DNA of 64,000 nt from Bacteroidota bacterium. GTDB taxonomy: Bacteria > Bacteroidota > JABWAT01. The stretch lies in contig JAKLJL010000002.1 of assembly GCA_023151185.1 (NCBI GenBank), positions 1 to 64,000 on the forward strand, in the 5' to 3' direction. Below the pieces are notes generated by a model. That model worked only from the letters and a program-made list of their open reading frames with translations. It searched no databases and was not told the origin of the DNA. The position numbers were made by a program, and so were the translations under genes. Below, piece after piece: positions 1 through 64,000 of the stretch. Position 1 is the stretch's first letter, and every line of letters begins with the position of its first letter.

Positions 1-30
1 TCGTCCGGACCGCAAAAGCCAGTCAAATGA
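1..30 (+). CDS. Possible 3' end of an upstream GIY-YIG nuclease paralogue (partial)
   Basis: The first 15 bases encode SSGPQ, exactly the last five residues of the GIY-YIG protein ending at 350, and this frame runs on to KPVK and a TGA at 28-30. Both stretches lie inside a 45-bp direct repeat. The simplest reading is that the window opens inside the tail of another copy of the same small gene. Only ten codons are visible, so this is inference. The next bases upstream would settle it. Confidence 0.35.
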   Translation, partial: SSGPQKPVK

Positions 31-41
31 CTGGCTTTTTT
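14..41 (+). terminator. Intrinsic terminator in repeat copy 1
   Basis: The 11-bp arms 14-24 and 29-39 pair perfectly around a four-base loop, with a T-rich 3' side. It overlaps the first in-frame ATG (27) of the following ORF, which argues against that ATG being the real start. Confidence 0.75.
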
Positions 42-59
42 GTTTTTCCCGGGATTGCT

Positions 60-350
60 TTGTTCTACACGTATATTATTAACACTCAAAAGACCTGCAG
101 ATTCTATATCGGGTTTACCGCAGATCTGGCAAAAAGAATTGAAAGGCATAATCTGGGAACTACCCGGTCCACGAAAAGAGGAAGACCCTGGGTATTGTTT
201 TACTTCGAAGAGTATACTTCAAAAACTACTGCACCCAAAAGAGAAAGAGAACTCAAAAGCTGGAAGTCACATCAGGCTATAGAAGCTCTGGTCAGTTCAG
301 TGCAGGAGGTCGTCCCGACCAGGCGGGAAGCCTCGTCCGGACCGCAATAG
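60..350 (+). CDS. Small GIY-YIG nuclease-domain protein (UPF0213/YhbQ-like)
   Basis: This protein of about 96 residues consists almost only of a GIY-YIG fold. The YTYII and FYIGFT strands stand where GIY and YIG occur, followed by a basic helix (DLAKRIERHN), the GRPW.L.Y.E segment and the RERELKSWKS helix with the expected glutamate. The family cleaves DNA, but free-standing members have poorly known roles. An ATG at 27 is in frame but lies in the preceding terminator hairpin, so the TTG at 60 is preferred. Neither start has a strong ribosome site. The last 18 residues (from VQEVVPT) do not belong to the fold and are encoded partly by the direct repeat. The gene looks like a repeated unit with its own terminator. 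Confidence 0.75.
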   Translation: MFYTYIINTQKTCRFYIGFTADLAKRIERHNLGTTRSTKRGRPWVLFYFEEYTSKTTAPKRERELKSWKSHQAIEALVSSVQEVVPTRREASSGPQ

Positions 351-377
351 TCAGTCAAATGACCGGCTTTTTTGTTT
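333..377 (+). repeat. 45-bp direct repeat, copy 2
   Basis: It matches 1-45 at 42 of 45 positions and includes the last residues and stop codon of the GIY-YIG gene. Two of the three changes (351 and 364) fall in the terminator stem, leaving one G-U pair and one A-C mismatch, so this copy is the weaker terminator. A GC-rich stretch just upstream (308-332) contains a short GGTCG/CGACC hairpin. Confidence 0.85.
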
Positions 378-562
378 ACAGCAGTTTTCACCTGATACTT
401 AATCAAGAATCTGGATCTATGACTAGTTCCTTTTTATTGAAAATTGAGGTTGGTACTAAAATGAATGCTTAAAACGGCGAGGCTGGAAATTTAACAGGCA
501 AAAAAAGAGAGGGTTATGAATCAGAAGGCATTAAAGCAAGGAACTGAGTCTGGCCCTGAATT
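378..562. other. Intergenic stretch with no clear gene
   Basis: No supported gene, RNA or long repeat is visible here. If the doubtful ORF at 563-850 is not real, the empty stretch extends to about 949. A 29-codon ORF starts at 516 behind a GAGAGGG Shine-Dalgarno-like run, but it cannot be assigned to a family. Confidence 0.5.
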
Positions 563-850
563 TTATTTTACAGAGCCTGCTTTCACCTGGGTTGGGGTCC
601 TTTGATCTGAAAGCATCCAGACTTTTTGATTATTTGTAAATTTAAAAATGGAATAGCTTTGGATATACTCATTTTTTATGAGCCACTTTTGAATAGATTC
701 GAAATCGTTGAAAAACAAACTTTCAACTTTATCCGAGTAGGAAAGTGTATATTCTGCTAGAAACCGAAAGGTAGTATCCGGCCAATGAAAGGTTTGTTCT
801 GTTTCTGACATTGGAAGCCCTTTTACTTTTTTGTAAATATCGAAAGACAA
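563..850 (-). CDS. Small hypothetical protein, doubtful
   Basis: The open frame is 95 codons if begun at the TTG at 850. An internal ATG at 811, preceded by AAAAGGGC, would give 82 residues and is the better start. The product has no signal peptide, no membrane segment and no motif I recognise, and is fairly rich in aromatic residues. It stands alone between the GIY-YIG unit and the peptidase promoter. It could be a real small gene or chance. Confidence 0.3.
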   Translation of the reverse strand: MSFDIYKKVKGLPMSETEQTFHWPDTTFRFLAEYTLSYSDKVESLFFNDFESIQKWLIKNEYIQSYSIFKFTNNQKVWMLSDQRTPTQVKAGSVK

Positions 851-949
851 TTGGTTACAAAACAGTGATATAAATCACAAGTTAGAAATTTAATTGAAAC
901 CCAATTTTCACTGCGTGAACTAAATTTGGCTTTAAACGGTGGTATTTAG

Positions 950-978
950 TTGACAAAACAACTAGGGCACACTATAAT
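950..978 (+). promoter_or_regulatory. Consensus sigma-70 type promoter of the M28 peptidase gene
   Basis: TTGACA (950-955) and TATAAT (973-978) are both perfect consensus hexamers with the ideal 17-bp spacer. The start codon at 1000 is preceded by AAGGAGGG, so the leader is very short, about 15 nt. This is an E. coli-style promoter, not the TTG/TAnnTTTG type of classical Bacteroidetes. Confidence 0.75.
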
Positions 979-999
979 TAAGGCAAAAGGAGGGTCTGA

Positions 1000-2568
1000 A
1001 TGAATTTTATAAAGTATTGTTTTCTAATATCAGGTTTTTTTTCAGGTCAGTTGTATGCACAGGTGAAAACTGAAACTGTGGATACTGCAATTGTTAATCA
1101 AATTAAACAGGAAGCATTGACGCGGTCTGAAGTCATGAATCTGCTAAAAAATCTGACTGATTTGAATGGTCCGAGGCTTACATTTTCGCCGGGTTATTCA
1201 AAGGCAGCTGAGTGGGTTAAAAAACAATTTTCAGAATGGGGAATTAACACTACTTTTCAACCTTTTGAACCGGTTGGTACAGGATGGAGCCTGAAGAATT
1301 ACAGTTTGGTTCTCAAGGGAGCACAGAATTTCCCAGTTATAAGTTTACCCAAAGCATGGACTTCACCGGTAAACGGCACCGTTGTTGGAGGATTGGTTAT
1401 TTTCAACCCAAAAGATGAAGCCGACCTGGATAAGTTTAAAGGCAGACTCAAAGGGCAATTTGTTTTAATTTCATCAGAACGGGAGATTGATCCGCATTTT
1501 GAACCGGATGCAACCCGGATAGCCGATTCAACCCTACTTAAACTGGCAAACGCATCACCTGATGACCAGGCCAGTCGAAGGGGACCGGAATCGGCGGCTG
1601 CAGCCAGACTGAATTTCTTAAAAATGAAACTGATCAGGGAGGAAAAACCTGTTGCAATTCTGGAGGGTAGCCGGGGTGATGCCGGAACCCTTTTTGTTAT
1701 GGGAAACTCAATTCCAAACTCACCTGAAACTCCCTATGAAAAACGGATTACACCTTTCAGTCCGGAAGTTCCTGTTTTACCGCCTCAATTGGTTGTTGCA
1801 GGCGAGCATTACAACAGGCTTTTACGTTTGGCAGAATCCGGCAGCCCGGTACTTCTCGAATTACGACTTGAAACCGAGACAACACCGCCTGTAAAAGGGT
1901 TTAACGTTATCGCAGAGATACCTGGCACTGATTTTAAAAATGAGTATGTCATAATTGGTGCCCACCTTGACAGCTGGCATGGCGGCACAGGAGCAACTGA
2001 CAATGGTGCTGGTGTTGTGGTCTGTATGGAATCTGCACGTATTCTTCAGAAACTTGCCTTAAAACCCAGAAGAACCATTCTGATTGGGCTTTGGGGGGGT
2101 GAGGAGCAGGGACTTCTTGGATCCAGAAGTTTCGTTAAACAAAATCTTGGTGAGAAGAGGGATAAGGTGGCTCCCTGGGATTCAGTAACCTATACCACCA
2201 TGGGAAAAAATTTTTCTGTCTATTTCAATATGGATAACGGCAGCGGGAAGTTCCGGGGGATTCATATGGAAGGAAATGAATTTGCGCGGCCGGTATTCAG
2301 AGCCTGGTTTAAACCATTTGAGAAAATGGGAGCAGCAACACTTTCACCAAAAAGTACCGGCAGCACTGACCATGTTGCATTTAATTCGCTTGGATTGCCC
2401 GGTTTTCAGTTTATTCAGGACCCATTGCATTACTTCCAACGAACCTGGCATTCGAACATGGATGTCTTCGATCATGCGATAGAAGGGGATTTAAAGCATA
2501 ATTCAGCTATTATGGCCAGTTTTGCCTGGATAGCCGCTACCAGGCCTGATCTTTTTCCGAGAAAGTAA
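1000..2568 (+). CDS. Secreted M28-family zinc peptidase with inserted PA-type domain
   Basis: This 522-residue exported aminopeptidase/carboxypeptidase-Q-like enzyme starts with a signal peptide ending LYA|Q near residue 20. A protease-associated-like segment occupies roughly residues 120-290. The catalytic domain then carries the M28 zinc set: H322 (GAHLD), D334 (TDNGAG), the glutamate pair E368/E369 (GGEEQG), D412 (NMDNG) and H484 (TWHSNMD). All expected ligands are present, so it should be active in the periplasm or outside, releasing residues from peptide ends. AAGGAGGG precedes the ATG, a consensus promoter lies just upstream and a shared terminator follows. The specificity cannot be read from the sequence. 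Confidence 0.9.
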   Translation: MNFIKYCFLISGFFSGQLYAQVKTETVDTAIVNQIKQEALTRSEVMNLLKNLTDLNGPRLTFSPGYSKAAEWVKKQFSEWGINTTFQPFEPVGTGWSLKNYSLVLKGAQNFPVISLPKAWTSPVNGTVVGGLVIFNPKDEADLDKFKGRLKGQFVLISSEREIDPHFEPDATRIADSTLLKLANASPDDQASRRGPESAAAARLNFLKMKLIREEKPVAILEGSRGDAGTLFVMGNSIPNSPETPYEKRITPFSPEVPVLPPQLVVAGEHYNRLLRLAESGSPVLLELRLETETTPPVKGFNVIAEIPGTDFKNEYVIIGAHLDSWHGGTGATDNGAGVVVCMESARILQKLALKPRRTILIGLWGGEEQGLLGSRSFVKQNLGEKRDKVAPWDSVTYTTMGKNFSVYFNMDNGSGKFRGIHMEGNEFARPVFRAWFKPFEKMGAATLSPKSTGSTDHVAFNSLGLPGFQFIQDPLHYFQRTWHSNMDVFDHAIEGDLKHNSAIMASFAWIAATRPDLFPRK

Positions 2569-2570
2569 AA

Positions 2571-2600
2571 AAAAGCCATCCGGCTGACCGGATGGCTTTT
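2571..2600. terminator. Bidirectional terminator between peptidase gene and eno
   Basis: A 13-bp perfect stem (AAAAGCCATCCGG with its complement, loop CTGA) has A and T runs on both sides, so it can end transcription of both converging genes. Confidence 0.85.
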
Positions 2601-2621
2601 AACCTAATTGTAAGCCGGAAC

Positions 2622-3977
<1,356 letters not shown>

Positions 3978-4027
3978 TTATCTTCATTCAGAAAAGCAAT
4001 TTAAGAGGATTAACTCTGGATTAATTC

Positions 4028-4489
4028 ATGCAAAGAAAGCTTTATCTGATGCGCCATGGTGAGGCCGAAAGTTCATCAGGAATACCCGATTTCGACCGTA
4101 ATCTAACAGAAAATGGCCAGTCAGAAGTTATTAACCGGTACCGTGAGTTTCTGATAGCCGGATACACTCCCGACCTCTTTCTGGTTTCTCCAATTCTGAG
4201 GGCTCAGCAAACTTTTTCAAAAATCCAGGCCGAATTTTCTTTGAATCATAAAAAATATGACTCATCTGCGTTAACCTACCTGAGTCACCCGTCTGCGGTC
4301 CTTCAGGAGCTTGCCGGCTGGACAGAGGGCTCAATTTTCCTGATCTCCCATCAGCCATTGATCGGGGATTTTATCCGGAAGGTAACCGGCCAGGCAAATC
4401 TGACGGTTTCAACGGGAAGTATTCATGTTCTCCAGTTTGATCCGGACAGTCACTGGAAATCCGGTAAACTAATCAACAGGTTTTTTTAA
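4028..4489 (+). CDS. sixA: SixA-type phosphohistidine phosphatase
   Basis: This 153-residue histidine phosphatase begins with the family signature LMRHGEAE, whose histidine forms the phospho-enzyme. The second catalytic arginine is in the SPILRAQQT segment and the partner histidine in ISHQP. SixA proteins remove phosphate from histidines of signalling proteins. This is a compact member without lid insertions. It lies 17 bp before purD and may share its transcript. The ribosome site is weak. Confidence 0.85.
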   Translation: MQRKLYLMRHGEAESSSGIPDFDRNLTENGQSEVINRYREFLIAGYTPDLFLVSPILRAQQTFSKIQAEFSLNHKKYDSSALTYLSHPSAVLQELAGWTEGSIFLISHQPLIGDFIRKVTGQANLTVSTGSIHVLQFDPDSHWKSGKLINRFF

Positions 4490-4506
4490 CAATCCCGAAG
4501 GTTTTT

Positions 4507-5802
4507 GTGAACGTTTTGATAGTTGGATCCGGGGGTCGTGAGGCCTCAATCGGATGGAAAATAAATCAGTCACCACTGCTGGATCACTTGTATTTTGCAC
4601 CTGGAAATGCAGGAACCAGTCAATATGGGGAAAATATACCCATAAAAGCACATCAAATTCAGGAACTGGCTGAATTTGCCCAGGCCAACCAAATTGATCT
4701 GACCCTTGTTGGACCGGAAGAACCCCTGGTTCTTGGTATCAGCGATTTGTTTCGTCAGAAAGGGCTTGCGATCTGGGGACCGGATTCTTTTTGCGCCAGG
4801 TTGGAAGGTTCTAAAATCGTCGCCAAATCCTTCATGAAAAAGTATGGGATTCCAACAGCGAAGTACCAGATTTTTAACCGGTCAGAAAAAGAAAACCTGT
4901 ACCGGTATCTGGAAACCGCTGATTACCCGCTTGTTTTGAAAGCAGACGGACTTGCGGCAGGAAAGGGTGTCCTTATTCCATCCACTAAAAACGAAGCAAT
5001 TGTTGCCGCACAGACGTTTTTTGAGGACAATCTGTTTGGTGAGGCAGGAAACCAGGTTGTAGCAGAAGAATTTATGTCGGGTGAGGAGGCAACAGTTTTT
5101 GTACTGACCGATGGGGAAAATTATCATATTCTGCCGCCTGCACAGGATCATAAGCGGATTGGCGACGGGGATTCAGGAAAAAACACCGGCGGAATGGGTG
5201 CTTATGTACCTGCACCAGCCTGTACACCCGAAATTCTTGAACTTGTAAGAAAAACAATCGTTGAGCCAACTCTTACCGGGTTAAAGTCAGAGGGTCATCC
5301 TTACAGAGGAGTTTTATACGTTGGGTTGATGTTGACCCCGGACGGACCCAAAGTTGTCGAGTATAATGTTCGTTTTGGTGATCCTGAATGCCAGGCTGTG
5401 ATGCTGATGCTTTCATCAGATTTATTGCCGGTTCTGAATGAAATTGCCCATGGTCAGCTTGTAAGCGGATTAAGTTTTAAATCCGGCTTTGCATCTGTGG
5501 TAGTAGCATCGGCAAAAGGATATCCGGATAAACTAACCCTGGGTGATCCCATCACCTTGGGGGCTTTGCCGGAGTCAGCCGATCAGGCTGTTTTTCTGGC
5601 TGGTGCAACTGAAAATGAAAATGGAGATTTAATCACATCCGGCGGCAGGGTGCTGGGTACGGCAGCTTTTGGGAAAACACTTAAAGACAGTCTGGATAGT
5701 GCTTACCAGATGATGTCAGCAATTCAGTTTAACGGAATGCATTACCGGAAGGATATTGGTCAGCGTGGACTCGATGCCTTAAAAAAATCGGAGAAAGTAT
5801 GA
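4507..5802 (+). CDS. purD: Phosphoribosylamine-glycine ligase
   Basis: PurD joins glycine to phosphoribosylamine using ATP, the second step of purine synthesis. The 431-residue chain shows the N-terminal GSGGREAS motif, the ATP-grasp segment LKADGLAAGKGV, the DHKR..DGD.G.NTGGMGAY stretch and the metal-binding VEYNVRFGDPE. Length is normal. The start is GTG, since no better ATG precedes the conserved MNVLIVGSGGRE. Its stop overlaps the next ATG by four bases, so the epimerase is probably cotranslated. purL and purM are elsewhere in the window, so the pathway is dispersed. Confidence 0.96.
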   Translation: MNVLIVGSGGREASIGWKINQSPLLDHLYFAPGNAGTSQYGENIPIKAHQIQELAEFAQANQIDLTLVGPEEPLVLGISDLFRQKGLAIWGPDSFCARLEGSKIVAKSFMKKYGIPTAKYQIFNRSEKENLYRYLETADYPLVLKADGLAAGKGVLIPSTKNEAIVAAQTFFEDNLFGEAGNQVVAEEFMSGEEATVFVLTDGENYHILPPAQDHKRIGDGDSGKNTGGMGAYVPAPACTPEILELVRKTIVEPTLTGLKSEGHPYRGVLYVGLMLTPDGPKVVEYNVRFGDPECQAVMLMLSSDLLPVLNEIAHGQLVSGLSFKSGFASVVVASAKGYPDKLTLGDPITLGALPESADQAVFLAGATENENGDLITSGGRVLGTAAFGKTLKDSLDSAYQMMSAIQFNGMHYRKDIGQRGLDALKKSEKV

Positions 5803-6728
5803 AAATTCTTGTCACTGGCGGTGCAGGTTTTATTGCCAGCCATGTTGTGGATGCCCTGATTCAAAAAGGACATCAGGTTTCCATCATCGATAACTTGTAT
5901 TCCGGAAAACTGGAAAATATTAATCCATCGGCAGATTTTCACAAACTGGATATCGGGGATCCGGCTGTTCACTCCCTAGTTGCCACATTTAAGCCCGAAA
6001 TTGTAATCCATCATGCTGCACAAATGGATGTTCGGAAGAGTGTATCCGACCCCCTGTTCGATGCCAATGTAAATGTTCTGGGGTCATTAAATCTGCTCGA
6101 AGCCTGCAGAATTCATGGTGTAAAAAAAGTGATTTTTTCTTCAACCGGTGGGGCTATATATGGGGAACAGGACTACTTTCCTGCCGATGAAGAACATCCA
6201 CTCAGACCGGTTTCCCCCTATGGGATCACAAAATTATGCCTTGAAAAATATTTGTTTTATTACCATGTTGTCCATGGCATGAACTATGTAATTCTCAGAT
6301 ACGGAAATATCTATGGCCCGAGGCAGAACCCGCACGGTGAGGCAGGAGTCATTGCCATTTTTATAAAAAAAATACTGGCGGGTGAGCAGCCAGTGATTAA
6401 TGGGCCGGGAACCCAAACACGGGATTATACCTATGTGGGGGATGTTGTTCAGGCAAACCTGCTGGCACTTGACTATGCCGGGGCTTCCGTTTTTAACGTT
6501 GGAACCGGAATTGAAACTGATGTGAACCAGCTTTTCGGAATGATTAACGCCAGACTTGGATCACCGGCCAAAGAGGTTCATGCTGAAGCCAAAGCCGGGG
6601 AACAGCTCAGATCGGTGCTTTCAACCCGTAAAATCAGTGAAACGCTTGGCTGGAAACAGCAGGTTGGGTTAGAGGAAGGAATGAATCTTACAGTTGACTG
6701 GTTTAAGTCACATTTTAGCGGTAAGTGA
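5799..6728 (+). CDS. NAD-dependent sugar-nucleotide epimerase/dehydratase (GalE-like)
   Basis: This 309-residue extended short-chain dehydrogenase has the NAD-binding motif TGGAGFIASHV at the start, a serine/threonine catalytic strand (SSTGGAIYG) and the catalytic YGITK tyrosine-lysine pair. RYGNIYGPRQNPHGEAGV is typical of UDP-glucose 4-epimerases. It probably interconverts UDP-hexoses for envelope sugars, though the substrate cannot be fixed. It overlaps purD by ATGA and runs into the next gene. Confidence 0.88.
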   Translation: MKILVTGGAGFIASHVVDALIQKGHQVSIIDNLYSGKLENINPSADFHKLDIGDPAVHSLVATFKPEIVIHHAAQMDVRKSVSDPLFDANVNVLGSLNLLEACRIHGVKKVIFSSTGGAIYGEQDYFPADEEHPLRPVSPYGITKLCLEKYLFYYHVVHGMNYVILRYGNIYGPRQNPHGEAGVIAIFIKKILAGEQPVINGPGTQTRDYTYVGDVVQANLLALDYAGASVFNVGTGIETDVNQLFGMINARLGSPAKEVHAEAKAGEQLRSVLSTRKISETLGWKQQVGLEEGMNLTVDWFKSHFSGK

Positions 6729-7584
6729 GGATTTTAACCTGAATACCAGAATTTGTTTCGTGGTTGTTTTTTTTCTTTCCCCACTGAGTTTCCTGTTCAG
6801 CCAGGACCTTCAACTTGAACCGCTGGCTGTCTTTCAAACGGGGAAGGAATTCAATAAAATTTCTGTTTCCGTATCCGGGGAGATCTACCTGCTTTCAGAA
6901 TCATTGTCTCAGGTTGAAAAACGGAATCAAAAAGGAGAAACTCTTTCTGCATTTGGCGGAAAGGGCTCTGGCCCTCAATTTCTGAACAGCCCCAAATCGG
7001 TTTGGGTGGGTAATGATTTGAATGTTTATGTAGCCGATTACGGGAACCACCGGATTACCATTCTAACCCGGGAGCTTGGATATATTTCATCGGTTTCGGG
7101 TCATGATCCCTCCAATGCTGAGATGTCTTTTGGTTACCCGGTCTTCATGTGTCTTTTGTTCAACAATGACTGGCTGATTGCGGATCAGGAAAACCGGGAT
7201 TTGATTAAATTTAACCTCCAGTTTGGTACAGTTTACCGGTTCGGAGGAATTGAAGCCGGGGCCTTTCAGTTAGTCCAGCCGGAACGTGGAGTTTTCTCGG
7301 AGGAGGAAGTTGGCGTTTTTGACCGTTCTGACAGCACCTTCAAGTTTTTTGATTGGTATGGAAATCCGGCACGGATTCTTAAATCTCCTGATGAAAATCT
7401 CTTTTTCCTGCAAAATCGCTGGATATCCATCCATGGAACAACTTTACGTTTACTGGATAACCCGGATAAAGTCATTGCTGACCTTGCCTGGCTTTTAACT
7501 GAACCCATTCTGGATGCAGCCGTCCGGCCGGGTAAACTGTATGTTCTGACTGCTTCGTCTGTTCTGATTCTAAAAATCCTGTGA
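6694..7584 (+). CDS. Exported six-bladed beta-propeller (NHL-like) protein
   Basis: About 280 residues follow a signal peptide that ends FLFS|QD. The mature part repeats YVADYGNHRITILT-like units, as in NHL propellers, with further blades at GSGPQFLNSPKSVWV and NRDLIKFNLQFG. No catalytic motif is visible, so it is likely a periplasmic binding or scaffold protein. The ATG at 6694 overlaps the epimerase gene by 35 bp and sits before an unusually long lead. The true start may be a non-ATG codon just after that gene, such as the CTG at 6739 behind GTGAGG. It ends in a GTGA overlap with the outer-membrane protein gene. Confidence 0.7.
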   Translation: MTGLSHILAVSEDFNLNTRICFVVVFFLSPLSFLFSQDLQLEPLAVFQTGKEFNKISVSVSGEIYLLSESLSQVEKRNQKGETLSAFGGKGSGPQFLNSPKSVWVGNDLNVYVADYGNHRITILTRELGYISSVSGHDPSNAEMSFGYPVFMCLLFNNDWLIADQENRDLIKFNLQFGTVYRFGGIEAGAFQLVQPERGVFSEEEVGVFDRSDSTFKFFDWYGNPARILKSPDENLFFLQNRWISIHGTTLRLLDNPDKVIADLAWLLTEPILDAAVRPGKLYVLTASSVLILKIL

Positions 7585-10500
7585 GAACCGGAATTCACCA
7601 TTTTTCCGGATCTGCATCCAGCCGGTCCGTTTTTTTTCTTTTCATCACGTTTCTAATTTCCTTTCTTCCTGCAACCCCGGGGTATTCCCAAAAATTTTCT
7701 ACCCATGCTGATTCCGTTTTAATAACTCCAGCTACCCGGTTTCCGTTGCCGATTCTTAAGGAAGAGGTCATTCTTTCAAAAAGTTTCCGGATTTCACCCG
7801 AAATAGAGCCCGTTGAGATTGTCTATGATATCCAGACCAAATCAGTCCGGATAACAGGTCTTGATTCAGCCAGGTTTTGGGGTCATTCAGATACCTTGTA
7901 CCTGGTTTACCAGTATTTACCATTTTCGTTGCAGAAGGAATATCGCCGGTATACAATCGGAAAAACAAATGCAGCCGGAAAGGAAATTCAGACTGCTCAG
8001 GCAACCGGCACACTTCAGGGGCTTACCGGACTTTGGGATGATTCCCGGTTAAGAAAATCAGGATCTTTCGTCCGGGGGGTTACGGTAGGATCAAACCGGG
8101 ACCTGACCCTGAACAGCGGATTCAGAATGGAACTGGATGGTAATCTGACAGATGATGTTGAAATATCAGCCGTGCTTTCGGATGAAAATACACCGATCCA
8201 GCCCGAGGGAAACACCCAAACACTTCAGGAATTGGACAAGGTTTTTATTGAGCTCCGCCATAAAAATTACACCCTGACATTAGGGGATTATTCTCTTAAC
8301 GAGAAAGAGTTCAGCTTTTCGCAATTCAGCAGAAAGCTGCAGGGTTTAATGGTAAGTGGTCGGGCCGGTTTCGGTAATGCCCGGTTTGCATTTGCCAATT
8401 CAAAGGGAAAGTTCAACTCGAATGAATTTCCCGGAACTGACGGCAATCAGGGACCTTACCGCCTCAGAGGACGTTACAATGAAAAATTTATTCTGGTGCT
8501 GGCAGGAACTGAACGGGTTTATCTGAATGGGATTTTGAAAACCAGAGGTGAAACAAACGATTACATCATTGATTATGCTTCAGGTGAAATCACCTTTACA
8601 CCAACTGTCCTGATTACTTCTTCCTCCCGGATTGTTGTGGATTTTGAATACTCCGACAGGCTATATGCACGGGATTTTTATTCAGCCGGGGCAGGTGTGG
8701 TCCTGCCGGGAACCTGGGGGGAAATCAAAATAAATGCCCTTCGGGAAGCTGACAACAAAAACGCCCCGATCGACTTGTCATTGACTGAGGCAGATAAGCA
8801 AACCATCCGGGCTGCAGGAAATGATCCGTTAAAAGCAGTAAAATCAGGAGTAGATTCGGTTGGGTTTTCGCCTGAAACTGGATTACCAGCAGGGAATTAC
8901 ATCCGGGTTGATTCTCTGATTTCAGGATCACCTGTTATTTTTTACCGGTATGCTCCCGGAAACCCACTGGCCGTTTACAGGGTTTCCTTTTCTGAAGTTA
9001 AAGCGGGGACCGGTGAGTATAGCCGCAAAACATTCGGCATTTATTCCTATGTTGGGACAGGAGGAAATTACAGCCCGGTGATATTTTTGCCATTACCGGC
9101 CTTAACTCAGGTTGTAAATCTGAAAACAAACTTAAAACTTGCGGATGGGTTGACCCTGGTTCAGGAATTTGCTGGTTCAGAAAGAGATGAAAACCAGTTT
9201 TCTGACGCCGGTGATGAGTTTAATCGGGATGTAGCTTTCTCAAATCTGCTTGAATTCCGGTCAAATAAAGTCACAGCAGGTTCTGTTGAACTCGGAAATT
9301 TTACTTCCTCTGCCTATCAGAAATATGTTGGCCAGCGGTTTACCTTTGCAGACCGGTATGAAGCTGTTGAATATGGCAGGAATTGGGGATTTGATGAAGC
9401 TGAAGAGGGAATTGAACGCCAGATTGAATGGTCGGGCGGATGGCAGTATATTAAACCAGTTCAAGTAAAAACTTCTGTCGGTTCTCTGAGTCAGGGAGGG
9501 CAGTTCAATTCCCAAAAAATGACCTTCCAGTTTGATGAAAAACTCCAGGACTGGGTTCATTCCTCCTGGAACCTGCTCAGAACGACTGCAAAAAATAAAC
9601 GGCTTCAGACACAAACCATGTGGAATCAATATTCAGGAAAGCTGAGTTACCCGAACCCGGTTCTGACACCTGAACTCTCCTTTCTGCATGAAGAGAAAAA
9701 AGTATCCGGTCTGGAAAACGACTCCCTTCACACCGATTCCCGGTTATCCGATGAAGGTGATCTTGGACTCGCATATTCTTCAGGGTTGATTTCTGTTTCA
9801 GGAAATGTAAAAATCCGGTTGGATTCAGAACCGGACAGCGGACGTTTTTTCCTGGCAAGCAGGGCTTATACTCAGAATTTTCAGTTTTCATTATCCGAGT
9901 GGAAACAGTTCAGAACCCAACTTCAATTAACCAATTATTTTAAGGAATTTACGACCCGGTTTCGTGAAAAAGGAAACCCCAACACAGAAGCAACCCTGAT
10001 CAGGTGGACAACTTTTTTCTCACCTTTCAATGCCGCAGTCGAATCTGAAACAGATTACCAGGTCAATACTCAGAAAACATCCCGGCAGGACCGGATTTTT
10101 ATTAAAGTGCTGAAGGGGTTTGGAAATTATATCTGGGTTGACTCAAATGAAAACGGAATTCAGGAAATCAATGAGTTTGAACTGACCCGGTTCGATGATG
10201 GTGAATATGTTCTGAGAACTTTCCCAAGTGAAGAGCTTGAACCCGTTGTCGATCTGAAAGCAACCTGGAAAATCAGACTAAAACCCTGGAAGTCAGAGGA
10301 TTTTAACTTTCTGCCCGAATGGATAGTTAAAAAGTGGTCGTCCGAAACAGTGTTAAATCTGGAGGAAAAAAGCAGAACAAAAAATGTCTCTGACGTGTAT
10401 TTTCTGCGGTTGGGGTCGTTTTTTAATGATTCTACCACAATTTCTGGAATCCAGCAATGGATTCAGGACCTTTTTTATAATGAGCAGAACCGGGATTTTA

Positions 10501-11084
10501 ATTTCCGGATCCGGTCTGATGAAAGGCGAAGCCTGGTTCAGTTTTCAATTGATTCTGAATTGAGAAGATTCTCGGAGAAATCGATTAGAGTTTCCTGGAA
10601 ACCGGTGACCGGAATTTATACCAAAACTGATGCCGGCTTTACCCGGACACAATATGACTCCCGTTTAAACTACCGGGAAGATTTTAAAATTCAAAGCCTT
10701 TTTTTCTCGCCGGATGTCAGTTACCGGCCCGGATACACCTGGGAAATAGGCCTGAAATCCAGCCTGGATTACCGCAGACAGGTAAATAAAACGGATAGAA
10801 CTGCACTTGTTTGGAGTGAAATAGCCCGCTATTCTTACTCCTTTACAAGCAAAGGACGGTTCAGAGCAGAACTCGAATATACAGGAACCCGTGTCAAGTC
10901 GGATGGAAATTTTCCGTTTGAACTGACAAACGGAAATCCGGATGGAAAACTGTTGGCCTGGAAGGTTCTGCTCGATTATCAAATCACGTCCTTCGTGAGT
11001 AGTTTCCTCAGCTATGACGGCCGGCAAATTAACCGGGACCCTGTCCTGCACACGTTCCGGGCAGAAGTCCGTGCCTATTTTTAA
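7581..11084 (+). CDS. Large outer-membrane beta-barrel protein of unknown function
   Basis: This 1167-residue exported protein begins at a GTG that overlaps the previous stop. It has a signal peptide ending GYS|QK. The region around residues 150-220 (SGSFVRGVTVG, LDGNLTDDVEISAVLSD, IQPEGNTQTLQELDKVFIEL) recalls large hypothetical surface proteins of FCB genomes. The second half is dense in alternating aromatic strands and the chain ends in VRAYF, with an aromatic terminal residue typical of outer-membrane barrels. No plug, POTRA or Calx motif is evident. Cotranslation with the propeller gene suggests a shared envelope role. It is not clearly SprA, which is about twice as long. Confidence 0.75.
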   Translation: MRTGIHHFSGSASSRSVFFLFITFLISFLPATPGYSQKFSTHADSVLITPATRFPLPILKEEVILSKSFRISPEIEPVEIVYDIQTKSVRITGLDSARFWGHSDTLYLVYQYLPFSLQKEYRRYTIGKTNAAGKEIQTAQATGTLQGLTGLWDDSRLRKSGSFVRGVTVGSNRDLTLNSGFRMELDGNLTDDVEISAVLSDENTPIQPEGNTQTLQELDKVFIELRHKNYTLTLGDYSLNEKEFSFSQFSRKLQGLMVSGRAGFGNARFAFANSKGKFNSNEFPGTDGNQGPYRLRGRYNEKFILVLAGTERVYLNGILKTRGETNDYIIDYASGEITFTPTVLITSSSRIVVDFEYSDRLYARDFYSAGAGVVLPGTWGEIKINALREADNKNAPIDLSLTEADKQTIRAAGNDPLKAVKSGVDSVGFSPETGLPAGNYIRVDSLISGSPVIFYRYAPGNPLAVYRVSFSEVKAGTGEYSRKTFGIYSYVGTGGNYSPVIFLPLPALTQVVNLKTNLKLADGLTLVQEFAGSERDENQFSDAGDEFNRDVAFSNLLEFRSNKVTAGSVELGNFTSSAYQKYVGQRFTFADRYEAVEYGRNWGFDEAEEGIERQIEWSGGWQYIKPVQVKTSVGSLSQGGQFNSQKMTFQFDEKLQDWVHSSWNLLRTTAKNKRLQTQTMWNQYSGKLSYPNPVLTPELSFLHEEKKVSGLENDSLHTDSRLSDEGDLGLAYSSGLISVSGNVKIRLDSEPDSGRFFLASRAYTQNFQFSLSEWKQFRTQLQLTNYFKEFTTRFREKGNPNTEATLIRWTTFFSPFNAAVESETDYQVNTQKTSRQDRIFIKVLKGFGNYIWVDSNENGIQEINEFELTRFDDGEYVLRTFPSEELEPVVDLKATWKIRLKPWKSEDFNFLPEWIVKKWSSETVLNLEEKSRTKNVSDVYFLRLGSFFNDSTTISGIQQWIQDLFYNEQNRDFNFRIRSDERRSLVQFSIDSELRRFSEKSIRVSWKPVTGIYTKTDAGFTRTQYDSRLNYREDFKIQSLFFSPDVSYRPGYTWEIGLKSSLDYRRQVNKTDRTALVWSEIARYSYSFTSKGRFRAELEYTGTRVKSDGNFPFELTNGNPDGKLLAWKVLLDYQITSFVSSFLSYDGRQINRDPVLHTFRAEVRAYF

Positions 11085-11124
11085 ACCGGATAGCTTGTTG
11101 CTTTACTTTTTACGATATTGAAAC

Positions 11125-11838
11125 ATGAATTTGGCGATTTTAAAAGCCGGACTTAATTTTATCTATCCGCCGGTTTGCTTTCATTGCGGGCAAAGAAAAG
11201 ACGGAAGCCAGAAATTCCTTTGTATTTCCTGCTGGAATCAGCTAAAGCCTTATACACCAGAACACGACTTCAGCAAAATTCTTTCAACCCGGATGACAGG
11301 CAGATTTAAGGCAGAACATATTGATACCTTATTCTGGTACCAGCATTCTTCACCGCTAAAAACAGTGCTGAAAGAATTAAAATACGGCAACAAGAAGGCT
11401 ATCGGACTTGACCTTGGCAACCACCTGGGGAGAGTGCTCAGCCAAAAATACAAGAATTTGGGGTCTGTTTTCTGGCTGATTCCCATTCCGCTTCACCCGC
11501 TGAAACAAATCGACAGGGGCTACAACCAGGCCGAAGTGATTTGCCGTGGAATCTTGAAAGCTGATTCAGGGATTTTTAAACTCTCTGAAAAACCAGTTTT
11601 AATTAAATCACGGCAAACAGAATCGCAGACCAAGAAAGACCGGTTTTCAAGGTGGACCAATCAGAAAGAAGTTTTTCAGGTTAATCCTGACTTTTCTTCT
11701 GATTTAAACCATCAAAACCTGATTCTGGTTGATGACATTATTACTACCGGAGCAACACTGGAACATGCCGGGAAACTGATTTTGTCGAATTGGCCGGAAG
11801 CAAAAATATCTATTGCCACAATAGCTGTAACAGAATAG
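11125..11838 (+). CDS. comF: ComF-family phosphoribosyltransferase-like protein
   Basis: This 237-residue protein has the ComF layout: an N-terminal zinc ribbon (CFHCGQ and CISCW pairs near residues 16-40), the [12 protein letters not shown] linker, the [18 protein letters not shown] segment, and the PRPP loop [11 protein letters not shown] near the end. ComF proteins help DNA transformation in competent bacteria, but the gene is also widespread without known competence. It is separated from the barrel gene by 40 bp and followed after 8 bp by pta. Confidence 0.88.
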
Positions 11839-11846
11839 GACTTTTT

Positions 11847-12833
11847 ATGAGCCTGATATCCGAAATCCGCCTGAATGCCAAAAAACTAAATAAAAGAATT
11901 GTTTTTCCGGAATCTACAGAACCAAGAACACTTGAAGCCATCCGGATTTTAACGGAACAGGAAATCTGTAAATGCATACTGGTTGGAAAGGAAGCGGAAA
12001 TCAGAGCTGCTGCAGAAAAAGCCGGAATAAAGTTAAGCGGAAGAGTTTCGGTTGTTGACCAATCAACAAGTGAAAAAGCCTTTGATTATACCAATGAGTT
12101 TTTCAATCTGCGTAAATCGAAGGGGCTTAGTCATGAAGAGGCCCGTCAGAAGATGCAGGATCCGATGTATTTTGCTGCCATGATGGTCCGGCGGAGCGAT
12201 GCGGACGGATGTGTATCTGGTGCAGTAACCACAACAGCAGATGTACTGAGGGCTTCGATTCAGGTTGTTGGAATGAAGGAAGGAAATAAAACGGTATCCT
12301 CTGTTTTCTTAATGGTTCTTCCGGATGGCCGTGCACTTACTTTCGGCGATTGTGCAGTTGTTCCTTACCCTGATGCTTCGCAACTTGCTGATATAGCAAT
12401 GGCTTCAGCAGAAACCCATCGGGCGTTGACCGGAGAAACTCCGGCAGTTGCGCTTCTATCCTTTTCAACGAAGGGAAGTGCTGTGCATGAAGCAGTTGAT
12501 AAAGTTAAACAGGCGCTTAACCTTGTTCAGGAACGGAAGCCGGATCTCAGGATTGATGGTGAACTTCAGTTTGACGCAGCCTTTGTTCCTGAAATCGGAA
12601 AAAGAAAGGCACCAGAATCGAAGGTAGCCGGTCAGGCAAATGTCATGGTATTTCCGAACCTGGATGCAGGAAACATCGGGTATAAACTTACAGAACGGCT
12701 GGGTGGGGCAGAGGCAATCGGGCCAATCATACAGGGGCTTGCCAAACCGGTTAATGATTTGAGTCGTGGCTGCAAACCGGAAGACATCGTAACAGTTGCC
12801 GCAATTTGTGCTTTAAAATCTGCAATTGGCTAA
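11847..12833 (+). CDS. pta: Phosphate acetyltransferase (single-domain form)
   Basis: Pta interconverts acetyl-CoA and acetyl phosphate. The 328-residue product is the short catalytic form, without the regulatory N-terminal domains of E. coli Pta. It shows [15 protein letters not shown] near the start, the [13 protein letters not shown] phosphate-binding region, [17 protein letters not shown] and [15 protein letters not shown]. The ATG at 11847 is chosen because AGGA precedes it and the homologous protein starts there. An upstream ATG at 11790 lies inside comF. No acetate kinase gene adjoins. Confidence 0.94.
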
Positions 12834-12855
12834 AACGGGAAAAGATATTAAAAAC

Positions 12856-12883
12856 AAAAAAGGCGTCTTTGGACGCCTTTTTT
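12856..12883. terminator. Bidirectional terminator between pta and the ferredoxin gene
   Basis: A 12-bp stem (AAAAAAGGCGTC and its complement) closes a TTTG loop and serves both converging genes. Confidence 0.85.
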
Positions 12884-12891
12884 GTTTCTGA

Positions 12892-13146
12892 TCATTTAAA
12901 ATAATCAGCGTTGATGTCAATATAATTTTTCCATTTATCCGGAACTTCATCAATCTGGAAAATAGCCTGAACCGGGCATTCAGGTTCGCAGGCACCGCAG
13001 TCAATGCACTCGTCCGGGTTGATATACAATTGTTTTCCGGCGACATCATCATAACCTTTAGAGGGTTGGATACAGTCAACAGGACAGACCTCAACACAGG
13101 CTGTGTCACAGGTGCTAACACAAGGTTCACAAATTACGTAAGGCAT
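12892..13146 (-). CDS. Two-cluster bacterial ferredoxin
   Basis: This 84-residue electron carrier has a second half with an unmistakable 4Fe-4S motif, CIDCGACEPECP. The first half carries C-rich ACVEVCPVDC preceded by CEPCVSTC, the pattern of 7Fe/8Fe ferredoxins that begin PYVI.EPC. One extra cysteine pair compared with common 7Fe forms makes the type of the first cluster uncertain. GAGGAG lies upstream and a Bacteroidetes-like promoter precedes it. No redox partner gene is adjacent. Confidence 0.93.
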   Translation of the reverse strand: MPYVICEPCVSTCDTACVEVCPVDCIQPSKGYDDVAGKQLYINPDECIDCGACEPECPVQAIFQIDEVPDKWKNYIDINADYFK

Positions 13147-13189
13147 TTTCTGTTCTCCTCAATCAAGATGGTTTTCGTTCAAAGCTAGG

Positions 13190-13221
13190 CAAAAATATCT
13201 AAACAGGATCAGAAAATGCAA
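13190..13221 (-). promoter_or_regulatory. Bacteroidetes-type promoter of the ferredoxin gene
   Basis: On the minus strand TTG (13219-13221) is followed after 21 bases by TATTTTTG (13190-13197), matching the TTG/TAnnTTTG promoter pattern of Bacteroidetes. Its -33 element overlaps the downstream arm of the hairpin at 13218-13247. Confidence 0.45.
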
Positions 13222-13247
13222 GCTGATTCGGTTAAAAATCAGCTTGC
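13218..13247 (-). terminator. Hairpin, probable terminator of the Ig-repeat gene
   Basis: The perfect 11-bp stem GCAAGCTGATT with its complement closes an eight-base loop. On the minus strand ATTTTC follows, giving a moderate T tract about 40 bp after the stop codon of the Ig-repeat gene. Confidence 0.6.
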
Positions 13248-13285
13248 AAAAGAAATTTAGATGCAGTCAAAATAAGGACTTAGAT

Positions 13286-16200
13286 CTATTGACCACCCTG
13301 GGGTTGAGGAACAGGAACCGGCTTTGGTGTTACTGTTAAGGATACTTCGGCACTTACAGAATCCAATCCGTCAGTTACTGTAAACTTAACTGAAAAGGAT
13401 CCGGAAACAGTTTCTGCAGTAAGCCAGGTAAAAACACCGGAAGCCGAATCGAAGAAAGCACCTGCTGGCAAACTGCCGGCAGTCAGGGTCAGTTTTTCAT
13501 TGTCTGCATCAGTAGCAGAAACAGTAAACTCAATCTTTTCGCCACCGGTTACGGCTTTTTCGCCGGGAACAGAGAGAACCGGCTTTCTGTTGGTATTTTC
13601 AACCTTTACAGAAAACCTGGCCGAAACCGATGCTTTTTCAGGATCGGTTGCAGTAACCTCAAAAGGTCCGTAGGTACCTGCCTGTGTATAATCAGGCCGG
13701 AATTCAAATTGTCCTGTTGTCTCGTTGAAGGTGGCATTTGCCGGTAAAGTCCCGGTCAGTTTGCTAAGAGTCAGAACCTGTCCATCCGGGTCTGTGGCCG
13801 AAATCCGGGCAGAGAGTGTTTCTCCCTCCTTGCCCTCAAGATCATTCACAGAAGTAAATACCGGCGGACGGTTAACATTACTGATTTCTGCTGCAACAGT
13901 CTGAGAAACTGCTCCGCCTTCCGGGTCAGTCGCCATCAGGGTAATAGAATAGGTACCAGCCTGCTCAAACGTCGGGGTCCATTCCACAAGTCCGGTTGAT
14001 GCGTTCAGGCGGGCACCTGCAGGAAGTGTAGAAGACGAATAAGTTACGATCTGCCGGTCAGGATCTGTTGCGGATGCCTGTACGGTGACCGGTGTGTTTT
14101 CCTTTCCTGAAACCGGTTGCAACGCCGCCATTTCCGGCAATCTGTTCACATTCAGAACTTTGATTGCTATAGTTTTTTCTGTAACTGCGTTTTCCTCATC
14201 AGTTGCCTTAAATAAAACGGTATAATCACCGGACTGTTCAAAGGTTGGTTTCCAGTTCAAATCACCCGTTGCAGGATCAAAGGAAGCCCCTTCAGGAAGT
14301 GGTCCGGAAGAAAGACCAACTTTTTGCCGGTCAGGATCTGTTGCACTGACCTTAAAAGTAAGGGTGGAGTTTTCATTAACCTGCTGTGCTGCGATTTCTG
14401 CAAAAACAGGGAAGCGGTTCACATTGTCAATGATAACTGTCAGGTCAGCCTCTGCACTTCCGCCCAATGGATCGACGGCTTTGATTTTCATCGGGTAAGA
14501 CCCTGCCTGCTCGTAATCAGGGGTCCAGGTAAAGGTTTGGGAGGATGCAGTAAAAACAGATCCCTGTGGAAGTTGTCCCAAAGTCAGAGTCAGGTCTTCC
14601 AGATCAGGATCTTTGATTGAAAACTGAATAGCAACCGGTGAATCCTCTTTTCCTTTAACCGGAGAGGAGATGGCTGCAATTATTGGCATTCTGTTCACGT
14701 TTTCAACTGTAATTTTAGCCTGAACCGAAGCATTCAATCCTGAAGGTTCAGTAACCGTAAATCCGACAGTATAGGATCCTGCCTGAAAGTAATCAGGTGT
14801 CCAGGTGAAGACAGAATCCTTTAAAACAGACCCTTTTGGAAGGTCGGTTGCCGTAATTTTTAATTTGTTGAAATCTTCCCGGTCAAGGTCATAAACCCGT
14901 ACACTGAAGGATAGCAATTGATCTTCTTTTGTCTGCTGGTCAGGAACTGCAACAATAATCGGAGTTCTGCTCACATGGTTGACGGTAATAGGAATCTCTT
15001 CTTCATCAGAAAGAATTCCTTTTCCATCGCTGTTGGAATCCTCAACATGGAACTTGACTTTGTAAGTACCAGACTGCTCATAGGTTGGCTTCCAGGTAAA
15101 GTCGCCTGTTGACGCATTAAAGGCAGCTCCTTCGGGCAACCCGGTTGCATTCATAATCAGTTTGCCCTGATCTTCAGTATCCGGGTCTGACCATTTAACT
15201 GAAAATTGGAGGTCTGCCATTTCATCGACTGTTTTAGGTCCGATTGAGGCAATAACCGGCGGTCTGTTGACGTGGTTGACCGTTATTTTAAAGTCGGTTG
15301 TTGCTTCGAGACCAGCCGGGTCCTTGACGCCTATGGTTACGGTATACTCACCTGATTGATCATAAGTTGGCTTCCAGGCAAACTTTAATGTTTTAATATC
15401 AAAAGTTGCACCTTCTGGAAGGTTTCTGCTGAAATGAACCAGCTTTCCGTCATCTTCACGGTCTTCATCAGTTCCGGAAACAACCAGGAATTCAAGATCT
15501 TTGTTTTCATCGATGGTTTTAGCAGGAATTGCTGCAATTGCTGGTCCCCGGTTGACGTGGTTAACCGTAATCTGAACAGTATCCAGGTCATAAAGCTGGG
15601 CTTCGGTATCTTCAGTAAAGGCGAAATAAATTTTGTATTTCCCCGACTGTTCAAAATTGGGTTTCCAGGTAAACTTCCTCTTTTCAATATCCCACTCGGC
15701 ACCTTCCGGCAAACCCTCAGCAGAAATGATCAGTTTGGCACCATCCGGATCGTACCCAGACCTTTCAAAAACAAGTACCTGGTTTTCATCGATAGTCTGG
15801 CGTCTGATCGGATTGATGACGGGCGGGCTGTTGTATTTATAGTACATAATGCCTTTGTTCGAGGCAATGTACAAATCTTCATTTCTCTTTGTCAGACTGA
15901 TAATTTCGCCGGGTTCTTTTGTTTTAAAATCGGTTCCAAGCCGGTTGGGCGCTGTTTCAGACATGATGTAGATTCCGTCATCACCGGCAGCAAGGAAGAA
16001 ATACCGGCCCGACTTGATAATCGCCTGCGCATCCCCCTTGATTTCTATGTTTTCAATCTGCCGGGTATATCCTGCTGCATTCAGAGAAAAGGAAGTTAAT
16101 CCATCGGGGCCATTGGCGATATAGACGACATCCTTTTCAATCCAGAGGTCCTTGGGTGTACCATTGGTTTTGAACGAAGTTAAGTATTCTGGAGATTCAG

Positions 16201-16807
16201 GGTTGGTAATTCTGAAAACTTTGACCCCTTCCGCCTGGTCAATGACAAAAAGAGTGTCATTTTTAATAACCGTCCGCCAGGCAAGAGCCCACTTGGCGAC
16301 AGATTTATAATTGGATAAAAAGGAGATTTTACCATCCGGGAGCAGTTTATAGGTACTGAGGCCCGATTTGGATTCAGCAGCATAGAGCACATCGTTCTTG
16401 ATTGCAAGGTCAAAAACATCATTCTGACCCCGTACTTCATTGACAAGAGAAAGGTTATCACCTGTTACATCAAACGTCAGGATACCATTCAAACCGTCTG
16501 ACAGGTATAAAAATTGATCCTTTTTTACAATACCGCCGTTAATAAGTCCGCTTTCATTGTAATGAGCAAGCTCTTTCAGACTGTCGGGGGTTACAAGCTG
16601 ATAAATATAAATTCCCTTGCTTTGACTGGCTACATAGAGCCGGTCATTTTCCAGAATCGTTCTCAGCGGAGTAGCATCGGGGTCAGCGGTTGTTTTGATG
16701 TAGGTGAGTGATCCTTTGCCGGGACCGGGTTTCTGAGAGTAAGCAGAGGTAAAAGGTAATGCACAGAGGAATGAAAAAAGCGTAAACTTCACTATCTTTT
16801 GGATCAT
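13286..16807 (-). CDS. Large exported protein: N-terminal propeller plus nine cadherin/Ig-like repeats
   Basis: This 1173-residue protein has a signal peptide ending AYS|QK. Residues about 30-330 form an LVIVD-type beta-propeller (repeats such as NDTLFVIDQAEGVKVFRI). From about residue 335 nine repeats of roughly 90 residues follow. Each starts near NVNRxPVIAxI, contains a DPD or similar acidic calcium-binding-like motif, LPxGAxF and FxWxPxxxQxGxY, and ends near xITVxNVNR. This is the putative-Ig/cadherin-like fold of surface proteins. The C-terminus is a short PVPVPQPQ tail with no recognisable type IX sorting domain. It probably binds a surface ligand or another protein. The gene is divergent from an Omp85 gene across only 31 bp. 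Confidence 0.88.
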   Translation of the reverse strand: MIQKIVKFTLFSFLCALPFTSAYSQKPGPGKGSLTYIKTTADPDATPLRTILENDRLYVASQSKGIYIYQLVTPDSLKELAHYNESGLINGGIVKKDQFLYLSDGLNGILTFDVTGDNLSLVNEVRGQNDVFDLAIKNDVLYAAESKSGLSTYKLLPDGKISFLSNYKSVAKWALAWRTVIKNDTLFVIDQAEGVKVFRITNPESPEYLTSFKTNGTPKDLWIEKDVVYIANGPDGLTSFSLNAAGYTRQIENIEIKGDAQAIIKSGRYFFLAAGDDGIYIMSETAPNRLGTDFKTKEPGEIISLTKRNEDLYIASNKGIMYYKYNSPPVINPIRRQTIDENQVLVFERSGYDPDGAKLIISAEGLPEGAEWDIEKRKFTWKPNFEQSGKYKIYFAFTEDTEAQLYDLDTVQITVNHVNRGPAIAAIPAKTIDENKDLEFLVVSGTDEDREDDGKLVHFSRNLPEGATFDIKTLKFAWKPTYDQSGEYTVTIGVKDPAGLEATTDFKITVNHVNRPPVIASIGPKTVDEMADLQFSVKWSDPDTEDQGKLIMNATGLPEGAAFNASTGDFTWKPTYEQSGTYKVKFHVEDSNSDGKGILSDEEEIPITVNHVSRTPIIVAVPDQQTKEDQLLSFSVRVYDLDREDFNKLKITATDLPKGSVLKDSVFTWTPDYFQAGSYTVGFTVTEPSGLNASVQAKITVENVNRMPIIAAISSPVKGKEDSPVAIQFSIKDPDLEDLTLTLGQLPQGSVFTASSQTFTWTPDYEQAGSYPMKIKAVDPLGGSAEADLTVIIDNVNRFPVFAEIAAQQVNENSTLTFKVSATDPDRQKVGLSSGPLPEGASFDPATGDLNWKPTFEQSGDYTVLFKATDEENAVTEKTIAIKVLNVNRLPEMAALQPVSGKENTPVTVQASATDPDRQIVTYSSSTLPAGARLNASTGLVEWTPTFEQAGTYSITLMATDPEGGAVSQTVAAEISNVNRPPVFTSVNDLEGKEGETLSARISATDPDGQVLTLSKLTGTLPANATFNETTGQFEFRPDYTQAGTYGPFEVTATDPEKASVSARFSVKVENTNRKPVLSVPGEKAVTGGEKIEFTVSATDADNEKLTLTAGSLPAGAFFDSASGVFTWLTAETVSGSFSVKFTVTDGLDSVSAEVSLTVTPKPVPVPQPQGGQ

Positions 16808-16838
16808 TTTGATTCTCTGTTAAATGTTTGAAAATTGA

Positions 16839-18662
16839 ATGTTTAAAAAAACGGATCACATATCTAAAGGTATTTTCTGCACTGACCAAAATCAAGAAAG
16901 CAGATTCCTGATCAACCGATTTAATGTCCTTTTTTCTTTTATTCTTGTCTTATTTTTTCACGGGACAGAATCTCTGGGCCAGACAAGAACAGTTGACTTA
17001 ACTGATACCCGCAACAAAGGTCTGCCAAAAAACGTTTCAGCTCAATTTGATATTGGGAAGGACCCTGAAGAACCTGACTCAGTTTTCTCTTTGGCCAAAA
17101 TTAAATTCACCCAAAATCTGGCAGAAAATGGGTATTATTTCCCTAAATATGATTCTATTGTCTCAGTTTATGGCGGTTATCAGGTTTTTGGGTCGCCAGG
17201 CCCGGTGTCCTGGATTGAAAGCACAACCTGGGTTTTTCAGGATTCATCCGGTATTTCTGACTTAGTCAAACCGGACCAGGAACCCGGCATTCTGTTGCGG
17301 GATCAGATTGAACGGGAGTGTCTGAAATTTTTGGATGTTGCCGGTAAGGCCGGGTTTCCGTTTGCTTCGGTCGAACCTGCCCTTGAACAAACCGGGATCT
17401 CGAAGGATACTCTCAGATTCAGAGTTTTATACACGGTTTCCGGAATGACCCGGGTGTCACTTGACGGAATAACAGTTTCCGGAAATGAACAGGTGGGCAG
17501 CGAAACTATTTCGAAAATCGCCCGGATTTACCCCGGAATGATTTTTTCTGAAGCTCATGCTGCGGCAATTCAGGCCCGGTTGAAGCGAAGTGAACTTTTT
17601 GAAACAGTTGAAAAGCCAACTTTTCACCTTGCAGACGGAGAGACTTTCAAATGGTTTGTATCCGTCAGGGAAATTCCATCAACCCGGTTTGATGGCGTTG
17701 TTGGCTATCTGCCCGGCGATAACAAAACCAGAAAAGGGTATTTTACCGGACTCATTCAGGTTTTTCTCAGGAACTTTTTGGGAAATGCAAGAAAACTTCA
17801 CCTCACCTGGATCAGGGAAGATGCATTTTCACGCCAATTTGACCTTTATTATATGGAACCCTGGGTTTTTGATTCCCAAACAGATGTCTGGACCCAAGTC
17901 TTCCAGCGAAACCAGGACTCTTCTTTTGTAAGGAGAAGTTTTTCGGTTGGATCAGAAATCCGGAACTTTGATCCGGTTGTTCTCAAGGCAGATTTTACCT
18001 ATGAAACCGCAGTCGGGCTTTCAAATGCCAAAACCCGGATCTCCGGTCCGGAAGTTTTTAATTCCGAAAAACTCCTTTGCGGACTGGGATTCAGCTATGA
18101 TACCCGTGATTCCTGGTTCAACGCCCGGTCAGGAAACCGGGCTGATTTTACCTTTCAGGGTGGACTTAGGCGGATTACCGGACCGGACAGCATTCTAACC
18201 AGAAAAGAAATGAAGTCAGAATTTCTGAGCAAAATTCTATTCGAAGGAGAAACTTATCACCCGCTCAGTGAAAGGCAAATCCTTGCAGGTTTTGTGAAAT
18301 ACTGGGATGTCCGGGTCCCTGAAATGGATTTTCCTGATCTTTTTTTGGCTGGCGGGATCCGGAATCTGAGAGGCTATCGTGAAAATCAGTTTTACGCAAG
18401 CCGGTTCTCCTGTATTTCAACAGAATACAGATTCCTTTTGTCGGAAAGAAGCTATTTTCTTGCCTTTTTTGATGCTGCAATAATCGAGCGGGGAAAGTTA
18501 AGAACCGATCCGGATCATTCAGATAAAATGGTCAGAACCGGAATCGGGAGCGGTGCTGTTTTAAATTCACCCCTCGGGTTAATCCGGGTAATTTTTGCAA
18601 TGGGTAAGGGGGATACATTCTCAACCGCCAAACTTCACTTCGGGCTGGTCAACGAGTTTTAG
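16839..18662 (+). CDS. Omp85-family outer-membrane protein (BamA/TamA/TpsB-like)
   Basis: This 607-residue protein has a long N-terminus and a signal segment ending SLG|QT near residue 48. Residues about 190-275 contain one clear POTRA-like unit (ITVSGNEQVGSETISKIARIYPGMIFSE...RLKRSELFETVE). The last 330 residues are a barrel carrying the conserved Omp85 motif LAGGIRNLRGYREN and strands such as FLAFFDAA. It is smaller than BamA, with one or two POTRA domains against five, so it is more like a dedicated secretion or insertion porin. Its final codons overlap the convergent methyltransferase gene by four bases with no terminator between them. Confidence 0.82.
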   Translation: MFKKTDHISKGIFCTDQNQESRFLINRFNVLFSFILVLFFHGTESLGQTRTVDLTDTRNKGLPKNVSAQFDIGKDPEEPDSVFSLAKIKFTQNLAENGYYFPKYDSIVSVYGGYQVFGSPGPVSWIESTTWVFQDSSGISDLVKPDQEPGILLRDQIERECLKFLDVAGKAGFPFASVEPALEQTGISKDTLRFRVLYTVSGMTRVSLDGITVSGNEQVGSETISKIARIYPGMIFSEAHAAAIQARLKRSELFETVEKPTFHLADGETFKWFVSVREIPSTRFDGVVGYLPGDNKTRKGYFTGLIQVFLRNFLGNARKLHLTWIREDAFSRQFDLYYMEPWVFDSQTDVWTQVFQRNQDSSFVRRSFSVGSEIRNFDPVVLKADFTYETAVGLSNAKTRISGPEVFNSEKLLCGLGFSYDTRDSWFNARSGNRADFTFQGGLRRITGPDSILTRKEMKSEFLSKILFEGETYHPLSERQILAGFVKYWDVRVPEMDFPDLFLAGGIRNLRGYRENQFYASRFSCISTEYRFLLSERSYFLAFFDAAIIERGKLRTDPDHSDKMVRTGIGSGAVLNSPLGLIRVIFAMGKGDTFSTAKLHFGLVNEF

Positions 18663-19831
18663 GTAATCTGCTCTGCAGCATAGACCACCGGCCTGCCTTC
18701 ATGAGAGGTAACCAAAAGGTAAACCGGCTGCAGGGAATGATCAGTTTTTCCGGCAATTTCCCGTTGATATTTTTCAAGATCCAGATTGTGGTTTTTCTTT
18801 TTCAGAACAACGGGCCTTGGTGAAAATGACTGTGCTAATTTGCGGATATCAGAAAGTGTATTGTATTGTTCATCAATAAGATAGAATCCTCTGAATAATT
18901 GTTCCACAGAGAAATTTGTTCCCGTAAAATATCCGGAATCTGGTGCCGGTCTGCTTAGTCCTGCCTTATCAGCCCACAGTTCGGCCTGCCCGGATTTCAA
19001 AACTGCCGGGTCAGGTTCAAAGATAAGCTTTCGTCCATCTGCAGGTTTTTGTCCGGAAGGGATTTCACGATTGGGGTAGAAATAGTGCCCGTCTATCCAG
19101 AGAGTCCCATCCGGAAACGGAAAATTTTCTGAAAGAAGCAGAACTTCCCGGCATTCACGGCCTGAAGAGGCAATTACTTTTTTGTACTGAGAAAGACCGG
19201 GGGTATCCAGGGGAAAAAGCGGTGAAAGTTTAACAAGAAACCCCAATGCCTCTGAGCCCATCCTAACCAGATCAGCAAGAGCCGGCACCAGATCCGAAAC
19301 CCGGTAGGTTCGTCCTGACGTATTTCGTCGTAATGGATCGGCATACAGAACACCCCCGGATCCTGGTTTCCAGGTTAGGCCAGATTGGCTAAAAAGCTCC
19401 CAGTTAGGTATTTGGTAGAGTTCACGGTTCAGCTCCAGGTTTTTATACGTCACCAGATCGGTTTCATAGCTGGCAACAGAAAGCCCTTCCCGTGCAAATG
19501 CCAGACTGTCAAATCCGCTGCCGGTTGTGAGGTCAGTGACCTCGTTTGAAACCAGGCGGATCATTTGGGCGTGGCTAAGTGCAATCCGGTAATCAGTTGC
19601 CATTTCAAACAAGGACTGATTTATCCACCAAAAGGGTTCGGGAAAGTGCTTTTCAGGCAAGCGGTTAGACAGAATCAGGCTTTGTGACAGCCTGATCAGG
19701 AATTCAGACTCTGTACTTGGGAAGAGTTTTGCCAGTTCGGACCGGAGGGATATGGGATTTGACCGATGGGTATCAGCCAGGTTTAGCAGGAGTTCCTGAT
19801 TGCCGGAAAACCGGCTATTTTCCTGCATCAT
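18659..19831 (-). CDS. THUMP-like class I SAM methyltransferase family protein
   Basis: This 390-residue protein carries a Rossmann methyltransferase core. DLTTGSGFDSLAFAREG (about residues 98-114) stands for motif I, GSGF replacing the usual GxGxG, followed by the acidic ETD. A THUMP-like domain forms the last 100 residues. Homologues in Bacteroidetes and Actinobacteria are annotated THUMP-like or RsmD-like without a proven RNA target. TTG, ATG and ATG codons stand in a row at the start, and AGGA precedes them. The ATG at 19831 is chosen. It overlaps the SirB1-like gene by 17 bases, so the two are probably translated together. Confidence 0.75.
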   Translation of the reverse strand: MMQENSRFSGNQELLLNLADTHRSNPISLRSELAKLFPSTESEFLIRLSQSLILSNRLPEKHFPEPFWWINQSLFEMATDYRIALSHAQMIRLVSNEVTDLTTGSGFDSLAFAREGLSVASYETDLVTYKNLELNRELYQIPNWELFSQSGLTWKPGSGGVLYADPLRRNTSGRTYRVSDLVPALADLVRMGSEALGFLVKLSPLFPLDTPGLSQYKKVIASSGRECREVLLLSENFPFPDGTLWIDGHYFYPNREIPSGQKPADGRKLIFEPDPAVLKSGQAELWADKAGLSRPAPDSGYFTGTNFSVEQLFRGFYLIDEQYNTLSDIRKLAQSFSPRPVVLKKKNHNLDLEKYQREIAGKTDHSLQPVYLLVTSHEGRPVVYAAEQIT

Positions 19832-20657
19832 CAATTTTCCTGATCAAACTTTCAATAACTGCGAGTTTTTCTTCCGAACCAGAAGCTGAATAAATGTAGA
19901 CAAGATTCTGGAACATTCTTCTGATTATTGAAGAGGGGGCGGGGTGCAAAAAACTGTTCAAGTCCTCCTGAACATTGATCTGCTGGAGAAAATCCTGAAC
20001 TTCGGCAACTCTTAGAAATGTGCCGTTATTAAAACAGTCAATAAAAAGGAGTTCCGGTTCAGTCATGAATAACATAAAATGACGGGGAAGTGCAGCCGGG
20101 TAAACGGGAATCCCGCATCGCCGGGCAATTATAAAAAACAACATGGAAATCGTAACCGGGATACCGGTTTTGTGATGAAGAACAGAACTCAGATCCGAAT
20201 TTTCAGGCAGATAATACCGGTTGTGATTTCCTCTGAACTGGTGTTTGAAAAACAGGACATTGGTGATTGCTGAAACCTTATCTATGAGGTCATCATCCGG
20301 GTGAATGGTTTCTATAATTTCGTCGGCCAGATTGTCTAAAATCAGTTTACAATCCATAACAGGATAGGACGTCTCAAAAAAAACATTCATCCCAAGTAAA
20401 GCATCTGTCAGCAAATCCGGATTTTGGAGGGAAGGTGATGCAAGAAGCTGATTCAGACTACTATGGAAGTAGTTCAGTTTACAAAGCTGATAAAGCGATG
20501 AAAAGAAAAGTTTTCTTTCATCCGAAACCAAAGATCCCGCCACTTCAAGCTGAACCAGGTCGCTGAAACCAGAATTTACCGTAAAAAAGTTCAGCAGTTC
20601 CTGTTCAACTACAGGATCAGTATCCTCCAGTAACGTGATCAATGCCTGCGGGTTCAT
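19815..20657 (-). CDS. SirB1/transglutaminase-like family protein
   Basis: This 280-residue protein matches the family named after SirB1. LSSVLHHKTGIPVTISMLFFIIARRCGIPV and LPRHFMLFM form a transglutaminase-like core in which the usual cysteine is not obvious. A helical segment follows. Its function is unknown. Members are often next to RNA-modifying genes, as here. The ATG at 20657 is preferred because AGGAATAACC precedes it. A longer frame to 20720 has a less likely lead. Confidence 0.78.
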   Translation of the reverse strand: MNPQALITLLEDTDPVVEQELLNFFTVNSGFSDLVQLEVAGSLVSDERKLFFSSLYQLCKLNYFHSSLNQLLASPSLQNPDLLTDALLGMNVFFETSYPVMDCKLILDNLADEIIETIHPDDDLIDKVSAITNVLFFKHQFRGNHNRYYLPENSDLSSVLHHKTGIPVTISMLFFIIARRCGIPVYPAALPRHFMLFMTEPELLFIDCFNNGTFLRVAEVQDFLQQINVQEDLNSFLHPAPSSIIRRMFQNLVYIYSASGSEEKLAVIESLIRKIDDAGK

Positions 20658-20809
20658 GGTTATTCCTCGGGGGAAATTTACGATTTTTCCGGCATAAACT
20701 GAACCATTACCCACCGGCATCAGGTGATTTTTTTTTCAGGTGAAAGATTATTCTGGTTTTTTTACCGATTCTCTTGCATATTCATTTACATTTACATTAA
20801 ATTAGAAAT

Positions 20810-20914
20810 CCGGTTCAAAGCCAACCTGAAGTTTGGCGGAAACCGGGTAAATAAAAACCCTGCCTGACTACTAGTGAAGGCAGAAAAATAAAAAAACCAG
20901 CCAAAGGGCCGGTT
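20810..20914 (+). promoter_or_regulatory. Structured leader before the glycerophosphodiesterase gene
   Basis: Three successive hairpins fill this stretch. The first is a nested stem (CCGGTT 20810-20815 with AACCGG 20841-20846, inside it GCCAA with TTGGC). The second pairs CTGCCT (20860-20865) with AGGCAG (20878-20883). The third pairs AACCAGCC (20895-20902) with GGCCGGTT (20907-20914). In the minus-strand sense the second and third are followed by T runs and look like terminators, but no minus-strand gene ends here. No known riboswitch was recognised. Confidence 0.4.
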
Positions 20915-20934
20915 AAAAAACATCCAAAAAATCC

Positions 20935-21768
20935 ATGTCCGAACCAAAACAATCCAAAAAAACAAAAAAAGTCCCCAAAAAAATAACTGTTCAGAAGCCT
21001 GAGATTCTGGTTCTCGGACACAGGGGAAACAGCGGGTATCTGCCAGAAAATTCAATCAAAGCCTTTAAATCGTGCATTGATCTGCCGGGTGTTGCCGGTG
21101 CAGAAATTGATGTTCAGATGACCCGTGACGGCGAAGTGATTGTTTATCATGATGAAGATCTGACCCGGTTCGGCGGCCCGAAAGCTAAAATACCGACCAC
21201 TTCCTGGCCCGAAATCAAGAAAATTGATATCGGAACTTATTATGGAACTGAATATACCGGAACGACAATTCCGTTACTCGATGACCTGATGGGACTGCTT
21301 CCTCAGGAGAATCCGGATTTTCTTCTCAACATTGAGCTTAAAATCAGCCCGGTTCTGAAAGGTGAAAACCTTAAAACCTTTGTAAACCGCCTTTACACCC
21401 AGGTTGATTCCTGGATTGATCCGAACAAAATTCTGTTTTCCAGTTTCAACTGGGACTGTCTGGACATGCTCAGACATTTCAGTCAGGAGATGAGACTGGG
21501 CGTTTTGACAGATCAGCCTGATGAAAGAGGCTGGATTTCAAAAGTCAAGCAACTGAATGCTGAATTTCTGATCGTTCCGATGTCAAAGGTTGACCAGGAG
21601 TTTGTTTCACTTGTTAAAGAAGAACTTGAAGCCGGAATTATTGCATACACCGAATTTGATTACAAACTGAAGGACGAAGAACTGGAAATGGCGTCACAAT
21701 TGATAAAATTGGATATCCGGGGTCTGATCGTCAACTATCCGCAGGATGTTCACCGCCTGCTGGAATAA
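20935..21768 (+). CDS. Glycerophosphodiester phosphodiesterase
   Basis: This 277-residue enzyme cleaves deacylated phospholipids to glycerol-3-phosphate and an alcohol. It carries LGHRGNSGYLPENSIKAF (the HRG..PEN motif) near residue 30, GAEIDVQMTRDGEVIVYHDEDLTRF with the catalytic and calcium-binding acids, and LLNIELKI. The first 22 residues are lysine-rich and have no signal sequence, so it should act in the cytoplasm. There is no clear Shine-Dalgarno sequence before the ATG. The hydrolysis product is the substrate of the enzyme encoded 3 bp downstream. Confidence 0.9.
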   Translation: MSEPKQSKKTKKVPKKITVQKPEILVLGHRGNSGYLPENSIKAFKSCIDLPGVAGAEIDVQMTRDGEVIVYHDEDLTRFGGPKAKIPTTSWPEIKKIDIGTYYGTEYTGTTIPLLDDLMGLLPQENPDFLLNIELKISPVLKGENLKTFVNRLYTQVDSWIDPNKILFSSFNWDCLDMLRHFSQEMRLGVLTDQPDERGWISKVKQLNAEFLIVPMSKVDQEFVSLVKEELEAGIIAYTEFDYKLKDEELEMASQLIKLDIRGLIVNYPQDVHRLLE

Positions 21769-21770
21769 TC

Positions 21771-23312
21771 ATGATTCCCGGCCCTGGCGCCTTTTCTTCT
21801 TTTCACCGGTCCAAACCTGATCTTCTAATTCTGGGTGGCGGCATAAATGGTGCTGCCATTCTCAGAGAAGCTTCCTCCCGGGGTTATTCCTGCCTTCTTG
21901 CCGAAAAATATGATTTCGCCTCGGGTGCGTCGGGACATTCAAGTCACTTGATTCATGGCGGACTCAGATATCTGGAATTTTTTGAACTTGACCTGGTCAG
22001 GGAAAGTCTGAAAGCCAGAGAGTGGGTGATCCGGGCCTTTCCTGATTTATGCCGTCCAATCAATCTGACAATTCCGTTCACACCATTTACCAATCGCCCT
22101 CCCTGGATGCTGAAAACCGGATTGTTTCTGTATGATCTGATTGCCGGATCTGACTATTTCCCGAAATTTAATTCAGTAACTGTCAGGGAAATGGAAAGCA
22201 GGTTTCCCGGGCTTGACACAACCGGGTTTACTGGTGGACTCAGTTATTCTGATGGGTTTTGTGAATGGCCTGAACGGCTTGTGTTTTCCATGATCCGGGA
22301 TTCTTCCCAACCCGCCTTTAATTACGTTTCTTCAACCGGATCCAAATCTGATGGTATTTTGCTCAAGGATCAGCTGACTGGGGAGGAAATTCTGGTGAAC
22401 CCCGGTCTGATCATCAATGCCACCGGTGCCTGGAATGACCAAACCGCAGGCGATTTTGGTCTTCAAACCCGCCTTATGGGGGGGACATCAGGTAGTCACC
22501 TGGTTTTCAGGTCAGCACTCCCAATACCCGAAGGAGGTCTGTACACAGAATCTCCTCTTGACCACCGGCCTGTTTTCCTGCTGCCCTGGAATAACCGGAT
22601 TCTGTTTGGGACTACTGATCTGCCGTTTCGGGGCGATCCCGGTTCCGTACAGGTTACCCCTCCTGAAATAGACTATCTTGAACAGTCGCTGTTCAAACTG
22701 ATGCCAGCGTTAAAAAATGAAAAACCGGACTTCAGTTTCTGTGCCGTCCGCCCATTGCCTTTTACAAAACATGGGAGCACACCGGGAAAGATTTCCAGAA
22801 AGCACACCTTCGTCCCTGATAAAAAAAATAAAAAAATAATCCATCTTGTAGGCGGCAAGCTAACAGTTTTCCCGGTTGTTGGACAGCAGGCAACAGGAAT
22901 TTTAGACAAACTGTCCGGTAAAAATACCCGGCCCTCCGGGTGGGCCTTTAATGAATCAGTTTTCAGAGAAACTGAAAAAACCTGCATCAAAACCCTCCCG
23001 ATTGACTCAGAATTGATTTCTTTTTACGGGCAGGATATCTTTCACACTTCAGGGATTACTGAACCGGTTTTAAATGGGGTAGACCGGGCACTGGCTGAAA
23101 TCAAATTTGTACGGGAGAGAGAGCAAGCCAGAACCTGGCCGGATGTATTTGAAAGAAGAACCTGCCTGGCACAGAAAATCGGGAATCAGCCTGAAGTCTG
23201 GAACCGGATCAGGGCCGGGTTAGAACAAACGGGAGCCTCTTCAGACGAATCCGGTAAACCGGTGTCAGATTATCTTCAGGATTTAAATCGCAATCGTTTT
23301 TTGGTAAATTAA
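21771..23312 (+). CDS. glpD: FAD-dependent glycerol-3-phosphate dehydrogenase
   Basis: This 513-residue respiratory enzyme oxidises glycerol-3-phosphate to dihydroxyacetone phosphate and passes electrons to the membrane pool. The FAD motif LGGGINGAAILREASSRG is near residue 22, followed by the GlpA/GlpD-specific SGASGHSSHLIHGGLRYLE stretch. RPVFLLPWNNRILFGTTDLPF and GGKLTVF occur further on, with a C-terminal domain after residue 380. The gene follows the phosphodiesterase gene directly, so glycerol-3-phosphate from lipid breakdown would feed it. Confidence 0.92.
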   Translation: MIPGPGAFSSFHRSKPDLLILGGGINGAAILREASSRGYSCLLAEKYDFASGASGHSSHLIHGGLRYLEFFELDLVRESLKAREWVIRAFPDLCRPINLTIPFTPFTNRPPWMLKTGLFLYDLIAGSDYFPKFNSVTVREMESRFPGLDTTGFTGGLSYSDGFCEWPERLVFSMIRDSSQPAFNYVSSTGSKSDGILLKDQLTGEEILVNPGLIINATGAWNDQTAGDFGLQTRLMGGTSGSHLVFRSALPIPEGGLYTESPLDHRPVFLLPWNNRILFGTTDLPFRGDPGSVQVTPPEIDYLEQSLFKLMPALKNEKPDFSFCAVRPLPFTKHGSTPGKISRKHTFVPDKKNKKIIHLVGGKLTVFPVVGQQATGILDKLSGKNTRPSGWAFNESVFRETEKTCIKTLPIDSELISFYGQDIFHTSGITEPVLNGVDRALAEIKFVREREQARTWPDVFERRTCLAQKIGNQPEVWNRIRAGLEQTGASSDESGKPVSDYLQDLNRNRFLVN

Positions 23313-23325
23313 CTCAGGAAGTCAA

Positions 23326-25134
23326 ATGGCCATCTATTATCTGAACGGACATCGCCTCCGCAGAAGCATCATTGCCGGTTCTCTGAATCTGATCAAACAT
23401 AAAGACCATCTGAATAAAATCAATGTTTTTCCTGTTCCTGACGGAGATACAGGCAGTAATATGGCCTCAACAATGCGGGCAATACTTCAGCGGGCTTATG
23501 ATTCCTATGAACCGAATGTTTCCAAATTCGGAAATGCAATTGCCGAAAGTGCACTGATGGCTGCCCGTGGAAATTCAGGAGCCATTCTTGCCCAGTTTTT
23601 TCAGGGCCTCGCAGAAGGGTTCAATGGAAAATCCAAAATAACAACTGCAGAACTCGCCGCTGCTGCCGAAAAAGCAGTTTCCATGGCGCTTGAAGCCATT
23701 TCTAACCCGAGAGAAGGTACAATTCTTTCGGTCATGAAAAGCTGGTCTGAGTCGTTGGTCCGGTTATCCAAAACTGAAAAAGATTTCCGCCCACTGATTA
23801 AAAACTCTCTTTCCGAACTGATGGTGGCACTTGAACGGACAAAAGAACAGCTTGAAGTCCTGAAAAAAGCAAATGTAGTTGATTCCGGGGCTTCCGGTTT
23901 TATGAATATTGTGGAAGGGGTCTCTCATTTTATCAACGCCGGTTCCCTAAAAGATGAGCATATCGCAGAACTTGAACAGGCCGATATTGACATGGAAGAA
24001 CACAGCCATATCGAATTTGATCCTGAGTCTATCCATTTCCAGTTTTGTACTGAGTTTCTGCTTGAGGGGAAAAACATTGATAAAAGGGAACTGAGAGAAA
24101 AACTTGTCCCGATGGGTGACAGCATGATTGTTGCCGGATCCTCGACCAAGGTAAGAGTTCATATCCACACCAATGAACCCAAAGAAATTTTTAAAATAGG
24201 TAAACAATACGGAACCATTCTTCAGCAAAAAGCAGAAGACATGAAGGCCCAGCATACCAATACCTGGGGTCAGGCTTCGGCGGTTCTGCCCTGCGGAATT
24301 GTGGTTGATTCATCCTGTGAAGTGTCTGATCAGTACCGGTTACAAAAACAGATCCGGATGGCCCCTCTGCTGGTATTTCTCGATGGCAGGGAATATGAAG
24401 ACAAGGAAACCATTACTGCAAATGAATTTTACAACATCCTCAGGGAAAAGAAAAAACTAATTCCTAAAACATCCCAACCCTCACCAGCGAGATTTAAAAA
24501 GGAATTTTCGGAAGCATTCCGAACCCAGGAAAAGGTGTTGTGGTTCGGACTTAGTTCAGCCGTCAGCGGTACTTACCAGGGTGGGGTCACGGTTGGCCGG
24601 TCTCTTGAAACAGAAAGCCGGAAGGTTCTTGCTTTTGACACTCTATCCATTTCACTCGGATCGGGCTTCATGCTTCAGGAAGTGGTTGAACAACTCGAGG
24701 CAGGTGTTTCACCCGAAGAAATCCATGCCAAACAGGCTGAAATCAGGGAAAAATTCCACATCTGGTTCTATCTGGATACAGTTGAATACCTTATTAAAGG
24801 TGGTCGGATGTCCAAACCGAAAGGGCTCATCGCCAAACTGCTGAGCCTTAAACCCGTTTTAACTTTTAATAAAGAAGGTAAGGTTGAAAAAGTTGGTGTC
24901 GTCAGAAACCGGAGAAAAGCCATTGAATTCCTGGTTGGCATGATTGATAAAACCAAAAAGGTAAAACGGGTAGGGGTGGTTCACGCATCGAATGTGGAAT
25001 CAGCATTTCACCTGGAACTTGCACTGAAGAAGGATTTCCCGGAATATCCGATCCCAACAGCCGAAGTTTCACCTGTTTTGGGCTGTCATGCCGGTCCTTC
25101 TGCTTTTGGCCTTGTCATTCAATACGAAGATTAA
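23326..25134 (+). CDS. FakA-FakB fusion: DhaL-type fatty acid kinase joined to DegV fatty-acid-binding domain
   Basis: This 602-residue protein joins two proteins that are separate in Firmicutes. Residues 1-200 form the DhaL ATP-binding kinase domain (NVFPVPDGDTGSNMASTM and MAARGNSGAILAQFF). Residues about 210-310 are the FakA middle domain (KVRVHIHTNEP). Residues about 318-600 are a DegV/FakB domain with DSSCEVSD, the phosphate-binding SSAVSGTYQ and the substrate loop YLIKGGRMSKP. FakA and FakB phosphorylate free fatty acids to acyl-phosphates, the donors used by PlsY, which is encoded further along in this window. The fusion is intact, with no frameshift sign, and it follows the glycerol-3-phosphate genes. 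Confidence 0.9.
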   Translation: MAIYYLNGHRLRRSIIAGSLNLIKHKDHLNKINVFPVPDGDTGSNMASTMRAILQRAYDSYEPNVSKFGNAIAESALMAARGNSGAILAQFFQGLAEGFNGKSKITTAELAAAAEKAVSMALEAISNPREGTILSVMKSWSESLVRLSKTEKDFRPLIKNSLSELMVALERTKEQLEVLKKANVVDSGASGFMNIVEGVSHFINAGSLKDEHIAELEQADIDMEEHSHIEFDPESIHFQFCTEFLLEGKNIDKRELREKLVPMGDSMIVAGSSTKVRVHIHTNEPKEIFKIGKQYGTILQQKAEDMKAQHTNTWGQASAVLPCGIVVDSSCEVSDQYRLQKQIRMAPLLVFLDGREYEDKETITANEFYNILREKKKLIPKTSQPSPARFKKEFSEAFRTQEKVLWFGLSSAVSGTYQGGVTVGRSLETESRKVLAFDTLSISLGSGFMLQEVVEQLEAGVSPEEIHAKQAEIREKFHIWFYLDTVEYLIKGGRMSKPKGLIAKLLSLKPVLTFNKEGKVEKVGVVRNRRKAIEFLVGMIDKTKKVKRVGVVHASNVESAFHLELALKKDFPEYPIPTAEVSPVLGCHAGPSAFGLVIQYED

Positions 25135-25152
25135 TCAACCGGAAAAGAATTT

Positions 25153-25650
25153 ATGTCCACTGTCAAAATTGAAACCTCACTGGGAACCCTTACCATCAGA
25201 CTTAACACAGAGTCTGCTCCGCTTCATTCTGCCAATTTTATCAAGCTGGCTTCTGAAGGCTATTTCAACGGAACTACATTTCACCGGGTCATACCGGGAT
25301 TTATGATTCAGGGTGGAGACCCGAACTCAAAAACTGAGGACCGGTTTACCCATGGGCTTGGAGGCCCGTCCCATACAATTCCTGCTGAAATCGGGCTTAA
25401 AAACAAACGGGGTTCGGTCGCCGCAGCCAGGAAAGGAGATGCTGTGAATCCAAAACGGGAATCTTCCGGCTCTCAATTTTACATTAACGTTGCGGATAAC
25501 GGATTTCTTGATGGTCAATATTCCGTCTTTGGTGAAGTAACTGAGGGAATGGATGTTGCCGATAAAATTGCCGCAGTTGCACGTGATCAGAGAGATAATC
25601 CAGCAGAACGGATTGAAATGAAAGTCCTGGTTTCTGAAGATAAAGGCTGA
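25153..25650 (+). CDS. Cyclophilin-type peptidyl-prolyl isomerase
   Basis: This 165-residue cytoplasmic isomerase carries the cyclophilin signature FHRVIPGFMIQGGDPN and the active-site continuation SSGSQFYINVADNGFLDGQYSVFGEV. It speeds isomerisation before proline residues during folding. There is no signal peptide. Its TGA overlaps the queG start by one base. It follows the kinase fusion at 18 bp with a GGAAAAGAA site. Confidence 0.93.
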   Translation: MSTVKIETSLGTLTIRLNTESAPLHSANFIKLASEGYFNGTTFHRVIPGFMIQGGDPNSKTEDRFTHGLGGPSHTIPAEIGLKNKRGSVAAARKGDAVNPKRESSGSQFYINVADNGFLDGQYSVFGEVTEGMDVADKIAAVARDQRDNPAERIEMKVLVSEDKG

Positions 25651-26570
25651 TGCCTCAGGTTAGTTCAGAACTGGTTAAATCCGTCCTGATTTCCACCGGG
25701 TTTCATGCCGTTGGGATCACCCGTCCACAACTTCTTTCTGGCCACAGAAAACAGTTGGAAGACTGGATCCTAAACGGGTTTCAGGGTGAAATGTCTTATC
25801 TGGAACGAAATATGGAAATCCGGGAGGATATCCGGCTTCTGTTTCCGGAGGTCCGGTCGGTAGTTTGCTGTCTGATGTTTTACGATAAACCATCCGGATT
25901 TTCTGTTCAAACTCCTCTCGGAAAAATTTCCCGTTATGCTGCCGGCCCCGACTATCACCTGGTCATCCGGGAAAAATTCTCGGCGGCCTTAAAAATCCTT
26001 CAATCAACTGATGGTGGACTTAACGGCCGGTTTTTTACGGATTCTGCCCCGGTCTTTGAAAGAGAATATGCCCGTCTTGCCGGACTTGGCTGGATCGGCA
26101 ACCATTCACTTCTGATTGCGCCTAAAAGGGGATCCTGGTTTTTTATCGGAATTATGCTCCTTAACCGGGATCTGGAGCCCGATCAGCCATTTAATTCGGC
26201 ACATTGCGGAACCTGTACGGCCTGTTCCGATGCCTGTCCGGCTGATGCAATTCTTCCTGGAAAAACAGTAAATGCGGTAGCCTGCATTTCCTACCAGACG
26301 ATTGAAAAAAAATCAGACACCCCGGATGGCAGCAGTAACAGGGATGGATGGATCTGGGGTTGCGATAGGTGTCAGGAAGTTTGTCCCTGGAACAAAAGGT
26401 TTTCAAGACCACCGGTACCCGACTTTTTTCCGGCAGATCCTGAATTGGCCAGCCTTACCCCTGATAGGTTAGCTGCGTTGAGTGAGAACAAATTCCGGAA
26501 AACCTTTAGCCGGTCACCTCTGATCAGGCGTGGGAAAAAAGGCCTAATCCGGAATATTTCTTTGCTTTGA
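25650..26570 (+). CDS. queG: Epoxyqueuosine reductase
   Basis: QueG reduces epoxyqueuosine to queuosine at the wobble base of certain tRNAs. It uses a cobalamin domain and two 4Fe-4S clusters. The 306-residue chain has RYAAGPDYHLVIREK, the DSAPVFEREYARLAGLGWIG segment, then cluster motifs HCGTCTACSDACPADAIL and GCDRCQEVCPWN. It is shorter than proteins with a HEAT-repeat tail, but normal for many bacteria. Confidence 0.94.
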   Translation: MPQVSSELVKSVLISTGFHAVGITRPQLLSGHRKQLEDWILNGFQGEMSYLERNMEIREDIRLLFPEVRSVVCCLMFYDKPSGFSVQTPLGKISRYAAGPDYHLVIREKFSAALKILQSTDGGLNGRFFTDSAPVFEREYARLAGLGWIGNHSLLIAPKRGSWFFIGIMLLNRDLEPDQPFNSAHCGTCTACSDACPADAILPGKTVNAVACISYQTIEKKSDTPDGSSNRDGWIWGCDRCQEVCPWNKRFSRPPVPDFFPADPELASLTPDRLAALSENKFRKTFSRSPLIRRGKKGLIRNISLL

Positions 26571-26649
26571 ACAAAAAACCACCCGGTTTCTCTTTCAGAT
26601 TTTACTTAATTTCTTTATCTTACCCTAAATTTTATCAGGATAAGTAACT

Positions 26650-27636
26650 GTGTTAGAATTCGTTCCCAAATCTCAGTCAAGAATTCTTGTTGTGGATGAT
26701 CATGATTCGGTCCTGACCTTACTGAAAGATTGTCTTGAAGAAGAGAATTATTTCGTAGAAACTGCTCAGGATGGCGAAGAAGCCCTGACAAAAATCAGCA
26801 CCCGGACTCCGGATCTCGTCATTGTGGATATGATGATGCCGAAGATGAACGGTTACGAACTTTCACGGGTTTTGAAAGGGAACAGAGAAACCCGTCTGAT
26901 TCCCATTATTATGCTCACCGGACTCTATGATTTTGATGCGAAAATCAAAGCAATTGATATTGGAGTCGATGATTTTCTCGGGAAACCGTTTAACCGGACT
27001 GAGCTGATTACACGGGTGAGATCCCTTCTGAAAACCAAATATTTCACCGATCAGCTTGAAAATGCCGAAACCGTAATTTTTTCACTTGCCCGGGCAGTTG
27101 AAGCAAGAGACGAGTATACAGAAGGTCACTGCGACCGTCTGGCTTTCTATGGCCGGCTCCTCGCTGAAAGAATCGGGCTGAGTGCTGAGGAAATCGAAAT
27201 TGTGATCCGGGGCGGAATTCTTCATGATATCGGGAAAATTGCCATAAGCGATGCCATATTGCTGAAACCCGGCCGCTTGACAGCAGATGAGTACGAAATC
27301 ATGAAAACCCATCCTGAAGAGGGTGAAAAAATCTGTGCACCTCTTAAAACCCTCCAGCCGGTTCTCCCGTGCATCCGCCACCATCAGGAAAGATGGGACG
27401 GAACCGGATACCCTGATAAACTGAAAGGCGAAGAAATCCCGCTGCTTGCCCGGGTTGTCTCAACAGTTGATTTTTATGATGCTTTAACAACTGACCGGCC
27501 ATACCGGAAAGCCCTCGACCGGAAAACAACCTTTGATATCATGCTCAAGGAGACCAATCAGGGTTCCTGGGATCCCCGCCTGATCCAGGAATTTATTGAT
27601 CTGGTCGTTGAAAAGAACCTGGATAATCAGGGCTGA
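26650..27636 (+). CDS. Response regulator with HD-GYP output domain (probable c-di-GMP phosphodiesterase)
   Basis: This 328-residue protein has a receiver domain (residues 10-125) with acidic pocket DD16-17, phosphoacceptor D60 (VIVDMMMP), the threonine in MLTG and the lysine in GKPFN. An HD-GYP domain follows, with HDIGK, HPEEGEKIC, HHQERWDGTGYP and VDFYDALTTDRPYR, so all defining HD-GYP residues are present. It should hydrolyse cyclic di-GMP under control of phosphorylation. No partner histidine kinase is beside it. The start is GTG behind AGGATAAG. It ends 2 bp before the DHH gene. Confidence 0.93.
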   Translation: MLEFVPKSQSRILVVDDHDSVLTLLKDCLEEENYFVETAQDGEEALTKISTRTPDLVIVDMMMPKMNGYELSRVLKGNRETRLIPIIMLTGLYDFDAKIKAIDIGVDDFLGKPFNRTELITRVRSLLKTKYFTDQLENAETVIFSLARAVEARDEYTEGHCDRLAFYGRLLAERIGLSAEEIEIVIRGGILHDIGKIAISDAILLKPGRLTADEYEIMKTHPEEGEKICAPLKTLQPVLPCIRHHQERWDGTGYPDKLKGEEIPLLARVVSTVDFYDALTTDRPYRKALDRKTTFDIMLKETNQGSWDPRLIQEFIDLVVEKNLDNQG

Positions 27637-27638
27637 AT

Positions 27639-28520
27639 GTGAGATTAATTGTCCGGCCGGATTTCGATGGGTTGGTCTGTTCTCTGTATTTGAAAAAAAT
27701 ATTCCGGATTTCTGCAGTCGCCTATTCGGAACCAAAGGATATACAGGACGGTAACTTTAAAGTCCAGCCCCAGGATATCATTGCCAATCTGCCTTATCAC
27801 CCCAATTGTGCCTGGTGGTTCGATCACCACGCTTCAAACGAAATCCCCGAAGCTTTCCGTGGAATTTATGAGGTAGCCCCTTCTGCTGCTGGTCTTATCT
27901 GGAATGGGTTTAAAGACCAATATCCAACGCTGGGCACCTTCGAATTCCTTACTAAAATGACAGACCTGATTGACGGGGGAATTTATAGTCTTGAGGATAT
28001 TTTAAACCCGCAGGGGTATTATCTTATCAGCTATACGGTAATTCCGTCTCCAGACCTGAAAGATGCAGATTACTGGGATCTGCTGACCGATCTTTTGGAG
28101 CTCAATGATCCGGGCCAGATTCTTCAGGATTCTGAAGTGAACCGCAGGGTTCAGGACTTTTTAGCAGGGCAGGAGCTGTTTAAATTGATTGTTCTTGCCA
28201 ACTCCAGGATTAAAAACGGGATTCTGGTTTCTGATTTCAGAACGGTGGCACTTCCTGATGGCTCCTTTAACCGGTTTTTACCCTATGCACTTTTCCCTGA
28301 GTCAAAGCTCAGTATTTCCCTGACAGCACTCCCTGAAAAACCGGGAATGATCAAAATAAGCCTTGCCAAATCAGTGCTGAACCGAACTTCCGATCTGCAT
28401 GTGGGTTTTCTCCTCCGGAAATTTGGCGGAGGGGGACATGCCGGTGCCGGCAGCATCCGGGTGCCGGAAAACCAGTCTGACAAGGTAATCGGAGAACTTC
28501 TCACTGAAATTAGCCGGTGA
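27639..28520 (+). CDS. DHH-superfamily phosphoesterase (NrnA/exopolyphosphatase-like)
   Basis: This 293-residue protein has a first motif of RPDFDGLVC instead of the typical DHD form, a clear FDHHASNE motif III, and a C-terminal DHHA1 signature GGGGHAGAGS that binds nucleic acid or phosphate. Relatives are called exopolyphosphatase or oligoribonuclease NrnA-like. The substrate cannot be fixed. Two bases separate it from the HD-GYP gene and it starts with GTG, which suggests coupled translation. A role in degrading the pGpG product of cyclic-di-GMP hydrolysis is a reasonable inference. Confidence 0.78.
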   Translation: MRLIVRPDFDGLVCSLYLKKIFRISAVAYSEPKDIQDGNFKVQPQDIIANLPYHPNCAWWFDHHASNEIPEAFRGIYEVAPSAAGLIWNGFKDQYPTLGTFEFLTKMTDLIDGGIYSLEDILNPQGYYLISYTVIPSPDLKDADYWDLLTDLLELNDPGQILQDSEVNRRVQDFLAGQELFKLIVLANSRIKNGILVSDFRTVALPDGSFNRFLPYALFPESKLSISLTALPEKPGMIKISLAKSVLNRTSDLHVGFLLRKFGGGGHAGAGSIRVPENQSDKVIGELLTEISR

Positions 28521-28644
28521 ATTATTCCAGACTCAGGTTTGACATAACTTCTTATAAATCTGATCTTTGTGCGGAATTTTAACCGCTTTCCGGAAGTCAT
28601 CTTCCGGATTCCAGTTTGCAAAACCCAATTTTCCGGATTCAGTA

Positions 28645-29175
28645 ATGAACAAACATGTTGATATTGATGCCCGCCTGAATTTTTCAGAAAAAATTTACCT
28701 CCCTGAAATCATGAAAGGAATGTGGTACACCTTTCGTCAGATGTTTCAACCGGTGTTTACCATGCGGTACCCGGAAGAAAGATGGACCCCGCCTGCAATT
28801 TTCAGAGGAAGACCGGTTCTTGTTGCAAAAGAAGATGGAACTGAACGGTGCGTTGCCTGCGGACTATGTTCCCGTGTTTGCCCGCCATTAGCCATTTATG
28901 TTCAGGCAGGTGAAACTGAGCGTGCCCAGGAACGGTATCCGGTAACTTTCGAAATTGATATGCTGCGGTGTATTTTTTGCGGATACTGTGAGGAAGTTTG
29001 CCCAGAAGAAGCCATTGTGATGAGCAAGGAATATGATCTTGTTTTTGAAACCCGGGAATCAGCTGTTTTCACTAAGGAAAAACTGATGACCCCAGTTTCA
29101 GGCCTTGAAGACCGCCTGACCTTTCTCCGGAAATATAAAAATCCGGATGAAGTCTCCAAAACTTCCTTGAATTGA
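28645..29175 (+). CDS. nuoI: NuoI-type 8Fe ferredoxin subunit of NADH-quinone oxidoreductase
   Basis: This 176-residue protein has the complex I subunit I layout: an N-terminal helical segment ([21 protein letters not shown]) and two 4Fe-4S motifs, [12 protein letters not shown] and [12 protein letters not shown]. These carry electrons along the peripheral arm. The ATG at 28645 fits homologues better than the TTG of a longer frame at 28567. No other nuo gene lies in the window, so this copy is separated from the usual operon, or serves another redox complex. A terminator follows directly. Confidence 0.88.
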
Positions 29176-29177
29176 GT

Positions 29178-29204
29178 AAAGGCCAGGGTTCTGGCCTTTT
29201 TTAT
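29178..29204 (+). terminator. Terminator after nuoI
   Basis: The nine-base arms AAAGGCCAG and CTGGCCTTT close a GGTT loop and are followed by more T residues. Confidence 0.85.
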
Positions 29205-29214
29205 TTCCCTGAAC

Positions 29215-30492
29215 ATGAAAAGAGAAGTAAAGTCACCGGTACGATCCGGTCTTAAAATTTCGACAATCGAAGGCGGATTTGCCAATTTTCAGTATATTCT
29301 GATGCAAAGCTCCTATCTGATGGGGCTCGGTCTTCTCTTTGGTTTATCTGAAACAACCCTTTCGGTTCTGGCCAGTTTTTCTTATCTGTTTCAGATTTTC
29401 TATTTTTTAAGTGTTTACCTTCTTGGCGGCTGGGTTGAAAGAAAAAAATTTGTTCTTACCCTTGCCTTCTTTTCCCGTTTTTCATGGGTCCTTCCCGCAT
29501 TTCTTCTGTTAACTGAAACACCGGAAAGTTTCTCCTGGCTGTTTATTACAGTCTTTTCCCTTTACTTTCTGATGGATAAACTTTTGGCTCATAGCTGGAA
29601 TTCCTGGATGAGTGACCTGGTGCCTGTCAGGTTAAGAGGAAAATATTTTGGGTTTCGCCAGGGTTTTTCTGCCTTGGTTTCCATTGTTTTTCACTTTTTG
29701 ATCGCGTCTGTTCTGGATCATTTCAGAGCGGAAGGGCATGAACCTGCAGGGTTCGCCATTTTACTTGGAATCAGTTCTGTAATGGGGGTTGTTACGGTTA
29801 TCCTGTTCCGGTATCAGCATCATCCGGAAGGAATAAAACACGAACCCAGGGAAATATTCCCCATTTCATCCTTAAAAATCCTCTTTTTAGACCGTCAGTT
29901 TACCATTCGGCTGGGTATTGTGGCTCTGATCATGATGTCTATCGGGATGGTAATGATATTTATTCCTGTTTACACCATTGAACTGGCAGGACATTCTTAC
30001 TCCTTTTTTGCGCTTTACCAGAACGGTATTTTACTGCTGGGGGTTGCCGGCTACCGTGCCTTCGGGTATTTAATCGACCGGAGGGGACCTGATTTTGCAT
30101 TAAAACTTTCAATTGGCGGACTTTGCCTTTCTGCCGGACTTTGGGTTTTTCTTGATCCGTCCTGGTTGATTTTGTTCTGGGCTGATTCAATTCTTCTGGG
30201 TTTTTGTTACAGCGGATTCCTTCTGACCCAATCCACGCTGGTTCTCTCCAATCCGGCTGATCCTGACAGAAATCTGAGGATTGCAGTTTTCGGATCCGTT
30301 TCCGGACTGATGTACTTTGCCGGCTCGTTGCTGGCAGGTCAGATTTATTCCGTTTTTTCAGGCCATCCGTTCGAAGCAGTTCACCTGATTTTTATTGTTA
30401 CCCTGATTATCCGTATTTTTGTACTCATTCTCACCCAATTACCTCATTTATTCAGGAATTTCCGGTATGCCTCCGACAGAAACCCGAATTAA
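29215..30492 (+). CDS. MFS-type membrane transporter
   Basis: This 425-residue protein has about twelve hydrophobic segments and an MFS-like loop [18 protein letters not shown] between segments 4 and 5, where the family's conserved arginine/glycine motif occurs. Neither substrate nor direction can be read from the sequence. Its last 26 bases overlap purL, which suggests one transcript. There is no strong ribosome site, and the ATG at 29215 lies 10 bp after the nuoI terminator. Confidence 0.75.
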
Positions 30493-32719
30493 AGAACCTG
30501 AAATCACCACAGAACTTATCCGATCGCACGGACTTACGGATGAAGAATATGCCCGGATCCTGAAAGTTCTCGGACGGGTTCCCTCATTTACCGAATTGGG
30601 AATTTTCTCAGTGATGTGGTCAGAACACTGCAGTTATAAAAATTCCATCCTTGAAATAAAAAAACTCCCCCGATCCGGTGGAAGGCTTTTGGTTGGTGCC
30701 GGTGAAGAAAATGCCGGATTGGTTGATATCGGTGACGGACTTGCAGTTGCTTTTAAAATAGAAAGCCATAACCATCCGAGTGCTGTCGAACCCGTTCAGG
30801 GTGCAGCTACAGGGGTTGGCGGTATTCATCGTGATATTTTCACAATGGGTGCAAGACCTTTGGCCAGTTTGAATTCTCTCCGGTTCGGGAGCCTTGAAAA
30901 TAAACGGACTCAATTTTTGCTTGAGGGAGTTGTAAAAGGGATTTCAATGTATGGGAATTCCTTTGGCGTTCCGACAGTAGCTGGGGAAGTTTACTTTGAT
31001 CCCTGTTACCAGGGAAATCCACTGGTCAATGCAATGTCTGTTGGAGTTGTGGAAACTGGAAAGACTGCCTCTGCAACCGCAAAGGGAATCGGAAATCCTG
31101 TTCTGATTGTCGGCAGTGCTACCGGGCGGGATGGAATTCACGGTGCCACCTTCGCTTCTGAAGAAATTTCAGAGGCATCCGAAGCCAAAAGACCCAGTGT
31201 TCAGGTCGGTGATCCGTTTACAGAAAAGCTTCTTCTTGAAGCTACCCTTGAAGCCATTGAATCCGGCTTTGTTGTTGGGATTCAGGATATGGGTGCTGCA
31301 GGCATTTCCTGTTCAACATCCGAGATGAGTGCAAAAGGTGAGGTTGGGATGAAAATTGATCTTGATCTCGTCCCAGCCCGCGAAACCGGAATGACAGCCT
31401 ATGAACTCATGCTTTCAGAATCACAGGAAAGAATGCTGATTGTTGCTGAAAAAGGCCAGGAGAAACAGGTTCAGGCCATTTTTGAAAAATGGGATCTCCA
31501 CGCCGTTGTTATTGGCGAGGTAACAGATACCGGACGTGTGGAAATATACCGGCATGGCGAGAAAAAAGCAGATATTCCATCGTTTGAGCTTGTTCTTGGC
31601 GGCGGGGCTCCGGTTTACGAAAGAGAACGAATAAAACCGGCCTACCTGGATCAGGTTCAGACGGCTGATTTATCCGCCTACAAAATCAAAGACTTAAAGA
31701 AAGAGATTCTTCAGCTCTTATCCTCACCGAATATTGCCTCGAAAAAATGGATCTATGATCAATATGATTCGATGGTAAGAACAAATTCCATTACCGGGGC
31801 CGGAAAAACAGATTCCGCCCTTATCCGGATAAAAGGAACCCGCAAGGCACTGGCTATGAAGACGGATTGTAACGGCCGGTACGTCTATCTGAATCCCCGA
31901 AAGGGCGGGCAGATTGCGGTAGCTGAGGCTGCAAGAAATGTTGTTTGTTCAGGTGCTGAACCTCTGGCCATCACCAATTGTCTTAATTTTGGAAATCCAT
32001 ACAAACCTGAAATTTACTGGCAGTTTGCTGAGGCATTGGGAGGAATGGGAGATGCCTGCCGGATTTTTGATACACCGGTTACCGGAGGAAATGTTTCCTT
32101 TTATAATGAAAGTCCGGATAGTTCTGTGTTTCCAACTCCTACAATTGGGATGCTGGGATTAATACAGGATGTCGAAAAGACACCCCCAATTCCATCAGCC
32201 CCGACCAAAGAAGATGTCACTATTTATCTTACGGGGAAAACCGGTGATTCTATTGGCGGAAGTGAGTACCTGTCCTGGATTCACGGCAAAACGTTGGGAG
32301 ATGCCCCGGAAGTTAACCTTCACGGGGAATTGCGGTTGCACCAGCTTATTTTAAACGGAAATAAAGCGGGTTTGATTGATTCCTGCCACGACCTGAGTGA
32401 CGGCGGATTTTGTGTTGCGGCCATTGAGTTTTTCCTTTTCCGTCAAAATAACAAAACGGGGATTTCCTTTAATCTTCCTGAATCAGGAACACTTGAAGGC
32501 GCCTTATTTAATGAAGATCAGGGAAGGGTACTGATTGGTGTGAAAGCCGGCTATGAGCCTCAGTTTGAAGAGTTGGCAAAACAGCATACGATCCCGCTGC
32601 AGAAAATAGGGAAAACCACACTTTCCGGAACGCTATATCTGGACAAGGTAGGTATGCTGGATGAGCAGGAAATCGCCGGAATTTTTGAGAATACAATCGA
32701 AGGGTATTACAACAGGTAA
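30467..32719 (+). CDS. purL: Phosphoribosylformylglycinamidine synthase, small PurL form
   Basis: PurL makes FGAM from FGAR, ATP and ammonia in purine synthesis. The 750-residue chain is the short type that needs separate PurS and PurQ, neither of which is in the window. Landmarks are [16 protein letters not shown] near residue 38, [39 protein letters not shown] and [13 protein letters not shown]. An upstream ATG at 30419 lies deep inside the transporter gene. The start at 30467 is preferred, with AGGAATTTCC ahead of it. Confidence 0.96.
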
Positions 32720-32747
32720 AAAAAAAGCCGGTATGCCGGCTTTTTTT
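32720..32747 (+). terminator. Terminator after purL
   Basis: An A7-GCCGG/CCGGC-T7 stem closes a TATG loop starting immediately after the stop codon. It could also act on minus-strand transcripts of the Rrf2 gene. Confidence 0.85.
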
Positions 32748-32774
32748 ACGTGTTTACACTTTACATAAGATGGG

Positions 32775-33233
32775 TTATTTCAATGCGAATCCCGGTTTAA
32801 GAAATGGAACCCGTTTTCCGGCTTTTGCATCCTCCATTAATTTTTCAATTGTTTCCCGTTCAAGCATTTCTTTTATCTTGGCTCTTATTTCAGCCCATTC
32901 ATCGTGATAGGGACAGGGGTCTTCACGGTGACACTCCGGAAAACCGGCAACACACTTATTCATCAGATCCAGACCATCTATAGCTTCAACAATCATGAGT
33001 GCATTAATCTTGTTTGGCGAATCATAAAGAGCGAAACCGCCATTGGGTCCTTTCTGGCTGTCAAGCAATCCGGATTTCGCCAGCTTTTGCAGGATTTTAC
33101 CGAGAAAATGTTTCGGTATGTTGACTTTTTCAGCCACTTCCTTGAGCAGGACCATTTGATTTTTCGGTTGCATCGCAATATACATGACTGCCTGGAGAGC
33201 ATACTCACAGGACCGTGAAAAGATGACAGACAT
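32775..33233 (-). CDS. Rrf2-family regulator with iron-sulfur cysteines (IscR/NsrR-like)
   Basis: This 152-residue winged-helix repressor begins MSVIFSRSCEYALQAVMYIA and continues with the recognition helix LLKEVAEKVNIPKHFLGKIL. Three cysteines at residues 94, 101 and 107 match the spacing of Fe-S binding Rrf2 proteins, so it probably senses Fe-S status, nitric oxide or redox stress. No isc, suf or nitrosative-stress gene adjoins. An A+T-rich dyad at 33316-33338 upstream of its start may be its own operator. GGAG precedes the ATG. Confidence 0.87.
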   Translation of the reverse strand: MSVIFSRSCEYALQAVMYIAMQPKNQMVLLKEVAEKVNIPKHFLGKILQKLAKSGLLDSQKGPNGGFALYDSPNKINALMIVEAIDGLDLMNKCVAGFPECHREDPCPYHDEWAEIRAKIKEMLERETIEKLMEDAKAGKRVPFLKPGFALK

Positions 33234-33315
33234 AGTTTCTCCTTTAAAGAATCCTTTTATCCGAATCTAATAAAAAGACATTGAAATTCCAATATCCCAA
33301 TAAAAATAGATTGTC

Positions 33316-33338
33316 ACATATATAATATATATTATGTA
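33316..33338. promoter_or_regulatory. A+T-rich dyad upstream of the Rrf2 gene (possible operator)
   Basis: A pure A/T palindrome TAATATATATTA is flanked by ACATA on one side and TATGT on the other. On the minus strand TTGTAT lies about 17 bases from TTATAT-like -10 candidates inside the dyad, so a bound protein could block the promoter. Confidence 0.35.
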
Positions 33339-33346
33339 AAGTATAC

Positions 33347-33364
33347 AAAAACGCCTTTCGGCGT
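33347..33364 (-). terminator. Terminator of the CheY-like regulator gene
   Basis: On the minus strand ACGCC pairs with GGCGT around a four-base loop, followed by TTTTT, starting only a few bases after the stop codon. Confidence 0.7.
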
Positions 33365-33367
33365 AAT

Positions 33368-33730
33368 TTACTTTATATGTTTATCCAGAGCTGCTTTTAA
33401 CTGTTCTTCTGAAAACGGTTTTGTGAGATAGTCACTTGCTCCCTGCTTCATCCCCCAGAAACGGTCAGAGTCCTGGTCTTTGGAAGTTAGCATAATGATC
33501 GGGGTTTTCTCAAAACCAGGAGCTTTTCTGATTTCCCGCAGTAATTCAAAGCCATTTCGGCCCGGCATGACAACATCCAGAATCAGACAATCCGGTTTTT
33601 CCTTCAATGCGACCGTTTCTCCTTCAAAACCATCGGCAGCTTCGTAAGTCGTATGACCAATACTGTTCAGATATCCGACAATTACTTTTCGATTTGTTAC
33701 ACTGTCATCCACAACCAGAATCCGGGCCAT
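33368..33730 (-). CDS. Single-domain CheY-like response regulator
   Basis: This 120-residue protein is a receiver domain only. It has the acid pair D8/D9, phosphoacceptor D52 (LILDVVMPGRNG), the switch threonine in MLTSKDQ and the lysine in YLTKPF. With no output domain it must act by protein contact, for motility, a phosphorelay or adhesion control. The ATG at 33730 is preceded by AAGGAGAG. A longer frame to 33805 has no such site. No kinase gene is near. Confidence 0.92.
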   Translation of the reverse strand: MARILVVDDSVTNRKVIVGYLNSIGHTTYEAADGFEGETVALKEKPDCLILDVVMPGRNGFELLREIRKAPGFEKTPIIMLTSKDQDSDRFWGMKQGASDYLTKPFSEEQLKAALDKHIK

Positions 33731-33834
33731 CTGACTCTCCTTACTTAGTATGATAAATTGGGTAAAAGAAACTATTTTCTTAACTTTAAATATATCAGAT
33801 TCCATTTAATCAAACAAATTCACTTTAGGAAAAT

Positions 33835-34737
33835 ATGACCGGAAGGGTTATCAAATCACTCGGGAGCAGCTACCAGGTCAGCCTGCCGGACGGAACCGAA
33901 GTAACTGCAATTCTAAGAGGAAAACTCCGGTTGGCTGATACCAAAGCGAAAAACCCTGTTGTTGTTGGTGATAAGGTGGAGATTAATCAGGAAGATGAAT
34001 GGGTAATTTCCGGCATTGAACCCCGTGTTAATAAAATTAACCGATCGGCTATCGGGAAAACTGGTCAGGAACAGGTTCTTGCAGCTAACATAGATCAGTT
34101 CCTGGTTGTATCCAGCCTTATGAATCCACTTCCCAAGTTTAATTTCATTGACCGGTGTCTGGTTGCTGCACAGGCTTACCGGATTCCTTCAGTCCTGCTT
34201 TTTACTAAAGTTGATCTGCTTCCACCTGAACATAACGGGATGATCACAGAAATAAAACGGATTTACTCGGGATGCACAGACGGAATATTCTTTTCCAATT
34301 TGAAGAAACAACCGGCAGATGAAAACCTAAAGGCTATTTTTTCCAAAAAACTAACCGCCGTTGCCGGTCTCTCGGGTGTTGGTAAAACAACCCTGATCAA
34401 TACACTGAATCCAGAATTTCAATTAAAAACAGGTGTTACTTCTTCAAAATGGAATCAGGGGAAGCATACTACCAGCCATGCCGAACTGCATGAGTTTGAG
34501 CCGGGCAGTTACCTGATAGACACTCCCGGTTTGCGGGAATTTGGACTGACCGAAATTGATGCCTGGGAACTTGGGCACTTTTTCAGGGAAATGGTTCCGT
34601 TTCTTGACGGATGCCGGTTTTCTAAATGTCTGCATGACAATGAACCGGTTTGTGCAGTAAAAGATGCGGTCGACTCTGGCGAAATTACCCGGGAACGGTA
34701 TTCAAGTTATCTTCAGATGCTGCGGGATCTTCCCTGA
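33835..34737 (+). CDS. rsgA: Ribosome small-subunit biogenesis GTPase
   Basis: RsgA is a circularly permuted GTPase that checks late 30S ribosome assembly. The 300-residue product has an N-terminal OB-fold, then G4 (LFTKVDLL) before G1 (GLSGVGKTTLINTL) and G3 (LIDTPGLREF). The C-terminal zinc motif CRFSKCLHDNEPVC is complete. AGGAAA precedes the ATG. It ends exactly where the convergent neighbour ends, with no bases and no terminator between them. Confidence 0.95.
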   Translation: MTGRVIKSLGSSYQVSLPDGTEVTAILRGKLRLADTKAKNPVVVGDKVEINQEDEWVISGIEPRVNKINRSAIGKTGQEQVLAANIDQFLVVSSLMNPLPKFNFIDRCLVAAQAYRIPSVLLFTKVDLLPPEHNGMITEIKRIYSGCTDGIFFSNLKKQPADENLKAIFSKKLTAVAGLSGVGKTTLINTLNPEFQLKTGVTSSKWNQGKHTTSHAELHEFEPGSYLIDTPGLREFGLTEIDAWELGHFFREMVPFLDGCRFSKCLHDNEPVCAVKDAVDSGEITRERYSSYLQMLRDLP

Positions 34738-35376
34738 TTATTTCAGAAAGAAGACTTCAGTTCCCTGCCGGTTTCCTGCCTGAATAATCCCTATCGAAAT
34801 CAGAGCCCCGAGTTTCTGTGCTGCCGCCTGAATGGGAATTCCGGCCAGACCCGAAAACCTTTCCAGGGAAATCACCCCGTACTGGTTCAGAAACTCAAAC
34901 AGGATCCGTTCCGGTTCCCCCATTTCAATCCGGGTTTCGGAAGAGACAGAAAGTTTCATCATTTCAATTTGAACAGGTGTTGCTTCAACCGACTGGTTTC
35001 CGCTCCGGATGTAGGCCATTTTGCTGCCGGTTTCCTGATCCACAACGAAATGTGGTCTTTCCCGGCTTTGATCAATCCGGACAACCAAAATTTCCTTTGC
35101 ATTCAGGGCCACCAGATCGAGGGACAGATTGACTGTTGGATGCAGATAAGAACCGGAAATGGATTTAACGCGGTCGACAGGATACTTTTCATCTTCAATA
35201 CCATAGGGTAAGCCGTCATCGCTTATTCCAATGATAATATAACCGCCTGAAGTATTGGCGAAAGCAGAGATGCTTTTGGCAATTTTGGTGGGATGGTTGA
35301 TTTTACGCTTGAACTCAATGCCAGTCCCCTCCCCCTGCTGCAGGAGCCGGAGGAGAACAGATTCGGTAACTGGCAT
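34738..35376 (-). CDS. AlbA_2/Schlafen-type ATP-binding domain protein
   Basis: This 212-residue protein shows the AlbA_2 core: EFKRKINHPTKIAKSISAFANTSGGYIIIGISDDG, then RPHFVVD and MAYIRSGNQSVEA. A winged-helix-like C-terminal part follows. Relatives bind nucleic acid or act in transcription control or defence, but no specific role can be given. It starts 5 bp downstream of the secreted-protein gene and may be cotranscribed with it. Confidence 0.72.
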   Translation of the reverse strand: MPVTESVLLRLLQQGEGTGIEFKRKINHPTKIAKSISAFANTSGGYIIIGISDDGLPYGIEDEKYPVDRVKSISGSYLHPTVNLSLDLVALNAKEILVVRIDQSRERPHFVVDQETGSKMAYIRSGNQSVEATPVQIEMMKLSVSSETRIEMGEPERILFEFLNQYGVISLERFSGLAGIPIQAAAQKLGALISIGIIQAGNRQGTEVFFLK

Positions 35377-35381
35377 TCAGT

Positions 35382-36770
35382 TTATTTGATTTCCCGGAAT
35401 TTGACTGAGTTGAGAATCAGGTTAATGATTCCGGTTTCGCCGTCATTCAGGCTGCCGTTGGGATATTCAATGAAAGCCGAAATAACTTCGTTGTTTTTCT
35501 GAAGAAATACAGCGGCAATTTCCTTGGATCCAAAGTGATACTTTGCCGAATAGGACTGGTTGGCCCCAATAGCCTGTGTGCGTGATTTTGGATACCGGGT
35601 ATATTGACCTGAAAGTTGATTCTTTCCATAAGAGGAAGCTTCATAAATTGAAGCCCAGTAATGAACAGAATCAACAGCAGCACTGCTTTGGTTCATGGTT
35701 ACAATGATTTTACCATCCGGGCTTGTATAAGAAATCACCGGTTTTTTAAATTTCTCATTTTTCCGCCAGGCATCCGGTATTCTGAAGGTAAAAACCAAAG
35801 AATCTTTTGAGATGGTTTTATAGATATTTCCGTTGTCGGCAAGATTTTTTTCAAGGTAGGCTTTTACGGGGTTAACTCTTGGATCTGTCGTAATCGGAGT
35901 CTTTGCATCAAAATCCCATTCAGCATTGGGGTCAATCAACCTTCTGCTGGCCACAGTATTCTGCATTCCCGCAGAAGCTGTCAGATTGTTCAGATCTCTG
36001 GAAATGTTTTTCAGCTTATGGTGCCGGTCTGATAGATAAACTGTCTCTTTTTGTTTTGGATCCAGACCGGTGAGACCGGTGGTCACGAATGAAAGGGAGG
36101 AGTCGGCATCAATTACAAGCTGCCTGGCCTTTAACATGTTTCCCCGGATGTCAACTGAGGATGATTTCTGACCGGCAAATTCAGAAGAATCAGTTACCGT
36201 CCCGGCAGTTCCGTTTTCAGTCGAAGTCTCCTGAACCGGTGCAGATTCAGTGGTGACTGTTTTATTTTCGAGAATATTCAGGGCATTCGTCAGATTTTGC
36301 TCAGCCAGGTCAAGTTTTTCTGCATATTTCAAATGGCTTGCCGAAGCTTTCACCAGAAGGATCCGGGAGGTCTGCTGCATGTCTTTGATTTTCTTCTTGG
36401 AAGCCTGGGTCTTTGGGCTTTTCGGATCAAGGAGTTCAACTTTCAGCCGAAGCTCATACAGCAAGGAATCTGTATCGCTGATCAGCTTATACACATTAAC
36501 CGGAACAACAGGTTCAATTTTTTTTAAAGAATCAGCTGAAGCTGAATCCGGCACCTGGGTAACCACCGGTGCAGGGCTTTTTCCAATCTGGTTGTTGATC
36601 GCCACAAACTTTTGTTCAGCGGAAAGTATTCCTTTTTCAATCTGCGGGGACAGAGTATCGGCAGGAAGCGGTATTGCCGAAAGTTCGGGTTTGGTTTCAG
36701 GTTTGGTTTGGGCGGAAAGAGTAACAGCCGAGACCAGGAGGACAAGAAAAGCCAGGGGATTTTTTTTCAT
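35382..36770 (-). CDS. Exported protein of unknown function with PsbP/DcrB-like C-terminal domain
   Basis: This 462-residue protein has a signal peptide MKKNPLAFLVLLVSAVTLSA before a glutamine. A low-complexity, proline-rich stretch and a helical region (about residues 90-300) follow. The last 150 residues (SLVFTFRIPDAWRKNEKF...ISYTSPDGKIIVTMNQS...FIEYPNG) resemble the PsbP/DcrB-type fold that presents small proteins at membranes. That resemblance is weak. AGGAAATAAT precedes the ATG at 36770, which replaces a longer start at 36797. Confidence 0.65.
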   Translation of the reverse strand: MKKNPLAFLVLLVSAVTLSAQTKPETKPELSAIPLPADTLSPQIEKGILSAEQKFVAINNQIGKSPAPVVTQVPDSASADSLKKIEPVVPVNVYKLISDTDSLLYELRLKVELLDPKSPKTQASKKKIKDMQQTSRILLVKASASHLKYAEKLDLAEQNLTNALNILENKTVTTESAPVQETSTENGTAGTVTDSSEFAGQKSSSVDIRGNMLKARQLVIDADSSLSFVTTGLTGLDPKQKETVYLSDRHHKLKNISRDLNNLTASAGMQNTVASRRLIDPNAEWDFDAKTPITTDPRVNPVKAYLEKNLADNGNIYKTISKDSLVFTFRIPDAWRKNEKFKKPVISYTSPDGKIIVTMNQSSAAVDSVHYWASIYEASSYGKNQLSGQYTRYPKSRTQAIGANQSYSAKYHFGSKEIAAVFLQKNNEVISAFIEYPNGSLNDGETGIINLILNSVKFREIK

Positions 36771-36849
36771 ATTATTTCCTTTGGTCGAAATGGACACAAG
36801 GTTTAGATATTAATAACAGATTAGAATTTACCAAAAAAAGAGAAAGAAA

Positions 36850-37878
36850 TCAATTTCCCCAATCTTCATCTTTGACTGAACGGGTCATGAGGCTTTTTAC
36901 AACTTCTTTGGGATCCTGATCTTCAAACAAAATCCGGTGAACTGCTTCGGTTATGGGCATTTCAATTCCCATCTTTTTGGCAAGTCCCAGTGTTGATTTT
37001 GTTGTATTGACCCCTTCTGCTACCATGATCATGGAATCCAGAACCTGTTTCAACGTCTTCCCTTTCCCGATTTCTTCTCCAACATGGCGGTTTCTAGAGT
37101 GACGCGACATACAGGTCACTATCAGATCACCTACGCCGGTCAATCCTGCAAAGGTTTCCTTTTTTGCTCCTAACGCAAGTCCTAAACGGGTAATTTCGTT
37201 GATGCCCCGGGTCATTAATGCAGCCTTGGCATTATCCCCGAAGCCAATTCCATCAGAAATCCCGGAAGCAATTGCCATAACATTTTTTACAGATCCGCCA
37301 ACTTCCACTCCGATCAGATCGGTGTTGGAATATACACGGAACATTGGGGTAACGAATGCTTCCCTGACCTTTCTGGCAGTTTCAATTGATAATGAAGAGG
37401 CAACCACAGTGGTTGGGAGCCCCCTGCTGACTTCTTCGGCATGTGAAGGTCCATATAATGCTGCTATTCTTTCGGGCTTAATTCCTTTAATTACATCCGA
37501 AATAACCTGAGACATCGTCAGAAAGGAACCGTTCTCAATTCCTTTCGCCACATTGATCAGAACAGAATCCTGCCGGATAACCGGAATCAGGTTTGTTACA
37601 ACCTCCCGTATAGTGTGGGAAGGTGTAGCCAGAACAACCAATTCAGCATTACCAGCAGATGCTTTCAAATCGGATGAAACGATCAGGTTTTCCGGAAAGA
37701 AAATATCTTCACCCAGAAACCGGACATTCTGCCGGGTTTTCTGCAAAAGTTCTGCTGCGGGGACATCCCGTTCCCATAAGGTAACCTCATGACCTTTTCT
37801 TGCAAGAAGAATCGCCAGACTGTTTCCCCAACTGCCTGCACCGAGGACAGCAACCTTGTATATCGTCTTATTTTGCAT
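36850..37878 (-). CDS. gpsA: NAD(P)-dependent glycerol-3-phosphate dehydrogenase
   Basis: GpsA reduces dihydroxyacetone phosphate to sn-glycerol-3-phosphate, the backbone for phospholipids. The 342-residue product shows VLGAGSWGNSLAILLARKGHEV, LINVAKGIENG, LYGPSHAEEV, VGGSVKNVMAIASG and SRHSRNRHVGEEIGKG. A GTG at 37884 is also possible, but the ATG at 37878 has AAGGGTGG before it. It overlaps plsY by 11 bases, so the pair is cotranslated. Confidence 0.95.
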   Translation of the reverse strand: MQNKTIYKVAVLGAGSWGNSLAILLARKGHEVTLWERDVPAAELLQKTRQNVRFLGEDIFFPENLIVSSDLKASAGNAELVVLATPSHTIREVVTNLIPVIRQDSVLINVAKGIENGSFLTMSQVISDVIKGIKPERIAALYGPSHAEEVSRGLPTTVVASSLSIETARKVREAFVTPMFRVYSNTDLIGVEVGGSVKNVMAIASGISDGIGFGDNAKAALMTRGINEITRLGLALGAKKETFAGLTGVGDLIVTCMSRHSRNRHVGEEIGKGKTLKQVLDSMIMVAEGVNTTKSTLGLAKKMGIEMPITEAVHRILFEDQDPKEVVKSLMTRSVKDEDWGN

Positions 37879-38515
37879 TTCCACCCTTCAGACTGGTGAT
37901 TTTGTTTTCTGTCCCTGAAAGAAGCCGTTGAATATTCGACCTGTGTGTAAATATAATCAGTACTGCAATTGCACCTGTGATGTAGAGCAAGACGGATTCA
38001 ATTTGCTGCCCAAGATAAAATTTTTGAAAAACCAGAATAAGGGGAATTCCAACCGCAGCGGCAATTGAACCCAGACTCACATACCTGAACGTAAAAAATA
38101 AAGTAAAAAAGATGATCAGACCGCCCAGAGCCGCCATTGGAATTATACCAAACAAAAACCCTGCTGCAGTCCCAACACCTTTTCCTCCTTTGAATCCTGC
38201 AAAAATGGTCCAGATATGTCCGATAATAGCAAAAACTCCAGCCGTTATTTCCAGATAGACTGCAGGAATTTCATTTCCTGGGACCAAAGTTAATTTAGAA
38301 AGGTAAACAGTAGCCAGTAACCCTTTCATCATGTCGACCAGCATAACAAATACGCCGAGTTTCCAACCCAATACCCTGAAAACATTTGTTCCGCCTGCGT
38401 TTCCGCTTCCATGCTGGCGGATATCAATTCCCCGGGAAAGTTTCCCGGTAATAATGGCGGTCGGAAAGGACCCAACCAGATAACTTGCAGCAGCAACAAT
38501 CAGAATATTCAGCAT
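37868..38515 (-). CDS. plsY: Acyl-phosphate:glycerol-3-phosphate acyltransferase
   Basis: PlsY moves an acyl group from acyl-phosphate to glycerol-3-phosphate, making lysophosphatidate at the inner membrane. The 215-residue protein has five hydrophobic segments and its three conserved cytoplasmic motifs: SFPTAIITGKL, GSGNAGGTNVFRVLGWK and GHIWTIFAGFKGGKGVGTAAG. GGAG precedes the ATG. It forms a unit with gpsA. Its acyl-phosphate donor could come from the FakA-FakB fusion in this window. Confidence 0.95.
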   Translation of the reverse strand: MLNILIVAAASYLVGSFPTAIITGKLSRGIDIRQHGSGNAGGTNVFRVLGWKLGVFVMLVDMMKGLLATVYLSKLTLVPGNEIPAVYLEITAGVFAIIGHIWTIFAGFKGGKGVGTAAGFLFGIIPMAALGGLIIFFTLFFTFRYVSLGSIAAAVGIPLILVFQKFYLGQQIESVLLYITGAIAVLIIFTHRSNIQRLLSGTENKITSLKGGNAK

Positions 38516-38610
38516 ATTATCTCCGGCTGAAGGATTTGAATGAACTAAAATACAACTTTTTAAAGTGACCGGTCAACTGAAAACAAAAACCTGTGTATCC
38601 GGACAGGATT

Positions 38611-38637
38611 AAAAAAAAACCGGCTAAGCCGGCTTTT
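38611..38637 (-). terminator. Terminator after purM
   Basis: On the minus strand AAAAAGCCGGCTTAGCCGGT, directly after the stop codon, is followed by a run of at least eight T residues. AGCCGG and its complement form the stem. Confidence 0.8.
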
Positions 38638-39648
38638 TCACTCTTTTATAGAACCAATCCGGAAGGGTTTTTCGCCAGACTTTTCCAGATGGGATGTTAC
38701 CTGATCCAGATTTTCGGGTGAAACGATCAGGACCAATCCAATTCCCAGGTTAAATGTCCGCCTCATATCTTCTTCTGGTACTGAGCCCAGTTTTTGGAGC
38801 ATTTGATAAATCACGGGTCTTTCCCAGGAAGTCCAGTCAACATCCATCGAAAGTCCTGCAGGAATGACTCTCATGGTGTTAGAAATTAATCCGCCACCGG
38901 TAATGTGACTGATTCCGTCAACCAGAGAACTTTGAACCAGCGGGAAAACCTGGCGAAAATAGGATTTATGGACTGCGAGAAGAGATTCACCGAAACTCAT
39001 TCCCAATTCTTCTGAATAATCTGAAAACTCATGATTAAGCAAAATAACCCGGCGGGCCAGACTGTAGCCGTTGGTGTGCAATCCTGTTGAAGCCAGCGCA
39101 AGAAGAATATTCCCTTTTTTAACGTTGGATTTATTCAGGATCTGACTTTTTTCAGCAACACCGACAATAGTTCCAGCAATGTCATATTCTTCATCGTTAT
39201 AGACACCGGGCATTTCTGCAGTTTCACCTCCGATTAAGGCACACCCGTTTTCGCCGGCAGCCTTAGCCATTCCGCCGATGACGTCTTCTGCAACGGCCGG
39301 ATTCAATTTCCCTGTGGCGAAATAATCCAGAAAAAATAATGGTTTAGCACCACAAACGAGGATATCATTCACACAATGATTAACCAGATCCTGCCCGATG
39401 GTATCATGTTTCCCGATGGCCTGGGCAACTTTAAGTTTTGTCCCGACCCCATCAACACTGGATACCAGAACCGGTTCTTTGTAATCGGGGAACCGGGCAT
39501 CATACATTCCGCCAAAACTGCCAAGTTCAGAAAGTACAGCAGGTGAAAATGTTTTTTTCACATGAGGGACAATCCGGCGGACGGTTTCCTCACCGGCATC
39601 AATATCCACACCGGCAGATTTATAAGTTATTTGATTTTCAGACGCCAT
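38638..39648 (-). CDS. purM: Phosphoribosylformylglycinamidine cyclo-ligase (AIR synthetase)
   Basis: PurM closes FGAM to AIR in purine synthesis. The 336-residue chain has YKSAGVDIDAGEE, SSVDGVGTKLKVA, VNHCVNDILVCGAKPLFFLDY, GGETAEMPGVY and SHITGGGLISN. The ATG at 39648 is preferred over a frame start at 39687, which lies inside the neighbour. It overlaps the MshEN gene by 11 bases, a sign of coupled translation. Confidence 0.95.
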   Translation of the reverse strand: MASENQITYKSAGVDIDAGEETVRRIVPHVKKTFSPAVLSELGSFGGMYDARFPDYKEPVLVSSVDGVGTKLKVAQAIGKHDTIGQDLVNHCVNDILVCGAKPLFFLDYFATGKLNPAVAEDVIGGMAKAAGENGCALIGGETAEMPGVYNDEEYDIAGTIVGVAEKSQILNKSNVKKGNILLALASTGLHTNGYSLARRVILLNHEFSDYSEELGMSFGESLLAVHKSYFRQVFPLVQSSLVDGISHITGGGLISNTMRVIPAGLSMDVDWTSWERPVIYQMLQKLGSVPEEDMRRTFNLGIGLVLIVSPENLDQVTSHLEKSGEKPFRIGSIKE

Positions 39649-40003
39649 AATCTCTCTGTAATTCCACAATATGGTTGTGCTGATCAAGGGTTATGTAACC
39701 GAGTTCAATCATAATTTCACCCAGATACCCTTTGATCTTTTTCTGGAAGGCCAGTCCCCGTTCAACTTCAGAAGTGGTTGTAAACCCCAGGTCGACACAA
39801 ATCTGGCCGAACCTACGTCCGGCACCCTCGGGTAACTGGGAAAGCTTGGTTGCTTCATAATTCTGTTCAAGGGTGAGAATGTCCATATCAACCAGAATTT
39901 TCCCCAGGAGCTTTTCACTGGTTTTTTGATACTCAAGTGCGGTCAGCACCTGATCTTCAGTCGCATACCCTTCTTCAACAACCAATTCACCGTACCGCTT
40001 CAT
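39638..40003 (-). CDS. MshEN-like tandem-domain protein (possible c-di-GMP receptor)
   Basis: This 121-residue protein is built from four repeats of an R/L-x-G-x-x-x-x-x-G-x-x-x-x-x-x-L-x-x-A-L-x-x-Q type: KRYGELVVEEGYAT, LLGKILVDMDIL, RRFGQICVDLGFTT and YLGEIMIELGYIT. That is the MshEN motif which in MshE and related proteins binds cyclic di-GMP. No ATPase or other output domain is attached. It sits immediately upstream of purM, overlapping its start, and 15 bp downstream of leuS. A ligand-binding role is inferred from the motif only. Confidence 0.7.
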   Translation of the reverse strand: MKRYGELVVEEGYATEDQVLTALEYQKTSEKLLGKILVDMDILTLEQNYEATKLSQLPEGAGRRFGQICVDLGFTTTSEVERGLAFQKKIKGYLGEIMIELGYITLDQHNHIVELQRDYGV

Positions 40004-40018
40004 AGATTTCGCCCTTGT

Positions 40019-42526
40019 TTATTTTGCAACAATGTTGATCAGTTTATTGGGGATAACAATCAGTTTTACAACTGAAAGTCCGGCAAGGAATTTCCTGGCC
40101 TGCTCATTTTCCAATGCGAGTTTTTTTACGGATTCATCGTCAGAATCACGGGCAACATCCAGATTTCCTCTCAGTTTACCGTTGATCTGAATTACGATAG
40201 AAACTGTATCTGAAACGGTTGCATCTTCATGCCAGGATGGCCATCCCCGGTCAAAAACAGTTCCGGCGAATCCAAGCTGGGAAAGCAATTCTTCTGAAAT
40301 ATGCGGAGCAATCGGGGTAAAAACTTCCAGAAACCGGACAATACAGTGCTTTATGACTCTCTGGAATTCTTCAGACTCTTCAAGAGACTTACGGTCAGTT
40401 TTATTCAGATCATTCATCAGTTCCATAAAGGCAGCAACTGCGGTATTGAATTTAAATTCATTCAGATCTGCAGAAACCTTCTTAACTGTTTGGTGGGTTT
40501 TCTGATAAATTTTAAACGAGTCGGGCGTAAGCTGTGAAATCTCAAACTGAGATTTAAATTCAGCGGGAGCCAATAAATCGAGATTATCCTGCACAAAGGT
40601 CCAGATCCGGTTCAGGAAGCGGTTTGCGCCGGCCACACCTTCGTTTGTCCACTCAAAATCCCGTTCAGGCGGGGCAGCAAACAGGATCATTACCCGCCCG
40701 GTATCAGCACCCCACTCTCTCACAAACTCACCCACGGGAACTACGTTTCCTTTAGATTTGGACATTTTCTCCAGTTTTCCGGTTTTCGGTGAAAACATGG
40801 TCACCATCCCCTGGGTAAACAGGTTGGTAAACGGTTCAGTAAAACCAACAAGTCCGATCCGGTGAAGTGCCTTGGTGATAAACCGGGAATAAAGCAGGTG
40901 AAGAACGGCATGTTCAGCACCGCCGATATACTGGTCAACCGGGAGCCAGGTGTTGGCAATTTCGGTATCAAATAGTTTTTCGCTGTTTTTGTTGTCAGCA
41001 TATCTGAGGTAGTACCAGGATGAACACATAAAGGTATCCATGGTATCCGGATCTCTTTTTGCAGGCCCGCCGCAGGACGGGCAGGTCGTATTCAGCCATG
41101 ATTCATCAGTCTCGAGGGGAGTTTTGCCCTGTGGCTTTAGCTGCACTTTATTCTCTGCCGGTAGCCGGACAGGAAGGTTGGGGTCTTTTACTACCCCGCA
41201 GGCAGGGCAATGAATCATCGGGATCGGGGCTCCCCAATACCGCTGCCGTGAAATGAGCCAGTCTCTCAGGCGGTAGTTTATAGTCTTTCTTCCTAACCCC
41301 TTTGTCTGGATTTCATCTGCAATGGCCTGTATAAAATCAGTACTGGATTTTCCTTCAAAGCCAGGTGTATTAACCATGATTCCGTCATCGGTCCAGGCCG
41401 TTTCCATGGTCTCAGAATTCAGGTTCTGCTCAGGATTCTGAATCACCAGAATGATGGGAAGTTCATACCGTTTGGCAAATGCGAAATCCCGTTCGTCATG
41501 GGCAGGAACTCCCATTACAATTCCGGTACCGTAAGTAGCCAAAACATAATCACCAATCCAAAGCGGAACTTTTTTCCCTGTCAGCGGATGGATCAGATCA
41601 AGCCCGGAATAAATACCGGTTTTCTCACCGGTCGAAGTTCTTTCAATTTCCGTCTTGGCCTTTGAAGCAACCTGGTAAGCCTCAATCCCTTTTTTAACCG
41701 AATCCGGGACCAGTTTTTTAATTTCCTCAACGAGAGGCTGTTCGGGGGAGATAGTCACAAAAGTGACCCCGTAAATCGTATCCGGCCGGGTGGTAAAAAC
41801 GGTGAGTTTTTGGTTTAATTCAGGTTGTTCAAACTGAATTTCAACTCCGTAAGACTTACCTATCCAGTCAAACTGTTGTTTTTTTACACTTTCAGGCCAA
41901 TTTTTCAGGAGGTCAAGATCTGCAAGAAGGTCGTCGGCAAAATCAGTAATTTTCAGAAACCACTGTTCCAGGTTTTTCTTGGTAACTGGTGTACCATGGC
42001 GGTAGCAGACCCCGTTTTCGACTTGTTCATTGGCAAGAACAGTCTGGCAGTCATTGCACCAGTTAACAAAAGCTTTTTTCCGGTAGGCTAACCCGTTATC
42101 ATACAATAGCTGAAAAATATGCTGGGTCCACCGGTAATAATCTTCCCGGCAGGTCACAACTTCCCGGTCCCAGTCATAACTGAGACCAAGAAGTGACATG
42201 GTTTTTTTATAGGTTTCAATGTTTCCATACGTCCAGCCCGCCGGACTTACATTCCGTTCAATTGCCGCATTTTCGGCCGGAAGTCCGAAAGCATCAAACC
42301 CCATCGGATGAAGGATATCAAATCCGTTCAGTTTTTTATACCGGGCAACCACATCCCCGATCACATAATTTTTCAGGTGACCCACATGAAGATCGCCAGA
42401 CGGATATGGGAACATCTCCAGAACATAATATTTCTTTGCAGGATTTGCGGGTGTTTTGAAAATACCTTTAGATTCCCATACCTGCTGCCACTTCGGCTCT
42501 ACATCTTTAAACGAATAACGTGCCAT
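40019..42526 (-). CDS. leuS: Leucyl-tRNA synthetase
   Basis: This class I enzyme charges tRNA-Leu. The 835-residue product has the HIGH-like motif [15 protein letters not shown] near residue 40, an editing domain ([13 protein letters not shown] and [12 protein letters not shown]), a zinc ribbon near residue 430 (CPACG and CPSCGG), the [10 protein letters not shown] loop around residue 575 and a C-terminal anticodon-binding region. Length and order are normal. It leads a run with the MshEN and purM genes. Confidence 0.97.
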
Positions 42527-42577
42527 GTTTTTAATTTCGATCAGTCAACAAATAAAAATTTCAGTCAGTCCATCAGA

Positions 42578-43873
42578 TCAGGGTTTCAACCGTCCCATCA
42601 GGCGGGCGAACGGAATGGTTTCTCTGACGTGATGAATCCCGCAAATCCAGGAAACGGTCCGTTCAATACCCATTCCAAACCCTGCATGCGGAACGGAGCC
42701 ATACCTTCTGAGGTCGAGATACCAGTTGTAAGCTTCTTCGGGAAGTTGGTGTTCTCTGATTTTTTCGAGAAGCAGGTCCAGATTGTCTTCCCTTTGTGCC
42801 CCGCCAATAATTTCACCGTACCCTTCCGAAGCGAGCATATCTACACCTTTTGCCTTGGTTGGGTCCTTTTCATCCTGTTTCATATAAAATGCTTTTACCT
42901 CTTTTGGCCAGGTATGAACCATAACCGGTTTATCAAAATCTTCTCCGATAGCCGTTTCATCAGGTGCACCGAAGTCATTCCCATATTCAAAGGGGAGGCC
43001 TTTTTTGTGGATAATTTCCACTGCTTCATCATAGGAAATACGTGGGAACGGGCGTTTAACCGCTTCCAGTTTTGAAATGTCACGTTCCAGAATTTCCAGC
43101 TCTGCCCGGCGGTTGGTCAGAACCTGCTGAACGATATATTCAACAAATTCCTCCATAAGATCCATATTCATATCCAGATCGTAATAGGCCATTTCCGGTT
43201 CCACCATCCAGAATTCTGTTAAATGCCGGCGGGTTTTTGATTTTTCTGCCCGGAAGGTTGGTCCGAATACATAAATTTTTCCGAATGCCATGGCGCCAGC
43301 TTCACCATAAAGCTGGCCGGATTGGGTCAGGTAAGCCGAACCTTCATCAAAATAGGGGGTTTCGAAAAGAGTTGTAGTCCCTTCAACCGAGTTGGGGGTA
43401 AATATCGGAGCATCAAAAAGGGTGAATCCTCTGGAGTCGAAGAAATTGCGGACTGATTTGATAATTTCATGTCTGATTTTCAGAACGGCCCATTGACGTT
43501 GTGACCGGATCCACAAATGACGGCGGTCTGCAAGAAACTCAATTCCATGTTCCTTGGGTGTGATGGGATATTCATGGGCAAGCTGAACCAGTTCCATTTT
43601 CTGAACGTCCAGTTCATAGCCACCGACCGAACGGGGCTCAGCCTTTACGGTTCCAGTAACACTAAAACTGCTTTCCTGAGTCAGGGATTTCGCTGATTCA
43701 AATTCTTCCTGGCTGACGTTTTTAATAAATACAACACACTGGCAAAGACCTGTTCCATCCCGCATAATGAGGAAAACAAGTTTTCCGCTGTGGCGGCTGT
43801 TATAGAGCCAGCCCTTTAAGGTTACCGTTTCGCCAACGTGGTTTTTAAGGTCGGAAATTGTGGTCTGTTTCAT
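42578..43873 (-). CDS. asnS: Asparaginyl-tRNA synthetase
   Basis: This class II enzyme charges tRNA-Asn. The 431-residue chain has an N-terminal OB-fold ([24 protein letters not shown]) and class II motifs: [39 protein letters not shown] (motif 2) and [15 protein letters not shown] (motif 3). The asparagine-specific [14 protein letters not shown] occurs as well. The ATG at 43873 is preferred, although a GTG four codons earlier is possible. There is no strong ribosome site. Confidence 0.96.
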
Positions 43874-44050
43874 GGCCGGATTCACTTTAATTGGAAAAAA
43901 TCACAAGAAGGCAAGATAAATAATTCTGTCGGTAACTTCAAAAAAATAAAGTAAAAGGGCCCCCTTTAAACCAAGAAATCGACTTGCCTGATCCGGCTGT
44001 TGAAATTCAGCACGTAGTCATTGTCCGGGATTTCTTCTATCTTTGCAATT

Positions 44051-44878
44051 ATGCTTAATTTATCTCTGAATTATAAGGAAATTTCGAAAGCACTGGAACT
44101 GTTCATCCGGCAGGAAGTTACGGGACCCGGATTTAAAAAAGCAGTTTTGGGGCTCTCGGGAGGAATTGACTCTGCACTGGTTGCAGGTCTGGCAGCCCGT
44201 GCCTTAGGCCCTGAAAATGTAACCGGGATCAGAATGCCCTACTCAACCAGTTCGGCTGATTCCCTTTCTGATGCAGAAAAAGTTGCAGTAAAGTTTGGAA
44301 TCCGGATGGAAACAATTCCGGTTTCGGATGCCTGTGACGGATTTTTTGCCACGGTTCCCGATATGGATCACCGCAGGAAGGGGAATGTTATGGCCAGACT
44401 AAGAATGGTTACCCTTTTCGATTATTCCCTTAAAACCTCTTCCCTTGTCCTGGGGACGTCCAATAAAACCGAACTGATGCTGGGATATGGGACGTGGTAC
44501 GGGGATTTGGCCTCTGCTGTTAATCCGATCGGTGACCTGTATAAAACCCAGATCTGGGAGCTGTCTGAGTTTGTGGGTGTTCCCCGGGAAGTCATTTTAA
44601 AAAAACCATCAGCAGATCTCTGGGCCGGCCAGACTGACGAGCAGGAAATGGGGTTCTCCTATCCGGATGCAGATCAGATCCTGTATCATCTGGTTGATCT
44701 GAGAAAAAGTGATCAGGAAATTTCTGATCTGGGTTTCCCCGTTGAACTGGTCAGAAAAATAAGAAAAATGGTGATTGGTTCACAATATAAAAGGCGGATG
44801 CCGGTTATTGCAAAATTGACAACACGGGCTGTCGGAACCGATTTCCTTTATCCCCGGGATTGGTTCCAGAAGGTCTGA
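44051..44878 (+). CDS. nadE: Ammonia-dependent NAD synthetase
   Basis: NadE amidates nicotinate adenine dinucleotide to NAD. The 275-residue product has the PP-loop LGLSGGIDSALVAGL, GTSNKTELMLGYGTWYGD, and KKPSADLWAGQTDEQEMGF. There is no glutaminase domain, so it uses free ammonia. An earlier frame start at 44021 exists, but the ATG at 44051 fits the family's N-terminus. TATCTTTG at 44038-44045, only a few bases before the ATG, resembles a Bacteroidetes -7 element. Confidence 0.93.
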   Translation: MLNLSLNYKEISKALELFIRQEVTGPGFKKAVLGLSGGIDSALVAGLAARALGPENVTGIRMPYSTSSADSLSDAEKVAVKFGIRMETIPVSDACDGFFATVPDMDHRRKGNVMARLRMVTLFDYSLKTSSLVLGTSNKTELMLGYGTWYGDLASAVNPIGDLYKTQIWELSEFVGVPREVILKKPSADLWAGQTDEQEMGFSYPDADQILYHLVDLRKSDQEISDLGFPVELVRKIRKMVIGSQYKRRMPVIAKLTTRAVGTDFLYPRDWFQKV

Positions 44879-45589
44879 ATGAGCCAGCAGATTCACCCCG
44901 GAACTTTATTTCTTGTTGCAACTCCTATCGGGAATCTCGATGATATGACCTTTCGTGCCGTTCATATTCTGAAAACGGTCGATCTGGTTGCCGCAGAAGA
45001 TACCCGGAATTCCTCGGTTCTGTTCCGTCATTTCGGTATTTCAACTCCAATGACGGCTTACCACGAGTTCAATGAACGCACCAAAGGGCCCGAACTGGTC
45101 AGAGAGCTCCTTACCGGAAAGTCGGTTGCGGTGATCACGGATGCCGGAACCCCTGGTATTTCTGACCCATGCTATCCGCTTGTCAGGCTTGCACTTGAGG
45201 CCGGACTTCGGGTTGAATCCATTCCCGGTGCCTGTGCGGCTGTTTCTGCTTTGATCCTATCCGGACTCCCTGTTCACCGTTTCCGGTACGAAGGATTCCT
45301 TCCGCATAAGAAGGGACGTCAAACCCGGATTCTGAATTTGAAAACGGAAACCGGCTCAATTGTTTTTTATGAAAGTCCGCACCGGGTCATCCGGCTGCTG
45401 GAAGAAATCAAAGAACATCTGGGTGACCGTCAGGTTTCAGTTTCCCGTGAACTGACCAAAAAATTTGAGGAAACCCTTAGAGGAACTGTCACAGATGTAC
45501 TTCAGAAAATGTCCTTAAAAGAGCCAAAGGGTGAATTTGTGGTGGTAGTTGAGGGACTTCCTGAAAGAAAGAAATCGCATGAGGAGTAA
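44879..45589 (+). CDS. rsmI: 16S rRNA 2'-O-ribose C1402 methyltransferase
   Basis: RsmI methylates the ribose of C1402 in 16S rRNA. The 236-residue protein has the tetrapyrrole-methylase fold with LFLVATPIGNLDDMTFRA, AAEDTRNSSVLFRHFGI, ITDAGTPGISDPCYPLV, VESIPGACA, and EGFLPHKKGRQ. Its ATG follows the nadE stop without a gap, and its end overlaps the next gene. Confidence 0.96.
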   Translation: MSQQIHPGTLFLVATPIGNLDDMTFRAVHILKTVDLVAAEDTRNSSVLFRHFGISTPMTAYHEFNERTKGPELVRELLTGKSVAVITDAGTPGISDPCYPLVRLALEAGLRVESIPGACAAVSALILSGLPVHRFRYEGFLPHKKGRQTRILNLKTETGSIVFYESPHRVIRLLEEIKEHLGDRQVSVSRELTKKFEETLRGTVTDVLQKMSLKEPKGEFVVVVEGLPERKKSHEE

Positions 45590-46805
45590 CTTTCTCCGGA
45601 AAATTGGTTTTTTCACGGGGATTCTTCTTGCAGGTGTTTTTCTGTTTGTTTTTACCGGATCCCTCCGGTTCAGAACTTTACCGGCTGACACCACCTCTCA
45701 CCTCCCCGACAGCTTATATCAGTTTAAAGGAATTTTTCACGTCAGAACGGCCTGGTCTGACGGGGTAATAGATCCTGATACCTTAAAGACACTTGCAACT
45801 GGCCTGGATTTTTTGCTTTTAACAGAGAAAAATTCACTCGATGCCCGTCTATCCGGGCAAACCGGTGTGTATAACGGGCTTACGGTTCTGCCGGATATTG
45901 AAGTTTCCCTACCCGGAGACTCCGGTCTTTTTGCTGCATTCAATTTCTCTGATCTTTCCGGAGTTTCACCCGGTGACCGGTTTAATGACTTCCGTCCTGA
46001 TGAAAATCCTTTCAGATCGTCCTTTAAAGTTTCTCTTTATCATGGCCACCCGGAAAAAAACTTTACCTGGCCAATGACTCAGATTCAGGGAGCAGAACTG
46101 ATTTGCTTTGAATCCGGATGGGCTGAAGGCGGGAATCCGGTTCATTCTGTATTGACGTTTCTGCTGTCGGACTATTTCCCCTGGCTTTTAAACCCTTACA
46201 TTGGTCTCCATGATCCGTCCGGATTGCTTTCTGAAGAAAATCCGGTAGTCTTATTTGGTGGACCGGGTGCTGTTGACCCGAAAAAACTGGCTGGAATTTT
46301 CCCGTATCAATTCCCCTCATACCCATCAGTTTTAAGGACGTCTGTCCTTCATCTGATGACTGAAGAGACCCTGATTTCTTCAGCCAGTCATAACCAGCAG
46401 GTGATTTACCCGGCCCTTCGGAACGGACAGTTTTTTGTGGCCAATGATTTGCTTTCACCGGCGGATGGATTTGCTTCGTGGTTTACGATCAGGGGAAAAT
46501 CTTACACGTCACGGAATCTGTTTGCCGAGCCTGACTCTGCCATCTGGTCACTGTACATCCCTGAAACAGAATCCGGAACAATTTGTCTGATTTATGAAAA
46601 TGGACTCCGTAAAAAAGTCCTGACGGGTTCGGGTTTAAAAACCATACAGGTTTCGGGAAAAAAAACGGTCAGGGCCGAAATCAGACAAATCAGGAAACCC
46701 TGGTATTCTGGATTTTTATTCTGGAAATCTGACGAAGACTGGGCGGTTTCCTGGATTTTCACACAGGTATACTCTTTGGGGTATTCAGAAAAATCAACCT
46801 ACTAA
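45579..46805 (+). CDS. Membrane-anchored PHP-like protein with degenerate metal site
   Basis: This 408-residue protein has one N-terminal transmembrane segment (about residues 7-27) and an extracytoplasmic domain. Its start resembles a PHP phosphoesterase: FHVRTAWSDGVI stands where HxHTxxSDG should be, and LLLTEKNSLDAR where lTDHd should be. The second histidine is therefore arginine and the DH pair is EK, so metal binding and catalysis are probably lost. The downstream region (YHGHPEKN, GLHDP) keeps some histidines. The ATG at 45579 lies inside the rsmI end. It precedes lnt by 12 bp. Confidence 0.6.
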   Translation: MRSNFLRKIGFFTGILLAGVFLFVFTGSLRFRTLPADTTSHLPDSLYQFKGIFHVRTAWSDGVIDPDTLKTLATGLDFLLLTEKNSLDARLSGQTGVYNGLTVLPDIEVSLPGDSGLFAAFNFSDLSGVSPGDRFNDFRPDENPFRSSFKVSLYHGHPEKNFTWPMTQIQGAELICFESGWAEGGNPVHSVLTFLLSDYFPWLLNPYIGLHDPSGLLSEENPVVLFGGPGAVDPKKLAGIFPYQFPSYPSVLRTSVLHLMTEETLISSASHNQQVIYPALRNGQFFVANDLLSPADGFASWFTIRGKSYTSRNLFAEPDSAIWSLYIPETESGTICLIYENGLRKKVLTGSGLKTIQVSGKKTVRAEIRQIRKPWYSGFLFWKSDEDWAVSWIFTQVYSLGYSEKSTY

Positions 46806-46817
46806 CCGGCATTTTTT

Positions 46818-48413
46818 ATGATCAACTGGCTTTCAGACCTCTATTTAAAACCAAATGCAGGGCGTGAATTTGGTGGACTTTTTCTCGGTGCGTTGTTTAT
46901 TTGTCTCAGTTTCCCGCCGTTTAATCTTTCATTTTTAGCCTGGTTTTCCCTTCTTCCCCTGTTTTTTCTTTTTGAACGTGAATCCGGTTTCTGGCCGGCC
47001 TGGATTCGATCCTATCTGTACCTGCTCATCGCCCACACCACCACTTTGTACTGGATCTGTTTTTCAACGGTTGCCGGCGGTATTTTGGCCATTCTGGTCA
47101 ATCCGGTTTTCATGATGATTCCTATTACTCTTTTTTTGCTTCTGAGACAGTTTCTAACTGGATGGCAGCGATTGGCCCTGCTCGGCGGGCTCTGGATATT
47201 TGGGGAATATTTCCTCAGTTTATGGGAACTTGCCTTTCCCTGGATGCTGCTTTCAAATACTCAGTTTCTTTTCTCACCGGTATTGCAATGGGCCTCTGTT
47301 GGCGGAGCCTGGCTGGTATCCGGGTGGGTATTTCTCGTTAATCTACTGGTTTACCCGGTCATAAAATCAGTGCTTTCCGGGAGGCAGGCCACCCACCGGG
47401 AAATTCAGATCCCGGTTTTTACGATCAGCGGAATCATTCTTGCCGGTTATCTGATCGGTGAATATGAACTCCCTAAAACCGGCCGGATTCAGGCGGCAGT
47501 AATTCAGCCCAATGTAGATCCCTGGATCAAATGGGATCAGGATCTTGAAAATTATGAACAGCTCATGGCCCTTTCCAGAAAGGTGATTGACCAGGATTCA
47601 ACCGTCAGACTGATTGTCTGGCCCGAAACCGCCGTGGGATATTACCTGCTGGATCCGAGAGGTGAATTTATCAGGAAGGAAATGGAAGACTATACAGCTT
47701 CTCATCATACAGCCATTTTAACAGGCTTCCCGCATATCTCTTATTACGAGGATTCTCTGACTGCTCCCCCAAGTGCCCGTTGGAGCCGGATGAGTCAGAA
47801 ATATTATCATCATTATAATGCAGCAACCCTGATCGACGGGCATGAACCGGCACATGCCTATTCAAAAATTTCATTGGTCCCGTTTGCCGAACGGGTTCCG
47901 TGGGTCGATTCTGTCCCCTTTATGAAAGACCTCCGGTTTAATCTGTCCGGTTTAGGAGGATGGGGAAAAGGCCGGGATACGACCAATTTTAAACTTGCAG
48001 GTACAGATGGCGCCGAATTCCCTTCTGCAATTTGCTACGAGTCAGCCTTCCCTGAACTGATCAGCCGGTTTACTTCGAAAGGGGCCACTTTTCTGACTGT
48101 AATTACAAACGATGGATGGTGGGGTAACACCTCGGGTTATCACCAGCATTTTGAATTTTCAAGACTCAGAGCCATTGAAAACCGCAGGTGGGTTGTCAGA
48201 TCGGCCAATAATGGAATTTCAGGATTCATTGATGAAAAAGGCAGGGTTATTTCCTCGACCGGATACTGGACAGAGCAAACCCTGACTGCCTCTGTAGATT
48301 TAATTTCGGAACATTCGGTTTATCAGAAAACCGGGAATTGGTTTCCCTGGCTGGCCCTTTTTCTATCAGCCGGTCTTTTCACAACGGGTCTTTTCAGCCG
48401 GAAAAAACAATGA
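46818..48413 (+). CDS. lnt: Apolipoprotein N-acyltransferase
   Basis: Lnt adds the third acyl chain to lipoproteins in the inner membrane. The 531-residue protein has about eight membrane segments in the first 220 residues and a nitrilase-like periplasmic domain. The catalytic triad appears as the glutamate of WPETAV, the lysine in YSKISLVPFAE and the cysteine in ICYESAFPE. Its stop overlaps the next start codon. Confidence 0.93.
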   Translation: MINWLSDLYLKPNAGREFGGLFLGALFICLSFPPFNLSFLAWFSLLPLFFLFERESGFWPAWIRSYLYLLIAHTTTLYWICFSTVAGGILAILVNPVFMMIPITLFLLLRQFLTGWQRLALLGGLWIFGEYFLSLWELAFPWMLLSNTQFLFSPVLQWASVGGAWLVSGWVFLVNLLVYPVIKSVLSGRQATHREIQIPVFTISGIILAGYLIGEYELPKTGRIQAAVIQPNVDPWIKWDQDLENYEQLMALSRKVIDQDSTVRLIVWPETAVGYYLLDPRGEFIRKEMEDYTASHHTAILTGFPHISYYEDSLTAPPSARWSRMSQKYYHHYNAATLIDGHEPAHAYSKISLVPFAERVPWVDSVPFMKDLRFNLSGLGGWGKGRDTTNFKLAGTDGAEFPSAICYESAFPELISRFTSKGATFLTVITNDGWWGNTSGYHQHFEFSRLRAIENRRWVVRSANNGISGFIDEKGRVISSTGYWTEQTLTASVDLISEHSVYQKTGNWFPWLALFLSAGLFTTGLFSRKKQ

Positions 48414-49657
48414 AACTAGTCTGGTGCCTTTTTCTGCTGATTTCAGTTCAGAATGTGGTGAGTTCCCAACCGGTCAGCAAAATTATGCAAATGGGCCGAA
48501 ACCCGGATGTAAGAGTTCTGCTGCTGAAATCGAACAGGCCGGAAACAATTTTACTCCCTGCCGGATCGGAAGTGAAAACAGGGATTGAAACCCGAACGGT
48601 CAACCCGGCAACTGAATGTAAAATTCTGCCTCAGGATGGCCAATTTGTGTTTACAGCCGGGGCTTTTTCAGTAACTATTCCCGATAGCCTGATTATACTT
48701 GTTCCAGGTCAGGAAGGTCTGAAAGTTAATGGAGAGTGGTACAGAGGAAATCTTCTTCTCTATCCTGAAGCCGGTTCCTCTGTTCTTCTGGTTAACTCAG
48801 TTTCCCTCGAAAATTACCTTCAGTCAGTTATTCCTGCAGAAATTGGTCAGGGACGTAAAAAGCCGGATCTGGAGGCGGTGAAAGTTCAATCGATAGCCGC
48901 ACGGACGTTTACCTACAGTAAACTGCTTTCCAAACGCCAGGGGGACAACCGGTATGATCTTTTGCCTACGGTTATGGATCAGGCGTATTTCGGGATAAAA
49001 AGTGAAAATAATGCTTACCGGCTGGCCATTTCTGAAACCAGGGGAATGGTTGGGGTTTATGGCAGTGAACTGATAGAAGCTTTATACCATTCCACCTGCG
49101 GCGGGCTGACAGAAAACTCGGAAGATGTTTGGGGCGGAAAAACGGTTCCCTATCTCAGGTCAGTTTATTGTGGTGATGATACTTCGGCCTTTTGCAGTTC
49201 CTCACCTTTCTATTATTGGGAACGCCACGTTGAGATGAAGACTTTCTGGCCGGTTTTTCACCGTCAACTGGTAAAAGTTTCGGATAGGGAAACTCCGGTT
49301 TCTGGCTGGAAGGATCAGTATCTGAAGAACTTTGGCATTACCGGCAGGGATTCTTCCGGACGGGTAACCGGAATTCACCTGGAAACTGAAACCGGGAATT
49401 CTGCAGAGTTGAAGGGTGATTATTCCAGATGGCTTTTTCCCGATTCAACCGGGAAAATTCTTCCCTCTGTCTGGTTTGATTTTACAACAGAGAAACAAGG
49501 CTCCGTTATTTCTTCTCTTCACTTTAAAGGAAAAGGTTATGGCCATGGAGTCGGAATCTGCCAGTGGGGTGCGGTAGGAATGAGCCGCCGGGGGTACACC
49601 TTTGACCAGATCTTCCGGTTTTATTACCGGGGTGCCCGTATTGTCAAAGTCTACTGA
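48410..49657 (+). CDS. SpoIID/LytB-domain protein (peptidoglycan-lytic type)
   Basis: This 415-residue exported protein has a signal peptide ending VVSS|QP. The SpoIID domain covers about residues 120-400: VNSVSLENYLQSVIPAEIG, AVKVQSIAARTF, ALYHSTCGGLTENSEDVWGG and the C-terminal GKGYGHGVGICQWGAVGM. In Bacillus SpoIID is a lytic transglycosylase acting on stripped peptidoglycan in engulfment. Gram-negative copies likely act in cell-wall turnover. The ATG at 48410 overlaps the lnt stop. Confidence 0.88.
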   Translation: MKLVWCLFLLISVQNVVSSQPVSKIMQMGRNPDVRVLLLKSNRPETILLPAGSEVKTGIETRTVNPATECKILPQDGQFVFTAGAFSVTIPDSLIILVPGQEGLKVNGEWYRGNLLLYPEAGSSVLLVNSVSLENYLQSVIPAEIGQGRKKPDLEAVKVQSIAARTFTYSKLLSKRQGDNRYDLLPTVMDQAYFGIKSENNAYRLAISETRGMVGVYGSELIEALYHSTCGGLTENSEDVWGGKTVPYLRSVYCGDDTSAFCSSSPFYYWERHVEMKTFWPVFHRQLVKVSDRETPVSGWKDQYLKNFGITGRDSSGRVTGIHLETETGNSAELKGDYSRWLFPDSTGKILPSVWFDFTTEKQGSVISSLHFKGKGYGHGVGICQWGAVGMSRRGYTFDQIFRFYYRGARIVKVY

Positions 49658-49670
49658 CGAGTTTCCACAC

Positions 49671-51560
49671 TCAACCGCCTGGTTTATTTTTTTCCAGTTT
49701 TGAGGTCAGGAAATTTAAAAAGACCGGAAATCGTTTTCGCCAGCTGATCTCGTTATGATCATCCCCATGATAAATTCCGGTTTGAATATTGCCGGTTTTT
49801 CCGAATTCTTTGAACCGGATGAGATCAGTAACCGCAAGATGAAGAGGAACCTGATCACGGTCGAGAGTTTCGGTACCGGTATCCAGATAAATCCAATGAG
49901 AGCAGGGTGACGGAAGGTGATCTTTCAGATACGGAAAAATTCCGGGGGGCTCATCCGTCCAAAGGGCAGAAAAACTCCCGGCACCACCAAAAACCCCGGG
50001 ATACTCACACAAAGCATATAAACTGATCAGTCCACCCATCCCGCATCCCGCAATAAAGGTATTTTCCGGATCGGGTTTTGTGTTAAAATGGGAATCCAGA
50101 TAGGGTTTTAGTTCCCTAACCAGAAATCTCAGGTAATTATCAGACAGGGGCAACGTGCCGTGCTCAGCCTGATATGTTTTTGAAAATTCTTCAGATTCAG
50201 GGTAGTAAAACGGTTTTTCGGGCAGGTAATCCATGAAACTATAGGAGGTATGGTGGATCCCGACCACGATAATTCCCGGAGAAATCCCGCTGGTGCAAAG
50301 CCTGGTAACCGCTTCATCAGCACCCAGATCTACACCAATGTAGGAAGTTGACGGGTCAAACAGATTCTGACCGTTCTGCATATACAGAACCGGATACCGC
50401 AAGTTTGAATCTGCCGGACCTTTTTCAGGCAACCAGACATCGACCGTCCGGCTTTCGGTGTATTTTGAAGGAAAAAAAGGAATTCTGACCACTTTGCCGG
50501 TATGAGTTCCGCCCGATATCCGGTTTTTCCCCGGGTCCTTCATCTGGTGGCACGGGCAAAAGTTGTAACAGAAATGAAGTCCCAGTTCCCGATTCGTTTT
50601 CCATGAAAAATCAGAATACCGGGTTAAATAAAATGCTGAGAAAATCAGTAATCCGGAGAGTAGTGCAACTGAAATTAATACCGGAACCTGAGAAAGATAT
50701 CCTGCCGTAAAGGATTGACGGTAATTTTCCAGTTTGGCGATCCGGCGAGAGAAAAAGAAAAATTCAGACAGGTTGGAAACATGCGAGACCGCCTGGGTAT
50801 TTGTTTGGCAGGCAGCCTGACTTTCCCTTGTTTTTTTTAAAACAGAAGCAAGATTCTCCGGATCTGCCCCGGTCTGAACGGAAGCCGAATCGGTAGCCCT
50901 GACCAATAACCAGCGTGAGACCGGAAAAACAACCCAAAAGGTGAGTCCTGCCGGTACCAAAGCAGCAAACAGGGAAAGAAACGGACCGGAAACAGGACCG
51001 AGTAACAGATTATAAGGGAAATTGGAACCCAGTTCCGGGTAAAAAAGGGTAATCCGGATCAGGATTTCACTAAAAAACAGAGAAATCCACAGGCAGAAAA
51101 CAGTGAAAAAAGTGAGGGCAAGTATCAAATAATAAAGGGAGTGCCTTTTCTTTAACCGGACAAATCCAGAAATCAGAAGTGCCTTCTTTTCACCCTCATT
51201 CAATTCTGAAAAAAATGCTTTTTCCAAAAGAAGTACCGGAGTGAGAATTCCCCGAACCATCCACTTTTCAGTTAATTCTTCTGTAAACTCAATCAAGGAA
51301 GGCTGTTTAAATCTGAGTTGGCGGATTGCATCCTGTACTGGGTTCCGGATTTCATCCGGAAATGTGTCAACTGAAACTTTCAGATTCCCGATTTTCCCCG
51401 GCCGGGGTCTGCCGGTCACTATAAAAAGGACCAGAATACTTAAAAAACCAAAGAATTGAAAGGCAATCAGGAATGGAACTGCCGGGATATCCAGCGGATT
51501 TCCGGCCAGAAAGTAAAGATGACCCCAGATTTTAATAAACCAACCGGAAAAAAAGTTCAT
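49671..51560 (-). CDS. BlaR1-shaped membrane protein: degenerate M48/M56 module fused to degenerate esterase domain
   Basis: This 629-residue protein is predicted to cross the membrane four times (about residues 28-48, 137-160, 190-215 and 297-320). LNEGEKKALLISGFVRLKKRHSL aligns with M48/M56 peptidases, but SGFVR replaces the HExxH zinc site and the later glutamate motif (RATDSAS) is also lost. From about residue 345 an enterobactin-esterase/EstD-like alpha/beta hydrolase follows (DVWLPEKG, YPVLYMQNGQNLF, IVVGIHH). Its nucleophile elbow reads GCGMGG, with Gly507 where GxSxGG needs serine. The esterase part should lie in the periplasm. The gene directly follows a BlaI-family repressor gene, 6 bp apart, as in blaI-blaR1 pairs, so a sensor role is likely and enzyme activity is not. 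Confidence 0.72.
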   Translation of the reverse strand: MNFFSGWFIKIWGHLYFLAGNPLDIPAVPFLIAFQFFGFLSILVLFIVTGRPRPGKIGNLKVSVDTFPDEIRNPVQDAIRQLRFKQPSLIEFTEELTEKWMVRGILTPVLLLEKAFFSELNEGEKKALLISGFVRLKKRHSLYYLILALTFFTVFCLWISLFFSEILIRITLFYPELGSNFPYNLLLGPVSGPFLSLFAALVPAGLTFWVVFPVSRWLLVRATDSASVQTGADPENLASVLKKTRESQAACQTNTQAVSHVSNLSEFFFFSRRIAKLENYRQSFTAGYLSQVPVLISVALLSGLLIFSAFYLTRYSDFSWKTNRELGLHFCYNFCPCHQMKDPGKNRISGGTHTGKVVRIPFFPSKYTESRTVDVWLPEKGPADSNLRYPVLYMQNGQNLFDPSTSYIGVDLGADEAVTRLCTSGISPGIIVVGIHHTSYSFMDYLPEKPFYYPESEEFSKTYQAEHGTLPLSDNYLRFLVRELKPYLDSHFNTKPDPENTFIAGCGMGGLISLYALCEYPGVFGGAGSFSALWTDEPPGIFPYLKDHLPSPCSHWIYLDTGTETLDRDQVPLHLAVTDLIRFKEFGKTGNIQTGIYHGDDHNEISWRKRFPVFLNFLTSKLEKNKPGG

Positions 51561-51566
51561 CTCGGG

Positions 51567-51980
51567 TCAGATTTTTTTGAAAGTGGAACGACTATTATTT
51601 CTCATATCCTCAGGAACAGTCAATTCAGCAGGGGCTGGTGTGCAGGCAGAATTCATTTCTTCCGGAAAGTTTTTTTTAAGTTCCCATATCACCTGTTCAA
51701 CGGCACCCATGGTAAATTGCTTCCGGGTTACAGCTGGAGAAAAGAGTAATCCGTTACGGGTTTTCTGTCTGACCAAATACTCTTTATCGGCCAACCGTGA
51801 CATGACTGTAAGAACCGTTGTATAAGCAAGTTTCCGCTTCAGGTTCAGACGTTCAGTCGCCTGGCGAACCGACAACGGGTTTTCTTCCCAGATCAGCACC
51901 ATTATTTCAGTTTCAAGGTCACCCAAAAACTTGTTGAGCCCCTTTTTTTCAGGACTAACTGTAAAATTATGTATGTACAC
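51567..51980 (-). CDS. blaI: BlaI/MecI-family transcriptional repressor
   Basis: This regulator of about 137 residues has the BlaI winged helix: LGDLETEIMVLIWEENPLSVRQATERLN, AYTTVLTVMSRLADKEYLVRQKTRNG and LFSPAVTRKQF. BlaI dimers bind TACA/TGTA-type dyads and are cleaved or displaced when the BlaR partner signals. The start is uncertain. The GTG at 51980 begins an N-terminal extension, and a downstream TTG near the conserved LGDLE is also possible. The DNA around it holds TGTACA and TGTA/TACA half-sites that could be an operator. Confidence 0.85.
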   Translation of the reverse strand: MYIHNFTVSPEKKGLNKFLGDLETEIMVLIWEENPLSVRQATERLNLKRKLAYTTVLTVMSRLADKEYLVRQKTRNGLLFSPAVTRKQFTMGAVEQVIWELKKNFPEEMNSACTPAPAELTVPEDMRNNSRSTFKKI

Positions 51981-52134
51981 TAATTACAACCAATGAAAAT
52001 AATTAAGATACTTGGTGAATTCATTACTTTCAATACACAGGAAAAGATTTTGGCCCTTCTGAAAATCTATTAAAATACCGATGCCCGGTCTCCCGCTTTT
52101 GATTTTGCTGAATTGAATCAGAACTTTACCTGTG

Positions 52135-52386
52135 ATGAAAACGATCAATTATGTAATCTGGCTTCTTTTTCTGGGAACGGCAGTTTCTGTTATTCTTCCG
52201 GAAGAAAATGAAAAAATTCAACCCCAGGTTCCGGATGAAAAGTTTGCTGAGTCCCTTCCGACTTCAGTCATTGCATCCGGAAAGCGGGTCAGCGAAAAAG
52301 CCTTTCAGTCACTTCTGTTAAAAAATGACGGTTTCAGGGCAACCTTTCTGGACACACTTTATCACCACCATGCTCCCACTCATTGA
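52135..52386 (+). CDS. Small membrane-anchored protein of unknown function
   Basis: This 83-residue protein has one N-terminal hydrophobic segment (INYVIWLLFLGTAVSVIL), followed by a charged soluble tail rich in K, E and Q. There is no lipobox or recognised motif. Its end overlaps the Maf gene by 17 bases. The ATG at 52135 follows a GTG that is also in frame. It could be a real small envelope protein, but support is limited. Confidence 0.45.
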   Translation: MKTINYVIWLLFLGTAVSVILPEENEKIQPQVPDEKFAESLPTSVIASGKRVSEKAFQSLLLKNDGFRATFLDTLYHHHAPTH

Positions 52387-52969
52387 AAAACTAAATTTAT
52401 TTTCTGTAGTTTTAGCCAGTCAGTCACCAAGACGAACAGAACTTTTAAAAAATCTGGGGTTAACTTTTCAAACTTTTTCGCCTGAGATTGATGAAGAAGA
52501 CCATAATCTGCACCATTCACCGGCGGAACTGGTCTGTACTCTTTCAGTCAGGAAAGCTGAAAAAGCCCGGGACCGGTTTCAGCATCACCTGATCATTGCA
52601 TCAGATACAACAGTTGTTTCTGAAGGAAAAATTCTGAATAAACCCGGATCTCAACAGGAGGCAGCCCTCATGCTGAATTCCCTTTCCGGAAAAACTCATT
52701 CCGTTCTTACCGGATTTGCTGTTCTGCTTCCCGGGAAAGATGAGCCCTTTACCGGGTTTTCAGAAACACGGGTTACTTTTTCCAGCTTGTCTCATAACGA
52801 GATTGAAGCTTATGTGGTAACCGGGTCACCTTTGGATAAAGCCGGCGCCTATGGGATTCAGGATGGCATGGTTTCAGCCTTCATTTCAGGTATTGATGGC
52901 GATTTTTACACGGTAATGGGCTTTCCGGTTAATGCCTTTTATCAGAAAATGAAATCCATTTTGTTGTGA
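52370..52969 (+). CDS. maf: Maf-type nucleoside triphosphate pyrophosphatase
   Basis: Maf proteins hydrolyse non-standard or damaged nucleotides and are linked to septum control. The 199-residue product has VVLASQSPRRTELLKNLGL near the start, IIASDTTVVSEGKILNKP, and the AGAYGIQDGMVSAFISGIDGDFYTVMGFP segment. The ATG at 52370 fits the family, while an earlier in-frame start overlaps the small ORF. It overlaps miaA by one base. Confidence 0.93.
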   Translation: MLPLIEKLNLFSVVLASQSPRRTELLKNLGLTFQTFSPEIDEEDHNLHHSPAELVCTLSVRKAEKARDRFQHHLIIASDTTVVSEGKILNKPGSQQEAALMLNSLSGKTHSVLTGFAVLLPGKDEPFTGFSETRVTFSSLSHNEIEAYVVTGSPLDKAGAYGIQDGMVSAFISGIDGDFYTVMGFPVNAFYQKMKSILL

Positions 52970-53901
52970 TGGATAAAACACAGCAGGCACCGGTTTTGTT
53001 TTTGGCAGGACCAACTGCCTCAGGAAAAAGTGCTGCTGCACTGAAACTTGCCTTTAATACCGATGCAGAAATTATCTCAGCCGACAGCCGTCAGATTTTC
53101 AGAGAAATGACAATCGGGACTGCAGCGCCATCACCTGAAGACAGGCGACAGGTTCCACACCATTTTGTGGAAGAACTTCCGCCGGGTGAAGCATTTACTG
53201 CTTTTGATTTTCAGGTTAAAGCCAGAGAACGCATACGGAATATTTTAAGCAGGGGAAAAAAAGTGATTGTGGCCGGCGGATCCGGACTTTATCTTTCTGC
53301 ACTGAAAAACGGGATTTCGGATATCCCGGCTGATGAAAAAATCAGAACTGGCTTATTGCAGAAACTGGCGTCGGAAGGCCCCGGCCAACTTTACCTTGAG
53401 CTTTGTGAAAAAGATCCGGTTTCAGCATCCAGAATGGATAAGACAAAAACCCACCGGGTCATCCGGGCACTTGAAGTTGTCCTTATTTCCGGAAAACCAA
53501 TTTCCTGGTGGCAGGAGTCCCTTCAGCCGGATCCTTTTCCGTGGCCGGCAAGATGCGCCTGTCTGCTTCCTGAACGTGCCAGGTTGTATGAGAGAATTAA
53601 TCTCAGAGTCTTGAAAATGGTTGCAAATGGCCTTGAGTCAGAGGTCAGGCACCTGGTTTCCCTGGGTGGAAACGCCGCCGGAATGGTAGAGAAAACAGTT
53701 GGCTATGAAGAATTTTTACCTTATCTCGCCGGAAAACAACCGATTGAAGAGGTTATCGAACTGATTCAGAGAAATACCCGTCATTATGCCAAACGGCAAA
53801 TAACCTGGTTCAGAAAAGATCCCGATTATCACTTTTTCAATCCGGATGATGAAAACCTTACTGATCAGTTGCTTGGGTTCTGGCTTCATGAACCGGCTTA
53901 A
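52969..53901 (+). CDS. miaA: tRNA dimethylallyltransferase
   Basis: MiaA prenylates A37 of tRNAs that read U-starting codons. The 310-residue product has the P-loop LAGPTASGKSAAALKLA, ISADSRQIFREMTIGTAAPSPEDR, HHFVEELPPGEAFTAFDF, and the C-terminal QRNTRHYAKRQITWFRKDP. The ATG at 52969 overlaps the Maf stop. An alternative GTG lies one codon upstream. Confidence 0.96.
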   Translation: MDKTQQAPVLFLAGPTASGKSAAALKLAFNTDAEIISADSRQIFREMTIGTAAPSPEDRRQVPHHFVEELPPGEAFTAFDFQVKARERIRNILSRGKKVIVAGGSGLYLSALKNGISDIPADEKIRTGLLQKLASEGPGQLYLELCEKDPVSASRMDKTKTHRVIRALEVVLISGKPISWWQESLQPDPFPWPARCACLLPERARLYERINLRVLKMVANGLESEVRHLVSLGGNAAGMVEKTVGYEEFLPYLAGKQPIEEVIELIQRNTRHYAKRQITWFRKDPDYHFFNPDDENLTDQLLGFWLHEPA

Positions 53902-53919
53902 TCTTAATCTGGAGAAACA

Positions 53920-54516
53920 ATGCTGAATTATATCTGGCTTGGCCTCATGGTTGTTTCAGTACTCACGGCAGCAATTACCGGAAAAATGGCAGCAGTCACC
54001 CAGGCTGCAGTCGATTATGGGAAAACCGCCGTTGATATTTCACTTGGCCTCATTGGGGTGATGGCCTTGTGGCTGGGAATTATGCGCATCGGAGAAAAAT
54101 CGGGGCTTGTCACGTTAATTTCAAAGGGACTTCACCCGGTCATGAAAAAACTCTTTCCGGGTATTCCGGGTGATCACCCGGCACTGGGGGCCATTGTAAT
54201 GAACCTGTCCGCCAATATGCTCGGGCTGAACAATGCTGCAACTCCGCTCGGACTCAAAGCCATGGAAGAACTTCAGTCATTGAATTCGATCAAGGAACGG
54301 GCAACCAATGCCATGGTTATGTTCCTGGCTTTAAATACCAGTTCGGTTCAATTGATTCCGGCAACAGTAATTGCCATTCTGGTTGCAAGCGGTGCCACCT
54401 CACCGACAGATATTATCATTACGGCCTTCCTTGCAACAATTGTTTCAACCGTTTCAGCTATTGTTGCTGTCAAGATCATTGAACTTTTCCAAACTAAGAA
54501 GGAGACGGTTCAATGA
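53920..54516 (+). CDS. spmA: Nucleoside-recognition membrane protein, SpmA-like
   Basis: This 198-residue membrane protein has about five hydrophobic segments and the gate-type sequences KTAVDISLGLIGVMALWLGIMRI and MNLSANMLGLNNAATPLGLKAMEEL. In Bacillus SpmA and SpmB help dehydrate the spore core. Here there is no sign of sporulation, so it should be a general transporter component. It overlaps spmB by ATGA, which suggests the two form one complex. Confidence 0.9.
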   Translation: MLNYIWLGLMVVSVLTAAITGKMAAVTQAAVDYGKTAVDISLGLIGVMALWLGIMRIGEKSGLVTLISKGLHPVMKKLFPGIPGDHPALGAIVMNLSANMLGLNNAATPLGLKAMEELQSLNSIKERATNAMVMFLALNTSSVQLIPATVIAILVASGATSPTDIIITAFLATIVSTVSAIVAVKIIELFQTKKETVQ

Positions 54517-55049
54517 CCGAGTTCCTAAAATCCGTTTCAGAATGGGCAATTCCGTTGCTGATCGTTTCAATTCCCGCCTATGCCGCCATCCGTCACCGGA
54601 TTCCGGTTTATGAAGAATTTGTTTCAGGAGCAAAGGAAGGATTTGATGTGGCGGTCAGGATTATCCCCTATCTGGTTGCCATGCTGGTGGCCATCGGGAT
54701 GTTCAGAGCATCCGGTGCAATGGATTTGATTTCGGAGTGGACTGGTCCGTTTCTGGACAGGATCGGATTTCCGGCGGATTTACTTCCGCTGGCTTTAATG
54801 AGACCGCTTTCAGGAAGTGGATCTCTGGCCCTTTTCTCTGACCTGATCAAGGAATTCGGACCTGATTCGCTGATAGTTAAAATGGCTGCCACCATAATGG
54901 GTTCAACTGAAACGACCTTTTATGTCATTGCAGTTTATTTTGGAAGTGTTGGTATCCGGAAATTCAGACATGCGATTCCGGCAGGACTTTTGGCTGATCT
55001 TGCAGGAATTATTGCCAGTATCTTTATTTGCAGGATCGTTTTTGGATGA
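54513..55049 (+). CDS. spmB: Nucleoside-recognition membrane protein, SpmB-like
   Basis: This 178-residue partner of SpmA has hydrophobic segments and the family stretches VRIIPYLVAMLVAIGMFRASG, PLALMRPLSGSGSLALFSDL and AATIMGSTETTFYVIAVYFGSVGI. It belongs to the same nucleoside-recognition gate fold. Its stop overlaps the following start by four bases, so three genes appear cotranslated. Confidence 0.9.
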   Translation: MTEFLKSVSEWAIPLLIVSIPAYAAIRHRIPVYEEFVSGAKEGFDVAVRIIPYLVAMLVAIGMFRASGAMDLISEWTGPFLDRIGFPADLLPLALMRPLSGSGSLALFSDLIKEFGPDSLIVKMAATIMGSTETTFYVIAVYFGSVGIRKFRHAIPAGLLADLAGIIASIFICRIVFG

Positions 55050-55639
55050 AGCCAGCGTACCGGTACTTTTTAGTTCACAAACCTTTCGGCATGTTGTCTC
55101 AGTTTTCTTCGGAAGCCGGGGCTTTGTGTCTTAAAGATCTGAATTTTTCCTTTCCGTCAGATGTTTATCCGGTTGGACGGCTGGACAAGGACAGTGAAGG
55201 ATTGCTGCTGATAACGAATGATAAACAGTTGACCCACCGGCTGCTGACACCAGAATTCGGGCACGAACGGGAATATCACGTCCAGGTAGAAGGCTTTCCG
55301 GATGAAAATGCTTTAAAACCTTTCTTTGAAGGGATCCGGATTTCAGGTGAACAAACAAGACCGGCACGGGCCTCAGTTCTGGAACCCCAGCCGGTTTATC
55401 CACCCCGAAATCCGCCGGTCAGAGTCAGAAAAACGGTTCCGGATACCTGGATTTCTGTTGTATTAACGGAAGGAAAAAACAGGCAGGTCAGAAAGATGAC
55501 TGCGGCCTGCGGATTCCCTACTTTGCGGTTGATCAGAATCCGGATTGAATCCCTTTCCCTTGGATCTTTACTTCCCGGTGAGGTCAGGGTTCCCGGAAAA
55601 AATGAACTTTTTGATCTGCTTTCTTCTTTATATAAATGA
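55046..55639 (+). CDS. rluE: RluE-like large-subunit pseudouridine synthase
   Basis: This 197-residue pseudouridine synthase of the RsuA/RluE type has VHKPFGMLSQF, the catalytic aspartate in VGRLDKDSEGLLLITND, and EGKNRQVRKMTAACGFPTLRLIRIRI. The short form without an S4 domain fits RluE, which modifies U2457 of 23S rRNA. The target is inferred. The ATG at 55046 overlaps the spmB stop. Confidence 0.88.
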   Translation: MKPAYRYFLVHKPFGMLSQFSSEAGALCLKDLNFSFPSDVYPVGRLDKDSEGLLLITNDKQLTHRLLTPEFGHEREYHVQVEGFPDENALKPFFEGIRISGEQTRPARASVLEPQPVYPPRNPPVRVRKTVPDTWISVVLTEGKNRQVRKMTAACGFPTLRLIRIRIESLSLGSLLPGEVRVPGKNELFDLLSSLYK

Positions 55640-55657
55640 AATTGTACCGGAGTTTTT

Positions 55658-57274
55658 TTGCAAGTAACTGATTTATTTCCTGAACCCCACCTTCTGAATT
55701 TCTATCTGAAACAGGATCCGGTGATTCGGCCATTTTTTCCTCTGAACTATCAAAATCCCGCAGACTGGAACTCAATTCTTTCAGAACGGATTTCTTTTCC
55801 TGCAGACATCCGGAAAACGGTTCATCAGGTTCTGGAAAACCAAAACCGGGGAATTTCTCCCCAGGTTGACCGGAATCTTGAGAAATTTAAACAGGAAAAT
55901 TCAGTTGTTATTGTCACCGGTCAGCAGGCCGGATTTTTTGGCGGTCCGCTTTTTACCCTTTTTAAAACGCTTTCTGCCGTTAAATGGTGCGAGGAACTGA
56001 AAGAAAAATTCCCCGGGGTAAACTTTATTCCCGTTTTCTGGGTCGAAACTGAAGATCACGATTTTCAGGAAATTGCCTGGTTCAGACAACCGGAAAAACC
56101 GGTCACCAGTTTTAATCAGTCCCAGGAAGACCGTTACCTTCAGATTCAATACCGGAAGGTTCCGCAGGTGTTTGAGTCCTATCTTGAAGAAATCAAACAG
56201 GAACTGCCTAAAACTGAATTTTTTGAACCGATCTGGCAGGATATTCTGACCTCTCTTTCAGATGGAAGTTTTTCCGGATCCTTTGTGAGCCTGATGCAGA
56301 AATGGCTTTCCGGGTTTGGGATCCTTTTTCTGACTCCCGCCGATCCGGAAATAAAAAAAATCGGATACCGGGTTTTAAAAACAGAAATTGAAGCCGGGAT
56401 CCTCTGTAACGAAGTAAAGAAACAATCCGGTTTGCTGATACAGGCAGGATTTACTCCTCAGGTAACGCCGAGAACTGTGAATTGCTTTTATATCAGGAAC
56501 GGGCGCAGATATGGACTGGAATTTACAGAAAATGGCCGGATTTTACTGGCCGGGCTGAACGAAACTTTTTTACCTGAAGACTTCCTGAATGAAACGGATT
56601 CCAGACCTGAAAGTTTAAGCCCGAATGTTGTTTCCCGGCCCCTTTTTCAGGATACCGTTTTACCCACTGCAGGCGTAATCCTTGGTCCGGGTGAACTGAG
56701 TTACTGGGCTCAGCTATCCGGAGCATACACAGCATTGGGGACACCAATGCCTCTGGTCATTCCGAGAACCTTCGGGCTGGTTTGTGAACCGCCAGTTGAG
56801 CGCATCCTGGGCAAATTCAAACTGGATGCGGGACAGATCTTGCTCCAGCCCCATCTGATTGAGAGTAAAATCACCGACGAAACCGGATTCCAGGCGGAGA
56901 AGGAGTTCAGACAATTCTGGAAAAATCTGGAGCCCTATTTCATAGGTGTTCAGAACATGACCGGCGGGATAGATCCAACCCTGATTGACTCATGGACCCA
57001 ACTTACAGGCAGAACTTCCCAGTCTTTCAGTCAGTTTTTCGATCGCCTCGAAAAAACCTCCCGGAAAAAAAAGGAAACCGAAATCAGCCAGTTAAAAAGA
57101 ATCAGAGAAAACCTGCTTCCCGATGGTCAATGGCAGGAAAGGTCTGTTTCTTTTTTATACTTCCTTGTAAAATATGGTCCTGATTTTATAACAGCCGTGT
57201 ACAATCAGATGACTTGCGATCCGTATTTCCATATTTTTACCCCATCCCCAAAAACAAAGCAGGAGAATATGTGA
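55658..57274 (+). CDS. bshC: Bacillithiol biosynthesis cysteine-adding enzyme BshC
   Basis: BshC attaches cysteine to the glucosaminyl-malate precursor in the last step of bacillithiol synthesis. The 538-residue chain shows the signature VVIVTGQQAGFFGGPLFTLFKTLSAVKW and FIPVFWVETEDHDFQEI, then LGPGELSYWAQL and a C-terminal coiled segment. The start is a TTG at 55658 with GGAG seven bases before it. bshA and bshB are not in the window. Its stop overlaps the next ATG. Confidence 0.95.
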   Translation: MQVTDLFPEPHLLNFYLKQDPVIRPFFPLNYQNPADWNSILSERISFPADIRKTVHQVLENQNRGISPQVDRNLEKFKQENSVVIVTGQQAGFFGGPLFTLFKTLSAVKWCEELKEKFPGVNFIPVFWVETEDHDFQEIAWFRQPEKPVTSFNQSQEDRYLQIQYRKVPQVFESYLEEIKQELPKTEFFEPIWQDILTSLSDGSFSGSFVSLMQKWLSGFGILFLTPADPEIKKIGYRVLKTEIEAGILCNEVKKQSGLLIQAGFTPQVTPRTVNCFYIRNGRRYGLEFTENGRILLAGLNETFLPEDFLNETDSRPESLSPNVVSRPLFQDTVLPTAGVILGPGELSYWAQLSGAYTALGTPMPLVIPRTFGLVCEPPVERILGKFKLDAGQILLQPHLIESKITDETGFQAEKEFRQFWKNLEPYFIGVQNMTGGIDPTLIDSWTQLTGRTSQSFSQFFDRLEKTSRKKKETEISQLKRIRENLLPDGQWQERSVSFLYFLVKYGPDFITAVYNQMTCDPYFHIFTPSPKTKQENM

Positions 57275-57726
57275 TGACTGGAAAAGCTGTATTACTATGT
57301 CTGATGAGTCTGGCAATCCTTTCCGGGCCAACAACTGCCCAATTAAAAGCCCCGCCACTCAGCCAGCCCGCACCTCTTAAAAAGGACGAGAAGCCGGTAA
57401 ATAAAGGTAAAGCAGGAAAAAAATCGACAGGAAACCAACGGGATCCCAATGACCTGACGGCTGTGGTGTCTTCTCACGATCAGGAAATGCGGTTATTATT
57501 CGAGCAATACCGGTTCAAGGATCCGAACCTTTCAGGAAAAATTGAATTTCTGGTTTCAATCAAGGCAGACGGCACTGTTCAGTCTGTGAAAAAACTTCAG
57601 TCAACACTTAAAAATCCAGCATTCGAGAAGTCGCTTTCCACCCGGATCAAACTCTGGAAATTTCCACAACTTCCGCCTAAATCACCAACCCAAACAGTCA
57701 AAGTACCCTATGTATTTGCCCGATAA
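57274..57726 (+). CDS. Exported TonB/AgmX-type C-terminal domain protein
   Basis: This 150-residue protein has a signal peptide ending TTA|QL. A proline/lysine linker follows, then a C-terminal module (MRLLFEQYRFKDPNLSGKIEFLVSIKADGTVQSVKKLQSTLKNPAFEKSL) that resembles the AgmX/PglI-like TonB C-terminal fold found in adventurous motility and envelope proteins. There is no membrane anchor other than the signal. AGGAG precedes the ATG at 57274. Confidence 0.7.
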   Translation: MTGKAVLLCLMSLAILSGPTTAQLKAPPLSQPAPLKKDEKPVNKGKAGKKSTGNQRDPNDLTAVVSSHDQEMRLLFEQYRFKDPNLSGKIEFLVSIKADGTVQSVKKLQSTLKNPAFEKSLSTRIKLWKFPQLPPKSPTQTVKVPYVFAR

Positions 57727-57736
57727 GGAACAGATA

Positions 57737-57777
57737 CACCTAAATCGAACCTTTTTTCCCTTCAGGTTGATTTAGTG
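57737..57777 (+). other. Hairpin upstream of the TolB-like gene
   Basis: CAC-C-TAAATC-G-AACC pairs with GGTT-GATTTA-GTG through 13 base pairs with two single-base bulges, around a 13-base loop rich in T and C. There is no long T run after it, so it is not a standard terminator. It may protect or regulate the mRNA between the TonB-like and TolB-like genes. Confidence 0.4.
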
Positions 57778-57866
57778 AAATAAAAGTCAGAAATTATCAA
57801 GAGTTGTCACGGTCTCTACAGCCAAAAGGTGACCGTTCTGCATTTATTTTCCCGAAAGGAATCGCC

Positions 57867-58982
57867 ATGATCAAAACAGGATTGTCCCTATTCTTACTTT
57901 TTCTCGGTGTTTCAGAGGTTTTCACTCAAACCAAACTACCCTATAAACCCTATATTGTAGCAGGACGGGTTTCCCTTCCGTACAGCACTTCTGATGACAA
58001 TTTCGTCATTATGCAGGAAACTGTTGCCGGCTTCCCGACTGAATATGACATTCTGATGTACAGTATCCGTGAGGATCTGATGTACAATTTAACGGATGAT
58101 CATAAATCAACTTTTTCAGTCATTCCGCCCAACTCAGCCGTCGATCCGTCAGGTAAATGGCTCCTGTTTTACTCCTTCCGGAATAAAAAGAACGGGATTT
58201 ACATTCAAAACCTCTGGACCGGCGAAACCATTCAGGTTACGCCAAATGCAGATCCTTACTTTTTATGTTCCTGGTCACCGGATGGGTCAAAAGTCCTGTT
58301 TGGAGAAGAGTCAGGCCTGATCAACACCCCCAACAGTGTTGTCCGTGTTTTTGATGTCCTGACAAAGACCTCCGAATCCTATGTCCTTACTGATAACGAA
58401 GATTATACCGTAATCCGGGGTCATTCAAATCCGGCATGGTCTGCAGACGGAAAGGGATTTTATTACAATACCTACTTAAAAAAGGATGGGGATTTCATTT
58501 TCTATTATGATTTTTCCACCAAAGTTCTCAGAAAAATGATCCGGGGAAATAAACCCAGAATCAACCCGGCTACCAGCGAACTGATTTATGTGGATAATGG
58601 TGGGTTAAGGGGATATGATACCAAAACAAATCAATCCAGGTTTATCTTCAATCAGTTCCCGGTTGAAGATGAAGAAGATTGTGCCTATGACATCAGCCCG
58701 AACGGAAAATATGCCGCAGTTATGGCAAAAATGGGTGAATTTCCTTCAGGAACTGCCAGGCAGGCTATTTTTATTGTCGATCTGGTATCACAAACATTTA
58801 CCAAAATTGAAATGAAGGACAAATCTCTTTTTTATCCGAAGTTTATCAACAATACAGAGATCGTCTTTCAGATAAAAGGTCTTATGACGGCGGGCCGGGA
58901 CCAGGTTTTCCAACTGGAAAATAAGCTATACCGGAGTGATCTGGAAGGAAAGAAAATTACGAGGATGTTTAACTGGGATTAA
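57867..58982 (+). CDS. Exported TolB-like (WD40/PD40) beta-propeller protein
   Basis: This 371-residue protein has a signal peptide ending VFT|QT. Repeats of the PD40 kind follow, for example VDPSGKWLLFYSFRNKKNGIYIQNL, SWSPDGSKVLFGEE, NPAWSADGKGFYYNT and DISPNGKYAAVMAK. It is likely a periplasmic or surface propeller like TolB. No catalytic motif is visible. The ATG at 57867 has GAAAGGA ahead of it, and the longer frame from 57804 is not needed. Confidence 0.78.
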   Translation: MIKTGLSLFLLFLGVSEVFTQTKLPYKPYIVAGRVSLPYSTSDDNFVIMQETVAGFPTEYDILMYSIREDLMYNLTDDHKSTFSVIPPNSAVDPSGKWLLFYSFRNKKNGIYIQNLWTGETIQVTPNADPYFLCSWSPDGSKVLFGEESGLINTPNSVVRVFDVLTKTSESYVLTDNEDYTVIRGHSNPAWSADGKGFYYNTYLKKDGDFIFYYDFSTKVLRKMIRGNKPRINPATSELIYVDNGGLRGYDTKTNQSRFIFNQFPVEDEEDCAYDISPNGKYAAVMAKMGEFPSGTARQAIFIVDLVSQTFTKIEMKDKSLFYPKFINNTEIVFQIKGLMTAGRDQVFQLENKLYRSDLEGKKITRMFNWD

Positions 58983-58990
58983 AAAGGCAG

Positions 58991-59013
58991 AAGTCCCGGG
59001 TAAACCGGGACTT
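58991..59013. terminator. Hairpin between the converging TolB-like gene and greA
   Basis: AAGTCCCGG pairs with CCGGGACTT around a five-base loop. It lies between two converging stop codons. T tracts are short on both sides, so it is a weaker terminator than others here. Confidence 0.55.
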
Positions 59014-59016
59014 TCG

Positions 59017-59493
59017 TTAACGGGTTATTTCCAGAATTTTCAGGGACAATACACCGGCAGGAACTTTGATATCAACAGTTTCACCTACCTCATGACCCAG
59101 AAGTGATTTCCCAATTGGCGACAGCGTTGAAATTCTTCCTGTGGCCAGATCAGCTTCTTCCTGAGAAACCAGAGTGTAAACAAACTCCTTGCTCCGCTTT
59201 GTATCCAGAACTTTAACAGAACTCAGCACCGTCACTTTATTCAGGTCAAGGTTCGACGTGTCCAGAATCCGGGATTTCGAAAGGGTTTCCTCAATTTTCG
59301 CAATTCTGAGCTCCAGATGTCCCTGTGCTTCCTTTGCCGCATCATACTCGGCATTTTCTTTCAGGTCACCATGAGATCTGGCTTCTGCAATACGGGCAGC
59401 CATTTCTTTTCTGCCGGTAGTTTTCAGTTCTCTTAGTTCCTGTTCCAGTTTTTCACGGCCTTCAAGGGTTAGATAAATAGGTCCGTTCGACAT
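59017..59493 (-). CDS. greA: Transcription elongation factor GreA
   Basis: GreA stimulates cleavage of backtracked RNA by RNA polymerase and restarts stalled complexes. The 158-residue protein has the N-terminal coiled coil (MSNGPIYLTLEGREKLEQELRELK) with the tip DLKENAEYDAAKEAQ, which carries the acidic residues, and a C-terminal FKBP-like domain (ISTLSPIGKSLLGHEVGE). The ATG at 59493 has AGAGGA ahead of it. A promoter and a terminator-like hairpin lie in its leader. Confidence 0.96.
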   Translation of the reverse strand: MSNGPIYLTLEGREKLEQELRELKTTGRKEMAARIAEARSHGDLKENAEYDAAKEAQGHLELRIAKIEETLSKSRILDTSNLDLNKVTVLSSVKVLDTKRSKEFVYTLVSQEEADLATGRISTLSPIGKSLLGHEVGETVDIKVPAGVLSLKILEITR

Positions 59494-59523
59494 CGGGTCC
59501 TCTGTAAAATGATATAAATAAAA

Positions 59524-59552
59524 AAAACCTGGCGGGTCTCTCACCAGGTTTT
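59524..59552 (-). terminator. Terminator-like hairpin in the greA leader
   Basis: In the minus-strand RNA AAAACCTGG pairs perfectly with CCAGGTTTT (nine base pairs) around an 11-base loop, and the T run continues to seven. If the promoter at 59561-59589 is used, transcription starts near 59554, so the hairpin begins at about +3 and the run ends near +33, upstream of the greA start codon at 59493. Confidence 0.65.
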
Positions 59553-59560
59553 ATGGTGCG

Positions 59561-59589
59561 AATATACGGCTGTTCGCCGTTTTTGTCAA
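59561..59589 (-). promoter_or_regulatory. Near-consensus promoter of greA
   Basis: On the minus strand TTGACA (59584-59589) and TATATT (59561-59566) are 17 bases apart. Predicted start is near 59554. It lies across the 5' part of the divergent glycosyltransferase frame, which favours that gene's later start codon. Confidence 0.7.
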
Positions 59590-59603
59590 CGAAAGCAGAA
59601 AAA

Positions 59604-60575
59604 TTGAAACTCTCCCTGATCGTTTGTATCCGGAATGAAGAAGATCAGATCAAAGGTCTTCTGGATTCTCTCAAGACTTCGCCTCCCGATGAACTTGTTC
59701 TGGTCCTTGACCGGTGTACAGATCAAACTGAACCTATTATTGCAGGCTATAAAGAACTCCCGGTTAAACTGGTGAAGATAACCGAAACCGGCTGGCCTGG
59801 TTCCCCAAAAAAATGGGCAATTCTGCAGGGGATCCTTGCCTCCACCGGCGCCGTTCTCGCCTTTACTGATGCCGATTGCAGGGTATCTCCTCATTTCTCT
59901 GACAGGTTTAAGGCTGCGTTCAGCCATCATGATTTACTGATCGGATACAGCCTTCCGCATTGGCAGCCGGATTCGTTTTTGAAGAGTATTCAATATACCG
60001 ACTCCGTTTTTACGGCTCTGAAATATACTTTTTTTACTAAAAATGGACTGCCCTATATGGTGGTGGGTAGAAACTGGGGATTCAGAAAATCTCTTTTTTC
60101 AGAGGCTGACCTGTCTTCCCACTCAGATATACTTTCCGGTGATGACGATTTACTCTTTCAGGCACTTCAACGAAAAACCAAACGGATCAGTCTGATTTAT
60201 CAAAACAACTCAACGACAGGATTGAAATCTGACTGGCGGTCGTTTTTCAGACAGAAATCCCGCCATTACCGGGCTGGAACCCGATATCCTTTGCTGGTTT
60301 TACTCAGGTTGTCAGCAGTAGATGGAATTGTACCCTCGCTTACCCTTATTACGCTTCTGTCTTGCGCCTTCGGATATTGGCTTGTTGGTGTGGTTTCTGC
60401 AACCGGGTTGGTCGTTTTCTCTTTGATTCTGTCTCTCGCAGCAAGGAAAATGATCAGAAAATTAGGCCTAAATGTGCCACCGGTCACCCGATTGGCTGCC
60501 CTGGGTGCACTTCATTTTTTAATTGCACCACTTTTTTCCGTATTTTCACAGTTCCTGAATCCTGAATGGAAATAA
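59604..60575 (+). CDS. Family 2 glycosyltransferase, membrane-associated
   Basis: This protein of about 323 residues has a GT-A core starting KLSLIVCIRNEEDQIKGLLDSL, the acidic motif AFTDADCRVS, and a later DDDLLFQALQ stretch with a K/R-rich segment. Hydrophobic segments near the C-terminus anchor it. Sugar donor and acceptor are unknown. A longer frame from an ATG at 59553 exists, but its first 17 residues are not conserved-looking and overlap the greA promoter, so the TTG at 59604 is preferred with modest certainty. It opens an envelope-sugar gene group. Confidence 0.82.
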   Translation: MKLSLIVCIRNEEDQIKGLLDSLKTSPPDELVLVLDRCTDQTEPIIAGYKELPVKLVKITETGWPGSPKKWAILQGILASTGAVLAFTDADCRVSPHFSDRFKAAFSHHDLLIGYSLPHWQPDSFLKSIQYTDSVFTALKYTFFTKNGLPYMVVGRNWGFRKSLFSEADLSSHSDILSGDDDLLFQALQRKTKRISLIYQNNSTTGLKSDWRSFFRQKSRHYRAGTRYPLLVLLRLSAVDGIVPSLTLITLLSCAFGYWLVGVVSATGLVVFSLILSLAARKMIRKLGLNVPPVTRLAALGALHFLIAPLFSVFSQFLNPEWK

Positions 60576-60594
60576 TAACAATTTCGGATCTGTT

Positions 60595-61656
60595 TTGAAT
60601 TTTAAGCAACTGATTTCCCGGTATTTCACTCCACTGGTGTGGTTCCTGAAAATATCAACCTTTCTGGCACTCATCGGAATCTGTTTTTTCATTGACTGGA
60701 ACAAATTGATCGTTCTGGGAAGGAATGCAGATTTGTCATACCTGATTCTGGCAGGTCTATTAGCGGTTCCGAATGTCTTTTTCAGTTGGCTGAAATGGGA
60801 TTATGTCGTCCGGTTTATTCATTCCAGAGTTAAAAAACGGGTTACTTTTTTTTCAATGCTCTCCGGTATGGCGCTCGACACCGTTACCTTATCTCCGATT
60901 GGGGATTACGCCGGTAGGTTAATCAATCTGAGTGAATTCCCAAAAGCATCTTTGGTTGCTCTGCAGTTTATAGAAAAAATCTCCCTGTTTTTTATTTCCT
61001 GTACCGGCGGCGCCATATCATTTATTTACATCGGGTTGAATTACACCACCAATATTGTGGAAAAAGATCTGCTGATTGGAATTGGCAGTGCACTTTTAAC
61101 AGTTGGACTAACCGGAATGATTTTCAGCCTGATTCCCCACTATTTTTTTAAATTACTGCCCAGATTTAAATTCGTCGGTGCTGCCCAGATTGAATCGGCA
61201 AAAATGGCCGCAACCCGTTTGGATTCAGGGGATACTCTTTTCCTGCTGATTGTCAATATCCTTAAATATTTTACCTACATCACCCAATTTTACCTGATTG
61301 TTCTATCTTTCGGTAAGATTTCCATCGGATTGGGGTACATGGGGGCCATGGCAACCATGGTTGTCAGATCTGTGCTTTCCGGACTTACTTTGGGTGATTT
61401 GGGTATCAGGGAAATTTCTTCTGTCTATTTCTTTACCAAATTTGGACTTGCCGCCGAGATTGCCCTTTTCAGTGCCTTGCTTCTGTTTGTTATCAACAGG
61501 CTGACCCCCTCGCTAATCGGCATGGTATTTATCCTGTTTACAGAAGTCAAACCAGGAAAACTCACCAAACAGCTCAGATATTACCGGGTGCAGAAAAAGC
61601 GGGCACACCATGCAAAAACGCATCACCCGCTCAAACAATATGACTCTGCCGGATGA
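60595..61656 (+). CDS. Lysylphosphatidylglycerol synthase/UPF0104-like membrane protein
   Basis: This 353-residue protein has about eight membrane segments. It matches the MprF-type flippase domain family (UPF0104): LAVPNVFFSWLKWDYVVRFI, TVTLSPIGDYAGRLINL and LSGLTLGDLGIREISSVYFF resemble conserved positions. It has no synthase domain, so it probably moves or stabilises a lipid in the envelope. The start is a TTG at 60595. It lies between two glycosyltransferase genes and ends in an ATGA overlap with the next. Confidence 0.72.
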   Translation: MNFKQLISRYFTPLVWFLKISTFLALIGICFFIDWNKLIVLGRNADLSYLILAGLLAVPNVFFSWLKWDYVVRFIHSRVKKRVTFFSMLSGMALDTVTLSPIGDYAGRLINLSEFPKASLVALQFIEKISLFFISCTGGAISFIYIGLNYTTNIVEKDLLIGIGSALLTVGLTGMIFSLIPHYFFKLLPRFKFVGAAQIESAKMAATRLDSGDTLFLLIVNILKYFTYITQFYLIVLSFGKISIGLGYMGAMATMVVRSVLSGLTLGDLGIREISSVYFFTKFGLAAEIALFSALLLFVINRLTPSLIGMVFILFTEVKPGKLTKQLRYYRVQKKRAHHAKTHHPLKQYDSAG

Positions 61657-62783
61657 TTGCTTTTCTTCTGATTCTGGCACTTGTAGTCTACCTTGCGGTT
61701 CTGTTCTGGTATAAAACCGGGTTATCAAAGCTGTCTTCCAATTCTGCAAATCCAGCTTCTGCCTCAGGGATCTCGGTTATAATCGCTGCCAGAAATGAAG
61801 AACTGACACTTCCTGCCTGTTTAAACTCCATTTTGAAAGCAGACAGCACAAACAAAATCCTGGAAATTATTGTCGTGGATGATAATTCATCCGACAAGAC
61901 GGCAGACGTCGTCAGGGAATTTTCACAGGCGGATTCCAGAATTAAATTACTCAGTCCTGCAGATTATGCTGAGTTTTCCCACATAAAAAGTCCGAAAAAA
62001 AGAGCCGTTCAGGCGGGTTTCAGCCATACTTCAGGTGACTGGATTGCCCTTACCGATGCAGACTGCACTGTTCCTGAAACCTGGATATCAGCCTTTACGG
62101 ATGCAATCCGCCCAGACTTAAACCTGATTGCCGGACCTGTTGAATTTAAAAGCAGAAATTCCTGGTTTTACAGGTGGCAGCATCTTGAATTTTCGGGATT
62201 AATGCTGGTTTCTGCAGGTGCAATTGGTCACAAAAAACCAGCAACTGCAAACGGAGCCAATTTATGGGTCCGGAAAAGTGCCTTTCTGAATGTTGACGCC
62301 TTTTCGGGGGTTTCTCATATTATCAGCGGAGATGATGAACTCCTGATGCATAAAATACACAGGAAATTTCCCGGATCAGTCGGGTATGTTTTCAGAAAAG
62401 AGGCAACTGTTTTAACCGATCCGCCCAAAAACGCAGGCGAATTTTTCAATCAAAGGAAAAGATGGGCTTCGAAAGGGCTGAAGTATCAATCGGTTCCCTA
62501 CCGGTTATACCTGTTTGCTTTTGTGCTTGTGCACCTCCTTTTTTTACTCTCCCCCGTTTTTGCACTTCTTAACTGGATCAGTTGGTTTTTTGCCCTTGGC
62601 ATCCTGTTTTTAAAGTTTATCGGGGATTCCTGGTTTCTGAATTCTGCAAACCGGTTCCTGTCTGTGCCTGTCAACCCTGCTTTCTCCTTCCTTTTTGGGT
62701 GGATCCAAATCCCCTATGTGGTAGTAACGGCCTTGCTTGGAACTTTCTCGGGGTTTGAATGGAAAGGAAAATATTACAGGTGA
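61653..62783 (+). CDS. Family 2 glycosyltransferase with membrane anchors
   Basis: This 376-residue protein has an N-terminal membrane segment. The GT-A core follows: ISVIIAARNEELTLPACLNSIL, IIVVDDNSSDKTADVV, WIALTDADCTVP and a late ISGDDELLMHKI plus QRKRW, as in processive or lipid-linked transferases. Further membrane segments close the chain. The order of catalytic acids looks complete. It overlaps its upstream neighbour by four bases. Confidence 0.87.
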   Translation: MIAFLLILALVVYLAVLFWYKTGLSKLSSNSANPASASGISVIIAARNEELTLPACLNSILKADSTNKILEIIVVDDNSSDKTADVVREFSQADSRIKLLSPADYAEFSHIKSPKKRAVQAGFSHTSGDWIALTDADCTVPETWISAFTDAIRPDLNLIAGPVEFKSRNSWFYRWQHLEFSGLMLVSAGAIGHKKPATANGANLWVRKSAFLNVDAFSGVSHIISGDDELLMHKIHRKFPGSVGYVFRKEATVLTDPPKNAGEFFNQRKRWASKGLKYQSVPYRLYLFAFVLVHLLFLLSPVFALLNWISWFFALGILFLKFIGDSWFLNSANRFLSVPVNPAFSFLFGWIQIPYVVVTALLGTFSGFEWKGKYYR

Positions 62784-63403
62784 TACCGAATTCCCTGACC
62801 GGACTTTTTAATTCGATTGGTCTGAACGGGTTTGCAGTAAATCCCTGCCCGCAGGATACCCTTTTTCTGACATTGGATGACGGGCCAAACCCAGAAACTC
62901 AGTCACTCCTGAACTGGATGGATGCTGAGGGGATATCTGCAACTCATTTCTGGGTGATGGAAAACCTTGAAAACTTCCCCGTTTCTTTTTCAGACCTTAC
63001 CTTACAGAACATCGGGACTCATGGATTCAGACACATCAGGTATTCATCACTCAACTGGCAGGCAATCGAAAAGGACCTGGAATTGTGCAAAAATTCCCCA
63101 TTTTCGGCTCATCCTTTAAAAACAAACTGGTTCCGGACTCCGTATGGTTCCTGGAAACCCGGGCTTATGAAAAGAATCAGACGGAATGGCTTCAGACCCG
63201 TTTGGTGGGGCTACTTATTTCAGGACTGGACGGACAGCTTTTCGCCGGCTGAAATTGGAAGAGCGCAGGAAAACTGGGCAATGCCGGGCCAAATTCTGGT
63301 CATGCATGACAAACTGATCTATCAGAACCGGTTAAAAACTGCTTTGCTCGAAGTAAAACATGTCTGTCAAAAAAAGGGGATCAGAATTTCATGTCTTCCC
63401 TGA
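62780..63403 (+). CDS. NodB-type polysaccharide deacetylase
   Basis: This protein of about 207 residues has the carbohydrate esterase 4 motifs: LFLTLDDGPNPET (metal and base aspartates), IGTHGFRHIRY (two metal histidines), WFRTPYGSW and LVMHD. It removes acetyl groups from a sugar polymer or glycolipid. There is no signal peptide, so it may act on a lipid-linked intermediate in the cytoplasm. The start is either ATG 62759 or GTG 62780. The GTG overlaps the previous stop codon and has AAAGGA some 12 bases before it. Confidence 0.83.
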   Translation: MIPNSLTGLFNSIGLNGFAVNPCPQDTLFLTLDDGPNPETQSLLNWMDAEGISATHFWVMENLENFPVSFSDLTLQNIGTHGFRHIRYSSLNWQAIEKDLELCKNSPFSAHPLKTNWFRTPYGSWKPGLMKRIRRNGFRPVWWGYLFQDWTDSFSPAEIGRAQENWAMPGQILVMHDKLIYQNRLKTALLEVKHVCQKKGIRISCLP

Positions 63404-64000
63404 TAATCTGGATTGGGTTTTTAATTTCCTTCTTTTTCCTTTGGGAGGCAGTCCGGATTTTACGTGGTCTCAGATTATCTGCCTTGCCAGCCACAGACAA
63501 TAAATCCATTCAGTTTGGGATAACCCTGATAATACCGGTAAGAAATGAGGAAAAAAGGTTTCCGGCACTGGTTAATGCCCTCAGCACGCTGAAAAAACCC
63601 GGACCAGGCTTTGAAGTGATTCTGGTGGATGATCATTCGGACGTTTCTCCTGAAATCTGGTTCAGCAAAGCACCTTTGGTGGAATTTCCGTTAAAAATTA
63701 TACGTCTCCAGGATTATTTTCCGGGAAAAACCGGCAAAGCCATGGCCATTCATGCTGGAATCCTGAAGTCTTCCTACCCTATTGTCACTGTTACAGATGC
63801 AGATGCAGTTTTCCACCCGGACTGGCTGATTTTTCTGGCAGAGAAATTCAGCAGCAGGCTTCGGCCGGATATGATTTGCGGTCCGGCGGTTTGCGGAATA
63901 ACCGGATTTGGGAAATCTGCTCAAAAACTGGATTGGATGATGATTATGGCTGTGGCCAGCGGGAGTTTTAATTCCGGGCACCCGCTTTCTGCCATTGGGA
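63391..64000 (+). CDS. Family 2 glycosyltransferase, N-terminal part (cut by window end)
   Basis: The frame starts at an ATG behind AAAAGGGGATC inside the deacetylase gene and stays open to the window end, about 203 codons. After one membrane segment it shows a GT-A core: TLIIPVRNEEKRFPALVNAL, VILVDDHSD and VTVTDADAVFHPDWL. The rest lies outside. It is the third such enzyme in this group. Confidence 0.85.
   Translation, partial: MSSLIIWIGFLISFFFLWEAVRILRGLRLSALPATDNKSIQFGITLIIPVRNEEKRFPALVNALSTLKKPGPGFEVILVDDHSDVSPEIWFSKAPLVEFPLKIIRLQDYFPGKTGKAMAIHAGILKSSYPIVTVTDADAVFHPDWLIFLAEKFSSRLRPDMICGPAVCGITGFGKSAQKLDWMMIMAVASGSFNSGHPLSAIG

Follow-up and report, generated by a model that had tools for sequence, protein, structure and literature searches.

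Two neighbouring genes on the minus strand of a 64,000-nucleotide stretch of Bacteroidota DNA (the window, that is, the whole stretch analysed, positions 1 to 64,000 of contig JAKLJL010000002.1) encode a repressor and its membrane partner, a pair that is rare and belongs to an uncultured genus of this phylum. The two genes are separated by 6 bp; their reading frames have the coordinates given in an earlier note on this DNA, and that note's description of a BlaI repressor beside a BlaR1-shaped protein is borne out by the PF03965 match of the first product and by four predicted transmembrane segments in the second. The genome of the window (G000) is compared below with two genomes of the same genus (G001 and G002) and with a fourth genome (G003). 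The features of the locus are as follows:

51567-51980, minus strand: blaI, winged-helix repressor of the BlaI/MecI/CopY type, 137 aa (PF03965, E=9.6e-20)
49671-51560, minus strand: 629-aa BlaR1-shaped membrane protein, consisting of a four-TM pseudo-protease module, a cysteine linker and an outer pseudo-esterase
50625-51560, minus strand: N-terminal membrane module (residues 1-312) that has lost the zinc site of the M56/M48-type gluzincin from which it derives (by comparison with the G002 module)
51156-51170, minus strand: SGFVR, residues 131-135, at the place of HExxH (opposite HEMVH, residues 132-136, of G002)
50901-50903, minus strand: V220, at the place of the third zinc ligand, a Glu (E213 of ELSCD in G002, by alignment)
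50547-50570, minus strand: outer linker motif CYNFCPCH (C-x3-C-x-C-H; CYNKCICH in G002)
49701-50498, minus strand: outer pseudo-esterase domain, about residues 355-620, PF00756/CE1-like (PF00756, E=2.2e-21)
50031-50048, minus strand: GCGMGG, residues 505-510, nucleophile Ser replaced by Gly (G507; GAGLGG in G002)
51570-51665, minus strand: BlaI residues 106-137, in place of the terminal helix of G002 and canonical BlaI (no profile or pairwise match)
51981-52131, minus strand: upstream region of blaI, without the TACTAC-N5-GTAGTA operator of the G002 blaI promoter

Hydropathy places the hydrophobic segments of the 629-aa protein at about residues 30-48, 145-163, 194-212 and 292-310; because of these four segments and of the positive-inside charge, the protease-like loops are predicted to lie inside and residues 311-629, with the esterase-like domain, outside, which agrees with the topology proposed earlier. 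Further upstream, a small ORF of 84 aa with a hydrophobic start (52132-52386) precedes the Maf gene and overlaps its longest reading; it is also present in G001 and G002.

A second member of the family

The survey of genomes for BlaI next to this architecture, suggested in the earlier note, returned a second member. Among the 60 relatives searched, only G002 carries the full-length fusion (contig JAIUNL010000008.1, 'Bacteroidetes bacterium isolate BAC1', GTDB), with 37-38% identity to the window protein; as in the window, the fusion gene lies directly behind blaI and the pair is divergent from Maf-miaA. G001 has an empty site, where the SpoIID gene is followed by 39 bp, the small ORF and Maf, and the pair is absent from G003 as well. 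When 85k GTDB genomes were scanned for the fusion-derived peptide patterns YM[HQ]NGQN and [ER]YSDF[HS]W[VK], no fusion besides that of G002 appeared, and 395 sampled genomes of the phylum contained neither a further fusion at E <= 1e-40 nor a further relative of the N-terminal module at E <= 1e-8. Standalone esterases, 40-47% identical to the outer domain of G002, are common in the phylum, and a plasmid search gave esterase-domain matches only. Conservation across the fusions, as read from sequence, would thus be that between one pair, the two known members.

The G002 protein also bears on whether a sequencing or assembly error fused two genes or spoiled their motifs. The earlier note had named a join of two separate genes near residue 330 as what would refute its reading; such a join is ruled out because G002, an independent genome, has the same fusion. 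The losses moreover comprise several independent substitutions, affecting all four zinc-site positions, in a frame that is intact. No point in support of an error was found, and we give this explanation almost no credence.

Two catalytic losses with different histories

The outer domain is a member of the esterase family PF00756, which covers residues 369-612 of the 629-aa protein (77.2 bits against a cut-off of 22); it is thus not a penicillin-binding sensor with an SxxK serine. The replacement of the catalytic serine by glycine, noticed in the window sequence from the outset, holds in both fusions (GCGMGG in the window, GAGLGG in G002), while all 41 standalone relatives have Ser. Five of 41 near-invariant positions are changed in both fusions (D396N, N437H, R441S, S506C/A and S507G); the catalytic His602, a His in 40 of the 41 standalone relatives, is kept in both, together with Glu604 and Trp607. 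In a tree of 43 esterases the two fusions form one clade (support 100/100) with tip lengths of 0.51 for the window and 0.45 for G002; as these are nearly equal, the outer domain is not evolving or decaying faster in the window. Judged from these alignments, the esterase is an ancestral and conserved pseudo-enzyme whose loss of the nucleophile is common to both known members, and the outer domain would act, if at all, by binding.

Immediately outside the last membrane helix, both fusions carry the CxxxCxCH linker motif, which may form a disulfide or bind a metal; no motif of this type was seen in the examined upstream stretches of standalone esterases. AlphaFold models of the two fusions, built from three-row alignments, had mean pLDDT values of 43.5 and 50.3, a quality too low for any conclusion. 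Within the window genome, the nearest paralogue of this outer domain (G000:C11:274056) is a lipoprotein-like esterase with an intact GSSMGG, whose N-terminal domain resembles, by eye, a starch-binding module and is a candidate for one.

In BlaR1, the zinc motifs are H201EXXH and E242XXXD (PMC9834060). The M56 zinc site (HExxH and ExxxD) is present in G002, where HEMVH (132-136) and ELSCD (with E213) supply all gluzincin ligands, and absent from the window protein, whose residues at the four zinc-site positions are S, G, R and V; the loss of HExxH, with SGFVR in its stead, is therefore real, and it extends to the third ligand. The G002 module matches PF01435 (M48; E=5e-8, 33.4 bits, above the cut-off of 20.3) and falls just under the cut-off of 31 for PF05569 (M56; E=4e-6, 26.7 bits). 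The window module, searched alone, matches no peptidase family in Pfam, PF05569 included, as would be expected of an unrelated membrane anchor that never was a protease. However, the locus is orthologous, the four-TM pattern is alike and the module can be aligned with that of G002, in which the gluzincin motifs are intact; although the two modules share 24% identity as against 50% for the outer domains, none of 500 shuffles aligned as well (z 4.4-6.6), and their position is common too. An unrelated anchor is very improbable and already largely refuted. The coding frame of the window module is kept, its coding bias is normal and its codon bias is like that of the neighbouring genes. By descent and shape the 629-aa protein resembles BlaR1, while the features that define M56 are missing from its sequence.

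Since the G002 orthologue keeps every zinc ligand, the protease loss is private to the window lineage. The conservation of the lost sites in homologues, which the earlier note had proposed to check, is therefore divided: the dead esterase is shared by G002 and the dead protease is not. The two deaths have different histories, G002 having an intact zinc site beside an esterase serine that is already glycine, and on this sequence evidence the two catalytic losses are not one design.

Window BlaI scores 71.5 bits against PF03965 (Penicillinase_R; cut-off 22.6), but the match covers only positions 1-88 of the 115 of the profile, as against 1-114 for G002 BlaI; the two repressors are 52% identical over residues 3-105, and after residue 105 no similarity to G002 BlaI was detected. 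The alignment of G002 BlaI with the solved BlaI and MecI structures continues through the C-terminal helices; that of window BlaI with a solved repressor is confined to residues 19-95. In the BlaI family, it is the C-terminal tail that carries dimerisation. In known systems, the partner protease cleaves BlaI between Asn101 and Phe102 (PMC9834060); in the window repressor, whose match ends at 88/115, this cleaved dimerisation region is not recognisable. The sequence thus suggests an intact DNA-binding half joined to a degenerate dimerisation tail, and the protein may dimerise through another surface. A frameshift behind the altered tail was considered, and by eye the other frames offer no better continuation.

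Operators and the candidate regulon

The blaI promoter of G002, which we take to be of the Bacteroidota type, reads TTGACA AA TACTACCAGTCGTAGTA CCTTTG and holds the palindrome TACTAC-N5-GTAGTA within its spacer. Exact copies of this palindrome number two in the 4.4-Mb genome of G002: the one in the blaI promoter and another 2.5 kb off, at the start of the gene that comes after the fusion gene and encodes a lipoprotein GH13 amylase (amylase-1). The sole copy with one mismatch lies about 45 bp ahead of a second lipoprotein GH13 amylase gene (amylase-2). Exact copies are nil in G000, G001 and G003, and the background amounts to nine in the 59 other genomes searched. The canonical blaI promoters served as a positive control: in all four genomes they have a palindrome between TTGACA and the -7 box, in the same promoter place as that of the G002 pair though with other spacing. 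On these grounds the TACTAC-N5-GTAGTA sites are putative BlaI operators. The canonical BlaI-BlaR1 pairs themselves (L124-L127, of which L125 lies at G000:C11 near 59170) have an intact HExxH, either HEVSH or HELMH, and the promoter palindrome TACTA-N3-TAGTA; their proteins are nearly identical in G000, G001 and G002. Transfer of this pair between the genomes was considered, but the DNA is 85-91% identical, so that slow evolution is enough and no transfer is needed.

Behind amylase-1, G002 has genes for a TonB receptor, a protein of 1244 aa, a PorV-like protein and a CBM20 protein. The amylase-1 palindrome falls within the gene's longest possible frame, about 100 bp past a likely promoter, and control from there would therefore require either roadblock action or a later gene start. 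Upstream of the same gene (L088:3263-3447), an inverted repeat GTCAC-N7-GTGAC sits just past a TATATTTG box; this repeat may belong to another regulator. The amylase-2 orthologues of G001 and G000, in the same place beside uvrA, are without the palindrome, and nothing closely equivalent to the amylase-1 operon exists in the window genome, whose best match to the amylase is 50%, in a different setting, and whose best match to the TonB receptor is 37%. The window blaI promoter (51981-52131) has no TACTAC-N5-GTAGTA palindrome, and the segment 51960-51995, on which the earlier note had proposed testing BlaI binding, yielded no operator. Two intergenic ACTACA-N3-TGTAGT palindromes do occur in the window genome, one (L086:4784-4798) before an ORF that has no Pfam match and behind which a TonB receptor gene lies, the other (L087:4709-4723) before a Roadblock gene; judged by sequence, they are possibly retargeted BlaI sites, possibly chance, and a weak lead.

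As regards the ligand, similarity to the enterobactin/enterochelin esterase Fes is weak and located about the nucleophile elbow, and the score against its family model (NCBIfam PRK10439) is 26.2 bits, far under the cut-off of 222; the label enterobactin-esterase-like is thus imprecise, the nearest solved structures by sequence being CE1/feruloyl esterases, of which one carries a carbohydrate-binding module. A siderophore, the ester suggested earlier, has no genomic support, and the operator-linked genes of G002 encode GH13 alpha-amylases, starch enzymes rather than iron genes. Because of the CE1/feruloyl relatives and the amylase link, we infer that the evidence favours a glycan or an acylated sugar over a siderophore.

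Taken together, the locus would be a lineage-specific member of BlaI/BlaR1 signalling, in which an outside domain binds a ligand and an inside metalloprotease then cuts the dimeric repressor, the outside domain being here a CE1-type carbohydrate esterase that has no nucleophile and would bind its ligand. The G002 system looks complete, with its zinc site, a full-length BlaI and operators in the blaI promoter and at two GH13 amylase genes; on account of this completeness and of the amylase operators, it most likely responds to a bound glycan or glycan breakdown product by inducing starch/maltodextrin-type genes. The window copy would descend from the same ancestral locus after losing the zinc ligands, the dimerisation tail of the repressor and the operator of its own promoter; it would have no proteolytic signalling and most likely be uncoupled, while still making a membrane-anchored pseudo-esterase. 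We lean, with some reserve, towards this twofold reading, a BlaR1-type glycan sensor in G002 and an uncoupled derivative keeping the anchored pseudo-esterase in the window. The earlier proposal of a ligand-sensing, non-proteolytic variant is upheld as regards a binding-only outer domain and the loss of both catalytic sites in the window copy; it may fit that copy but not the system, since the G002 orthologue keeps HEMVH and ELSCD.

Could the window pair nevertheless be a working non-proteolytic receptor, whose pseudo-protease relays the signal by contact or sequestration to a BlaI acting at new operators? Both frames are intact, the codon bias of the membrane module is that of its neighbours, the operon spacing of 6 bp is kept, the DNA-binding half of BlaI is well conserved, and the two ACTACA-N3-TGTAGT sites could serve as targets; but these sites were picked with hindsight and may have arisen by chance, the pair's own promoter has no operator, the dimerisation tail is gone, and the membrane module has diverged to 24% identity where the outer domain stands at 50%, so that we regard a working receptor as doubtful. 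Its boldest form, a doubly pseudo-enzymatic receptor in which a zinc-less module relays glycan binding to a truncated BlaI without proteolysis, at new operators, having arisen from the proteolytic ancestral type kept in the sister species, is unlikely. Mere decay, with the pair a pseudogene in the making and no role left to it, would account for the missing zinc ligands, BlaI tail and operator, and the absence of the pair from G001 indicates that it is dispensable; against this, 629 and 137 codons remain open with normal coding bias, and the outer-domain branch is about as long as that of the intact copy in G002. We therefore hold simple decay to be improbable, and an uncoupled window copy beside a complete G002 sensor remains the reading that we prefer.

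Comparison with known systems

The literature searched contained nothing that links BlaI/BlaR1 to polysaccharide utilisation or to pseudoproteases. The BlaI proteins of Clostridium thermocellum have small self-regulating regulons, and the motif of one of them is an inverted pair of six-base repeats with five bases between (PMC8457756); the half-site sequence differs from that of G002, and the annotation gives the partner proteins of that species as ordinary BlaR1. The canonical pair L125 has the same gene order as the pair described here and likewise a palindrome between TTGACA and the -7 box; unlike it, L125 has HEVSH, an operator of other spacing (TACTA-N3-TAGTA) and no esterase domain in the stretch read. 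With CE1/feruloyl esterases (PF00756; PDB 6rzo, 6mot and 7b5v) the outer domain shares the sequence family and the conserved H602, E604 and W607; it differs from them by Ser to Gly, by HDGQ to (H/Q)NGQ, by changes at other fixed positions and by its fusion to a membrane module.

Like the BlaR1/MecR1-BlaI/MecI systems of Staphylococcus and Bacillus, the pair comprises a repressor gene beside that of a four-TM receptor with an inside gluzincin loop and an enzyme-derived C-terminal domain outside, and in G002 the putative operator lies in the repressor's own promoter. By comparison with BlaR1, whose outside domain is class D beta-lactamase-like and has an acylated serine, the fusions expose a CE1-like pseudo-esterase without a nucleophile; the operator-linked genes of G002 are amylases, and the window copy is without zinc ligands. 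Proteolytic signalling of the BlaR1 type is familiar chiefly from the sensing of drugs. If the preferred reading is true, the BlaR1 protease switch would also serve nutrient sensing, with a sensor recruited once again from an enzyme acting on the class of compound that is sensed, and G002 and the window, the one with the protease site intact and the other with it lost, form a natural comparison for the roles of the zinc site and the repressor tail.
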